Assembly: GCF_043290135.1 (NCBI RefSeq)
Contig: NC_134702.1
Location: 91,487,819-91,551,818, forward strand
Origin: Rhipicephalus microplus
Lineage: Eukaryota > Arthropoda > Arachnida > Ixodida > Ixodidae
Length of the DNA: 64,000 nucleotides
Direction: 5' to 3'
This document shows, piece after piece, positions 1 through 64,000 of the stretch (its first letter is position 1; each line of letters starts with the position of its first letter). A model generated the notes under the pieces. That model saw only the letters and a list, made by a program, of their open reading frames with translations. It made no database searches and had not been told where the DNA came from. Both the position numbers and the translations under genes were made by a program.

Positions 1-680
1 AGCCAGCCGGCAGAGAGCCTCTGCTCCTAATGCTGCACTGGCTTCTTAAAAGGAGAAGCACCATGGCGCCGCCGCCACCGCCGACATACTCGAACATCTC
101 CACCCCCGTATCTCTTTGCTGCCAGTACCTTCCCAGGTCCCCCCTTGCCGAAAGGGGTGGTCATTAGGAGAGGCCTCTTCCCGGCAGAGACCGGCGAATT
201 ACTCGGACAACGGTTTCTAAAGAGGGGCCCCGACTTCTAAGCCGGACCAGCGAGTCGGAAAGACAGTCGCGCACGGCGATCCGAACGGGAGATTATGAAC
301 GACCCCCATCTTCTCGTCAGTCCCGAGCTTGCCTTCGCCGTCTCTCTCTACGACTAGCCGTCTCCATGTCGTCTTTTTTTTTCTTCTGCTTTACATCTCA
401 TTTGCTTTTTTGCGACTGATCTCATAGGCGGCTTCTTTCGCCCAGCACTGAAGTGCTCCAGTTTTCAGTGAATCTCAAATTCTACCAGTCAGTCTGCAAG
501 CTTTAGCTCTCCTTATCTGAAAACTGGTGCCGTCCGTCTGCGTACGTGATTCCCTGACTTATACGTGCACACAGCCGACTGTAGAGCTATTTGAGCGATG
601 ATGAAGATTGAGATTGGCATTTACCCGGTGATACGGTACGGTGACAATTGTTCACCTCGCCTGCTAATTAGGTATCAGTT
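1..680. other. Unassigned DNA, no gene recognised
   Basis: No domain or repeat family is recognisable. A short frame starting with ATG at 63 (proline-rich start, stop after about 36 codons) has no support. The first 350 bases are GC-rich compared with what follows. Confidence 0.4.
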
Positions 681-892
681 AATTTGCGGGGTTTAACCTT
701 CCAAAGTGACTCGGACTATGTTGTGAGACGTCGTATCAGATAGAGGGCGCCGGATATGTTTGACCAGCTCTACTGAAATAGCACAGAACACGGACATCCA
801 GCACATCGCCTCTGTTAATGTGCGACCGCCATCGAATCACCACTTCCAGGCCAGCAGCCGAAGACCATAACCACTGCCCCACCGCGGCGCCT
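681..892 (-). mobile_element. Degraded Ruka-like tRNA-derived SINE
   Basis: Read on the minus strand, the sequence follows the complete SINE at 51605-51847 block by block: the head matching the ACCGCGGCG end near 890, the B-box zone, the 'gcgtctcac' middle block and the terminal GGTTAAACCCCGC block near 690. Many substitutions and small gaps make this an old copy. The tail is no longer a clean TGAT repeat. Confidence 0.6.
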
Positions 893-1191
893 ATTCAAAT
901 TTGTGCATGCACTATATATTGTAGCCGCTAGCATTATTGCCTTTGGTGTGTTTTCTTTCTCCAACCCACCCTCCGTTTGTATAGAGTGTCCGTTTGCAAA
1001 TAATGCCTGCAATGACTCTGGGTTTATCAACAGTATCTTCCCTGCTTACCGTTGGCGGGCGTGAGCAATATTTATTTAAAAATTCACTTTAAAACGTGGT
1101 TTTAAAACTGCCGTGTGTGGTGCATTTCCTAGCAAAATTTTATCATATAGGTAAAACTTCGACATAGATACGCCATACACGAAGAATCATA

Positions 1192-1421
<230 letters not shown>

Positions 1422-1670
1422 TCCCACATTGTAAAGAATTATGCAGAGCAGATTACTTCATTTGGATTTGCTCAGCTTTCTCGCGAGGTGGAACACACAT
1501 CTAACTCCTGCCTTGTGACGACATACAAGAAGCTCAGAGATTGGGCTACAACCATATGATGAAGCACAAAAACCACTTTCGACGTATTCTAGTATAAGTG
1601 GCCTGTTTGGTGTGGCGTCTAAGACTTCGACAATCTCGCGCGAGATCGACTCGGATATTATAATGATATA

Positions 1671-1890
1671 TTTGGTGTAACGCTCCAAAACCACGATATG
1701 ATTGTGAGAGACGCCATCGTGGAGGGCTCCGGAAATTTCGGCCACCTGGTGTTCTTGAACGTTCATCCAAATCTGAGTGCACGGGCCTACGACATCGCCT
1801 CCATCGGAAATGCAGCCGCCGCAGCCGGGATTCGATCCCGCGACCTTCAGGTTTGCAGTCGAGTGCTATAACATTACACCACCGCCAAGG
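1671..1890 (-). mobile_element. Ruka-like tRNA-derived SINE
   Basis: Nearly full-length and moderately diverged. On the minus strand it shows the tRNA-like head with a B-box (GGATCGAATCCC near 1825-1840), then the shared body blocks (GGAAATTTCGG near 1730, GGAGGGCTCC). The 3' TGAT tail seen in the complete copy is eroded. RNA polymerase III promoters of this type drive SINE transcription; the copy itself codes for nothing. Confidence 0.85.
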
Positions 1891-2973
1891 GGCGAGAGCG
1901 ACTCGATTAAACCTCTGCTAAAAACAGATTCACACGAATATGCTGTATACGCATAACGATCTCTTCCCCACCTATTCCCAAAGAGCGGCGAAGAGCCGCC
2001 CTCTTCTTTAAAATAAAGGTTCAATTCCTCCATTCATACAACTTCCTCCATCACGATGTATTGTTGTAGAGCTAAGCGTACATTTTGAGTTCGCACTAGT
2101 ACAAGCTTTTATATCACATCAGCACAGTTTACGTATATACTTTAACATGACATTCTTCTAAAGTAGCACCATATATCTCCTAGCTCCTGCCAGGCTTCAA
2201 CAGTTTTGGTCTCCCACCCTTCGTCTCTCATTGTCAATTCTCAGTAACCCTGTCGTTCTTGATGCGTAAAAGAGCGGACAACGGAAGCTAATTGCAAAGT
2301 CCAGCGGGAAAGCCGCCGCGAGGGGGATGAGAAGGATGGCCGAGGGTGTGTAGCATGCAGACGGGAGATCACTATCTTCAAATATAGTTCGCCGCCCGCG
2401 TTCCCCCGTTCAGGCAAGCAAAAGGAAGAAGAAGACGAAGAATGAAGAACCACGCGGCAAACAGAAGCTACGCCGAAGACACTGCCAGGCGCTGTTGTCG
2501 TTGAAGGCATAACTTGCGTCTCGGCTTCGCCTTTGTTCGCGTCTGCGCTCTCGCCAACCGCACCGTCCCTGCCGCGTTCTCTCTTACTGTTTCCTTTGAC
2601 TGCACTTTTTGTCCTCGCCAGTAGCAGTATGGTAGCATTACCCGGGAGGCGCTTACGCAGCGAGAAGATGATGATCGCTACCTTTTCGGCCATTTTTGTT
2701 CTTCTCAACGCGTCTCGTCGGGCGATGGCACAGTTCTTATCTTTCGGTTCCGAAAAAGGAAGGCATGCCGTCCATGGTCAAGCGAGTTGGCGAATTCCTC
2801 GTGCGCACCGAGCGTATTCGTTGGCGTGGTCAAGTCGAGCTCTGTCTGCGGTGTGCATACATTGTTCCGCTGCCATGTCCCCCGGACCAGCAGGCGTCCG
2901 TCGTCGGAGGAATTCACGGTCACACCCGTGATGCACAGAGCAGCGCGCGATCTCTTAGTGGAACTTTTCGGAG
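1891..2973. other. Unassigned DNA with a GC-rich stretch
   Basis: From about 2240 to 2960 the sequence is GC-rich and open frames exceed 130 codons on both strands at once. That is what base composition alone gives. None resembles a known protein. Confidence 0.35.
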
Positions 2974-3188
2974 AGTATGTATGTATGTATGTATGTATGT
3001 ATGTATGTATGTATGTATGTATGTATGTATGTATGTACGCACGTATGTATGTATGTATGTATGTATGTATGTATGTATGTATGTATGTATGTATGTATGT
3101 ATGTATGTATGTATGTATGTATGTATGTATGTATGTATGTATGTATGTATGTATGTATGTATGTATGTATGTATGTATGTATGTATGT
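2974..3188. repeat. (GTAT)n microsatellite
   Basis: About 53 units of GTAT, interrupted once near 3036-3046 by a GTACGCACGT variant. The CMYV and HTYI repeat frames across it are artefacts. Confidence 0.95.
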
Positions 3189-4235
3189 TGGTTCGTTCAT
3201 ATGCGACTGCAGTGCGTTCGTTTTACACGTTGATTCCACGAACAGCGATTGAACGAACAGAAACAGCGAGACCTGCAAACATGTATGTAAGGGCTTATTG
3301 TCAGCAGGAGTACCCCGAGCTCACCAACTCGGGAACATTGATTCGAAAAATAAATGTTTATTTCATTATCAGCAGGAGTGCATCTCAGATTGGACCAAAT
3401 TGCTTGCTACATAGCTTGCACTGACGCTCTAGCCAAAAGCACGCTGCTGGTGTCTCTGAAGTTGATTTTGATACAGAATTACTAACTAAACCAGCCAGAT
3501 GTTCTTGCAGAGGCACTTCACGAGCAGAACATTCAAGCAACCGAACAAAAGTCGATGTTTGAAAACACCGTGTTTCAGAACATCAGCGTTAGAGAAAAAA
3601 AAATCAAGGCGAAATTTCAACGTACCAACGTACTCCCGAGAATGCGACGCGATGTACAACCTACAATCAGGTACCGTTTGCGCTGTCTTCTCATTTATCT
3701 ACGATACATCGCTTCCCAACGGCAAGCTTAAAGGGATACTGAACAAAATTTTTGGCGCCAAGATTTTTAGACAAACTGAAATATTGATCGCTTGAATCGA
3801 TAGTGACAATTTTCGTTCTAGGCAGTTACTACGGAAAATTATTGAATTTAAAGTGTTTTTCACGAACTGCCGCGTCTAACGGCCGTGCTGTGAATGTATT
3901 TAACGATGTAGAGTACGATGTATACTCAACACTCTAGCAGCGGATTAAGCTAAAGCATGCCTGGCCTAGAGGAGCGGCACGTGCGCACTCTAGCCCGGCT
4001 GTGGCTAAAGTTCGACGATTGAAAGTACGATGTGCTATGGGAGCGCAATAACCTGTTTAGAAAAAAAGCTTTTTGACACTATGTACAGAGAACAAAGATT
4101 TCATAACATTTCAGTAGTAAAAGCACATACACTTTGGCACATCGATGTACCAAGACAAACATCACTACGATGCAATGAAGACATCTTTGCCCCAATATAC
4201 ATGACAATATATCCTCAACTCATTGTGTTTAGAAA
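3189..4235. other. Unassigned AT-rich DNA with repeat remnants
   Basis: Two weak remnants are visible. A TTAAAGGGATACTGAAC motif near 3726 resembles the start of TTAA-flanked tick repeats. A block near 3900-3935 (ACGATGTAGAGTACG) resembles the AGTACT monomers described at 30329. No coding sequence was recognised. Confidence 0.35.
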
Positions 4236-4895
4236 AAGTTTATTCTACCGTGGTACGCAACAAACCTATTGCATGAGCGTCTATACAACAAGCGCAATAA
4301 CAAACAAATGACAAAGCACAACATACATGACACATTTAAACAAAAGTGTCTAAGTGAGTAGGGTGTCCCCAATTCATGTTACTAATGACTATATGCACTA
4401 CATATATACACTAATAACAATATAGACAATGTACATGATGATATATGTACAGAATTTACAAGACTTGGTGAAGATGTTAGCAAGTGTGTACAACAGGTAT
4501 CAAGATTCATGAATTTCACATAATTTACAGCGTTAGAATGAAGTGCATACAAGAATTCACACTCATACGGGGCGCACACAAACACATAGAAACACATACA
4601 GATTACATGCACCTATCAGACACTGACAGTTGACCTGGCTATAGGAACTAGGCCTGGTGGAAGACTAATCGAACACGTCTGTCAACTATACGGACAGAGA
4701 GTGGCACGACCATTGTCGTAGAAATTCTTCCTCCCCAAGGAACAACAATTCTTCCGACAAGAACGTAGAAGTTCAGAGTATAAGCGTTCCAGAATCGGAA
4801 AGAGAGCAGGACGATGATGACCTGCAGCAACAACCTCGCACCTATTACGCCACAAACAAAAAGCTCTCGCAGCTATTAGAAGACGTGCAAAGCGA

Positions 4896-5261
4896 CTACG
4901 TGAGCAGCGACCATGCAGATGTGACAAATGGATTAACACATAGGCCACAAAAACTAATGTTAACAGACTTCCAAAACACCTTTGCAATAACACATTGCTG
5001 CAGCATATGCTGGTTAGACTCCTGTAACGGGCAGTTAGGACAAGTTGAAGATGGGACCATGCCCCACTTGTCCAACCTGTCCCGTATTGGGAGTATTCTC
5101 CATCCAAGACGCCACATGAAGTCACGGAGGTGACCATGCAGAAACGATGCCGTTATCGCGCTCCACGAGACATGTCTCGATCGTGTTAGAGGGGCTGGAG
5201 AAACCAGAGCAAGCAGAAGAGTCACCGTTTTATCTACAATGCGGCTTTCGAGAATGTCCAC
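4896..5261 (-). pseudogene. LINE ORF2 C-terminus, zf-RVT zinc-binding domain
   Basis: The frame contains the zf-RVT pattern: W-x2-GWRILP..RL.KWG, then CPNCPLQE, then QHMLQQCVIAKVFW, giving C-x2-C, H and C ligands. In L1/Tx1 elements this domain follows the reverse transcriptase in ORF2, but no RT motif (YADD) occurs on its N-terminal side here. It is therefore the surviving C-terminus of an internally deleted copy. It is a different subfamily from the copy at 35898-38320, which has C-x2-C with other residues. Confidence 0.7.
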
Positions 5262-5410
5262 ATCGGGACAACCTGCTGTGCGTGGCGAAAGAATGCTACT
5301 GCCGTGGAGTAAAATGCAGGCACGTCAAGTGTTTGCGGTGCAGAATTAAGACATGCATCTGGTAGTAACCCGAAGAGCAATACGCAGCTTTGTGACCGTG
5401 TCCGCTATAG

Positions 5411-6430
5411 TTATTCGGACGCACGGCGTCTAAGGGCACGCCCTGCTACTGAGCAGTGTAAACGCCACTGTGTCTCGAGCGCGTCCCACACCTCCAGACC
5501 GGATCCCAAAGGTGAGGCGCGCAATATTCTAGATAAACTAGAGCGTGAACGCACGTCGTGCAGAATACGGATGTCAAGACGCCAAGATTTCACTGATGAT
5601 GAAAAGGGAAAGTAAGCCTCGAGCGTCAACTGGTCGGTGGTCTGATATATAAACAGCGGATGATGGTAATGTTGCTACATCGGAGTGCGATACGTAAGAA
5701 GCTAGCGCGCTGGGCACATAGAAACAATCCAACCGACTAGACGACGTGCTGCGCCGCCAAGTTCAGGCATACTGTGGTCCATGCACTAGTCTGTACGTAT
5801 CTATCAAAGAGAAATGTTGCACCAGGCGACGCAGCTCTCGCGCGTTCCAGTCAGAGCAACCCCGTCTTGGACCTTGCACGTCAGCTCGCGTGTCTAATAC
5901 ACAATTGAAATCTCCAGTGAGTATGACATGACGACCGCCTAGAAAATACACGTCCAGGTCACTGAAAAAATCGTTGGACATCGCTGCTTGATCTGGCCCA
6001 TAAATACACAAAACGCGCAACTTGAAGTATACATATGATAGGACGCACTCAAAGACAATACCCGTTGAATCCCGTCATAGAAAACATGATGATTGCGTAG
6101 AAGAGCGCGGTTAAAATAATAATTCCAACTTCACTGAAGCGAGATGTCGCGAAAGAAAAGTAACAGTCTACATTAAATATGCGTTTGAATGCACGAACGT
6201 GGCCAATGGTAAAAAACATGTTTTGTTGTAAACACAGAATATCACAATGTTCTGCGCGGGAATGCTGATAACTTCGGCTTGCTTACTAGGTTACAGAACC
6301 CTTGAACATTTAAAGAAATGATTTTCAGGGTGTCAGCGTATTGAAATGATTGGGAGTGACTGATCTGGTCACGTTTTTCGATTCGGTACCCCGGGGATCT
6401 ATCTGTCCGGGGGAACTGGAGTGCACACAC
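5411..6430 (-). pseudogene. LINE ORF2 N-terminus, APE endonuclease remnant
   Basis: On the minus strand, IISLNVQGF near 6330-6300 is the endonuclease start motif. LTGDFNCVLDTRAD near 5920-5880 is the GDFN catalytic motif followed by the usual D..R..D pattern. Between them the frame is broken. After the endonuclease an open stretch (5629-5411) carries a WRLDIRIL segment typical of the linker before the RT. The domain nicks target DNA for target-primed reverse transcription in intact elements; this copy cannot. Confidence 0.75.
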
Positions 6431-6699
6431 TACACAGCAAATTTCGACCCTCTAGAAGAGGGTCGTGGTTTCTTCTGTTGCTGGGACTCGGAGTGGGTAT
6501 CCTGCAGGGTACCGTCCGAGCTGGTGCCAGACTTGTAAGCACGCTTGTCATCTCGCGGGGCCTGCATTTCCACGTCACTTCCGTCTGCTACTGTCGACTC
6601 CGAGGCTGAAGCTGTTTTCTGACGAATCAGATAGTGGTAGGGCTGCAGCGTCAACGTTGTTGCCGCCTCCAACGACCTTGATTACGGATTGATTGTCGA

Positions 6700-7090
6700 G
6701 ACGTGTCAGTAAAGGAAGGAGGAGGATTGAACGAGGAAGGACAGGGAGGTTAGCCAGTTCTCAGACCGACTGGCTACCCTGTACTGTGGAAGTGGGTAAG
6801 GGGGATAAAAGATGAGAGAAAAGAGACGTTGAAAAAAAAGGAGAGAAGGTCATCAGACGATCCACGACGCTGCAGCAGTCTGTCTCTAAGACCACTTGCC
6901 CGAAGAAAACGCAACAACGCTCTCAATGCCTTGCGTGCAGAGGATGGTCTCGGCCAGTGTCCTAATACCCTTCCTTCCGACAATTGGCGATTGTCTAGTC
7001 TATAAAGAGCTCCCATGGCGTCTTGATACTTGTTCAAGGAAGACGCGAGCCTGGCTTTTGGAATGAGCCAATGGTATTTGCTCATTGGGT
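6700..7090 (-). mobile_element. 5'-truncated RNase H LINE inserted in the Tx1-type LINE
   Basis: The minus-strand frame from 7085 down has the C-terminal signature LDNRQLSEG...SSARKALRALLRFLRASGLRDRL, alignable with the ends of the frames at 16142-16924 and 33500-34401. It is followed by the shared 3' module (CAGGGTAGCCAG, then CTGGCTAACCTCCCTG, then CCTCCTCCTTCC). It lies between ORF1 and ORF2 of the older LINE, so it inserted later. The 5' junction could not be fixed to the base. Confidence 0.65.
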
Positions 7091-7159
7091 TTCAATTATC
7101 TTCCTGGCGAAACACCAGCGCCCGTAGACATCGAAGCGTCGGCGTCTGCTGATCACTTA

Positions 7160-8046
7160 GCTCCTAGATTTAACAATGAGACCGGTGCGTCGGTGCCTAC
7201 AAGCATTTCTTTTTCGGCTTGGCCCGACGTCGAACATCGCACAGCATGTTTGCCTGGGACAGACACGAAGTCAACCGCTGTGGCTGTTCTTGTCGCTGAT
7301 ATTAGCAAACATGGCGCTCTCGGGTTGGTCAAGCTGCACACTTCTTCATCGTTTTATGCAGCTCTCAGAATCGAATTCTGGCGTTCATTTACTACAGCTC
7401 CGGGTTCTCGTTCATCTGTTGCCGGTGGTAACACGGACGGTATAGGGCAGGAAAGGTCCCCGCCACAGCATCTGAACATGAACGACGCACAGGGCAGATG
7501 GTGGTAGGGTGGCCATCCCCACAACGTCGGCAGGGGTGATCGAAATCTTCGCATTCGTGTCCGTGCACACCACAGCGACCACAGAAGGGTGCTGTGCACT
7601 ATGATCTATAATGACCACTAGAGCCACACCGACGACAAACACGTTGCAGACCGCGATAGTCGAAGGTGATTCGATGACCAGAAACGCGAAGATAGTTATG
7701 ATAGGGACGGGATTTGGGGGACTCATTCCCATCCGGACAAAGCATGTACCTGTGAGAACTGCGCGTCTTGTGCTCATGAAGCCAGTGGTCACAGGCCGTA
7801 TGTAGACAAAGCCTGGACGAGTACCTGCTTGGAGACGAAGGCTGGTAAGAACAGGCAAGCAACGTTAGTTAACTGCAAGCCGACAGGACCGACTAGAATA
7901 TGCTCGCCACCGATGGTCAGGTAGCCAGCGTCGACGACCCATAGAGAAATATAAGTATGTTTCTCTATAGTATACCTCTGAGAGGCCAACGATTCAGCCC
8001 ATCGCGTCGACGATGGTCTCAGGACTAGTCCACGCAAGCACAGCAA
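7160..8046 (-). pseudogene. LINE ORF1 remnant with CCHC zinc knuckles
   Basis: Read on the minus strand, three zinc-knuckle units follow one another between about 7640 and 7500: CRRCGSSGHYRS-stop-C, then CGRCGVHGHEC, then PCRRCGDGHPTTICPVRR. An in-frame TAG interrupts the first. ORF1 proteins of L1/Tx1 elements bind their own RNA. The upstream part (8046-7870) has no recognised motif. Its 5' side abuts the AGTACT monomer at 8100-8160. Confidence 0.65.
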
Positions 8047-8099
8047 CGTCGAATGCCTGCGCGTTCGAAGGCATCCACGATCCTGAAGGTGCCATAGCT

Positions 8100-8160
8100 A
8101 GATTATGTTTAGAAAAAAGGTTTAACGATTTACAGTACTTGATACTGTACTATGGTTTAA
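8100..8160 (-). repeat. AGTACT-core monomer at the LINE 5' end
   Basis: On the minus strand the order is ATAGTACAGTATCAAGTACT, GTAAATCGTT, a T-rich run and CTAAACA. It is the same module that precedes the plus-strand LINE at 35740-35897 and forms an array at 30329-30690. Confidence 0.6.
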
Positions 8161-9394
8161 GAGAATTTTATTTCCGGATATATCTTACATAGCTTATGTC
8201 CACACAGAAAAATGAACAATGGTGATCAATGCGTATGTACAATGCAAGCTGTCATATACAGCGAAAAGAGCGTATTTCGTATGCAGTGACGTACAATGCG
8301 AAAATTTTACAACAAAGACAAGCGTTTAAGTGATGTGTCAGTCGTCAAACAAATGAACATGTTAGTCGGATGCAGTGTACAAGCAATCGAACCATGCTGG
8401 TGCCACTAGTGGGTGGCCGCATAATAGACAGGGCACCAATGTCAAAGACGATCCCTGATACCCAGCCCCTTAATGGTGGACATGAGCTGCATGAGTGGAC
8501 CATGTCTGCTGATCTTTACAAACGAACTTTTTTTTCAACTTCACAAAAGCAATACACGAATTGCGTTTTTGTGTGCGTGTGTGCGAGACATCGGAGATGT
8601 AACAGGCGTATACTCATATGTACATATGAACGCGAAAAATTGGCAGATCCTAAGTACAGTGGGAATCCATGATATGCAAAGCACGAATAAGAAATGTTGA
8701 TATGTCAATTTAAAGTCAGCACAACTTTACGAAGTGGAGGTAAATGATGCCGTACATGACTTCCGTGTCATGATTATCATGTTTGGATGTGTCATTTACC
8801 TTCGTCATCTATACCAAATTACGTGATACCAAATTTAGTATATGTGGAGCTAGTGAAACGGCTTCGAGCACGATATATGAGCGCGGTATGTTGTCACGTT
8901 CTTACATGACACGCCTGTCGGGGTTATCATGTTTAGACGTGTCATTTACCTTTGTCATCTATCCTCGTCCCATAATGCTAAACTTGTTATACATGAAGCA
9001 AGCGAAACGATCGACCGTCATATATTTTGTCACCGATTGACGTCACGTAACACCAAATTTCGTATATGTGGAGCTAGCAAAACGGTCGCGAGTGCATCAT
9101 GAAGGGCCCAATATACTCCAATGTAGCGTTGACGCGCGCGAACGCTGGGCAAAGCGAAGCTACGTTAGCAAAACACGAGCACTCTACATAGCCTGACGCC
9201 AAGGGCGACCAGCGTTCGCCAGCGCGGCCCGACGGCAACCGGTGCGAAATGCGACATGCTGCATTTCGCGCCTAAGCGTTACCCAGGCAACACTGCGTCT
9301 CCCTCTTTTCGTGACGGAGGGATACCGGACGCACTGAAACGCGCATGCGTCAAAGCAACGCAGCGCGGCGCGCGCGTGCGACTATATGGCAGGA

Positions 9395-9961
9395 GGGTTA
9401 TGGACCCCAGGTGACTCGGACCTGCCCGGCAACGAGGCGGCGAACGCCACTGCCCGCGCATCTCTCATCCGGGCCATTGCCCCTCCATGTCCCGGGTCCG
9501 AATTTCGCAATACGAATCTGACGCGCTTTCGCGAAATTCTTGCCTATTACCGGGCTTCGCGCCGCCTCTACCCGGACCCCGCAAGGGGTTTGGAGAAAGC
9601 AGACGAGCGAATACTATACGCTGCCTCCAGACGAACACCTATCTCAGCAGTCCGGCGGACACCAGACATTTTTTGCCGGAAATCACTGGCACCTCCTCGA
9701 CCTGCCAGGCCCTGGCTTCGTGCCCTACTAACACCCTTCCTTTTTCACCCCACTTCCCCATACCAACTAGAGAGACTTGGGAGGAGTACCTGCTCGGCTG
9801 CTCGACCTTGTATGCTCAGCGCTCCTTGTTGAGGCGCAATCGAGCAGCGGCCAACTCCATTGGCATCCCAAAATAGGGCCCTGCCTCTCAATCATGCATT
9901 ATGCCGCAACTCTCTGGTACATTTTCTGTAATAAAATGTTTTTACAACCACCACCATCATT
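9395..9961 (+). mobile_element. 5'-truncated LINE fragment (RNase H end) with target duplication
   Basis: Both flanks read GCAGGA (9389-9394 and 9962-9967), and the uninterrupted target is visible in the sister copy near 39745 (TATGGCAGGACAGGCG). The insert starts inside an RNase H domain (GDSDLPGNEAANATARA). It continues through a frame-shifted C-terminus ending AAANSIGIPK near 9876. The 3' end reads CTGTAATAAAATGTTTTTAC and terminates in a short CCACCATCATT tail. Coding frames shift at least twice, so it is dead. Confidence 0.75.
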
Positions 9962-10813
9962 GCAGGACCGGCGTCTGGCGTGGCAACGCCTGCGTGGCGC
10001 GACGAAATGAACGCCGGCGAGCACGCGCACCGTGTCACGTCGAAATGTATAGGCACCTCGACTGTGGCGTGTAGTCATGTTCTCACCTGGCACGCATCTC
10101 ATGATTATCATGTTTGCACCATTCACATGCCTTCGTCATCCAGTGGCATCACGTAATACCAAATTTGGCATATGTGAAGCTATAGCGAAACAGCCGAGAG
10201 TGCGTCGTCAGTGTGGCATGTAGTCAGGTTGTTACAAGACACGCATGTCGTAATTATCATGTTTGGATGTGTCATTTACGTATGCAGTCCATTCGCGTCG
10301 CGTTATACCGAGTTTCGTACATGCGAAGCTAGCGAAACGTGCGGGAGCGCATCATGAGCGTAGCATGTAGTCATGTTGTTACATGACACGCATCTCACGT
10401 TTTACACGTTTGCACTAGTATCTTACCTTCGTCATCCATTCACGCCCTGTAATAAATTATTTAGTGTATGTGACGCTAGCAAAATGGCCGCGAGTGGATC
10501 ATGAGCGTGGCATGTAGTCATGTTATTACATAACACGCATGTCAAGATTTTTATGTTAGGGTCTGTCGTTCGTGTTCGCCATGCAATTATGTTATACCAT
10601 ACCATGGAGTTTTGCAATATGCCATGTGAACGAAACCACCGCAAGAACTGCAGGACCATGAAATGTAAATCATGACTTTCATAACATACATGTCATGATT
10701 TTCATGTTATGACAAGTCAAATAATGTTTTTCATAAAGTCATGCTATGTGCTACCAAGTTTGGTATCGATACCATTATCGAAACGGCCAGGAGAGCAAGA
10801 AGTTGTAGGTGCC

Positions 10814-10919
<106 letters not shown>

Positions 10920-10963
10920 CGCTCAAAGTCGCCTAAGTTCGCTAAGAAATGCTTCGCATTTAA

Positions 10964-11296
10964 TAAGCGTCTCAGTTGCTACGTGTCTTAAAACGCACCC
11001 TTTTCGCAAACGGAGGCTGTGTAATGAGGGCAGTGACCTTTGTGTGTCCGGTAACTACCACATAATCGTTCCGGTGAAAGCCCAATGCACGCGATTTTCG
11101 CCACCACCAGATAAGCTCGCGCACGCGTAGGCGTCCACCCCCCTCTCCGCGGGGCAAAGTACGCGTTAGACGAGAGCACGCGCCGCAGCATCGTGATGAT
11201 CTGGCGACGTGCGCTCATTGCAACATCTCGGTGGTAATGCTTAAAACACGATAGTTCCCCTTAGATGCCCATCGGCAGCGGTAAGTGGTAGATATA
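10964..11296. other. Unassigned DNA
   Basis: Moderately GC-rich, with no motif or repeat that I recognise. Confidence 0.4.
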
Positions 11297-11804
11297 AGGT
11301 CCGTTCGACTCACCTGCACCATATGAACCAGTCCACGAGGTGCTGCACCTTGTCATTCGTTTGAGTAGTGCAGCATTGACGACCCCTGCACCTTTTCACA
11401 TTTGTTTGAAAAGTTGCAGAAGAGGTGCAGCGCTGGTTCACGATTTTCCTGCACCTCCTACGCTGACGAAGCTGGCTTGGTGCAGCCGCGCGTGCCGCTG
11501 AGCAGACGACGCAGCACATATATAGGCGTAGGCGCCGTACCCGCCTCTCCACTAACACGACGTGTTTTGCAAAGATGTTTGCCCCTCATAAATTGTACGC
11601 ATGTACGGTTCGCCATCGGCCAGTGTTACCTGAACGATGTAAACTAAGCGAACGAAAATAAGAACTGCACCTTGTCGGCACATCGTCATTCGTTTCGGGT
11701 GTCGCACTGTGCCTGCACCACTGAACTCGCGCTGCACAATTTCTGAACTTCGCGTGCACAGCTGTGAACCAGTTCCGATTGGTGCAGGTGAATCGAACGG
11801 ACCT
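11297..11804. mobile_element. 508-bp TIR element (MITE-like), 'GGTCCGTTCGA' ends
   Basis: The left end AGGTCCGTTCGACTCACCTG continues GCACC; the right end is its reverse complement with one mismatch over 24 bases (11297-11320 against 11781-11804). ATA flanks both sides (11294-11296, 11805-11807). Inside, GGTGCAG/CTGCACC occurs many times in both orientations, which looks like repeated binding sites. No frame resembles a transposase, so it would be non-autonomous. The superfamily is unknown; ATA is only loosely compatible with 3-bp duplicators. Confidence 0.65.
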
Positions 11805-11841
11805 ATAAATAGCTTGCCGTTTAAACGCTGAAAGAGGTGCT

Positions 11842-12025
11842 CTTTCGTGGCTCAGTGACTAACGCCTCGCAGTCAGAAGCAAGAGGTTAGACGTTCGATT
11901 CTGCGCGTCGGAGTATTTTCTGGGTTATTTTTCTTTCTTGTGTTTTCAATTATATACGTTACGGTGAATGATGCCGGCGGCAATATCCGACCGAGAGTGT
12001 TTATATAATTGCTACGGCGCCAATG
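11842..12025 (+). mobile_element. tRNA-derived SINE, second type
   Basis: A tRNA-like head is readable: CGTGGCTCAGTGACTAACGC gives an A-box, and ACGTTCGATTC about 40 bases later gives a B-box. A non-tRNA body follows (TTCTTTCTTGTGTTTTC, then TATATACGTTACGGTGAATG). It is not a functional tRNA because the acceptor stem does not close. The 3' limit is approximate. Confidence 0.55.
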
Positions 12026-12489
12026 TCGGCTCTCCACAAAGGAGCGATGCTCAACACCGAAGGAAAGAAAGCAGGATATTTGAACTAACGTGTGCCGCGG
12101 ATATACCGCCCGCATGGTCTGCCACTTTCTCGAGTCGTCTAATCGGAGAAGGCAGCGTTCACTCGTGAGAGATGCTAAAGATGGATTATAATGAGTGCGG
12201 CAGAACGCGCTGCAACAGATGACCACGAACGTACAACGTATACCAACGCGCACTTGAGTGCACTATGCAAGGCAACACCATGCTTGAGACGCAGCCGAGC
12301 GCGTCTACAGAAACGGCAAAGGCTGCTTGCCAAGCATCAAAAAGTGGCTTTCTAAGCCAAGCAATATGGCAAAGACTAACGAAAGCATGTACACATATCG
12401 TTCGTGGTTCATTAGAGGCGAAACTCCTAAAGCCGCAGGTCATTCCATACATGTCTCCTTGTGACCGGTTCGTAACCACCTATAGTTGT

Positions 12490-12850
12490 ATGACTCCCTC
12501 AGCAGGTAGTGCTAGTGTGAGTGACAGACAGAGAGACAGAAGGACGGACGAACAGAGGCTCGGACGGACGGATGGAAGCATGGACGGACAGACAGACGGA
12601 CGGATGTACGGGCGGACACCCAGAAGCACAGACAGGAAAACGGGTGGATATATAGATGCACGGATGGATGGATGGATGGATGGATGGATGGATGGATGGA
12701 TGGATGGATGGATGGATGGATGGATGGATGGATGGATGGATGGATGGATGGATGGATGGATGGATGGATGAATAGACGGACGTCGACCTATACACACGGA
12801 CGGACGGACGTCTCGCCGCACTCATCATCCACTGCGTGGATATGCTGTGA
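12490..12850 (+). repeat. GGAC/GGAT minisatellite repeat, copy 1
   Basis: Imperfect GGAC-rich tetranucleotides (12520-12640) run into a clean GGAT array (12661-12770) and a short GGAC run. They end in the conserved tail CGTGGATATGCTGTGATT near 12835, shared with the copies near 29330 and 43385. The left arm of the family is absent here. Confidence 0.7.
12661..12770. repeat. (GGAT)n microsatellite
   Basis: About 27 near-perfect GGAT units. The MDGW and IHPS repeat frames are artefacts of the array. Confidence 0.95.
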
Positions 12851-15800
12851 TTCCTTTAGTTCACATGGATGCTATACATGTATGTCACTCTTGAGGCGCA
12901 CGTTTCCATTTTCATTGTACAGCTAGCGCATACGGAGGAATTCACCTATGCTGCGCGCCCCTTCACACACTCGTACTGTACCCATACGCAAGAACAACGT
13001 GCATTCGCTCATACGGAAAGTGCAGGTCAATCTCATCACGTCGGGAACGCACATGGAAGACACGCAACAACGACTTCGCCGCTCGCTGCCACAAGCACAC
13101 TGCAGACGGGTCAGCGTCACAACGGCCCCATCGCGCAATAGCCGCAGCGGTCAGCGGCCTGCAAGTGCGTAGCGTGCATAGCGCCCATATATACATATGA
13201 ACGAAGCGACGCAGGGGCAGCATTTATAGGCCGTTGTTCCATAGAGCGACGACGCGAGATAAGGCCCTCCGCGCCGCCGCCACAGCCGCCGTTGCGTATT
13301 CACGGCTCTGGCGCGCCCACAGAAGCGCGAGGCCTGCTGCGGGTCAACGCCGGGTGCTGCTACTGTCGGGCGCAGCAGGCCCGAGCGCTCGCCGGACGAT
13401 GGCGCATTATACATCGCGGCCGCCGGCACTAATGGTTTGTCCAAATGGGCTTTACATGGAGATGGAGCAGGTGCTGGCCGCTGCACCCCTCTCCCAACCA
13501 TTCAGTGGCTACGGCTAGCGTATAGGCCTGCGTGAGGAGAGAGATAGACAGGGACGTCCGATAACGGGAGAGAACCGATTTACATCCGCGCGCGGTGGCC
13601 GGGGCTGTGTGCTGCTGCTCGCTTCGTGCAGGAAGTGTCGAAATCGACGGCTTTCTGCTTTGCCTTGCAGCCGTCAGGTTTGCGCTTTACATCGCGACTC
13701 GTGGTTTCTTTGTTCTCTTGTTTTAGCTTTCCATATCGACATTTTCCACGTCCGACTGAACAGACAACATCGAACCCACCGGCTAGAAGCCCGCGGTGTC
13801 GCTTTAGCGCTGTGTGCGCGTTGCACATTGCGTGCCTTGTTGCGATGCCCCTCCTTCTCCGTAGACGTGCGTGCATTTGTGTGTGTTTGCGGCGTGAACT
13901 TCGATTGCGCGCTGAAGGCGCGCTTTGGCAAACGGTGGTATGAAGACCCCGGTCGCGTACACAGATAAGGTATACATTCTCGGCTGCACTGCAGGGCCGT
14001 ATGTGTGCGTGGTCGTCGGTCCGGCCGAGGCGACCGATGAATCGACGTAGATGCATGTGCTGAAAGGTGCAGACGGGTATACGCGTATAGGCCGGTGCTT
14101 ACGTTTGTGGCGCAGTTCGCGGTCAATACAAGCTGGCGGCGACTGAAGTGATTTGTTCGCATCACCGATATATCGCGCTTCGTATACAAAGCCATCTTGG
14201 TCTATCGTACTTGCAGTATACGTGTCGTGAAGATTTGCGGACGGTAAAAAAGGTCCGGTTATAAACGGCACACGGAGTATACAGATAGCCATCGTCCAAA
14301 AAGGAACGGTGCCTGAACGTCACTGGAATGAGTTTTCGACCGAGAAATTTGAAGGCCGCAAAATAAAATGCGAGTTAATTGTATAACAGCGTGCGCTATA
14401 TGGGTGCACCGGAAGAGAGTTAAACGGGTTTGTGAATTCAATTGATGCGTATACAGTGTGTTTGGCAAACGGATGTGCATGATGACACCGCGGTCATACT
14501 ATTCAAGATCATCCTATTTATTAATATATCGTGAGACATGTTGACCTTAGAAAACTTTCGTACACAATTCCGTGAGAACGTGTTGTGTTGTTCGACATGG
14601 CACGCGATGTTCGATACTTGAAGTTGCTCAATATTCGCTCCTGCTCTAGTACTATATATAACTCAGAGTTGTAAGAACAGTTGAAGTCCATGGTTAGAGT
14701 AGTTAGATTGAAATTGTGCTACGAGTTCTACAGTCTTGGTATGTAATTTCCAATCGAGCACGCCTACAGAGGTTCGCAAATGAGCACATGCGCATTATAA
14801 TGCGCATGCGCACATGTTCTCATTTGCGAACGCACGTGTGCAGGCCACTGCTCATCATATTATATGTCTCTCAGTTTATAAATATGCGTATACGTTCCTC
14901 GCCTTTGTCTTCGAAGTGTCCGTTTGCATTTGAGCTGCCGATCTGGCCACGTTATTCGCCTTTTCGGTCGGTTTCAACGTAGTAATAGCAGCACGTGTCC
15001 CTACCCAAGAAACGTCCGGGCACTTCATTTATCACTCTCTAACACCGAAGCAGAAATCTTGTGTTCTAAGTAGTGCCAGAGTAAGAAAAGGCTCTTTTTT
15101 CCGCTCTCAGATAAAAGGGAGGCGGTCAATGTTAAAGATTAACTCTTTTTATGTTGTATCTAGTTAGAAGACAGTGTATTCGAAGTATTTGACAAGACAC
15201 AGGGATAAAACTCTTAAAAATGATCTGGCTACTCGTGAAGGCTCCTGTTCGTCACCAATGCTGCTGGGCTACGCCCAGCTACCCTCACACACAAAACTGC
15301 AAGCTGCCAGCACCTGTGTTTGTAAACAGCGATAGGGTGCCCTTTTGAATGTCGGTGCGCGCGCTTTTTCTTCATGAGACACAACAGCCGCTATGGTGAC
15401 GCTTGCTGCTACCTCGCGTATATCGTGTCGTGAGTAAACCTCATGTATTATCCTCACTTTTCAAACCTTTCTCCACTTGAAGCAACAGCATTTCAAATCA
15501 CTGAGGATTCGTTACGTCGTATCCAACAGTGAGGTACACCGTGTACAGGGTGCCTCAATCATCAGCCGCGGGCTTTCTTCACCATCCAGAATAAATGAAC
15601 ACTCAATTAGCATGTTGTTGCAAATAGCACATTTAAATGCGATTTGAGCATGTCTACATGTGTCACACTGACATTTTGGTATGTAGTTATAAGTATTGCT
15701 GAGTTGTTATTATAGTTATCTATGAATAGTTGAATCAGCATCATCAATGACAAAAATTGCTGCTTCAGTGTATATATACTGCAGAGTAGTGGCTTGCTTC

Positions 15801-15949
15801 GCGTAACCCCAGTCCTCTTTTGAAAACCTTGCTGAGCGATATAGCTGGTGCCCTGTGTGCACATATGGAAGGAAAACGGTCTAATCGATAATGCCGCTGA
15901 ACTGCCGACTCGAAGCTTCACTCTCGTGGGTATTGAAAGCGCTATGGAA
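12851..15949. other. Unassigned DNA, GC-rich in 13150-14130
   Basis: From about 13150 to 14130 the sequence is rich in CpG, with long frames open on both strands that match nothing I recognise. It could be a host promoter or first-exon region, but no splice-joined frame can be defended. The remainder is AT-rich and featureless apart from the palindrome at 14772-14831. Confidence 0.35.
14772..14831. repeat. 60-bp near-perfect palindrome
   Basis: The arm GTTCGCAAATGAGCACATGC and its continuation CGCATTA meet their inverted copy around TTATAA. The right arm carries 8 extra bases (a second GCGCATG unit). It could extrude a cruciform. There is no clear flanking target duplication. Confidence 0.8.
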
Positions 15950-16800
15950 GGAAGGAAGGAAGGAAGCAACAAAAAGGGAGAAGGCAGGGAGGTTAACCAG
16001 AAAGACATCCGGTTGGCTACCCTACACTGGGGGATAAAGGAAGGGGACAAGAAAGACGAGAAAGAGGGAAGAGAGGGAAAAAAGGGGGTGGGGGAGAGAC
16101 TGACAGTAATTTCACTGCAGCGTGTAGAAATCTACCGCATGTCAGAGGCGTTCACACAAGCCTGTCTTTCTCAGGAAACGCAGCAGGGCTTTCACTGCCT
16201 TGTGGGCTGTCGAGGCATGTGTACGTTGCTGTAATAGCACCTGCACAGAAAGAGGCCGATCATCCAGTCGCCGCATTGCGTTGGCAAGTACTTGTCTCTC
16301 TGAGGCAAATCGAGGACAATGACACAGCAGGTGTTCGATATTTTTGTCGGTGCCGCAAACATCGCACGCCGCACTGTCAGTAATTCTGATTAACGTGGTA
16401 TATGCTTTCGTGAAAGCAACTCCCAGCCAAAGGCGATAGAGAAGCGAAGCTTCACGTCGATGTAGGCCGGGTGGAGGCCGGAGTTGTAGTGATGGGTCGA
16501 GCTCGTGCAGTCGTGTACGTCGTATGCTTGGTGTGTTCCACTCGGTCAGTGTGAGACTGCGGGCCAGTTGACGAATCTGCCTCGCCGCATCCGCTCTTGA
16601 AAGCGGTATCGGAACACTGTTCCCTTCTTTATGTGACGTGCGAGCAGCATGATCTGCAGAATCATTGCCGCCTATACCACTATGCCCAGGTAACCACTGA
16701 AAGACGATGTCATGGCCTTTTTGTATTAACAGGTGGTGTAGTTTCACGGTTTGGTAGGTCAACTGATCGTGGCAATGCAATGGCGAAAAGCCATTGGGGC
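15950..16800 (-). mobile_element. 5'-truncated RNase H LINE, minus strand
   Basis: The minus-strand frame has the RNase H end (GHDIVFQWLPGHSGIGGNDS, then ADHAAR near 16690). A C-terminal region follows with a C-x2-C...H...C cluster (CDVCGTDKNIEHLLCHC near 16370-16320), ending TGLCERL at 16142. The 3' UTR has GGGTAGCCAACCGG and GGTTAACCTCCCTGCC and ends in a (TTCC)n tail near 15955. Only the last quarter of the element is present. It is open without a stop, so it is fairly young. Confidence 0.75.
16142..16790 (-). pseudogene. LINE ORF2 C-terminus (RNase H and CCHC-like end)
   Basis: The frame begins within the RNase H domain: the GHDIVFQWLPGHSGIGGNDSA block supplies the histidine and last aspartate of the active site, while the first catalytic residues (TDGS, E, DS) lie upstream of the truncation and are missing. 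The following CDVC...HLLCHC cluster is conserved in the copies at 34159-34401 and 57440-59027. The open frame extends upstream to 16924, but that part does not look LINE-derived. It is a fragment and cannot act alone. Confidence 0.75.
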
Positions 16801-16809
16801 TGAAGAAGT

Positions 16810-19800
16810 GTACGGGTTTGATTCCCAGTGCCAACCAAGAGGGCGGGATTTTCATATTATTACAGTGAAAAACGTATGTTAAAAGGTTCCGTGTCTTTTT
16901 ACGTTGAGTCAGCAGGAAACGCACCAGAACAGAATTAGGTTAAGTCCCACCACAGTCCTCATATTTACACGTAAAACCAGACAGACACGGGCGCGTTCGG
17001 CAGGTGACGCCGCGGCGCGTGTTGTCCAGCGCAGCCGCACACAAAAGCGCAGGCACGTTTTGCGAGGAATCTCGAATCCCCTGTAGCCAATCCGAATCCC
17101 GCGCGGCGCAATTAAGCCGACTTTCCACACAGTGAAAAAGTCGTCATCCCGAGCGTCGGCCTAATCCCTGGCGCGTCGTCGCTGCGCCGCTGCGATTTCA
17201 CGTCGGCAGCCGAGGGACACGGTACACTCTGCACTTCCAACTCCCACTCGGCCACTCTCTCCGCTCTGATGATCGGCCGGCCCAGCGTAGTCGCCGAGAA
17301 TTTTATTTCTATTATTATTTTGAGCCACCACGGGTTCTCGAGAAGGCGGGGCAGTTCGGATTTACCGGGCTGTAGGAGAGGGACCTGTTGAGGGGAAGGA
17401 AGGAGCTAAAGTGCGGCGCCGAAGCACCGCACTTACACCCTTTCCCTCTCACACTATAGGCGCTTCACCGACAGCGCCGCGGCGCGTCGACAGCGGCGCG
17501 TTTCGCTGCGACGGGGATTTCTCTAAGCCTTGGAAGGGATTTCTCAGCGCAAAAGCGCGCTCGCCGGCGCGGGCTTCCGTACTTAAGCGCCGGTCCAATC
17601 TGCGTGTTGTTGTTTTTCCTTTCTTTTCTTTTCTTCCTTTGTCCACTTTTGGTTGCCAGAGAAGACTATAGGGATCCGCTCGACAAATGCGCCATGCCGA
17701 GCTGCACTTCTCGCGCAGCGAAGGATGTAAGGAGCGCGAAAGGGCGAGAGGGGGTTTGTCGAGCAGCTTGTTAGAGCGTCTATACGCGTACAAGTGCGGC
17801 GGTGGTCAAGCCTGTATGATTCGCCGGTGCGCGGATTTCAGGGGATGAAAGGATGTTTCTACTGCGCTTCCAAGCCAATGCTGTTCGTACACAGAGGGGC
17901 CCGAGAGTGAAGCGCAGAGATTTTAGTTTCTAAAGGAACGTCCGTACGTCTACTCGAAGTGAACTTGCGCATAAGACTTTCGAGAGCGCTGTCTGGTTAT
18001 TAACGTTATTGGGGATAGTGCTGTCCTCGAAATAAACTTTTTTTGATTATTGTTGCAGACTTAACTTTAACGAAAAAAAAAATGCTTTCGTATTAGCGTT
18101 GAGCAAAGCTCGGACATGCTCCATCTATATAAGTAAGCCGGGATCGGCTTTGAGTTCGGCAATAGCGTCATTTATTATACGTTCCTGGGCGTGGTCGAGC
18201 ACCTGTAAAACTGCGCGAGCAGCGTGCCCCTGTGACTGGCAAGTGGCCTGAGCGGGGTCATTTCACGAACAATGCAAGCGTGCGTGCTATTAGTGTACAA
18301 GTTATATCTCATACGCACTATTAATGGTCATTACCATTCAAATCCTTAGTACTTGGCTGAGCAAAGGAAAAGGAGGCCTTAATCTTCCCCTTTTGTCTTT
18401 CAGCCCTTTCACAGGACACATGTAAATCTCATTCGCAGTAAATCCAAAAGAACGACGGTAAGAAAGGAACTAAAGGAGGAAACTTGCGATGAGAAATACG
18501 AAAACAGGAGCGAGGAGGTGCTAAAGCTTCAACAACTCCCCCCCCTTCCACCCCCTGTTTTCGTATTTATCATTCGCAGTAAATGACATTCATAGCGAAT
18601 TTAACTGCGTTCGTGCGTTCCTGCTATCACATGGGTTCACAAAGTGCATGTGCATATCAATTGTGAAGACCACTTTGTGTAAGTCTAGTGCGATTTTTTT
18701 GCTTCCATTTTCCTTTGACAAAACCTGTTGCATCCCTGACTACCGAATAGATATTTTGTGCGAAATATTTACGCTTCTGCTGCGAACCAGTTTACCGCCG
18801 CAACACGGAGAAATGGAAAAAGCAGAAAGAACAATGAGCGTTTTTAAACATATATTATAGGAGGCGTACGCGACATGTGGGAGAATAGGAAGAATGTGGT
18901 CATGCGAACTGCATCAGGTATTGTTCTGTACTTTCAATAATAATCAAAACGTTAGACAGTAATATTACAAGGAAAACCATGTGTCTGCTACCTGTTCATT
19001 GAAGCTACACAGCCAGTGAATTGAAGCAAATACGTAGTAAGTTCAGCCATTACTAATTTTCTTCAACCGTTACTACAATTTCACTACTGGGTCGTTTACT
19101 ACCTAGTCTAAAATTGTAGTAAATCATAGAGCTTCATTCGTTGAAATATAATGAGTTAATCTATAATTGTAACCATCTCGACAAAGCATTTTAATCAGAA
19201 ACTGACGAAGGAAATGTCCACAGATCAAGAAACGATCATTTTAAAAAATTACGCAACCTTGATTTTGAAGCATGATTGTGCTATTGTGATAAGATAGGAG
19301 CAAAAATAATTGAACTGTAACCAGGTATCATACACGTTTTATTACACAATATAATTTCCACTAAACTTGTACGAGAGGTGACTGAGAAGGAACATCAGGT
19401 GATAACAGGTAATCCGGAGTCGCTCACTACGGCGTGTCTTCTAATATACCGCGGTCTTGGTGTGAACTTACTAACCTATATAGGCAGTAAACAGGTAGCG
19501 AAAGGTTTGTCACCGCGTTAAGAAAGTTTGTAAACGGTGCAGTTTCTACGTATTTTCTTCCACTTGCTGTCTTCTCACTAACTTTTCTTTAGTTTGAGAA
19601 ATCTGCGTTGAGCATGCAGCCTAAATTGCAGAAATTGCTGCCAGAGTCTCTGGACAACGATGCTTATATATACGTGAACCACGTGCGGCTGACAGCGAAC
19701 TGACAGTAGTTGCTAGTAGGTCACGAGTTGCAGTCTTTCGTGACGTCATGACTTCTGTGTACACGTCACTGCGAAGCCTCCCCTTTATATCAAAACCGAT

Positions 19801-21186
19801 ATTGAAAAAGTTGGCGGTATTTAAAACAAATGGGAGATCTTTAATTAGGCTACGCCTTTAAGAGTTGAACGCGATAGATATATTCTTTCCAATAGTGCAT
19901 TCAACTACTTCGCGCATACTTTTATTGTATCGTGCTACTCAAGAACATTAAATTGTGGAATACTACACTGCAATCGACAAATTGGAAAGTGGCTTGTGTC
20001 AGTGAAGCTTTCTCATACGGCTGCATTTTGTATAATGAAGTAGCATGCTTTAAACGACGAGAAATAGACCCTTTTCAAACCTAAAGTTAGCTTGCCTGCT
20101 ATATGCAGCTTGTCATTTAGTACAAATGGTACCTTGTCATTTAGGGCAAATAGCCTGTTCAAGCGCGGTTTGCTTACGCAATCACGTGGGAAATGTCGAG
20201 TCACCTCTCTTCATATAAGTACTCACAACAGACAAGACCCAGCACGTTCAACTATAGGACCGCGTCTCCGCTTGAAGCACGACAGCCGCCGTAACTTGTT
20301 TAAAGGTGCAGTGCAGGAAAGTGCACTTGCGAATTATGAAAAGGACACATTAGGCGCGCCAAATATTTTCTAACCTGCTATGCAGTTCACTATACGTTGT
20401 AACGCAGTAACGTGTGTGCCTTTTGTAATGAATGGCGGGCTTTAAATCACAAAGCCGTTATGATAATCACATGTTTTGACGCCTGACCGCTTGTACCAAG
20501 CAGTGTTACAGTGATATTTTATCTTGTAGCGTGAAGCCTCTACACGGAACGCCTAGTTTGAAAGCATAAACGTTACTTTCACTGCATTTCAAACCAGAGA
20601 AAATTATTTTCTCTGCATTTTTAAACAATGAAAGCCAGACGCGTGGATGCGTGGAAAAACATCTGTTTGCCACGCAAAGAGTTTCAGTTCGATCCTGTCT
20701 CGTACACGGAAATTTTCTATTTGTACTTTATGCACATGTTTCTCAATTTTTCTGTCACCGACGAGATTATCTTCGCTCCCAACCAGTTACGGCCACGCCA
20801 ATGCCAGAATTTCTGCAAAACGAGCTCTTTAACACATTTTTAATGCCTTCGACCCTCCATAACACTACGACCCTCAATTTATAGGGTACGTACACGACAC
20901 CCGTATTTTTACTTATAGAGTGACAACTTAAAAATATTTAGAATTGTTATCAATACTCCTTCAGGACGGCTCACCGAAACGCTCGCTGAAGCGACAAGCC
21001 CCGCGTTCTAAGAGTTATATGGCTATATCATTAAACAGCTCGTTTCACAGAAATCATCGCGATCGGCGTCGGTGTGGGTGTCGCTGCGGTTGTAAGCGAA
21101 AAATTATCATCTGCTCTGTGACTTGAAAATGGAGACAGATGCAAATATAATAAATCCGTGTGAAGATCGAATTCAGGTCGTCTCCG
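16810..21186. other. Unassigned DNA
   Basis: GC-rich to about 17830 with long two-strand open frames, then AT-rich. Apart from the inverted repeat at 18484-18580 I see no gene or known repeat. Confidence 0.35.
18484..18580. repeat. Inverted repeat of 26-bp arms
   Basis: CTTGCGATGAGAAATACGAA AACAGG (18484-18509) is inverted at about 18555-18580 with two differences. The loop of about 45 bases includes a C-run. CATTCGCAGTAAAT occurs at the right arm and again near 18430. It may be a small hairpin MITE. Confidence 0.55.
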
Positions 21187-21327
21187 CGGCAAGCAAGTGT
21201 TGTTTGATTGATCGATATGTGGGATTTAACGTCCCAAAACCAACATATGATTATATGAGACGCCGTATAGTGGAGGGCTCCAGAAATTTCGACCACCTGT
21301 GGTTCTTTAACGGCAAGCAGGTGTTGT
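21187..21327 (-). mobile_element. 5'-truncated Ruka-like SINE with target duplication
   Basis: The SINE body is 21204-21310: a TGATTGATCGA tail on the left, the CGTCCCAAAAC and GGAGGGCTCC blocks, and truncation after TTCTTTAACG. The flanks CGGCAAGCA(A/G)GTGTTGT at 21187-21203 and 21311-21327 differ by one base. This is a textbook target-site duplication of 17 bp and defines a retroposition event. Confidence 0.85.
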
Positions 21328-21705
21328 AGCTATACCACGTACAGAACCACATTTTTTGTTAAAACTGTTTTTGAAGTATGCACTATGAATGCTATACAGT
21401 GGAGGGAGACTCCTTAACGCATCATGCTTGCGTGGCAGAGGCGTCGAATGGCGCCAGCTATAGGCGTCAAAAGGTTTGACCTGAGCAACGAGTGCATGTT
21501 TTAAAGGTCAACCCATTACACAGTGCCCATGCATATTTAATAATCATCAGCAGCAGAAGCATCAACAAAGTGAAAAACAGCGTAGGTTGGTGTGTAGCCC
21601 TATATTACACGAAAGCGTAGTGGACCCTTCGCTGATTCGCAGAAGGAATAAGTATCGCGTATAGTGAGCAGTTAACATATGTTGGCAATAGGCAATCAAT
21701 AACAC
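21328..21705. other. Dispersed repeat fragment and unassigned DNA
   Basis: A block near 21430-21540 (GCGTGGCAG.GGCGT, then TTTTAAAGG..AACCCATTACA) recurs in similar form at 31535-31620, so it is an interspersed repeat of unknown class. Confidence 0.45.
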
Positions 21706-21708
21706 TTA

Positions 21709-21929
21709 CCCCCGTATTCAGAAACGCTCCTCGACTCGAATTCCATCCTTCACTTGACTGAGTTGAGCACTGCGCCGTTGTTCGACTGAAATTGACGCTG
21801 CGCTTCTGAAGAATCGCTGCAGAATATTGCCGATATGCAATGACTTGGTCCACCAAGAGACGGCGCTCCCATCGGATTTTTCAACTCGAGGAGAGCTCTT
21901 GAGTGAAGAAGCGTTTGTGAATACGGGGG
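21709..21929. mobile_element. 221-bp MITE with TTA target duplication
   Basis: The left end CCCCCGTATTCAGAAACGCT is inverted at the right end (AGCGTTTGTGAATACGGGGG). The arms extend to about 31 bp with a few mismatches. TTA flanks both sides (21706-21708, 21930-21932). A 3-bp TTA/TAA duplication is what PIF/Harbinger elements make. The termini differ from those of the autonomous Harbinger at 45498, so that transposase need not be its driver. No coding capacity. Confidence 0.8.
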
Positions 21930-21932
21930 TTA

Positions 21933-24900
21933 GAAACGGACAATGTTACGCTTGGAGTCATTCGCTTCCTCAAGCGGCACGGATGAGGCATGCACCGAGA
22001 AACGAATCAAGGTGGCGGTTCAGAAAGCGATGCGCGTGAGGCCCTGTTATGCTATCGCAATCTATACTCTTGAAGTCAATCAGTTCAAGCGTTCTCTAAT
22101 ACTTCCTTACATGCGTCGCCTGCTGACAGGGGCATTACTGCGGCATAACAGTTTATCTACAGAAAGATGCGGGTTTAACCTGCAGGCAATCAAAGCGTCT
22201 TTTTGTGGCTGCTCCCGAGCATTTCTTGCGGGTGTATACGCTTGGCAGTCATCCTCCAACGTTCGACAACCGGGGGGCCTATTCAGTTAGAAAACTCGCG
22301 AAAACTCAGTTTAGTTAGAAAACTCACGAAAGAAACGCGAAACTAAGCGTATACGAGCGTGCATGCGAAGTAGAAGAATCTGTCTCTATACATGCAGACG
22401 GAAATATAGCGCAGGCGCGTGCTAAAACGAAGTGTCAAACGGTGTTCCCAATATACCTTACTTTTTATTTCATGAAATAAAACAAAACATCACTGCGACC
22501 TGTCTTATGCATGTTGAAGTGGCGCAGTCTTTATCTGGCTGTATATAAATTATTACACGTTGAGAAGCACAACCCGAGCAAGAGATTATTTGCACGGCTT
22601 ATTCCAGAAGGACTATGCTTCCATTACTATGATTTTATTGTGTACATGCATAACACACGCACACAGAAAGGGACTGGACCATTCAAATAATGTAAAATTA
22701 CCTAAATGTTAATTCCTTCCATTTTTTGCGTATAAAATATGGTTCAACGCATAATATTCTGGATGAATGAGTGTTTTTTTAATGGTATGATTTTAGCAGG
22801 GCCATGCTCAGTATATAGCCCCTCAAAAACTATACAGACCAATGAAATCCAAGCGGCACCTTTTGAATGGAAATACGTCATAAAAGCGAGCTTGGTTTCA
22901 TTTACGTTTACGTATATATATAAAACAAGCGGTTAACAATTCAGAGCACTAAGTATACGCTGCGGGAAAGCTATAGCATTTCTTCCCAACTGATGTGTAA
23001 TACTGTGCAACCGCTGTGAGTTTTTGCCTTTTTTAAAAAAATTAGTGACACGTGATCTGTGATAGTGTCGCAATGCTATAAGTTACATCGCATGTATGTG
23101 CCCTCTTCGTTTGCACGCGTCGTGTCAGCTGCTGTTAGATGCAGTAAACTTCCCTGCGTGCAAACGAGTATATCTATACCCGTTATACTCTAAAGCATCC
23201 ACTCTGTCATCTAAAACACTGCAGATTGATTTCATAGGCCATGCCAACAGCGTCCTTATATATATTTATGTATCCCATTCGGATTGAAGACCACAAATAT
23301 ATACGCTCCTAATACTCCCATCGACAACCTATATTCGTGTACGACTACGATGGCATACATAAAACTCAAATAGAACTTTATTGAGAGGCTCCCTTTCCCT
23401 CTGGGTGTGCTAGTCTATTATCTTCACTCATTTTTGGTGTAATCAAGCGCTTTTTTCGTGTTTCAAGACATGCTACAGTTTTACTACACAAATGTGCAGT
23501 ATTAGCGCAGCCGGTTTCCGAATTCCGAATAGAACTTATGGCAAACGGTATCGCACGCGTTAAGCACGCGCGCTTGCGGATGGAGATTGTACTGAGTTCC
23601 TACACGATGTCGGCAGGCACTCTTATAGGTCGCCGCATCTACGAAATACATGTGCACGCCACAGTGTGCATGAAGAGAGGCGAATGTCCCGTAAAATACT
23701 CGCGCGAAACGCGTCAGGAGGCTCTCCAAATCTCGACTAAATGTTTCTCATTGTTGCGCGACACGCATGCCCTGTAATGTGCCCCGCTCGCAGATACGTA
23801 AACGTCGCCCAAAGCGCGTAGCGTTCAGCGCTCCGTCGTCCTCGCATGCTGCTCCTCTTTGTTCGCGATGACGGACGAACGATTCAACGCTTTTTTTCTT
23901 TGTTGTTGGCACGGAGGGACGCAGCAGACGACGCTCCTGTATACACGTATAGCCACATTTGGCGTTTTATTCTTTTGTCGTCTGTCTTTGACGTCTGCTC
24001 GAGGAACAATGGCGGCGCGACCCTCTCAGTCCCGGATGAAAGTCCGTACCGCCACTGGCAGCGCGAAGCTTTTGCGTCCAGCGACGGCCGAATGAAAGAA
24101 GGGCGAAGAGAGAGAGAAAAGAGTGAGAAGAAAGAACCCGCGAAAGAAGGGACCGCCTCGGAGGGAGAAAAAGAGGGCGGCCAGCAGCAGAGCAAACGGC
24201 GCGCTGGCTGACACAAAAGCGGAACGCGATGTGGCGTCCGCGAAGCGTGCACAGGCGTTGCGTCCGGACTGTGCCGTATGTTCACCCATGCAACTGTCCG
24301 TGCGCTTCGCGTTGTCCGGCACTCGCTTACCTGTTGCGACCGTCATCCGATGTATATACTGCCAGGATATTGTTTCCAAAGTATGGATGGGTAGGGGGCA
24401 AAGAGGTGTGTGCAATGATGGTATGCGTGCGCTCCGTTCACCATATATACGTGTATGAGCCAGAGGTATCGATTTCAATCACACCCGTCCACTTAATGAT
24501 TCTATGCGCATTGTTTCTACAGGCAATGAGAACAGGCGCATTGCTTTATAAGAGCATTGCGTCTGTTCATAACGCCTACCTTTGAAGGTTGATAATGAGA
24601 GTTTTTTTTAACCTCCTTGAGGTGGACATAAATGAACGACTGAGAAGCCAGATGTTCGTGAGAGCGCAGACGAAGGAGGTTTTGTGTAGATGCACTGTGC
24701 TGTACGGTTCGTGCAGGGTATACCAAGGAATGGACGTGGATTATCTTTTATTGCAGACAGCGAGCACGAATGCTATATCAGAAATACATGACAGTTAACT
24801 GCACGCGATATTGACAGCTTTAAAAATGAACGCACAAGCGAGGGGACACGCGCGCGCTGACTTTCAACTGAAAAGTTATGCGCTATCATTATCTTGTGCA

Positions 24901-25745
24901 TTATGTACCAACTATATAGCCGAAACGTTCATGATAAAAGTAAACTCTCAGTCACCAAGTATGCACGCATGAAAAATCACGCCAGCTGTTTGCAAATTTG
25001 CAGGAATAGCAAGCAGCGACGGGTGTGGGAGAACACAAACCTATATTTGTGCGTGGGTATAGAATGAGAAACTTAGCGGCTAATTATGTGGGGCCAGATA
25101 TATCACTGTTCCAATAGCGTAAAATATTTGGTGACATTCACCGAACGCATTATACAGATAAAGGCGAAAGTTTAGACACTGGAACCTGAAACGACATTAT
25201 AAGTCGCGAAAAAACTTGTGGAGTGTAAATCTGTTGACCCCCGTAGAGTTGTGTTAGAGGAGCTACAAAAGGAAGGTACTATAGGCATATAGAGCGGAAT
25301 AAATGTTAGAATGGCAGTTTGATCTATTTGAGGTAATCGAAAAGCAGAGTCAGATTGAGCAGATACAGCGCTCATTATTCGGTAAATCTGTTATCTTGCG
25401 TATAGCCTTTTTTTTTTTTTACTTTTTGTTCCCCTACTCCCTTCACGGTGTCGTTGGGTCTGTACCTATAGCTTAGCAGATGGCAACGCCTGGTTTCTCC
25501 TTCTGTCATTTTTGAAAACAAAACGTCCACAAACTTCAGGATCGGACGTTTGCGGTGGTTGCAAAGGCAAGTGATAAGGGAACAAAACACATAACAATGA
25601 TGACGCTGACGTTGCGAATCGTACTGACAGGTTCTCGCTGTAGCGTCCGTCTTCATGCGCTGGTCAATTCACGTCTCGAGTCATTGCCAATATGCGTTCA
25701 GCGTTCGTTCCGTCTACATCACATTTTGTACCCGTTCCTGATACC
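21933..25745. other. Unassigned DNA
   Basis: AT-rich apart from a GC-richer stretch at 23500-24480, where open frames of over 110 codons exist on both strands. None shows a known domain. Confidence 0.35.
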
Positions 25746-26590
25746 TTAATTATTCCGTGTCTCGTGGCAATCAAACGATGTCCTCCGGAGATTCCGGCCC
25801 GTGGGCTAAGTGCCGGCAAACGCGGCACTGGCGCGCCCCCTCAAAGGCTGCGTCAGCGAGCGAGGCAATTACGGCCGAGGTTGCAGCCGCCGCTGGTGGC
25901 AGCGGCGCGACGCCCTTTGTGCCGTCGCTCCTCGCACAATGCTCGGCGCCCCGCCGAACGCTGACACGCACACGCTTTCGGCGCTAGCACGCACGCACAC
26001 ACTCATGTACGGACCGCATTCGGAAAAGAAAGGAGGGGATGAAAAGGGGGGGGGGGGGGGGCAGGCAGCGGCGCTTTATCCGTGGCGTCTGCGTTCTCGC
26101 CCCGCCATTGGCCGGACTCGCGGCACGTGGAGGGCGGCCATTGGCCGAGAGGCCGGCTCCACAGCGCGGCCATGTGGAACCGAGCAAAGCCCCGCCGACG
26201 AACTGACGCCAGTATGAACACGAAAAAGAAACACACAACCCGATGTTGAAGGGGGAGCTAGGACTAGGCTGTCGTCGGCGTGACTCATTTGTGCGTGCAA
26301 GGGTGCAGGAAAGAAATGCTAAGAGAGAAAGGGGAGGTTGACGCGCAGTGAACAACAGAATGGCGTGGCGTGAGTCCATTCAGGGTTTTCCTCTCTCAGC
26401 AGCCATTCGCTCGTTCTATCGCGGGAACGGCTCGGCTGGTGTTGGCTGTCTCCTTTGAGGCCGTTGGCTGTGTCCTGACACGCCAACTGTTCAAGAGGTA
26501 CCACCTCGAGGAAATAGGAGCTCCGACTCCTTTAATTCTTTTTATTTTTCTTCGAGGCATCCGCGCCTCAGTGCACACGTTACTGCGGTA
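25746..26590 (+). promoter_or_regulatory. CpG-rich, promoter-like region (tentative)
   Basis: Dense CpG at 25790-26200, two CCAAT boxes in reverse (GCCATTGGCC near 26104 and 26138), a CACGTG E-box near 26125 and a G-run at 26047-26060. A CTGCGGTAAGTTTTAG at 26582-26597 could be a splice donor after a non-coding first exon. A short frame from ATG at 26647 has no recognised domain. This is composition and motif evidence only. Confidence 0.3.
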
Positions 26591-26599
26591 AGTTTTAGA

Positions 26600-27275
26600 A
26601 GCTGCGCCCGTTCCTCCCGTCTCGTGAGTGCTCTAACTTAACGACCATGGAGGTACGCGAAACTGAAACTGCTGCTTACATTCTATATGCCGCGTTTGAG
26701 AGAACCGTCACACATTATATAGGGAGCTCAGACAGCAGCAGCACAGGTCATCATAATTTGTATTCATTTAGCACCACAGGCCCTCAGTGCAAGGGTGTAA
26801 CACGGGGGACGGGCAAGTTAGCACTGGTCATTGATTTTACGCACAAAAAAAAAATCGAAAGATGCCACGTACCTGGAAATCAAAGTTATGCGAAGGATGT
26901 GGGTTGAACGTACCGTGTTGCAATTTTTTGTTGAGCGACACATCGTGAAATGACGCTAAATATATGTACATTTGTTGCACGCCCAAACTTTTGTTTAATA
27001 GTTGCCGATGTTTATATATCAAGTTGTTCGCACTTGCGGAATGCGTATTAGAAACACCAGAAGATGATACGAAGCACTGATGCTCGCGATGATACTGGCA
27101 CTGGACAGTGCTACATAAATCAACTTCAGCTCATGGCAACTAATCACAATAACGTTAACGCAACGTGACAGCTGTATCAGAGCATATGTAATGTTAATAA
27201 AAGTGTGTAGCCAGCACTGCAACCACTATGGACGTTTTACGAATATTAGCGTTTATTTGAAAAGTATATAGTTCC
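26600..27275. other. Unassigned DNA
   Basis: No recognised gene or repeat. Confidence 0.4.
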
Positions 27276-27276
27276 G

Positions 27277-27402
27277 AGACCTGGTGTAGCTCCGTGGTAA
27301 AATTTTTCATTGCCACGCACGATGCTTGGGTTTGATTCCAGCTGGGACCGTGAAATTTATTTTTTGCATTCGTCGGGTCGACGCTACCAATATCGGGCAT
27401 AT
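27277..27402 (+). mobile_element. tRNA-derived SINE, third type
   Basis: The A-box region GTGTAGCTCCGTGGTAAAA and the B-box GGGTTTGATTCCAGC are spaced as in a tRNA, followed by the tail TGCATTCGTCGGGTCGACGC. The acceptor stem is not paired, so it is a SINE head and not a tRNA gene. Confidence 0.6.
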
Positions 27403-27690
27403 CTTAAACTAGCGCGTTAAAATTGCCCATGTGTGTTCTCGCCATTCCAGGGTAGATACTATGTGTCAATCACCCGTGGCACATACCCGCATACCAGCGG
27501 CACATACCCGCCCGTGGGCGTGTGCCACTGTCTGGCGGGAAGTGTTTCACGACGTACGCGACGCGATTGGGACATTATTCGTGTCTTGACAAGCATGTCA
27601 TATTCTTGAAACCATCTTATACCCTCCCATGCTAATTTTGGTTCACGCCAAGTTAAGGGGCTGACCACGAAAGCACCCAAACGTAAACGG
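27403..27690. other. Unassigned DNA upstream of a HINE-like 3' end
   Basis: Contains a duplicated GGCACATACCCGC motif (27479-27510). It may be the body of a different subfamily of the composite element whose 3' end follows, but no monomer can be aligned. Confidence 0.35.
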
Positions 27691-27762
27691 CTAGATGGAT
27701 AGAAAGATAGATAGATATGCTCAAAGTCGCTGAAGTTCACTAAGAAATGCTTCACATTTTAT
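27691..27762 (+). mobile_element. HINE-like 3' end fragment
   Basis: A short, impure GATA run (27691-27716) is followed by CTCAAAGTCGCTGAAGTTCA and the hairpin region AAATGCTTCACATTTTA. This is the same 3' module as copies A, B and C, without the monomers. Confidence 0.65.
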
Positions 27763-27856
27763 ATGTAATTAAAAAAAGCACGACATCGTAGAGGTAACGA
27801 GAGATATGTATGAAATAAGTCTACAAACAAAGTTCAAAGGAAACCATTGTTTGCAC

Positions 27857-27857
<1 letters not shown>

Positions 27858-27897
<40 letters not shown>
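27858..27897. repeat. (AAT)n microsatellite
   Basis: Thirteen ATA/AAT trinucleotide units without interruption. Confidence 0.9.
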
Positions 27898-28849
27898 TTT
27901 GTTTGCACAACAAAGAGCCCTCCGGTGACGTGCCAGGCTAGGCAGAAAGGAAAGGACCCTTCTGCGCGTGCGTCTGCAAGCCCGTCACCGAAAACAGCAA
28001 AATATAGATATTACTGCGTAATCGATACAAAGTAGAAAATTCATCAACGGGTGCTTAATCGCCAGTGGTTAGATTTCGTAACATGGTTGGGTCGCATTCA
28101 GTGCTAATGTGAAATGCTACGGCGTTCCAATCAGTATTTGCGCAAACAGATCGACTACAATAAGCTACCCATGCATGTATGCAGTTGCGGGATATATTAT
28201 TAAAAGACATATTAAGCAGTGCTAAAGTGGTTGACGCGTTGTTTGAAATGGAAGTGCTGGTCTACAGTACATGCATATTGGAGGGACACAGTCCATATAT
28301 ATATGCATGCGCAACACTTCTGCAATCTACTGTGATCATACACTTTTGTTCGGCTTCTATATGCAATTGCCAAATATTCTGCAATATTGTTGTCTTCACT
28401 CCAACAAACCTGTAGTGAAGCACCAAAAGCTTTGAGAGCTGAGCCCAAGGAATTAAAAAAAAAAAACTGCTGGAGTGGCTTACATTTAGAAAGTGAAGCC
28501 AGGTGACCGCCACCTTGCTCCAGGCACAATAAGATGTTAGCATATCGCACAGGAACAACGGCGTTCGGCTTACACGCTGTGCACTTTTAATAACGGTAAT
28601 TTCTTCGGATAGATATTGCTCAGCATGTGTGCTATAGTGTGTACACTATGCACACATGCTTAGGCTAGCATTCACTCAGGCAGAACAAAAGAACTTTACC
28701 TCAAATTCGGTGTCACGCGAGAAAGATATGTTCTGAGGCAGACTCCAGGCAAATGCTACTTCACATATGCTGCCAAGACATAGTGAAAGCTCCTGGACTA
28801 GGGGCCCCACCCACCTGCTTCTATAACCCTTATTTCAATTTCTTTATAA
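27898..28849. other. Unassigned DNA
   Basis: No gene or known repeat recognised. Confidence 0.4.
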
Positions 28850-29345
28850 GGGCGAAGCTCCTTCAGCCGTGGGTCGTGCGTCCCCGATGCATGTAGTAGT
28901 AGTAGTAGGTAGCCACCTCTCGCTTAGTCCTTGGAATGCCCGATGGATGGCGGTACTTGTTGAATATATGAGAAAATATGCGAGATGGCGGTACTTGGAG
29001 TGTTCACTAGATGGATGGACAGACGGGCTTGCAGACAAACGGACAGACAGACGAAGGATGGACAGACTGCCGGACAAACGCACGCACGGACGGACGGAAG
29101 CAAGAACGAACGGGTGGACGGAAGCACGGACGGACGCTTGGACGGAAGCACGGGTGGACAGACGGATGCACGGGCAGACAACAGAAGTCCAGACAGACAC
29201 ACGGATGGCCGAACTATGGGACGGACTGATGGTCGCACGGACGGACGCATGGATAGACGGAAGCAAGAATGGACGGATGGAAGAACGGAGGGACTGACGG
29301 ACGCTTACACCCAGTCATCATCATTCAATCCGTGGATATGCTGTG
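28850..29345 (+). repeat. GGAC minisatellite repeat, copy 2 (both arms)
   Basis: The left arm is GGGCGAAGCTCCTTCAG (28850), then CCACCTCTCGCTTAGTCCTT (28913) and a duplicated GATGGCGGTACTT motif. The core is about 300 bp of imperfect GGAC/GGAAGCAC units. The right end is CCGTGGATATGCTGTGATT at 29330. The same arms surround the core at 43385-43680 in reverse, so arms and core move as one unit. Confidence 0.75.
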
Positions 29346-29435
29346 ATTATTTTCTCTGTAATAAACGTTTTTCAATTCCACTGCAGCATTTCTTTTTAAA
29401 ACCTCCTTGGCTGAGCCACAGTATACGAACGCCCG

Positions 29436-29960
29436 TTAAAGGGAAGCTGTAAGAATTTTAGAATTCAATCAAACTTAGTGTTCAGGAAGGACCGACATTA
29501 TTGTTGACGTTGTCATAATTGTTTTCGTGGTTGTAGCAGCAGGAGCTATAGAACAGGTGACATAAAAGCTTGTCTTGCTGCGCCCCTGCGAGCGCGCTGA
29601 AAATGTGGGCGTGGAAACTCACGTCATCTTCGTTTCCTCTGGCCCGGAGCAAGAGTTCTTTCTTATCTTCAACCACGGCCTCCATGACTAACCCATGACG
29701 TGCCATTGCCGAACCAATCGAAGAGGCCACACTTCAGCAGTGCTGCTGCTGCAGATGACGCGGCATAGCGAAAATGACGTCACCGTATTTGCTCGGCGTC
29801 TCACGAAGCTCGGCTGCCTCGGCCGCTGTTTGCGTTCAGTTCTATTGGCGTTCACTTCTAAAAACTCTCTCGTCGCTTTTCTCATTTAGCAGGGATCACA
29901 CTGTCCTTGCACGCTCCTATAAGTCGTTTCTTTTTAGAAAAGTGCCTCAGCTTCCCTTAA
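29436..29960. mobile_element. 517-bp TIR element flanked by TTAA
   Basis: TTAA at 29436-29439 and 29957-29960 brackets the ends AGGGAAGCTG and CAGCTTCCC, which are inverted copies of each other. Beyond these the ends share only A/T-rich similarity. TTAA duplication is made by piggyBac and Kolobok transposases. No transposase frame is present. The assignment rests on short termini, so it is moderate. Confidence 0.6.
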
Positions 29961-30328
29961 CGATGCAGTAGCTCTCGTGCACATGTACTCTGGGCATGGC
30001 CTCCCCGCATATGATAACAGTCTATCTCTTCATGCGAAAACATAGCTATAGTGACGTCTATAATGTGCAAATAAGAAAAGTAAAAAAAGTTGAATGCTGC
30101 GAGCATGAAGAAATTTTTTAAATGAGTTCGAAAAATTTTTCTTCGTTCTCAGGCTGTACTGGAACACAAATCAGGCTTGGATAGCCTTGCAAACATTGGA
30201 TGGTTATCCGCAAATGAGGAACATGTTCGATCACTTTACCTTCGTTTCAACCATGGATCTCTGTGTATGCGGGTATTGGCCCCGTCGACAGTTGTTTACG
30301 TGAAATCTTGCACGTATGAAGAGGCAGG
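29961..30328. other. Unassigned DNA
   Basis: AT-rich, no recognised content. Confidence 0.4.
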
Positions 30329-30690
30329 GACGGCACACAGCTCTCCCATAGTAGAGTACCTATATATAGTACTCTAAATCGTAAACCACCGTTTTCTAAA
30401 CACACCAGTCTTGAAAGAGGGCCCTTAGGAACGGCTCACCGCTCTTCCATATATAGTTGAGTACGAAGTACTCCAAATCGTTAAGCATTTTTTTAAACAA
30501 ACATTTTGTATTCACAATAACATAGGTATAGATCTGGAAATAAAATTCTCTTTCACGGGGCCCTCGCATTGTTGAGTACCAAATGCTCTAAATCGCTCAC
30601 AACTTTTTTAAACAGAAAACTGTGACAGCTTATTGCCCTCCCATACACAGTACAGAATAATTTTAATTAACTAAATCGTTGAACATTTTT
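30329..30690 (+). repeat. Tandem array of AGTACT-core monomers
   Basis: Three to four degenerate units of about 105-115 bp. Each has CTCTCCCATA or similar, GAGTACnnAGTACTC, TAAATCG and a T-run ending CTAAAC (near 30345, 30450, 30570 and 30640). The unit also stands at the 5' end of the two Tx1-type LINEs in this window. Here no LINE body follows. Confidence 0.6.
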
Positions 30691-30699
30691 TAAAACCCG

Positions 30700-31750
30700 T
30701 GCACATTATGTTTTCGTCCTGGCATTGCATTGATATGTGTAGGGTACTAGAGCTCCTTAGCCGGGACAGGCCATACGTAAAATGTCTGGGTTGCAACATA
30801 TATGCGGTGTTGTACACATTCCTTTAAAACAGGAATGAAAGCTCCCAGTGTTGTAACGAGTTCCCGCGTTACAAGTCAATTCCCCAAGTGGTAGAGGAAC
30901 TCATTACAATTACATTTCAAAAATTGGAACGCGTCGTTGTATTAACGTTAAATTTTAATTTTTGATCAAAATATAGTTCTGAATATATTCTCGAGGCCAA
31001 ATGAAGTGAAAAATATAACGTTCATTTCGCGCTACGTTTATTTTACGAATTTAACATCGGCGACGACATATGTTATATAGATAAAATGAGTGTAAGGTAT
31101 ACATATAATGATCATATTTTGGAGGCCACCGGCCATACCACAAATACGTCTGAATGAAACTTTAGTGCTCGTATATACTACAAGTGCAACATATATGTCA
31201 CTTTCTACAGCAGTCTTCAAATGCGCAGTCACAATATATATACTGCACTTCAAATTTTAACATGGTAGAGGTACAGTGCCTGCTCTAATTCTGATGTCAG
31301 CGTCAGCGTTTTTGGTTGGCAGCGAAAAAGTAGGGTTGTCCGTAAGTGAACATTCGAGATAACTGCAAACAATTAAATTTTAAAAAGTAGCTCGTGTGCC
31401 AATTGAACCTAAGCCTTTTACGTAACGGGCAGGCAGGCGTCTTACCAAACAGTCAAGTAATTGCTTGAGACTGGTACAGAAAAATGTATCCAAATATCAT
31501 GTAATTACACAAGTCTTTTAGCGCATATAGTGCTGCGTGGCAGGAGCGTACAATCACGCCATGACATCAACATATCAGAACTGCGAAATAAGTGGGTGTT
31601 TTAAAGGCCCACCCGTTACAAAGCGCTCAGACAAAGTCAAAACCTGCGGCGAGCACTGTCAATGGTCGCAATGGCAAAAGGCGGCGCTGAATGACGCTTC
31701 CACGTTAAATGCCTATGCATTCCCCGTAAAGTGAATGGGGGGATATAGCC
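30700..31750. other. Unassigned AT-rich DNA with a repeat fragment
   Basis: The block 31535-31620 resembles 21430-21540. A possible B-box on the minus strand near 31405 is too weak to call. No genes were recognised. Confidence 0.35.
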
Positions 31751-31754
31751 GCCG

Positions 31755-31892
31755 TCGTATATTGCTCACTTGGTAGAGCATCGAACGCGTTATTCAAAGG
31801 TCGCAGGTTTGGTGCCTGCCATGTTTTCATCCACTTTTCTTTCTTTACATTCACATTACAATTACTTCTAATAATATCATCTATACTTTCAA
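31755..31892 (+). mobile_element. tRNA-derived SINE, fourth type
   Basis: The A-box is TTGCTCACTTGGTAGAGCAT (31762) and the B-box AGGTTTGGTGCCTGCC (31805), followed by a pyrimidine-rich body (CCACTTTTCTTTCTTTACAT, then ATTACTTCTAATAA). It runs directly into the (AATTC)n tail of the minus-strand LINE fragment at 31893. Confidence 0.65.
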
Positions 31893-32150
31893 TTCAATTC
31901 AATTCTTTATTTGCAAACTGTGAAACATAGAGACACATCACGACTGGTTGGACCCATAGCCGAAGGCTAGTTGGGGGTCCAAAAATATAAATAACTAAGG
32001 GTTCCATGTACAAAAAAAGATATATCACACGCATACAGATAGATATCGTGCATCCTTAATTTGCACGAGCGAAACAAAGGGAGAGTGAAAGTGTCGGTAA
32101 ATGCACGATTGTTTTTAACAGTTCTAACTTACGAAAACACAAGTAAACAA
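31893..32150 (-). mobile_element. LINE 3' UTR fragment with pentanucleotide tail
   Basis: On the minus strand, CAACTAGCCTTCGGCTATGG is followed by CAGTTTGCAAATAAAGAATT and then a GAATT-type pentamer repeat (31893-31908). The AATAAA and short tandem tail are the 3' end of a non-LTR retrotransposon. The coding part is absent and the upstream limit is a guess. Confidence 0.5.
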
Positions 32151-32379
32151 AGCAGATCGTTGCATTATTATGAAGGTTAAACTATGCATGGCAAATACCG
32201 AAAACAAAAAAAACATCATGGGTGACAATGGTATTTTTAAACGATTTCACAAGTTTCTGACTTTCCTTGGCATACTTCTTTGTCAGTTCTCATTATTACT
32301 GTTTCTAACGAAGTAAACGAGCCCATAAGTGTATACCTTTTTGCCTTTCCTCTGTCGCAATTTTTTTTTGTAATTTCTC

Positions 32380-32515
32380 CCTCTCTTCGCAATATTTCTT
32401 TTTAACATCTTTCATTCCCCTCACCCCTTTCCCCAGCACAGGGTAGCCAGCTGGTCTAAGAACTGGCTAACCTCCCTGTCTTTCCGCTTAAACTTTCTTC
32501 CTCCTCCTCCTTCCT
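32380..32515 (+). mobile_element. RNase H LINE 3' module, solo
   Basis: CAGGGTAGCCAGCTGGTCTA (32441), CTGGCTAACCTCCCTGTC (32463) and (TTCC)-type ends match the 3' UTRs at 6722-6785, 15955-16030 and 34479-34545. Only the 3' UTR is retained, a very short 5'-truncated insertion. Confidence 0.65.
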
Positions 32516-33275
32516 TCATCTTGTAGCAATGTGTTTTACCAGTTGAAAATCTTTTACGGAAAGCTGCGTACACTCTAAAAAAAAAAAAAAAAAGAAGCGA
32601 GAATGGAGAAACAGGCTCCGTTCCTCCTTCGGCGCAGCGACTTCCTCCCTTACGGGCGCTTTACCCGTCGCGCCCTCTCGCGGGAAGGATCAAAGGAGCA
32701 ACGTTCCACCTTCAGCGTTCACGTTTCTCCTCAATCACGGGGGTCTTGCGCGCGCGCATGCGCACGCCAAGCCTATAGCCGGCCGCGGCCAGTCGCGAGC
32801 GAATGCTTTTACCTAAGATTGATGTAAGCAATGCTGGAGTGAGTTTTTTTTGTTTTATTATTGTAGAGTAAAAGCCTCTCTCTCTCTCTTGTTTTTATCG
32901 CCAGGCACTCGCACGATGCACCGCACACTTCCATGTGTGTCTCGTGTTGTTTCATACTACCAATTTGTCACGAATACAAGGAGCTCTGCTTCCCAAGCAG
33001 TCTTGCTTTATCGATTACCTCAAAGTGTACAGAAATAATGAATTTTTTTCTGTGTCGGCATACTTGATAAGCCCGTGCATTTTTAGTTTCGCACGGCACC
33101 AACAGCACTCATGAATTCAACGAGGCGCATAAAAAAGCATCACACTTAATTTTTCAACATTCTAGGAAACCTTATATACCACTCACTCTACAGTCCATGC
33201 GTGAAAGCATGATCATATACAATTGATAAAGTTATACGTGCCACTACCACCATATGGATGTTCTTTGCAGTTTAC
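32516..33275. other. Unassigned DNA
   Basis: A poly-A run at 32577-32594 and a short CT run near 32876-32890. No gene recognised. Confidence 0.4.
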
Positions 33276-33279
33276 CCCC

Positions 33280-33375
33280 ATTCGAATACGGCCGCCTTGG
33301 CCGGAAGTCAAACATGCGTCCTCCACAATAGTCCCACGACACCCAATAAGGCTATGCTACCACGGCAGGTGAAAG
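33280..33375 (-). mobile_element. Degenerate tRNA-like SINE fragment
   Basis: On the minus strand, a TGCCGTGGTAGCATAGCC head is followed by a decayed B-box (TTTGACTTCCGG) and GGCGGCCGTATTCG. The arrangement is tRNA-SINE-like but eroded. Confidence 0.4.
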
Positions 33376-33499
33376 CACAATGGAAAACAGGCTGCGAAGT
33401 TTCACCGAACGTTTATTCGCCAGGCTAGGTTACAACCATCAGAAACGTTTTAAACATAATCATAACTACACTTTTGTGAAAAGTAAGTTAAGTAAGTAA

Positions 33500-34560
33500 C
33501 AACTGGACCTTTTGCATTTGTCGTATGCTAACCGAATTCATGTTTACACGGACGGTTCGGTCTCGGGAAGTTCGACAGGTGCCTTTGTCATACCATCTCG
33601 ATCAATCACCGTCAAATTCAAGACATCACACGTCACGACATCTACGGGATCCGAGCTCGCCGCTCTTCGAGCCGCTGTGGAGTTTGTTACGCAAGAATCT
33701 CCTAGTAAATGGGCTATTTTCTGCGACTTCAAGGCAGCCCTTTAATGCGTGCGAAGTGTACGACGTGGAAACTACCACCAGATGGTGTATCGTATTACTG
33801 AAATTTGTGATCGCGCCGCTGATCAAGGACATGATATTGTTTTACAATGGTTGCCGGGCCACTGTGGCATCAGTGGTAACCACCTCGCTGACGACGCTGC
33901 CCGATGTGCCCAGGGTGGTGCACCCACACTGTTAATACCCTTGTCAAGAGTAGGCGCAGCTAGAGAACTTCGTCACATCGCGCATAATGCCACGCTTGCG
34001 CACTGGAATTCTCCACCTAACTCCAATCATCGCCCTAAGAATCTTAAGTCAATACTCCAGAAACAACTGTCATCCAAGATTATTGACGTGACGCTACAAT
34101 ACTGTGCCGGCTGTGAACTGCATAGGGTAGCGTTAAGTCATTCAGCCATCGCATTGGCATGGCGGATTCATCCATGTGTGAAAGCTGCAACTGTATAGAG
34201 ACTATTGAACATCTCTTGTACCACTGTGCCCAATTTGATGAAGATCGCCGGACTCTCCAGTGTCCCTTGAATAGACTCGATGACCGGCCGTTTAATGAAG
34301 CAAAGATCTTAGGAGGCTGGTCGCGCAGCACATCAGCACAGAAAGCCACACGAACCCTCCTGAGATACTTGACAGCAACTTCACTGAGGGACCGCCTGTG
34401 AAACTCGGCATTGTGTGTGTGATGTGACATTTGTCTATCCTTCTCTCTCTCTTTCACTCCCCCCTCCCCCTCCCCATGTGTAGGGTAGCAAACTGGACGC
34501 ATAGTCTGGTTAACCTCCCTACCTTTCCTACATTCCTTCTCTCTCTCTCTTGTGAAAAGT
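33500..34560 (+). mobile_element. 5'-truncated RNase H LINE, plus strand
   Basis: It starts just before the RNase H domain and runs through the C-terminal CESC...HLLYHC cluster to a stop near 34400. It then has the family 3' UTR (GTAGGGTAGCAAACTGG, GGTTAACCTCCCTACC) and a CTCT-rich end. Two frame changes (about 33735 and 34150) make it a pseudogene. Confidence 0.75.
33512..34401 (+). pseudogene. LINE ORF2 RNase H domain, frameshifted
   Basis: RNase H motifs appear in order: VYTDGSVSGSS (first aspartate), STGSELAALRAAVEF (glutamate), FCDFKAAL where DSxxAAL is expected (the serine is replaced), and WLPGHCGISGNHLADDAAR (histidine and last aspartate). Then come CESCNCIETIEHLLYHC and LDDRPF...LLRYLTATSLRDRL. 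RNase H removes the RNA strand during retrotransposition. A stop after KAAL and a frameshift near 34150 inactivate it. Confidence 0.75.
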
Positions 34561-35735
34561 AAACCAATGTCTTCTGTCAGTTAAACCAAATTCTCAATCG
34601 CATGCGTTTTGAATTGCCCATGCCAGCACTGAAAGGTAAGACGGAATTATGCACGCGTGCAGTATGCCTTTCTCGTCCATGATTCTCCTTTGTCGTGAGA
34701 AACTCAACACAAAATGCGCTTCTAGTAACAGCTGTGAACTGCAGGTAAGTACTAACACTCACTCACCTTTGTGAAAAGAGTATTCCAAATCCAGAGTAAT
34801 AACCACCACAGCCGCAGCGCTAACAACAAAATTGTGGCACGCACTATCACTGCAAGTTGACACGCGAGGCGAATCGCGAGATGCATCTGAAGCATAAAAA
34901 TATGTAGGCACAACATGCTATAACGTTATAGTAAATTTGCGCACTGCAGCGACAGTTCTTCCACTCAAGTAATAGAGCTGCCGCGCCGCCAACAGCCACT
35001 GCCATAGCTCACGAAAAAATACCCTCGGATGCGAAGTCATCGCTTATTTCTCTCGCAAGACCCGCGTCGTAACGTACGTATACACTGCTAGGACAAACGT
35101 TACCGCATCAAAAACATTGTCATTGAAGAGCTAGCGGTGTACTGAATCCATGGCTAACGGTCACACTTGTGGTAAGCACGTAAAAAGAATGTAAGCAAAC
35201 GTTAACTCGAAACGACTAAACTTGGTCGACGTGACCACAGAACACCTACCACGACGGAGACTAAGTCTGGTCTGCATGTTGCGCCCTCTCCGAGTAACAA
35301 GAAGAAGAATAAAAAAAAACGTGATCTTCAAAATGGCTAGTGCGCAAGCGTTTGCTATCTCGGAGGCTTCAATAAAAAAAAATAACTGTGGCAGTGTTCG
35401 AGAGATGGCGCAGCGTTCGAAATGCCGCGGGCATTCTATGCATGGTTTCGGTATTCGCTGTCGTGAAAACCACATAAGCTCTAGTAATTATTCCGCTCAT
35501 TATTGCGTGACCGTTCATAAACTTCCGTTTGTCTAACCATCAGATACAATATATTTACGTGTGCGCATGTTGTGGTATTGCCACACAACGTAAAAAACTG
35601 TAAGAAAGCGTACTTGTAACTTGCGCCACCATGCATGGTCACTTGATATTCATTGCTATATAAGCTTGTGCGCAATCGTAGTAGGGTGTGAGTAAACACG
35701 TTTTTTCAGAGTCTTCTCTAGTCGCTTAGGCTTAG
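34561..35735. other. Unassigned DNA
   Basis: No recognised gene or repeat family. Confidence 0.4.
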
Positions 35736-35739
35736 ATGT

Positions 35740-35897
35740 GTCAGCCGGGACGGCTTTAAGCTCTCCCATAGTAGAGTACTCTGTACTCTAAATCGTTACC
35801 CACTTTTTCTAACCCCCCCCTCCCCAGTCCTTAGATAGTGCTCTCCCACAGTAGAGTACCAAGTACTCTAAATCGTTTACCAGTTTCTTCTAAACAG
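35740..35897 (+). repeat. Two AGTACT-core monomers upstream of a LINE
   Basis: GGGACGGCTTTAAGCTCTCC, TAGAGTACTCTGTACTCTAA and ATCGTT, then a second unit with AGAGTACCAAGTACTCTAAA and CTAAACAG. Coding sequence of the Tx1-type LINE begins directly afterwards. They are placed as LINE 5' UTR promoter monomers would be. Confidence 0.6.
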
Positions 35898-35908
35898 ATC
35901 GCGGAGCT

Positions 35909-36619
35909 TTGCCTCCATCGTTTAATCGAGCGCACACCGTGCTGATTCCTAAAGGGAAAGAGCAACATGTTTTACGCAAAGTGACAGGATACAGGCCAAT
36001 CACGCTAACAAACGTAGATTATAAGGTGTTTATGAAAGTTCTGGCTAGGAGGTTGCAAGGAGTTATATACAAGTTGGTCGGGTCACATCAGACTTGCGGC
36101 ATCAAGCGTAGGAGCATATTCACGAATATTCATGTTGCCAGGAGCATTTTGGAGTATTGTGACGCTGCGCTTCTAAAAGTAGCTATGTTGCAAATTGATC
36201 TAGCCAAGGCTTTCGACATGGTTCCACACAATATACCCTTCATGCTAGCTGAGCATGTTGGTCTTGGTGCGATCATATGTAAAGGCATTAGATTGCCATA
36301 CAAAAGTTCAACCACAAATTTAATTGTAAATAGAGAACTCTGACAGCGCATACAAGTACTTTCCTCCGTGCGCCAGGGGTGTCCTTTAAGTCCTTTGCTT
36401 TTCGCTCTATTTTTGGAGCCACTGTGTCAGAAAGTTATTCACCACACAGGGATTAATGGTTTCAGGTTGCAGTCATGTGAAGTGCGTGTTTTGGCATACG
36501 CCGACGATATTGCCTTTTTCGCTGTTGATAGAGAGAGTGTCACTTCGTTATTAAAACTCACTCAAAGGCTGTGGAAGTTTATTGAACAAAGAGAAAAGCA
36601 TTGGTTTATGGCATGGTAA
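35909..36619 (+). pseudogene. LINE reverse transcriptase remnant
   Basis: VLIPKGK, then YRPITLTNVDYKVFMKVLARRL, LQIDLAKAFDMVPH (first catalytic aspartate), RQGCPLSPLLFALFLEPL, and VLAYADDIAFFA (YADD catalytic pair). One in-frame TGA lies near 36341, followed by the same frame up to 36619, and then frameshifts. It copies LINE RNA into DNA in intact relatives. The motif order is complete, but the stop and later shifts make it non-functional. Confidence 0.8.
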
Positions 36620-38320
36620 TTGGGACCTCACGTCCAGTTCCTTTGGAAATATTCAGTGGCTCACGACACGTAGTCGTTACCTAGGGGTACCTTTGGACAG
36701 GTATCAAGACAGTGAAACATTTTGGCTTGAAAGGGCTGAGGAACTGCGCACGACAGCCGAAGGATGGGGCGGTCGTGGCTTATAAATTTTCTCTCGGACA
36801 GCTGTATGCAACGTGTTTCTGGCTGCTAAAATTATGTACCTTTTGCAAGTACTTAGTTGTACGCGTAAAAGCATTCACAAAGTCCACAGGATAATCGCCA
36901 CGTTAATCTGGAGCTCTACGTGGGAGAGAAGATCTAGAACAAACTTGTTTCGTCGAGTTAAGCAAGGAGGGCTGTCTCTGTGCCATCTGTTTCTTAACCA
37001 AGTAATATCACGTTTACTGCTCATTAGAGACCAGAGAGACTCTTTTTTACGTTCTTTGTTTCAAACAACGCTGTTACACCACATGCCTGACTTCTTTGTA
37101 TCTTCAGACAGGCGAGAACGACACACCTTGTCACCGTTCTTGCGCGAAGTTGTGTTCTCATATCGTTTCTTGAGGGCGAGGTTTTCGATAGATACCCAAC
37201 TAATGTGCAAAGAAAGTGCCTTATGAAAGACCTAATACAGAATGTTTTTCCTGTGCCCCTGTACCGTTCAAGGTATGAAAAATTATATGGTCATGACGTA
37301 CTAAAGCGAGTGAAAAACATGTGTATACCACCAAATGTGAAAATCTTCTTGTTTAAACTTCATACGGGAACCTTGCCAGTGAAAACGTGGCTTGAAGAGA
37401 GAGGGATGTATGTCCTCCTGAGTTCCAGCTATGGGGATTTGTCCAAAATATTGGACATGAAATACCCCATCACTACAAAGATCTCAGCATGTTTTCTTTC
37501 TCAAAAACCACTTGTCCAATATTTTGGACATCTACTGGCGCCCTCCATGAAGTTTTGTCAAAATAGCGCCAGGAGATCGCGAAACAAAGAAGAAAACATG
37601 GTGGCGTTCAACAGGGCAATCTTCTAGAAGTTAAACGGCGAAAGTTAAGGTCCACTTTTCTGTTGGTTTTTTATTATTTGTTAAATTTTGAATAACAACT
37701 TGCAGTTATTCCGGAATTTGTCACACTTTTCTTCAGTAACCTTGCTTTGTGTTGCTTCAGGCCCACTACTTAACGCTTTAATTAAGTTTCAGCATCCAAT
37801 TAGTTGGACATCACGCCATACCAAAAGCACAGGCATAACGGAAATAATAAGCTTCACTTTTTATCTTCGTCACCTACACACCCAGTTGTGAAAGTTTCAG
37901 GAAATTCCGTGGACCAAAATCCAACCCGGAAGTCAGGAGGATGTACCATGGGGAAGCAGCTGTCTCCTGTGTAACAAACCTGAGACCATTGAACATGTGT
38001 TTATTGATTGTAAGAACGCTATTTTCTTTTGGGACATTTTACAGAGAACTTTAAAAAAAGATTTACCTCTTACTTCATATGGAATTCGTTTTTTGCCTTG
38101 TGATAGTTCTGTGCAAAATTTGGATGTTATATTTTTACTTGGTCTTCATTCGGTTTGGCGTAGTATACTATCGTACAGACACTGTGATGTGAGAGTTCTG
38201 TCTGTTAATGAGTGTTTCGTGGAAGCTGTTATAAAAGTGCGAAATGTGTATAAGACTACCGACTGTGTTGAAGATGTAATATCTTTGTTTGACGCGTTAT
38301 CACGCACAAAACACGTGTGA
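36620..38320 (+). pseudogene. LINE ORF2 C-terminal region with zf-RVT
   Basis: Short open segments in different frames: LNQVISRLLLIRDQRD (about 37010), LFKLHTGTLPVKTWLEERGM (about 37350-37410), then, beyond the TIR insertion, WGSSCLLCNKPETIEHVF followed by IDCKNAIFFW, with C-x2-C, H and C ligands. Removing the insertion and one ATGT restores an unbroken codon run across the junction (GMY|VPW), which dates the insertion after the LINE. Confidence 0.75.
37410..37944. mobile_element. 527-bp TIR element inserted in the LINE
   Basis: The element is 37414-37940. Its ends are CCTCCTGAGTTCC and the inverse of CCTCCTGACTTCC, and ATGT is duplicated at 37410-37413 and 37941-37944. Near the left end a palindrome GTCCAAAATATTGGAC (37438) recurs with small changes at about 37513. 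A 4-bp duplication occurs in several superfamilies (Sola, Chapaev, Ginger), so I leave it unclassified. No transposase frame. Confidence 0.75.
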
Positions 38321-39257
38321 TACTGATTGTCATATTAGCTTGACCTGTAGTCAAGAAGGCAACAAAGGAAAAAAAACACGTCGAAGTGTGTGCCGCTGTT
38401 GTGAATGGTTGATTGTGCTCTTGTTCATTGGGGTCGCCCTATATGCGTACTATGTGTAGTATGTATCCTTGTGTGCATGTGTAGCTACATGAATTGCATC
38501 AGCACAAATTAGGCGTCCGGTGTCAGTGAGCAATCTTGAATGGGCTGAATCCGCATGAGAGCCGTGATGGTGGGTATGACAACGTACGTCGCCGCAGGCG
38601 ACCTTTTTTTTTTAGTATCGTTCACTTTCTCTAGATGGCACCAGCTACATCCTGCTTCACGGCTCTGGTGCTCTCACACCTCCACCTACTTATATAACGT
38701 TGAACATCTATCTATCAAAGCTGCACTACTGAGTCGGAATGGTTTCGATGCGATCGAGTCTACAATTTGGAGGCACATATCGTGACCTGCGGCCCCGTAA
38801 ACGCATGGATAACGTCGCTACACTATGTGAATCTGCAAGAAATAAATACAGCAAGCCTAGCATGCACTCTTCAGGTGAGGACTCTGCAGTATCCGTGTCT
38901 TTCGGAGTGAACGTGGCTTCGCTGACCGAACGAAACCTGCTTGCTCCGTCGTTCTCTTTCGCGATGTGTTCATCGCCACAGGTTCGTCTGCTTGTTTTTA
39001 TAATCATTTAGTTCAATATCAAGCTCGGCGGGACTGTTTTTTGTAACTTTAATGCCGTGTACTCCTTATCAGTCGAGAATCGATGCATTTGCTAAGCCTA
39101 CTCGCTTCACTAACCTGGGGTCAGCCATGCTGATTTTCACAGGGAGGAACATGTTTCACCATGGCAAAGGGAGCAACGTTTCAAAGGGAGACGAACATGG
39201 GGACATCGTTGTTCCTTTCTATATGGAAGGAACGTCACTCCATTTTTTTAAGAGTGC
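38321..39257. other. Unassigned DNA
   Basis: The first 200 bases may be LINE 3' UTR. Beyond that, no recognised gene; an open 90-codon frame at 38739-39011 has no domain. Confidence 0.35.
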
Positions 39258-40970
<1,713 letters not shown>

Positions 40971-40975
40971 TAATA

Positions 40976-41671
40976 TGCTCGTGCAAGTCCGAGCTGCGTC
41001 TTCTCGCTTGGCTGCGCATTGAAAGACTCCGTTTCGCTGCCCCTACTCGCTAGGCGGTGTGTTCGAGCGCTATCATCAGATCTCGTAAACTGCTGTGCCG
41101 GGTGCCTATAGGCAACTCTACATGGGAGAGCATAAAGCCGTCTCGTGGGCCTCACACCTGATAAGGCCCTGTTGATGCTCCGAAATGGTTCAGAAAAAGG
41201 AGTTGACGATTTAGAGTACTCGGTACTCTACTATGGGAGAGCTGTAAGCCGTCCCTTGGGCTTCTCAATAGATGAGCCGAACGAATCAGCGGGGAGCTCC
41301 ATAGATACACGGTTGTGTTTTTGGCGCAGTGAAGCAAACGCCTCAGGCAAGGCATAATGTTTTAATGCCTTCAAAATGTTCCAAGTTGGCCCCGGTAAAA
41401 ACCTATCACCAAGGAGCCGAAACCCGTGAATAACTGCAAATGATGGTGGCGGATACCACTATCGTCAAAGGCGACGTACTCTTTTTAATCTAATCACACA
41501 AATAACCATTTTCCCTCAGAGAAGCATGTTATACATATTCTGCAGGTGGTGAATATCATATATCATGACAACGCCAGCTTCGAGGGGAAATGTGTTACCA
41601 GCATATACGTTTGTACTTTTGAGAGCAGCTCATTGAAACCGAGGATCCTCCATTAGTGAGACTTCAATGGG
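40976..41671. other. Unassigned DNA with two inverted AGTACT monomers
   Basis: At 41108-41262, minus orientation, two monomer parts about 113 bp apart (ATGGGAGAGC..AAGCCGTC twice, with GATTTAGAGTACTCGGTACT at 41207). The rest is unassigned. It lies between the 3' ends of copies B and C. Confidence 0.5.
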
Positions 41672-43367
<1,696 letters not shown>

Positions 43368-44055
43368 TGCGTCACAATAAATTGGCAGCATATCCACGGG
43401 TGAATGATGGAGAGTGGAGTGAAGCATCCGTCCGTTCATTAGTTCTTGCTTCCGTCCGGCCATGCGTCCGTCTGTATGACCGTCCATGCGTCCATCCGTC
43501 GGTGCAGCCATCCCTGCGTCCGTCCATGCATCTGTCTATGTGTCCGTTCGTCCATCTAGTCAACACTCTAAGTACCACCATCTCGCATCTTTTCACCATA
43601 GATTCCGCATATAGAAGCACCGCCATCCAGCAGACATTCCAAAGACTAAACGAGAGGTGGCACACGCACACTTTCTTACGGTTTGCGCTTCGTGTCTACT
43701 TCCCACCTTTAACCACCTCGTGTTCATGGTACATACTAGTTCACTGTATTCATGGCACGGCAGCCCAACACTCGCTAAACCTTTCTAAAACCAAGGAGGT
43801 TACGCCCAGCGAGTATGACGTAGCAAACCTTTCTTGTCAGATAGTGCTCAATTTACATGCCAATGGCTGCTAAGGGGGAATGAGAGACAGGAGAATTCGG
43901 CTTTTAGTTGACGCGCACGCTGCGAATTTTTTATTGTTCAACAACGCACTGGGGAGACCTCCCTCCGGCACCACCTCTCAGGTCAAAGCGTAACACATGT
44001 TACGTACTACGACGAAGGACGAACAGGTGCCGCTTTAAGGAGCTTCGCCACTAAA
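43368..44055 (-). repeat. GGAC minisatellite repeat, copy 3 (inverted)
   Basis: On the minus strand, from 44055: GTGGCGAAGCTCCTTAAAGC, a unique body, CCACCTCTCGTTTAGTCTTT (43660-43641), the GATGGCGG motifs, a GGAC core (about 43555-43425), and CCGTGGATATGCTG at about 43399-43386. It abuts the 5' end of copy C. The left arm is longer than in copy 2. Confidence 0.7.
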
Positions 44056-45494
44056 ACACTGCATCTATAGTTAAATTAAGGAGTACGCAAAGTAATCAGG
44101 GGCATACGGGGGGATTGCCGAAATTTTCTTCCTTGTGCCTTGGAACTCGCATCGGCACTCAAATGACACAGTAAAAACAGGTTAATTCAACCATCGTAAT
44201 GTAAAAAAAAACCGGATAAATCAGGCGTGTCTTCTGCTCCTGACCAAAGGAACTTAATGTTTAATGGCACCAAACTGTCCTTAATTCCCTCATATTCGGC
44301 CGCAATCGAGTTCGAATGCTTATAGGATCGCGCCGAGTGCAAAATACCGCAAATGTGCAACGCAAAAGTGGGAAATATACATTCACGGAGAGCCCAAACG
44401 GCCCCGGGGCTTCACCATCCAATATGGCGTTGTTGGTACACAAAAAGGTATGGGTGCAGAGCATTCTTCGGGTAATGCTGCAGGCAAGGGAGTCTGGAGC
44501 CATATTCACATTGAAAGCAAATTCGCAAATAAAAACTGCCTTTGCTAAATAAAGAATAGATTTACATATTTCTGAAGTTTAAGTGCATTGATGTAATAAA
44601 CATTTATTCATTGTTTTATGTATACTTTCAATAACCGGCATTCTCTTAATTAGGGCAGTTCTTTAAGTCGTGTGAAATCCGAATGAACGAGCTTTTAAGC
44701 AAAAAAAAAAAAAGAAGACGCGTTAGTTATAGGAAGCGTGTTTTAACAAAATCTTGTGCCATCGCCCCTTTGTCTCGTATTCTGCACTCTTTGAACTTGA
44801 TCTATTTTTGGCATATCGAAAGTGATGGGTGGAAGGTTCACAGATGGGTATCCGTGCCATTGCGCTCGTCGACCTGAGGTGGCCACAAGATTTCGCTTAA
44901 TGTGGGTGATGCGAAGCGTGCTTGCGAGACGCAGGCTCTATGCCGAACTGTTTGACGCTGACCTATATATACGCGTTACCAGAAGAGTCGATGTATTTTA
45001 TAAATCGAATACTTCTCGAGAGTTAACCTGAAAGCGTAACAAGCACATGTATACCACTGCATGTATATACACGCGAAGAAACCGCAACATGAATTCCATT
45101 ATGTATCCAAATCCCCGCAGAATTGCGTGGGCTCCGGTACTTGACAAAGCCAGAGTTCTGGTGAGTATGTTATGCCCGGACTGGTTTAATCAACGTTTTT
45201 GTTTGATGCATGGTGGTACACTGAGCGCCAACAAAACAGGACGACGACATTCCCTTAAAAGTTGCGTCACCCCGAAGCATTCATACACAGACATCTCGTG
45301 GAGTTGAACTATTGGTCGAAATACATACAGTTCAGTGCAGCATGCCTTCATGTTGATTTCTTGCGCGTATACGGGCGAAAAACATAGGCCTTGCAATGCT
45401 CTCACATGCGAGTGAAATCGAGAAAATATATACATGCGTGCCTTAACTCTCATCTCTTGTAAGGTTAATCGCTCCCAATCTCGCTGCCCGGAAC
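44056..45494. other. Unassigned DNA
   Basis: AT-rich, with no recognised gene or repeat up to the TAA at 45495-45497 that begins the Harbinger insertion. Confidence 0.4.
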
Positions 45495-45497
45495 TAA

Positions 45498-45547
45498 AGC
45501 CCAAACTCCATAAGCGCGAAAATGCACGCGACAGCGACGAGCGACGC
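45498..45547 (+). repeat. Harbinger left terminal inverted repeat
   Basis: Fifty bases, identical to the inverse of 51332-51381. The sequence just inside (to about 45640) is dense in CGCGCGAC/TCGCGCGA motifs, which recur inside the right end and could be sites for the element's own DNA-binding protein. Confidence 0.97.
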
Positions 45548-45758
45548 TATGAGCGACGAAACAGGGCGGTCGCGCGACGTGTCGCGTACTCATTTTCGCG
45601 CGATCGCTCGGTTCTCCAGATTTGGAAACCGTCGCTCATCGCCCGGAAGTGCTGGGCTCAAGCAGCCAATAGAAAAAAACCGGAAAAGGATATACATCAG
45701 TGACGTACTGCCGGTTGTTTCCACGTGATTTTCAGCGTGCTCTCACAACTATCCCAAC
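45548..45758 (+). promoter_or_regulatory. Subterminal promoter region of the MADF gene
   Basis: CpG-rich, with CGCGCGAC/TCGCGCGA copies (45570-45610), CAGCCAATAG (CCAAT box, about 45661) and CCACGTGA (E-box, about 45721), and no TATA box. The start codon is at 45759. Promoter function is inferred from position and motifs. Confidence 0.5.
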
Positions 45759-46726
45759 ATGGCGAACGGTGATGAGCGCAACGCTTACAATGAGCGCCTC
45801 ATTGATGTAATCGAACGAGAACGGCCGCTATGGGACCTACGCGACCGGAATTACAAGTCCCGCGCCGTCACTGACGCGGCCTGGCGGCACGTTGCAACAG
45901 TGATGGGATCCACTGGTGAGTTGTGTTTTGCAATCTGCGTACAAGCGACGTTCGCGCCAAAACTGCTGCATGGCCATTGTGTGCGGGCATTGTGTACAAC
46001 TTTCCTTGATTTATGCGCAGTTGCTGAAGTGAAGGCGAGGTGGAAGAACCTTCGAGATACCTTTAGGCGTGTCCTTAAGGAGCGGACACGCGCACTGAAG
46101 AGCGGGGCGCCTGCCGACGATGAATTGGACGAGTCTACTAAATGGCATTTTTTTAGTAGGCTCCTGTTTCTTAAGGAGACAATGGAAGGGAGGCCGTAAG
46201 TAATCGACCTTTTTTTACGCCAAACGCTCATTCAGATTAGTTTACTCTAAACAAAGGCGTGAATGAAGATAAATACAATATTTAGAGAAGTCGCAGCTCA
46301 AAAGCTGGTGTTGCATGTTGAAAATTGTGCTGAGAGGCATACTATGTATTACCTTATAGGACAAGTGGGAACGTGGAACCCCTGCCTTCCAGGGAGAGTG
46401 CACCTGATGTTCTGGCACCAGAACCAGAGTGCATTCTTGAAGACGTGTCTGATGAGCTTCCTGGAAATCAGGGGACGGCCACCAGTTCGGGTTTACCACC
46501 ACCGCCAAAAAAAAAAAAACGGAAGCGTTCCAAATACGATGACGAAATTGAAGAACTCTCAAAATTTATCACAGAAAAGCCCGATGAGCATGAACGCTTC
46601 GGTGCATTTTTGGTTGAAAAGATGAGACGTGTACCTCCAGACCTCGTGGATGTAATGCAATTACAGTTACTGGAGACAGTCACCAAGTTTCTGAACCCAG
46701 TAACTGTAGTACAGCCAGTTGATTAG
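45759..46726 (+). CDS. Harbinger companion protein, MADF domain plus BESS-like motif
   Basis: Three exons (45759-45915, 46021-46195, 46360-46726) with GTGAGT..GCAG and GTAAGT..ATAG introns join in phase to give 232 aa. Residues 13-103 form a MADF domain, a Myb/SANT relative: LIDVIERERPLWD, AWRHVATVMG, then WKNLRDTFRR and WHFFSRLLFL. A proline stretch and KKKKRKR (about 161-169) make a likely nuclear localisation signal. Residues 191-221 (FGAFLVEKMRRVPPDLVDVM) resemble a BESS protein-interaction motif. In PIF/Harbinger elements the second protein is Myb-like and is thought to carry the transposase to the nucleus and the transposon ends. The start follows the promoter region directly; no upstream in-frame ATG is needed. 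A minus-strand transposase gene converges on it. Whether it binds this element's ends is inference. Confidence 0.88.
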
Positions 46727-46770
46727 GTTTTGTTGCTCACTTATTTTGTAACGGTAGCATTTTTCTCAAT

Positions 46771-47042
46771 TGAGGTGCACGCAAAAAATTGGAGCACAAA
46801 AGGAAGACACCTAGACAGTGTGCTGTGTCTATTGATTGATTGATTTGTGATTTTTCACGTCCCAAAACCACCATTTGATTATGAGAGACGCCGTAGTGGA
46901 GGGCTCCGGAAATTTCGACCACCTGGGGTTCTTTAACGTGCACCCAAATCTGAGCACACGGGCCTACAACATTTCCGCCTCCATATAGTGTGCTGTGTCT
47001 AGGTGTCTTCCTTTTGTGCTGCAATTCCTTTCGTGCACCTCA
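46771..47042. mobile_element. Hairpin element split by a SINE
   Basis: The left arm (46771-46816: TGAGGTGCACGC, GGAGCACAAAAGGAAGACAC, CTAGACA) is the inverse of the right arm (about 46996-47042) with a few mismatches. Without the SINE the two arms would be separated by only a few bases, forming an almost perfect hairpin of about 115 bp. A foldback MITE of unknown family. Confidence 0.75.
46817..47000 (-). mobile_element. 5'-truncated Ruka-like SINE in the hairpin
   Basis: The SINE is 46831-46986: a TTGATTGATTGAT tail, CGTCCCAAAACCACCAT, GGAGGGCTCCGGAAATTTCG, cut off at CGCCTCCATAT before the tRNA-like head. AGTGTGCTGTGTCT is duplicated exactly at 46817-46830 and 46987-47000. It sits in the loop of the hairpin element, downstream of the MADF gene's stop codon. 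Confidence 0.9.
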
Positions 47043-47556
47043 GTCAAGAACGTCAAGTGTTCTCGTCTGTTCCTTCTCACGTGTCTTGTACTTCAAGACA
47101 TCAACAGTCAACTGTTGCAATGCTCATATATTGTGCCGTATGCTACCTCACCTATATTCCGTAGTTTCATGGTCGGTCGGTTGTCATTAAGAGGACAAAT
47201 TCATTTTTTCCCATTCTGTGATAACATCGGTGGCGTGGTAACATGTTGGCGCAATGTTCCATACTCTGTGTAATAATGCACCACGACAGGTTCTACTGCT
47301 GTGCAATGTGTAACATATCACTAGTCATTGTATGAGTTTTTGTGGTCATATTGTCAGCACTGTGATATTGCAGATACTAGTGGCATGCATAATATGTGCA
47401 CCTTAACAAGTTTGCAAATTGATTTTGTTTGTTCAAGACATTCAACAAGTACCTGAATTTTTTTCCATACTGTTATGAGTCACTAATGTGTTCATTTGAA
47501 GAAACTTTTATGGGTGTGGTATAACGTACGAGTTTAGACGTGTATACACATTTCTT

Positions 47557-48080
47557 ACATGAGTTGTAAACTGCGCAATGTGTTTGTTGTAGATGTGTGA
47601 ATATATTTCTATTTTACACTGCCAGAGTGCGAGTTGTACATTGTGATAATAATCACATTTTTTACAGGAGTTGTAAACTGAGCAATGTGTTTGTTGTAGA
47701 TGTGTGAATATATTTCTATTTTACACTGCCAGAGTGCGAGTTGTACATTGTGATAATAATCACATTTTTTACAGGAGTTGTAAACTGAGCAATCTGTTTG
47801 TTGTAGATGTGTGAATATATTTCTATTTTACACTGCCAGAGTGCGAGTTGTACATTGTGATAATAATCACATTTTTTACAGGAGTTGTAAACTGAGCAAT
47901 GTGTTTGTTGTAGATGTGTGAATATATTTCTATTTTACACTGCCAGAGTGCGAGTTGTACATTGTGATAATAATCACATTTTTTACAGGAGTTGTAAACT
48001 GAGCAATGTGTTTGTTGTAGATGTGTGAATATATTTCTATTTTACACTGCCAGAGTGCGAGTTGTACATTGTGATAATAA
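47557..48080. repeat. Five-copy 107-bp tandem repeat inside the Harbinger
   Basis: Units start at 47557, 47664, 47771, 47878 and 47985 (each begins ACA(G/T)GAGTTGTAAACTG). Units two to five are almost identical; the first and the edge of the last are diverged. Each contains CAATGTGTTTGTTGTAGATG, ATATATTTCTATTTTACACT and GATAATAATCACA. They lie in the 3' region between the two convergent genes. Confidence 0.97.
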
Positions 48081-48097
48081 TTATTAGTCAATTTATA

Positions 48098-48215
48098 TCC
48101 CTATTTTATTCCTATGTGCTGCTGTGCCATGTTGACCATACCACATTCACTAGTCTTTTTATTTTATTTCTATGTGCTGCTGTGCATTGTTAACTATACC
48201 GTATTTCCTTGTCAT
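48098..48215. repeat. Diverged tandem duplication and polyadenylation region
   Basis: Two units of about 65 bp beginning TTCCTATGTGCTGCTGTG/TTTCTATGTGCTGCTGTG. TTTTATT motifs (48104, 48162) give AATAAA on the minus strand for the transposase gene, and AATAAA at about 48236 could serve the plus-strand gene, so the two transcripts may overlap at their 3' ends. Confidence 0.65.
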
Positions 48216-48482
48216 TGTTTTTCAAGGAAAAGTGCAATAAAATTTTGCCCTGAAACTGTGTACTTTAAACCTACCTCAAAAAGCTTGCACGAGCTATGTG
48301 TGCCTACAGCTTGTCCCACTGTCACCACAGTCCAATGCAAAACACTAAATATATTTAAGAGGGGTTCTGAAGAAGGAGCTCATCACTGCAGGGCCTCTCT
48401 GCCAAAGCATCAAGAAGGGTAGCCCTGAAAAGGGCTGTTTGTGTCGAATTTCTTGGCGGTCGGTGCACAGGCATGAGTTAAT

Positions 48483-50951
48483 TCAAGGGTTATGCGGGGC
48501 AACTCCGGGCAGCTTCCATTGCCAAGGCACTTGGCCTTCTTCACTGAAATACCTCACGAACTCTTGCCGAACTGCGCTGGCCACTTTAGAGCAGTTGCGG
48601 GCCTTTGGCTTTTCGAGTCCAAACACTGTTGTGCTTCCTGGTACTTGTCTCCAAGCACCACCGCTCACATTTCCAAAGGTGTCTTGAAAATCCGCGTAGC
48701 CAGGAGGGCAGTACGTTGAAGCAGCGTTTGATGATAAGAAGTTGTGCAGCACGCATGTTGCTTTCACAACGGCCTCCACATTCTCCGGCTCCAAGTTTAT
48801 TTGCCTCTCGTAGATCCGCCAGCGAGAGACAAGAATGCCGAAGGCGTTTTCCACACAGCGCCTGTAAAAAAAAAAAAAAAAAAAAAACTTCTGTTGTAGC
48901 GTACCCTAGAGAAGGGAACTTACAGTAATTGCAAGCAATACACATCTACCATAACCTGCCTATTCAAGGTGCAATGATACGTTATAAAGAAATGTGCTAA
49001 TCATTTTTTAATATCGGAAAGTTTTTGCTTTGTTAAAGTACTAATCCCTGATAATTAGGAAATCATAGCTTCAGACAAGCATGCGCTGAGGGTGGTGCTG
49101 TTCAGTACTTGCAATTCATATACTTAAGCAGAACTAAGGCTAGATTTCAGATTGATGCTGAACTATTTACAAAGAGTCTTCCTGGCTGCAGCAACCTTTG
49201 CACGAGGAAATGGCATATGAAGCCACCTAAAGTGCATTTGTTTGCCACACGTTAGTTGATCTACCCTGAAGGCGTGAGAGTAAGAAGAAAGGACACAATT
49301 GAGCTTAGAGGACAGGACAGAGTTCTTTAGCGCTGGGTACAGACCTTGCACGACTAAGGCGGTAGTTGTAGATCACCTCCGCAGGTACACTCCGGCTCCC
49401 TGGTAGTGGCCTCATGAAGTCTGGGCACAACTGGAAGGCCTCATCGCCAACAAACACATGAGGACAAACTACTCCTGACCTTGGGAGCATGGCTGCTCGA
49501 GGTAGGCTGAGCTTGCCCTCATGCAGTCGCTCGCCGATGGGAGAATCTTGAAAAATTCCCCCATCGCTGAACCTTCCAGGTGCACCCACATTCACCAACC
49601 TGAACAGGTATTGGCTATCGACGACAGCCATCAATACAATGGAATGGGTTCCCTGAAAGCAATGAAACAACTGTCACAAAAGTACTTGCCATCAAAACTA
49701 CTTATATTGCATAACACTTAGCTGCATTACTGATAGGTACAGAAAAATAAGGTGAAACCTTTGGTCTGTAAACTGCCTAGCATGCATTAGGCACCAAATC
49801 GCAATAATCTTGTACTGAGGTCTGGGATACTCCTATTGATGAAGGAGATGACCCTTTAGCAGCAAACATTCCACATGCATTGATGCAATTTTCTGCTGCA
49901 TACCTTGTAATTGAAGTACAAACTTCCACCATTGCGGGGGCATTTAATTTGAATATGCTTGCCGTCGACCGCTCCAATGCAATTTGGGAACTGCCAACGG
50001 TTGCAGAACCCAGCAGCGATTTCCAGCCACTCTTCTTCTGTTGGTGTCTGAAAAAGCAGCAATTTCAAGTTATACATTATGTTGTTACAAACATAACCAG
50101 TTGAATGCACTCCTGCCTTTTAAACATTATGGGCCCACCCTTTCCTGTGCATGGGATAAGGTATTAAATCACTTAGTGGCACAAACTCCGTACCATGATA
50201 TGTGCTTTAATTCACTCAACCATATCAAAGTTATGTCATTACACTTTGAATGAGACATAGCACCCAGATGCATACAGATGCTCGACGCTGTATGCATACC
50301 TTCATGTATTCAGGAGCCAAGACTTCCCACAGCACGGTGCAGGTTTTGTGAATGATCCTCCGCGCCGTCTCGATGCCCACACGGAATGCCATGGCTGCGT
50401 CCCTCACCAGCATACCCGACGACAGGTACCTGTAATACAAATCAATGTAAATGCGGGAAGTGTGTCACGACAACCCAGGCACGCGCTGCACAATACTTTC
50501 AAGTATAACAAGCGCACATCACCAACATTCACTTCCTGGAAAATGAAAAGCTGTGCAGGCACGTATACGCAGTCAAAGTGGTCCTACCTCAAGGTCAGCG
50601 CGAGGCGCTCCCCAGAAGAAATCGGTTCCCTCGAGGGGCATTGGTCCTTCGTGAGCTTCTCCTTGACCAGGCTGTGCAGCACGTCAAAAGTAGCCGGCGA
50701 CATCCGATAAAACGTGTAGAACAGTGACTCGTCACCGTTCTTCATTTTTTCCATCTGCAAAATACAGCAAACATGCATTTAATTCCACAATTATGACGCG
50801 GTTGTCTCGAAGCACTTACCGCTGTGAAAAACTCGCTTTCACCCGCTCGATTTGCCCATGTCGGCCGGACCCAGTACTTTTTCATAAAAGCTCGCCGTCT
50901 CTTAAGGATGAGGAGCAGCTTCAGAGCAGCTATCTTCCTTTGCCTTTCCAT
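48483..50951 (-). CDS. PIF/Harbinger DDE transposase (HARBI1-like)
   Basis: Six exons on the minus strand: 50951-50820, 50754-50588, 50429-50300, 50047-49904, 49652-49345 and 48861-48483. All introns are GT..AG and phases match, giving 419 aa with no stop. The N-terminal part is basic and helical. A helix-turn-helix-like stretch (LVRDAAMAFRVGIETARRII) lies at about residues 107-126. The catalytic triad is D171 in VDGKHI, D261 in VGDEAF and E298 in ENAFGIL, the DDE_Tnp_4 pattern with RW following the glutamate. Length and layout are usual for the family. It cuts and joins the element's TIRs in the nucleus, probably with the MADF partner. The start was chosen because it opens exon 1 close to the right TIR and no upstream in-frame extension is needed. 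The last intron has a 22-base T-run before its AG. Confidence 0.92.
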
Positions 50952-51331
50952 TTCAAGACGTCAGAAACGAATGAAATTGACGGACGCAAGCAAAACAACG
51001 CAGACAAAGACTACACAGGTAGTTCGCTTCGCCGATGCGCCAAGGATCCACTGCACGTGACCCTGCCCAAGTCACGTGGGCGCAACAAAAAATAACGCAA
51101 TGTTTATTACGCATGTGCATATAAAAAAGTGCTGCAAGGCAATAATAAACACTTTCCGTTCCATTACACAACAATATATTTTATTTTTAAATTGGAAACC
51201 GCTCGCTACGCGGCTTTCTTGGTGCGAGTTGACGGCCTCATGCCAGCAACAGTGGAATTCGCTCGCCGAAGCCGTCGCGTGAATGGAGTTTGCCTGCGCG
51301 AGCGACTGATCGCGCGACGCCGATCTACGTC

Positions 51332-51381
51332 GCGTCGCTCGTCGCTGTCGCGTGCATTTTCGCGCTTATGGAGTTTGGGCT
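51332..51381 (-). repeat. Harbinger right terminal inverted repeat
   Basis: Exact inverse of 45498-45547. Just inside (51250-51331) the GCGCGAC/GTCGCG motifs recur. TAA follows at 51382-51384. Confidence 0.97.
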
Positions 51382-51384
51382 TAA

Positions 51385-51589
51385 GGCGATCCGTATTTGT
51401 CTCCGCTTTTTTTCTCTCCCTTCGAGAAACCGCTGCTATGCACTATTTTCTCGCGCGTAGTATGTGTATTCGTACGCCGACACGCAGTGGGTGAGGCGAA
51501 GCTATACGCATGTACGAACCGGACTGGCAGGTGCCCGAAAATTTTCGCGCCGCACACGAATGCAGCAGCGTGCAATCTCCTGCATATGT
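51385..51589. other. Short unassigned stretch
   Basis: Nothing recognised between the Harbinger and the complete SINE. Confidence 0.4.
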
Positions 51590-51862
51590 ACAAGTGTACT
51601 ATGATTGATTGATTGATTTGTGGGGTTTAACGTCCCAAAACCACCATATGATTATGAGAGACGCCGTGGTGGAGGGCTCCGGAAATTTCGACCACCTGGG
51701 GTTCTTTAACGTGCACCCAAATCTGAGCACACGGGCCTACGACATTTCCGCCTCCATCGGAAATGCAGCCGCCGCAGCTGGGATTCGAACCCGCGACCTG
51801 CGGGTCAGCAGCCGAGTACCTTATCCACTAGACCACCGCGGCGGAGCACAAGTGTACTATGA
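51590..51862 (-). mobile_element. Complete Ruka-like tRNA-derived SINE with target duplication
   Basis: The SINE is 51605-51847. Reading the minus strand: a tRNA-like head (CGCGGTGGTCTAGTGGATAA as A-box region, GGGTTCGAATCCCAGC as B-box), a body with GGCGGAAATGTCGTAGG and GGAGCCCTCCACC, and a (TCAA)n tail. ACAAGTGTACTATGA is duplicated at 51590-51604 and 51848-51862. The intact B-box and exact 15-bp duplication indicate a young insertion. It is the reference for the other copies in the window. Ruka is a SINE family described from ixodid ticks; the name is assigned from memory of its sequence. Confidence 0.92.
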
Positions 51863-52540
51863 ATACACTTGTATACACGAAACGCTCCGTGAAGACGAAT
51901 GCGTTCCTGTACACGGCTAAGCAAACGCGCCGCTAGCGTTCACGAGGAACTTGTTTGTTCTATTGTCCGCGCGTCAGTTCTGTGGCAACCGCGCACAAAA
52001 CTGTCCTACATGCAGCGCCCTTTCTTTTGCGTTCCTCCGACCGAAACAGAGTCTCTCGTGTCCTTTGTTAGCCTTCCTCGTCGTCCCGTGTTGTGTCCTC
52101 TTCGTGCCGCAGCGTGTCACTTATGTAGCTACAAAAACAGACGCCGTGCGCCCTAGCATGTGACAAAAGCGGAAACACACCGGGTGAAGGCGGACTGAAA
52201 GGACGCGGAAGCATACGCTATAGGTGCACGCTTTTTGGCCGCTTGGAAGGACGCGTGCACGCCGGCGTTAACGGCATACATGTATCAATCTCGACGCCTG
52301 CATGTACGCCTCTCGCGAAAACGCGTGTCCCGTGCCAGCGCCACGTGCAGGAGATGGCGCGATATGGACTCTCGGTATCCTCGGTCGTATACGCTCCGAT
52401 AATGAGAGAGAGGAGAAAAAAGGAGTATCTTCGCTCCTTTTCTTCTTTCTTTCTGTAAAGGCTTGTGGGCTCCCTATGTTCACTTTATGTACACGCTCTC
52501 ATGGAAGCGTCGGGGAACTGACAAGGGAGTTATCGTGACT
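51863..52540. other. Unassigned DNA, moderately GC-rich
   Basis: No recognised gene; frames near 52300 are open on both strands without domains. Confidence 0.35.
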
Positions 52541-52672
52541 CTCCGAAAGGACACTAAAGGCAAAGAACAATTTAACATCAGAGTGACATACCAATGCTCG
52601 AGAATGTTTAAAACGTCTGTGTTGTCAAAAGAAGTGCTCTATTAATCGAGAAATTAAGGAAAATGTATGACA
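52541..52672 (+). mobile_element. Dispersed repeat fragment, 'GGACACTAAAGGCAAA' type
   Basis: GGACACTAAAGGCAAAGAAC, ACCAATGCTCGAGAATG and CTATTAATCGAGAAATTA recall a common tick interspersed repeat that I know to start TTAAAGGGACACTAAAGG. The TTAA end is mutated here, so the copy is partial. Confidence 0.45.
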
Positions 52673-55600
52673 CCATTTATGCGCCACGAGTAGGACATTT
52701 TGAAATCATCCCGATGAGGCCAAGGGTCTCGAGGACGATGAATCACTGCTAATGCAATGCGGGTATGTGATAGTTTGATACGATGCGGGTATACATGCGC
52801 CACATGTGATAGACAGTTTGTAGCTACGGAACGACGAGAAAATGCGTGCATAAATTTAATGCGTGAGCGTTAAGAAAAAAAAGGTGACATCGACAGCGTT
52901 TCATGACCTGACGAATGCAAAGGATGCATGTCAGGGTCTTAGCAGGCATCACACCCGAGCATTCTTCGTGGCAACCAAGTATTCTACCAGCAGAATCATG
53001 CCAGGTCTCAAAACTACTTTACAAGTAGGCCCTAATGTTTGTGAAACGTCAATTGTGCTTGTACTGCTGGCTATCCAATGTTCTAAACGTTGCATATGCA
53101 CTCCTATGGCAGAGCCGTCACGTCGGGTTAACATCAAATGTAGTTAGGCGCCATCCGCTGAAGCTGATTTATGTAGCAGTGTCCAGAGATATCACCCTCT
53201 TCAGCACCAGCGCTTTATATAAGTTTACCGCTTCGGGTTGATAATAACTATAGATATGTTGCGGTTGGAATCGTTACGCAACTGTAAAAAGTTTATATAT
53301 GCGGCTATCTAATGTATGTCTGCGACGTGCATTTATACATATCTTTAGCGCTACTTCGTAATGCTTCGCTCAATCAAAAATTACAACGCAGTCACCTATA
53401 CCATCCGCATATTCACAGAACATCGATTTCTAAGGTACATGGGATCTGTCGACTTTTTTATTTCTAAGTGTTCTTTTTCACTAACTGAACACCATCATTA
53501 TTACATACGGCAACGCCCATCTTCACTGATACACCGAATACTGCGCTTTAGCTAATTGCTAACGCATCATGTACTTCTCATTTAGTTTTTTTGCCGCTAG
53601 TACTTGTGCAATTACCTGTAATCTGGCCGAAATTTATTGCTGAACTACAGCGATTTTTTGAAGTTTCCAGTAATGGCTATTGTATAATTTCTTGTGACAT
53701 GTTTGTGAGTAATTCCTGACTTTATTCATAGCCCCTTCCCCTCTGTAATTCCGTTGACAGTGAAGGTATCTGCGAAGTGCCCACGGCGCCATAATTTTTG
53801 TCTTTTGCAAATCGTACCAGCTACGCTTCCGTGCAACACGTGAATCGTACCAGCTACGCTCCCGTGCAACACGTGAACCTATGCATCAGCTCACTTTGTG
53901 GATGCTCCATAGCGAATTCTCTCTGCCCATCATTTCAAGCGACACGTCTCCGTCGCTGCCGCAACAGGTGCCAGCACACTGCACCTTAATAGTTTAGTGC
54001 AATGCAGTGAAGTCTAATGCTTTTCATTCCAACGTGCGCGAACAACAAAGACCAAAAGACGCAACTAAAGCAAGGCTTACAATAAAAACTATCAGCCTTA
54101 GTTTCCCACATAGGGTCACGGTCGTACCTGTATGCAAGTACGGCATGTCAATCATAAAAATGTGGCTCTGAACTGTGGTGCAAATGTAAAGCACTGAGCA
54201 ATATACGAACGCGCAAGGCTAATGGCACATTTTTTCATTACAGCACACGTCTACACATAAAATTGCAGAGGACCAAACTGCGAATCCCTTACTACGGTAA
54301 AACATTCACGGCAAATTTCATTGTTTATGTAAGTTGTACACAAACAATCGAAACAAAGCAAGCAAGTAAAAACAGCTTATACATTTCACAAATCAGCACT
54401 AAAACACCAATTTATCTGGTAGTACCCGAATGTGACAAGTTAAAAAAATAACAATAAAATGAAGTAAATTTTTTTGGTTTCAGAGAATGACACGCGTGCA
54501 TACGTACGAGAGTGGGTGCTTCGAACCGATGAAATTGATCGTCACTGTATACGTTATAACTTGCACTATATATACCTATATGTTTAAGCTCGCTCGACAA
54601 CTGCGTATTCGGCCACGGACACGCCGAAGTGACGTGCATTAATTCACTCGCTACGCTGCCCTGCTCGAATTTCCGACAGATGGCTGGCGGGAAGCCCAGT
54701 GAGTACGTGGTTCGAGTTGTTTCGGTAATCTTTAAACGCTGGCCGTGCTGTGATGGACGCGAACGGCAGACAATCGTGTGTATAGTCTATTTGTGTATAT
54801 TATAACAAGACCTGGACTTGGGCAAGTGTGAACGTATTGTCAACTCGTGCGGGTGACAGCTAGCAGCAGCTTGTCGCAACTGGATGTGTTTAGAACAAAT
54901 GTGTAACGATATTGAGTACGAGGTACTCAACCAAGTAAGCCGTCCCTTCAATTCAACTACAGAATGTACATTCGCCTAAGGCGGGAGAAGTAGGGAGTGA
55001 CATTCGACTAGAAAAGCTGGTTACCAAATAGTAATTCTGGTTCTCTACAGCAGAGACACACAGGAACACTCTGGTAAAATGGCAACCTTTATCTACAAAT
55101 CCGGAGTGTTCAATACCTTACAGTGTGGTATCACCTCTTTACGATGGACAGTACTAGTAAACCACGCGCTTAATATATCATTTTCACGGAGCCGTGCCGC
55201 CGACGAAGGAAGCAAGGCTGTAGGTATAGAAGATGAAACTGTTTATTTGGCCAAACTTGCGGCTGGTCTGCCGTCGTCCACTGAAAGCGTCGACCGTCGG
55301 TCAACTGACAAGCACGAGCGCGTCGGCATTTACACATGTGCCTTGGAATATTCCAGCGTTATCGCTAGTGGCCGCGTAAGTTCCAGGATAATTTGTAATG
55401 TTCGCATTATCCTCGCAATCTCGTCCAAACGATCTACTTCAGTCCCCAAGCTTCTCGAACATTGCAGGTGCGGTTTGTGTACCGAACATTACTTGCAGCG
55501 TAACGGGGCGATAACAAAACTTGAGGAATGAATGTGACATACCAATTATAATTCGTGCACGTACAATCTTCACTATTCCTCCAAACTACTTTGATTTCTA

Positions 55601-56405
55601 TACTGACTTTGACAGCGTATACCAATATATATACTTCTATGACCATTATGTCATCCTCGCGTACTTTAACACCTGCGCTGTGAGGATGCGCACTTTTAGA
55701 TTCATTTACGTATATAGGGAACCACGTGTTCTGTGAATGAAACTAATAATGAGAACCGTTGTTTGTTAACGCATGTGTGCGCACTGCTGTCGTTGGCTGG
55801 CTGTGGCCCCCTAGCTCCTTCTTCAAGCTTTGCGCCTAAATGGGTTGACTGTTGCGCGAGCTGTTGTTCAGACATAAGAAACACCTTGAGTAGCGCACAG
55901 GACACAAGCAACAAACAGACGAGCGCAGGCGCACAGCGACAACTGACTTTATTCAGTTGCGATCCACACATTTATATAACAACAAGCTACGCAGGCAAAC
56001 CGTCACAACAACTTAAGTTTACAAAGAAAAAATGAAACAAGGCGTGAAAGAAGTTCAATATCGTACAGCGCAAGCGAAATGTCGTTTGCACACTCCTCAG
56101 CGCTTTCCTGATAAAAGAAGACACCTATAAAATTTAAAGGAAATGACAAACTTCTTTTACACCCCTCTGCTCGTCTTTTCCTTCTGGGTGCCCGGTGTTG
56201 CGACACTCAAGATGGTTTGTGCTTTAAAACTTTTTCGCCAAGCATCCACACTGTATTTGGCGCATGTTGAAACATGCGCAAAAAGCGGGTGGTCCTATAT
56301 ATTTACCATTTTAACCCTTAAGAATTCCTCAAGGTTGAGTTGCAGTAATACGCCACCATGCACTTCGATTTGTCGATTCATTTGTCCTCACGTGGCCAAT
56401 CGCTT
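52673..56405. other. Unassigned DNA
   Basis: Apart from a 33-bp tandem duplication (53810-53875) and an AGTACT-monomer remnant near 54895-54945, nothing is recognised. A block at about 55850-55990 (CGCACAGGACACAAGCAACA) looks like part of an interspersed repeat but cannot be classified. Confidence 0.35.
53810..53875. repeat. 33-bp tandem duplication
   Basis: AATCGTACCAGCTACGCT(T/C)C followed by CGTGCAACACGTG occurs twice in a row with one difference. Each unit holds a CACGTG. Confidence 0.9.
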
Positions 56406-56408
56406 GTG

Positions 56409-56545
56409 GCCTCCTAGTTAGCTTTATTCGCGGAGCGACCATCTCCGAAAGGCGTTGGACCCGGGTTTGATCCCAGGACCAGGATGATAATTTCGGTAAC
56501 TAGTCAGTTTGTGTCTGAAAAATCCGTATGAATTTCCTTCTGTGC
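56409..56545 (+). mobile_element. tRNA-derived SINE, fifth type
   Basis: CCTAGTTAGCTTTATTCGCG (A-box zone), GGACCCGGGTTTGATCCCAG (B-box) and a non-tRNA tail. It has tRNA-like boxes without a paired acceptor stem. Confidence 0.55.
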
Positions 56546-57021
56546 CCTTTTCACTTTCATAACGGTACAGTTGGAATCAATTAGTGAAAAGCCACTGTGT
56601 CCAGCTTCGCGATCCATAAATTCGGTGTAATGATATTGCGGTAACAAAATTACAGTAATTCAATTACCGCTTGCTCTAAGGAGGGATATGATGAATGACT
56701 CTTGTGGGCTGGTAATCTAGATATGTGACGAATTACTTCAAGCCAGTATTAAAATATACTTACTCCTTTTGCAATTACCTTTGATTAAAATATACCGTGC
56801 CCGCGTCCTTTGTGACATTATAAATCCCCCCGCCCCAAAAAATAAATCTAACAAATTGTGTTAATATCAGTCGCACTCCTCAAGCGCGTGAATTCAGACA
56901 AATATTTTGATCAATATCTGCTGAAAATAAAGTGTACGCCAAGTGAGCACCAATAATGATGTGTCGTTGACTTCTTTACTTTTCAAAAGTAACTGTAATG
57001 TAATGCGTGCGATTGGTCTCT
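56546..57021. other. Unassigned AT-rich DNA
   Basis: No recognised content up to the poly-T that marks the 3' end of the minus-strand LINE. Confidence 0.4.
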
Positions 57022-57439
57022 TTTTTTTTTATTGATATGATATATAAGGAGATGTTGGCCACCATTATGGCGCCGGCTACTCCTTAGCCGTTGATTGAAA
57101 CTTGAACACGTATCTTGAAGCAAAACGTACAAAGCAGTGCATGGAAAATAGAAAACTCAGGCACAGATATGCAAAGACACACTTATACGTACATGTCACA
57201 ATGGTAAGTAAATGTTTGAAAGTCATTGTAAGAAGTCTCTGGAAACAACAAAACACAAACAACAAACACAAAACACAACAACAAAACAACAAAGCACACG
57301 TCTGGTACTTATAAAGATGCATTCGCTCGTATGTACATAATAGTCGACACGTCATTCATTTCACAACACACACGTGATGGGTGTCACATGATACTGTACA
57401 TAATAACTACATGTGTTACAAATGAAAGCTTGTTCTTTG

Positions 57440-59027
57440 TTAATACTTGTCAGCAATCCCGCTGTCTTGTAAAAAACGTGTTAATGCTTTTAAAGCGTGG
57501 GACTGTAAAACTCCAGTTGGCCACGGGCCCAGAAGTTTTTTCATGCTAAATGGTCTGTGGTCCAATGCGAACAGTTCGCTTTTAAGACGGCGTCTTGGCG
57601 TGTCATGATGTGGACAGTCTATGAGAAGGTGACATACGTCTTCATCTATAAATCCACAATCGCATTCGGGAGTTTCAGCTCCGCCGATTCTGTGCAAAAA
57701 ATGTTTTGTGTATGCGGTGCCTAGCCTCAATCGGTGAATTAGAGTTTCCATCCTTCTATCTAATGCCAGCGTAATTTTGAATTCAATAAATGGATCTATG
57801 TGATATAAATCGCAGCTCTTTGTACTTTGGTCAAACCAAGCAGTTTTGCTCATTCTGAAAGTTGTATTCTTTATAATACTACGCAATTCATTTTTCGAAA
57901 TCGGTAAAGAAACAGTAACGTCTTTACGATGTGCTTGTCGTGCTGCTTCATCGGCAGCTGTGTTTCCAGGAATGTTGCAGTGGCCAGGTATCCACTGGAA
58001 TTTGATCTCATGTTGCGCCTTCTTTGCTTTAGTGAGCTCCTTCAGCGTTTCGTATGTCATACTATCACTTATTACTGTGCTGTTTGTACTGGAGAGTGAT
58101 CTTAATGCGGCCTGTGAGTCACTGAAAAGTACCCATTTTCTAGCGTCTGCTACCGAGTTTATAAACTTTAGAGCATACAGAATAGCGAAGAGCTCAGATG
58201 TTGTAGATGACGTCGTGCGGCATAATTTAAACGATTCCTGAATATTGAGCTGTGGTATGATAAATGCCGATGTTGAAGACATTGTAGTACTTGAGCCATC
58301 TGTGTAAACATGTATATACCCTGGATACCGCATGTGTATCTGATAAAGCGCTAGTTGTTGAGCAGCTTGGATGAACATGTCTCTCTTTCTAATAATGCCA
58401 TCCACTGAGAATTCAATGCTTGGTATAACAAGCACCCATGGAGGATAGTCCATTTCAGAGTTCCAAAATTCATGTCTGGGTAATATATGTACATTACTCT
58501 GTACTTCGTTATGAGCATTGCTTTTATCTCTTAGTAAAATCTCGAGTGCCAATGGGTGGTCCCTGTGTTGCGTCTGTAAGCGAAAAAAATGGCGGCGTGT
58601 TTCAATTGTTCTCATGACTGGAAAGGGTGGTTGTCGAGTCTCTGTTATGACAAGGCTGCTGGAAGTCGCTCGTGGAACACCTATGCAGACGCGCAGTCCC
58701 CTAGCTAATAGTCTTTGAAGTCGCTCCTCTGAAGTGCGGGAAAAGCCGTGTAACACTGCTGCAGAATATGCAACTTTTTGTCGTATTAAAGCATTGTGAA
58801 CAGCGAGCATGGATGATACAGATCCGCCCCATGATGTCCCAGCAATTCTGCGGAGTATATTCACTAGCGTATTCACCTCGTTTTCGAGTTTCTTTATGTG
58901 AGGTGCCCATGATAGCTGCCTATCAAGTATTACTCTGAGAAATCGATGCTGTGTCACAATCATTAGTGGTTCTTCTTCTAAATTGAGATTGAAGTTCTTT
59001 AACTTCTTACGGGTGAAGGGCAATACA
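57440..59027 (-). pseudogene. LINE ORF2 C-terminal part: RNase H and terminal zinc cluster
   Basis: About 528 LINE-derived codons without a stop. After the RT thumb (WAPHIKKLENEVNTLVNIL near the start) comes RNase H: HVYTDGSSTTMSS (D), TTSELFAILYALKFI (E), LFSDSQAALRSL (D), and WIPGHCNIPGNTAADEAAR (H, D), all four key residues present. The C-terminal cluster is CDCGFIDEDVCHLLIDCPHH, then the conserved LDHRPF...HALKALTRFLQDSGIADKY end. The open frame runs 52 codons further upstream into the inserted element, but those codons are not LINE sequence. The upstream RT half is at 63600-64000. Confidence 0.85.
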
Positions 59028-60059
59028 CACTCTAAGCCAAAAACGGCCGAAATGGGAGCAACGGCTGTTTTTACTCTTTCAGACCGACTGTTACTCTCCG
59101 AAAAGACCAAGTGGAACAAGATGGCCGACTTGTTCGAGAATGTGGGAGCAACTGTATTCATCTTAAGTTTGTAAGGGAGCAACGGAAGGAGGGACCGCTG
59201 TAAATGCTCTCGTCACACAACGGTTACTCCCCGGCAGGACACCGCAGACAAATATGCATGCCGCCCACATTGATATTCATGGGCCAGATTATTGTTTGTT
59301 CTGTGTGCCAAACTTCACCAAACCAAAACAGTGATTCACTTTAGCATCCGCAGATAATAAGATAGCAGCGCTGGCGGAACAGAGAAGGCCTGAGAATACA
59401 GCTACGGCAAGTACCTAACACACGCAGCAGCAGAATGGAGAGTTGGCACGTCAAAGCGGACCGAACGCCGAAACACGTGCAAAACAACGATAAAAAAAAA
59501 AGCCTAGACGCGCCGTTCGTCCGCGAAGGAAGGGCGTCAAAGTCTATCAAGCACCGAAACACGTGCATAAGGAGCCCCCCCCCCCCCCTGATATATCGGA
59601 GAAGAAAAAAAAAGCGGACCCAGATGCGCTTTTCATCAGCCGTACACTTAGTAGCACGCTTCACCGTGTAGTTTGAGGGCAGAATGACAAATCTGCGCCA
59701 TCTGCGCCCGCACGACAAGTGTGGCGCTAGTGTAGTAAGCGATGTATTTTACAAAGTAATTTTTATTGAGTGTTTATGTTTACTAGCACTAAATAAAAAT
59801 TACACTCAATTTTTCATATTTAATTAAGAGTTTTAGTGTACTTCAGTTTTTTTTTGTAAGTGTATAAAGAGAACACACTGAAATCATTGCGCTGACGCCT
59901 GTGCTGCCACTGCTCAACGTTTTTTTTTTTTTTCGGCGCAACTAGGTTCGCGTTCGCACTACTCATATTCATATGGTCTGTCGTCGGCGAGCACATGGAC
60001 ATGCGAGCTTGTGGGCTATGTTTTGATCGTGCGTGTGTGTCGCAGATTTGCGTTTCTAC

Positions 60060-63000
60060 TTATTCGTGATGAAGGTTAGTGTATATTTATCTTTATGGAG
60101 CGCGAAGTTGTTGTGGATTTTGCTGCCGGGTGGAACAAACACATCGTAAACACGTCTTCAGCTATCTGCAAGCCTGTTCGCTCGTCGGACAAATGACTGT
60201 GCATGCATCAGCGTGCCGGTGAGTGGCATTTCCAGCAACATTTAATGCTCTTACAATACATTGTTGAGTGGTTGCGCTAGTAAAAGAGAAATGATTTTCT
60301 CTTTCTTATTTGCCGTATCCATTGCTAGCCGTATCGGACTAAATTACCTCTATTATTACCGCCTGCATACCCTCTTGCTTCCCCTGTCACCACTGCAGTG
60401 CCAGTGTACTTTTGCAGTTAAAAGTTCATTTCCGCAACACAACCTCGCTTGAAAAAACATTGGGGCGGGGTTGTAGCTGCCTTCATACTGGCACTTTTCT
60501 ACCATTGGCTTTATGTAACGTTAACGGCTGAGTGTTGGGGCCTTGGGCCGCATTTTTTAGAGCTGTAAAGTGTATGTAAATCAGTAAGCGAACAAATCAT
60601 TGTCGCATCACTTCACTGGCATAGCCAGGCGGTTGCGCACAGAATTTTTTTGGGCCGGTCGTAGGGAGCCCATAATGAAGACCATATTCGCTTGCCCGGC
60701 CTATTCAGATAAGCGGACCCCCCGCCCCCTCCCCGCACGCTTAAAAAAAAAAATCTGCCCACATCACTGCGTCACTTGCTTCACCTCTGCGCTGAAAGTA
60801 CTATTTTATAAGCGCACCATCAAGCCAGCAGTTTACATATGGACAGAACAATTGGAGGAGGAATGACCCAAATCTTTCAGATTTCCTTAGTGATGCAAAA
60901 CCTTTGCAAAACTGAATATTGTAAAAGACAATCATAAATGCTGTATGTTCTCGTTAGCGTTGTCATTATTCTGCATCATGAAATCTTTATGCGCTGTGAA
61001 AACTTGGCATGCCGTTGAAGTCACATATTGACGTTAATACCTATCGACAAAAATTTCGACAACCTCAATAACGCCATTTGGGATTGGCCGCATGCACATA
61101 ATTAGGCTCATTCCCACTTGGCTGTTCTTAACCTGACTTCACTGCTACCAAATGAAACAATATTTGATGCATGTCTTTTACTACTTTTTTTCAGGGATAT
61201 GACACAAATTTGGTTATACTGCAGATAAAGATGCTCCCAACGATGCTGAAGTACAGAAAGCAAGTGAATTTTGGTAAGTGCAGACTTTTTGTACTACGTA
61301 TGTGAAAGCATCGCTTTTTAGGGGCAAACTGTGCATGTGTTGGCCAGAAAATAGTTTATCAGGCCACATGGTTACACTGGCACTGACAATTTGACATGGC
61401 TCCGCTGGCCCGTGTGTGTGCTCACACTGTTACCGTTAAGATAAAATGTTTATGTTTTCATTGCAGGGATTGCTGTTTGTACTAGAAAGCCAACTGCCAA
61501 GATTTGTTTACGCTGGTGCTCCTAAAAGTACGCTTTCCTTATTTACATGGATTTTGGCTTGCACAAAGCATAACTGTTGGGCCTAGATTCACAAAGCTGT
61601 CCATGCGCAGGCCTTCATAACAGCGTTTCTTGACTTGACGCTACCCTGTTTTCTGCAGATGTTTCATGGGTTTAAAAGTGCCACAGCATGTTGACCTCCC
61701 CCACTCTGAAAAATTCGCGTTCAAAGTTCTGCAAGAGTGGGCTCAACTTTCTTGTGCACCACCTTGCTGTTCCAAGATCCTGAAGTGTTATGCTCTTACT
61801 AGAGGTAACAGTGTTTCTAATGTTTGTATTTCCATCACATTGACCTAGTATGCGATCTTGGCTTGACTGGTAGCACATCCTAAACAAATGTCTTTGTGGC
61901 ACATGTAGAAGGCAGTACAAAATAAATAGGCAGACATTCACACCGGGAGCTAACTTCTAATAATGCTTTTTTTGGAAACCACGATGCGCTTATTCCAATT
62001 TGTCTAACAGAGTAGTAACCTGTTTGGCTGTGAACCAACAAGACGTTGAACTAATAAAAGCTTCACATCTTGTTGCTCTCAGATATATATGTATTGGCAA
62101 GCTATCTGTGACACCTTCAAACAAAGAATCAGAATATCTGTGCATGCCTTAAGATATATTGCTTCGTTTACATATTTCGTGGCTGTGACTCGTCAACCGA
62201 GTGAACAAATGCACCCTAGTTTACTAAATTTAAAGCATTTTTTGAAGGTAGCACAGTCTACATTTATTTGTCTAGAGTTTTGTCCAGCCGTTTGTGTCAG
62301 GTACAAAGAAATATACTGAAGATTATCATGTAGCCTCTGCAAATGGTCGCTTTCAAGCAGGCTTTGCATGCTTGGCTTGTGCCTACAGGTATTGCACAAT
62401 TCAAGACGCAGCAGCGTATGATAGAACAGTAGAATGGAGAGCAACTATGTGCACGAGCTAAATAAGTATTTTACCATGAGCGGACGGTACGTGTTATTTG
62501 CCACACACATGATCTCATTAGAATGCCCATTGGTGAATGGGCTCATAGAAATGTCACTCAGCTGTGTATAGGAAACAAGTTAACTGAACCTGCTACAAAT
62601 ATGCCTTGTTGAGGTGCTGCACATTTGAGGTGCTGCACATTTTATTCCAGAATATTGCTGTCTGAGACATCATGTGAAAAGAGTCTATACCACATCAGCA
62701 TTTATATGGCTTGCCAAGTAACGTTTGGCCGAACCTTCCTTTTTTTTCACATTTCGTTTTGCAGTAGACATCCTAGAATGTAAGCGCTGCTGCAGTGTGT
62801 GTGACTCATTGTTATGTATTGATTCTGGCATGTTTAACCTAACACTTCTATTTTTTTTTTCTTGCAGCAATGAGATGCTTCACATATGCCTGTGGTGACA
62901 TTCCGCTGCGCTAGCCTGATGGAAACACCAGCTGCGAAACTTGAGTCCTTCAGCATTGGAGAAGTTGCCCTTCTCTCACCAATGATGACACAGACTGCCC

Positions 63001-63150
63001 TATGCTAGAAATTCAAGATTGTTTTTCCACGGATGACGCAGAAAACCTTTGATGTATTATGGTGCTTGTTTAGTGCTGGCTGTAGTGTGGCGAAGCCTAC
63101 TTTTACGTGTGCTCACACGTCGCCTCATAAAAAGAACAATAAAGCATTTA
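60060..63150 (+). ncRNA. Possible spliced transcript inside the CACTC element (tentative)
   Basis: Segments bounded by plausible splice sites: donor GCCGGTGAGTGG near 60220; exon 61196-61274 (TTTTTTTCAG to TTTTGGTAAGTG); exon from 61467 (TTCATTGCAG); exon about 61660-61804 (TTTCTGCAG to AGAGGTAACA); last exon from about 62869 (TTTTCTTGCAG) with AATAAA near 63138. No reading frame runs through all of them, so I call it non-coding or a decayed gene. Orientation and extent are inferred from signals only. Confidence 0.3.
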
Positions 63151-63229
63151 TTTTCCTTTCAATATTGTCCGCTTTTTGTGTTAGAAGCACCCAAGCAGTT
63201 CTCTTCCAAGGAGCTCTCGCCATGTATTA

Positions 63230-63599
63230 AGCGTGTGACAAGCATACTCGAGATAAATAGTCATTTCCCCAAGGAGTAACTGGAAGCATGTGCAGTTGGT
63301 TTTCAGAGAGTAACTGCGAACACGTGGGAGGAACGGTAAAGAGTAACTGTTGCTCTTAGAAGAGCAACTGGTGGGAGTAATGGTTGGTCCGCCGGGTGCA
63401 ACTGGTGGGTGTAGCTGTTGGTCCGTAGGGAGGAACTGGAGGGAGTAACTGTTCATCCCCCGAAGGAGAAACTGGAAGGAGAGCAACGGTTACTCCCTCT
63501 GCTGTTACTCCTTTTAGGGGAGTAATGGGAGTGGCAATGCCATTGCTCCCTGAAAGGAGCAACCCCTGTACCCCTGTTGCTCCCTTTTGGCTTAGAGTG
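63230..63599. repeat. Subterminal repeat cluster of the CACTC element
   Basis: Degenerate units of 20-40 bp built on GGAGTAACTG/GGAGCAACGG and their inverses, alternating orientation toward the terminus. Such clusters are transposase-binding sites in CACTA elements; here that is inference. Confidence 0.75.
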
Positions 63600-63601
63600 C
63601 A

Positions 63602-64000
63602 GCTGTCTTTGCGTGCGATAGAATCATTCCTCTTTGCTTTAAAAAGTTGTTGATAATATTTATTCCGTCTTGCAATGCAATCTGAATTAACCGTATGTCC
63701 GTGCCAGATGCCCAAATGCACACATCATCTGCATATAAGGAGTATTTCAACCTGGAAGGCAGTCTTTTAGCTAAATCAGCCATAACACAGTTGAAAAGAA
63801 AAGGGCTGAGTACGCTTCCTTGTGGCACTCCCTGTCTGACGTTGTGTTCTGCACTTTTTCCTTCGCTCGTCTGAATGAATATTTTACGACCTGATAAAAA
63901 TTTGGATACCTACCCCAAAGACCTGCCGGACAGTCCGTGTTCCAACATACTCAGCAGAACATGAGTGTGACTGACTGTGTCAAATGCCCTTTTGATGTCC
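63602..64000 (-). pseudogene. LINE reverse transcriptase, 3' half before the insertion
   Basis: On the minus strand: remnants of the DxxxAFD motif region at about 63990-63960, GVPQGSVLSPFLFNCVMADL near 63830-63770, YSLYADDVCIWASG near 63750-63710 (YADD catalytic pair), and LSHAKTA ending at the insertion. It continues in frame at 59027. A shift between about 63900 and 63840 (stop-containing stretch) suggests some decay. The rest lies beyond the window. Confidence 0.75.

Follow-up and report, generated by a model that had tools for sequence, protein, structure and literature searches.

A complete and probably recently inserted PIF/Harbinger transposon of a young, low-copy family in Rhipicephalus microplus

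Positions 45498–51381 of the window (the whole 64-kb stretch of R. microplus contig NC_134702.1 analysed here) hold a PIF/Harbinger element with two convergent spliced genes. It very probably (probability about 0.88) represents a complete copy, inserted recently, from a family that is young and low in copy number. The view that it belongs to PIF/Harbinger and is structurally autonomous, put forward in an initial annotation of the same DNA, is supported by its terminal inverted repeats (TIRs), the adjoining TAA, and its DDE_Tnp_4 and MADF genes.

The left (45498–45547, plus strand) and right (51332–51381, minus strand) TIRs are identical at 50 of 50 bp, and flank comparison places a TAA target-site duplication (TSD) against each end (45495–45497 and 51382–51384), as had been described. 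The target duplication of PIF/Harbinger elements is TWA. Allowing up to three mismatches, the TIR's first 27 bp occur at two places in the window, which are the two element ends, and at none in 100 shuffles; the viral contigs searched with the TIR gave no match.

The MADF gene lies on the plus strand and contains three exons (45759–45915, 46021–46195, and 46360–46726, the last including the stop codon), which join into 232 amino acids with no internal stop. The product carries a MADF domain (Myb/SANT-like; Pfam PF10545, E = 7.8e-18). Several alternative splice choices, giving 227 to 235 residues, are also open; the junctions of the 232-residue model, including those of exon 2, are those of the annotated protein P0121. 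The window copy has a private Pro165Arg change in this protein.

The transposase gene is encoded on the minus strand by six exons, located at 50820–50951 (with the start codon), 50588–50754, 50300–50429, 49904–50047, 49345–49652, and 48483–48861 (with the stop codon). Exon joining across five GT-AG introns yields 419 residues without a stop, which contain a DDE_Tnp_4 domain (PF13359, E = 2.6e-32, 112 bits against a Pfam cut-off of 24.8). The catalytic triad is complete, with D171, D261, and E298 contributed by exons 4, 5, and 6, respectively. Among the best 120 of 4188 homologs, these residues are kept in 106 of 110, 104 of 106, and 108 of 115 of the sequences that have a residue at the position. 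The initial annotation was thus right about the triad and about two in-phase, multi-exon genes of 232 and 419 codons; its count of eight introns is corrected to seven (two plus five). The annotated protein P0018, from the sister copy L014, starts within the proposed intron 1 and reads through the exon 5 donor, so the proposed splice sites are not used by every model. A sequence search of solved structures returned two chains, neither significant (E = 0.71 and 0.94), and a PDB fold search with a model of the relative P0001 (mean pLDDT 87) gave 137 matches at E ≤ 10 and none at E ≤ 0.001. These searches therefore offer no structure against which residue 267, discussed below, could be assessed.

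Between the two convergent genes lie a SINE-like insert and a tandem array. The putative SINE (46832–46986), which we take to be Ruka-like, is bordered by 15-bp direct repeats (46817–46831 and 46987–47001). The insert and both repeats are present in all four full-length copies, indicating that these copies spread after the insert had landed; the older copies L078 and L080 are without this stretch. Repeat analysis identified five copies of a 107-bp tandem repeat at 47547–48081, the source of the largest length differences among full-length copies. The region also contains a foldback palindrome on the plus strand, whose 55-nt left arm (46763–46817) is 87% complementary to the right arm (46996–47050). 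The left arm begins shortly after the MADF stop codon.

The genome contains four full-length copies of the subfamily that we found, the window copy included. Its three relatives, each at its own site and with matching triplets of TAA, TAA, and TCA, are 99.03, 98.63, and 98.33% identical to it, far closer than the roughly 10% divergence that the initial annotation had named as counting against its reading; no sister above 99.03% was found in the genome. Transposase exon 5 is present at 25 places. The transposase is fully open at six of them, and in two of these six, the window copy and L014, the MADF gene is open as well, which, for this family, fits the earlier remark that mostly dead elements are seen. 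The MADF defects of three older copies were confirmed with a second aligner. The window copy is the best-preserved one found.

The wider family points to mobility in the recent past. Matching 3-bp TNA duplications flank 33 of 39 other copies examined (TWA in 27, TCA or TGA in 6), and the triplets of the remaining six are unmatched. Short, internally deleted derivatives with the same termini fall into three main types of ∼589, 536, and 597 bp, within which the median pairwise divergence is 2.2–3.4% depending on the type. One derivative, L034, is inserted in an older family member whose relatives have the uninterrupted site, but with two base differences in a run of As and one in the triplet. 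Recent movement of the family is indicated by the sisters at 98.3–99.0% together with these derivatives and the 33 TNA duplications. The original proposal that the copy may still move or moved recently therefore stands for its second part, on the strength of sisters at 98.33–99.03% at their own sites and of the TNA duplications; present ability is called into question by an Arg267Cys change in the transposase and by the lack of any sister above 99.03%.

Two other accounts are less likely. An old family might have been kept alike by gene conversion; in favour of this, four full-length copies were found, which makes the burst a small one. The copies nevertheless have different flanking sequences, lie far apart, and carry TNA duplications of their own, and all 13 informative two-against-two sites among the full-length copies fit one tree, whereas conversion would tend to scramble them; this explanation is very unlikely. 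Alternatively, the two genes might be a domesticated host-gene pair rather than a transposon, since co-domestication of such pairs is described for insects in the relevant passages of PMC9710019. The insect cases treated there have the same gene pair, transposase plus MADF partner, but have lost TIRs and TSD, and by the criteria given there domesticated pairs are without these features and multiple copies; the arachnid element retains both features and exists in several copies. Domestication was rejected as scarcely credible, the element being multi-copy with intact ends and not a single copy without TIRs or TSD.

A more serious competitor to the reading of a complete and recent insertion concerns function. 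The copy could be young with intact hallmarks, yet already impaired in its transposase by Arg267Cys, recent movement having come from other copies or having ended. Codon 267 (49425–49427, minus strand) reads TGC in the window copy. At the 24 other local exon-5 places the residue is arginine (22), histidine (1), or glycine (1), so that the window copy alone among the 25 has cysteine; of 107 aligned homologs, 95 have arginine or lysine and none cysteine. The codon is readable at 19 of the 25 places and is CGC in 14, which makes a CpG-type transition from CGC to TGC the apparent origin of the change. L014, the other doubly open copy, carries Gly222Arg and Arg309Trp at positions that are near-invariant and invariant, respectively, in a 32-sequence alignment. 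Against impairment, position 267 tolerates G, T, L, or P in a few homologs, and the window copy has changed less in coding than in non-coding sequence: with gapped columns and the tandem array excluded, private changes affect 3 of 1950 coding sites and 19 of 3371 non-coding ones (Fisher p = 0.026, uncorrected). This deficit is absent in the other three full-length copies, and its comparison with those copies pooled is not significant (p = 0.12, with small counts); two of the three coding changes are non-synonymous. Taken together, a freshly disabled copy falls only slightly short of an even chance.

By analogy with what has been published for other Harbingers, the element ends would be bound by the MADF protein, which would also bring the DDE transposase to the nucleus; the transposase would excise the element and paste it at a 3-bp TWA target, and the short derivatives would be mobilised by the same two-protein machinery. 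Before it inserted, the window copy was probably part of the source lineage or close to it. Judged from sequence, it may be inactive, given the private Arg267Cys and the missing sister above 99.03%; the chance that its transposase remains functional is about one in three. Present-day movement of the family in populations of R. microplus, with the window copy or an undetected near-twin supplying both proteins and the short derivatives moving along, is rather unlikely. If it does occur, a tick would have its own native autonomous/MITE pair.

PIF/Harbinger elements with two genes, one of them for a MADF protein, are already known, and the tick element is a further member that leaves the view of how Harbinger works unchanged. 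It shares with the animal Harbinger, as portrayed in the pertinent sections of PMC9179366, a DDE transposase, a separate Myb/SANT-like gene (MADF in the tick), TIRs, and internally deleted derivatives; no categorical difference emerges from those sections. The 3-bp target duplication is shared as well; PMC9710019 gives it for PIF elements, with TIRs of ∼15 bp compared with 50 bp here. Among the open-licence papers listed in literature searches, no title or opening of an abstract dealt with a tick PIF/Harbinger; an arthropod-wide survey (PMC6327564) contains both words. Tick repeats are poorly classified: in the Dermacentor variabilis genome, DNA transposons account for ∼2.5% and unclassified repeats for ∼24%, according to the repeat figures of PMC12341941. 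The element, its sisters, and its short derivatives provide a source for some repeats of this kind in R. microplus, and offer a concrete protein pair and ends to test.

Proteins from other ticks, annotated just as hypothetical, uncharacterized, or unnamed and known here as proteins alone, are full-length and collinear with the window transposase across the five splice junctions, at 87% (P0001, R. appendiculatus), 84% (P0003, Dermacentor silvarum), and 70% (P0012, Ixodes hexagonus) identity. Within R. microplus, P0002 and P0004, compared with all 25 local transposases, differ from the nearest at 8 of 390 and 18 of 380 positions, some of these differences being due to annotation; insertion differences between ticks would give such a lack of close local matches. 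P0014 is close to L014 and has Trp309 in common with it, so the lineage of L014 occurs beyond this one tick.

The window copy of the transposon (45498-51381, 5884 bp) has identical terminal inverted repeats (TIRs; 50 of 50 positions match) and is flanked on each side by a TAA triplet, as the initial annotation had described. Two convergent genes lie inside. The MADF gene, on the plus strand, has three exons (45759-45915, 46021-46195, and 46360-46726) encoding a 232-residue protein with a MADF domain. The transposase gene, on the minus strand, runs from 50951 down to 48483 in six exons and encodes 419 residues with a DDE_Tnp_4 domain, including all three residues of the predicted catalytic triad (D171, E298, and D261). 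Both protein lengths agree with those originally proposed; the three-exon and six-exon genes together contain seven introns, not eight. Between the genes are a foldback palindrome (46763-47050), a tandem array of five 107-bp units, and, in the palindrome loop, a SINE-like insert with a perfect 15-bp direct repeat on either side. The insert, pieces of which recur in the flanks of several other copies of the element, is what we take to be a Ruka-like SINE. The element has the defining features of PIF/Harbinger that this analysis could decide, and belongs to an already known kind. A literature search, with partial coverage and mostly of titles and the beginnings of abstracts, found no study of tick PIF/Harbinger elements. 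Ruka elements have been reported from Rhipicephalus microplus (PMC3160391).

The splice models were compared with annotated homologs. Full-length annotated transposases from Rhipicephalus appendiculatus, Dermacentor silvarum, D. albipictus, and Ixodes hexagonus (P0001, P0003, P0007, and P0012) are collinear with the model over all five junctions. The annotated R. microplus MADF protein P0121, judged by eye, equals the MADF protein derived with the same junctions from L014, another full-length copy. The annotated L014 transposase, P0018, starts inside intron 1 of the model and extends past the exon 5 donor, so that the predicted splice models conflict.

The 3.26-Gb genome was searched with a 206-bp query from the left end, and 40 of the 1618 first-look candidates were scored. 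All 40, the window copy included, matched, and the right end was also present in each of the 39 other copies. Matching triplets flank 33 of these 39 (17 TTA, 10 TAA, 4 TCA, and 2 TGA); in six the triplets are unmatched. Near-identical copies, which the initial annotation had proposed to seek, were found: three of the 39 are full length, namely L018 (99.03% identity to the window copy, 56 differences in 5773), L014 (98.63%, 76 in 5539), and L021 (98.33%, 98 in 5860), and no copy closer than 99.03% was present among those found. The other 36 are short derivatives, of which L015 and L024 are longer than the rest; by their internal junctions most fall into three types of about 589, 536, and 597 bp. 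With L015, L024, L035, and L041 omitted, comparison of 10, 18, and 4 members of these types gave median pairwise divergences of 2.4, 2.2, and 3.4%, with the closest pairs at 0.5, 0.75, and 2.2%, respectively. Joined flanks of the 40 copies were also compared with 355 kb of copy-locus sequence. One short derivative, L034 (G000:C11:185317700-185319000), has landed within the terminal part of an older family member. Relatives carry this target uninterrupted, as a candidate empty site, with differences at two positions of an A-run and at one position of the triplet.

Intactness across the family was assessed through transposase exon 5. All 27 candidates were scored, giving 31 matches, and 25 places (L048-L072) were analysed after omission of six short or partial matches. 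The transposase is fully covered and open, with standard splice sites and a full triad, at six of the 25: the window copy, L018, L014, and three older copies at 94.2-96.5%. The MADF gene was checked in these six and in L021; at the other 18 places the transposase is broken or incomplete. In the three older copies the MADF gene is interrupted by stops (codons 103, 19, and 48), and in L018 it is frameshifted by a 2-base difference; this difference sits within a run of A and may therefore be a misread. In L021 the MADF gene is open and the transposase has a stop at codon 353. Both genes are thus open as assembled in two of the six copies, the window copy and L014. Four exon 5 places on separate contigs (L059, L062, L063, and L064, on C178, C120, C22, and C19) have one insertion and three stops in common, a pattern expected if a single dead copy had been duplicated together with its surroundings or if the contigs were redundant.

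Several residue changes were counted against current activity. Residue 267 of the window copy transposase is Cys. Among the 120 best-listed homologs, the 107 with a residue at this position include 79 with Arg, 16 with Lys, and none with Cys; the 24 other exon 5 places include 22 with Arg, one with His, and one with Gly. The codon is CGC at 14 of the 19 places readable by a short script, and the change to Cys therefore looks like a CpG transition. The MADF protein of the window copy has a private Pro165Arg at a poorly aligned position (3 homologs). The L014 transposase carries Gly222Arg and Arg309Trp, at positions that are near-invariant and invariant, respectively, among 32 aligned transposases. 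The finding of no copy closer than 99.03% counts in the same direction. Judged by its sequence, the window copy is well preserved, although it may no longer be active.

The nested insert and both of its 15-bp repeats are present in all four full-length copies. Two older copies, L078 and L080, lack that stretch at the insert site; in a third, L079, the alignment continues across it. The spread of the subfamily thus postdates the landing of the insert, which orders the subfamily relative to that event. All 13 two-against-two sites pair the window copy with L018 and L014 with L021. Private changes were counted among the four copies with the tandem array and gapped columns excluded; the window copy has 3 in 1950 coding sites against 19 in 3371 non-coding ones (uncorrected Fisher p = 0.026, among four such tests). 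This deficit is absent from the other three full-length copies, and comparison of the window copy's coding changes with theirs pooled gave p = 0.12. The shortage of coding changes may, cautiously, indicate that the lineage of the window copy was under selection until shortly before insertion. Twelve R. microplus proteins were further compared with the 25 local transposases. P0002 and P0004, of the same subfamily, have no close local match (nearest 8/390 and 18/380 differences, part of which are due to annotation); such a mismatch would be expected from insertion differences between ticks and hints weakly at them. P0014 is near L014 (3/290 differences) and shares its Trp309; the L014 lineage is thus present in another record too.

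Elsewhere in the window, a 590-residue open frame on the minus strand (57440-59212) codes for RNase H (PF00075, E 2.9e-15) and probably represents the tail of a retroelement of the LINE type. The long open frames at 2625-3424, 12223-12771, and 40575-41042 consist mainly of simple repeats, such as MYVC and YLSI units, and imply no gene.
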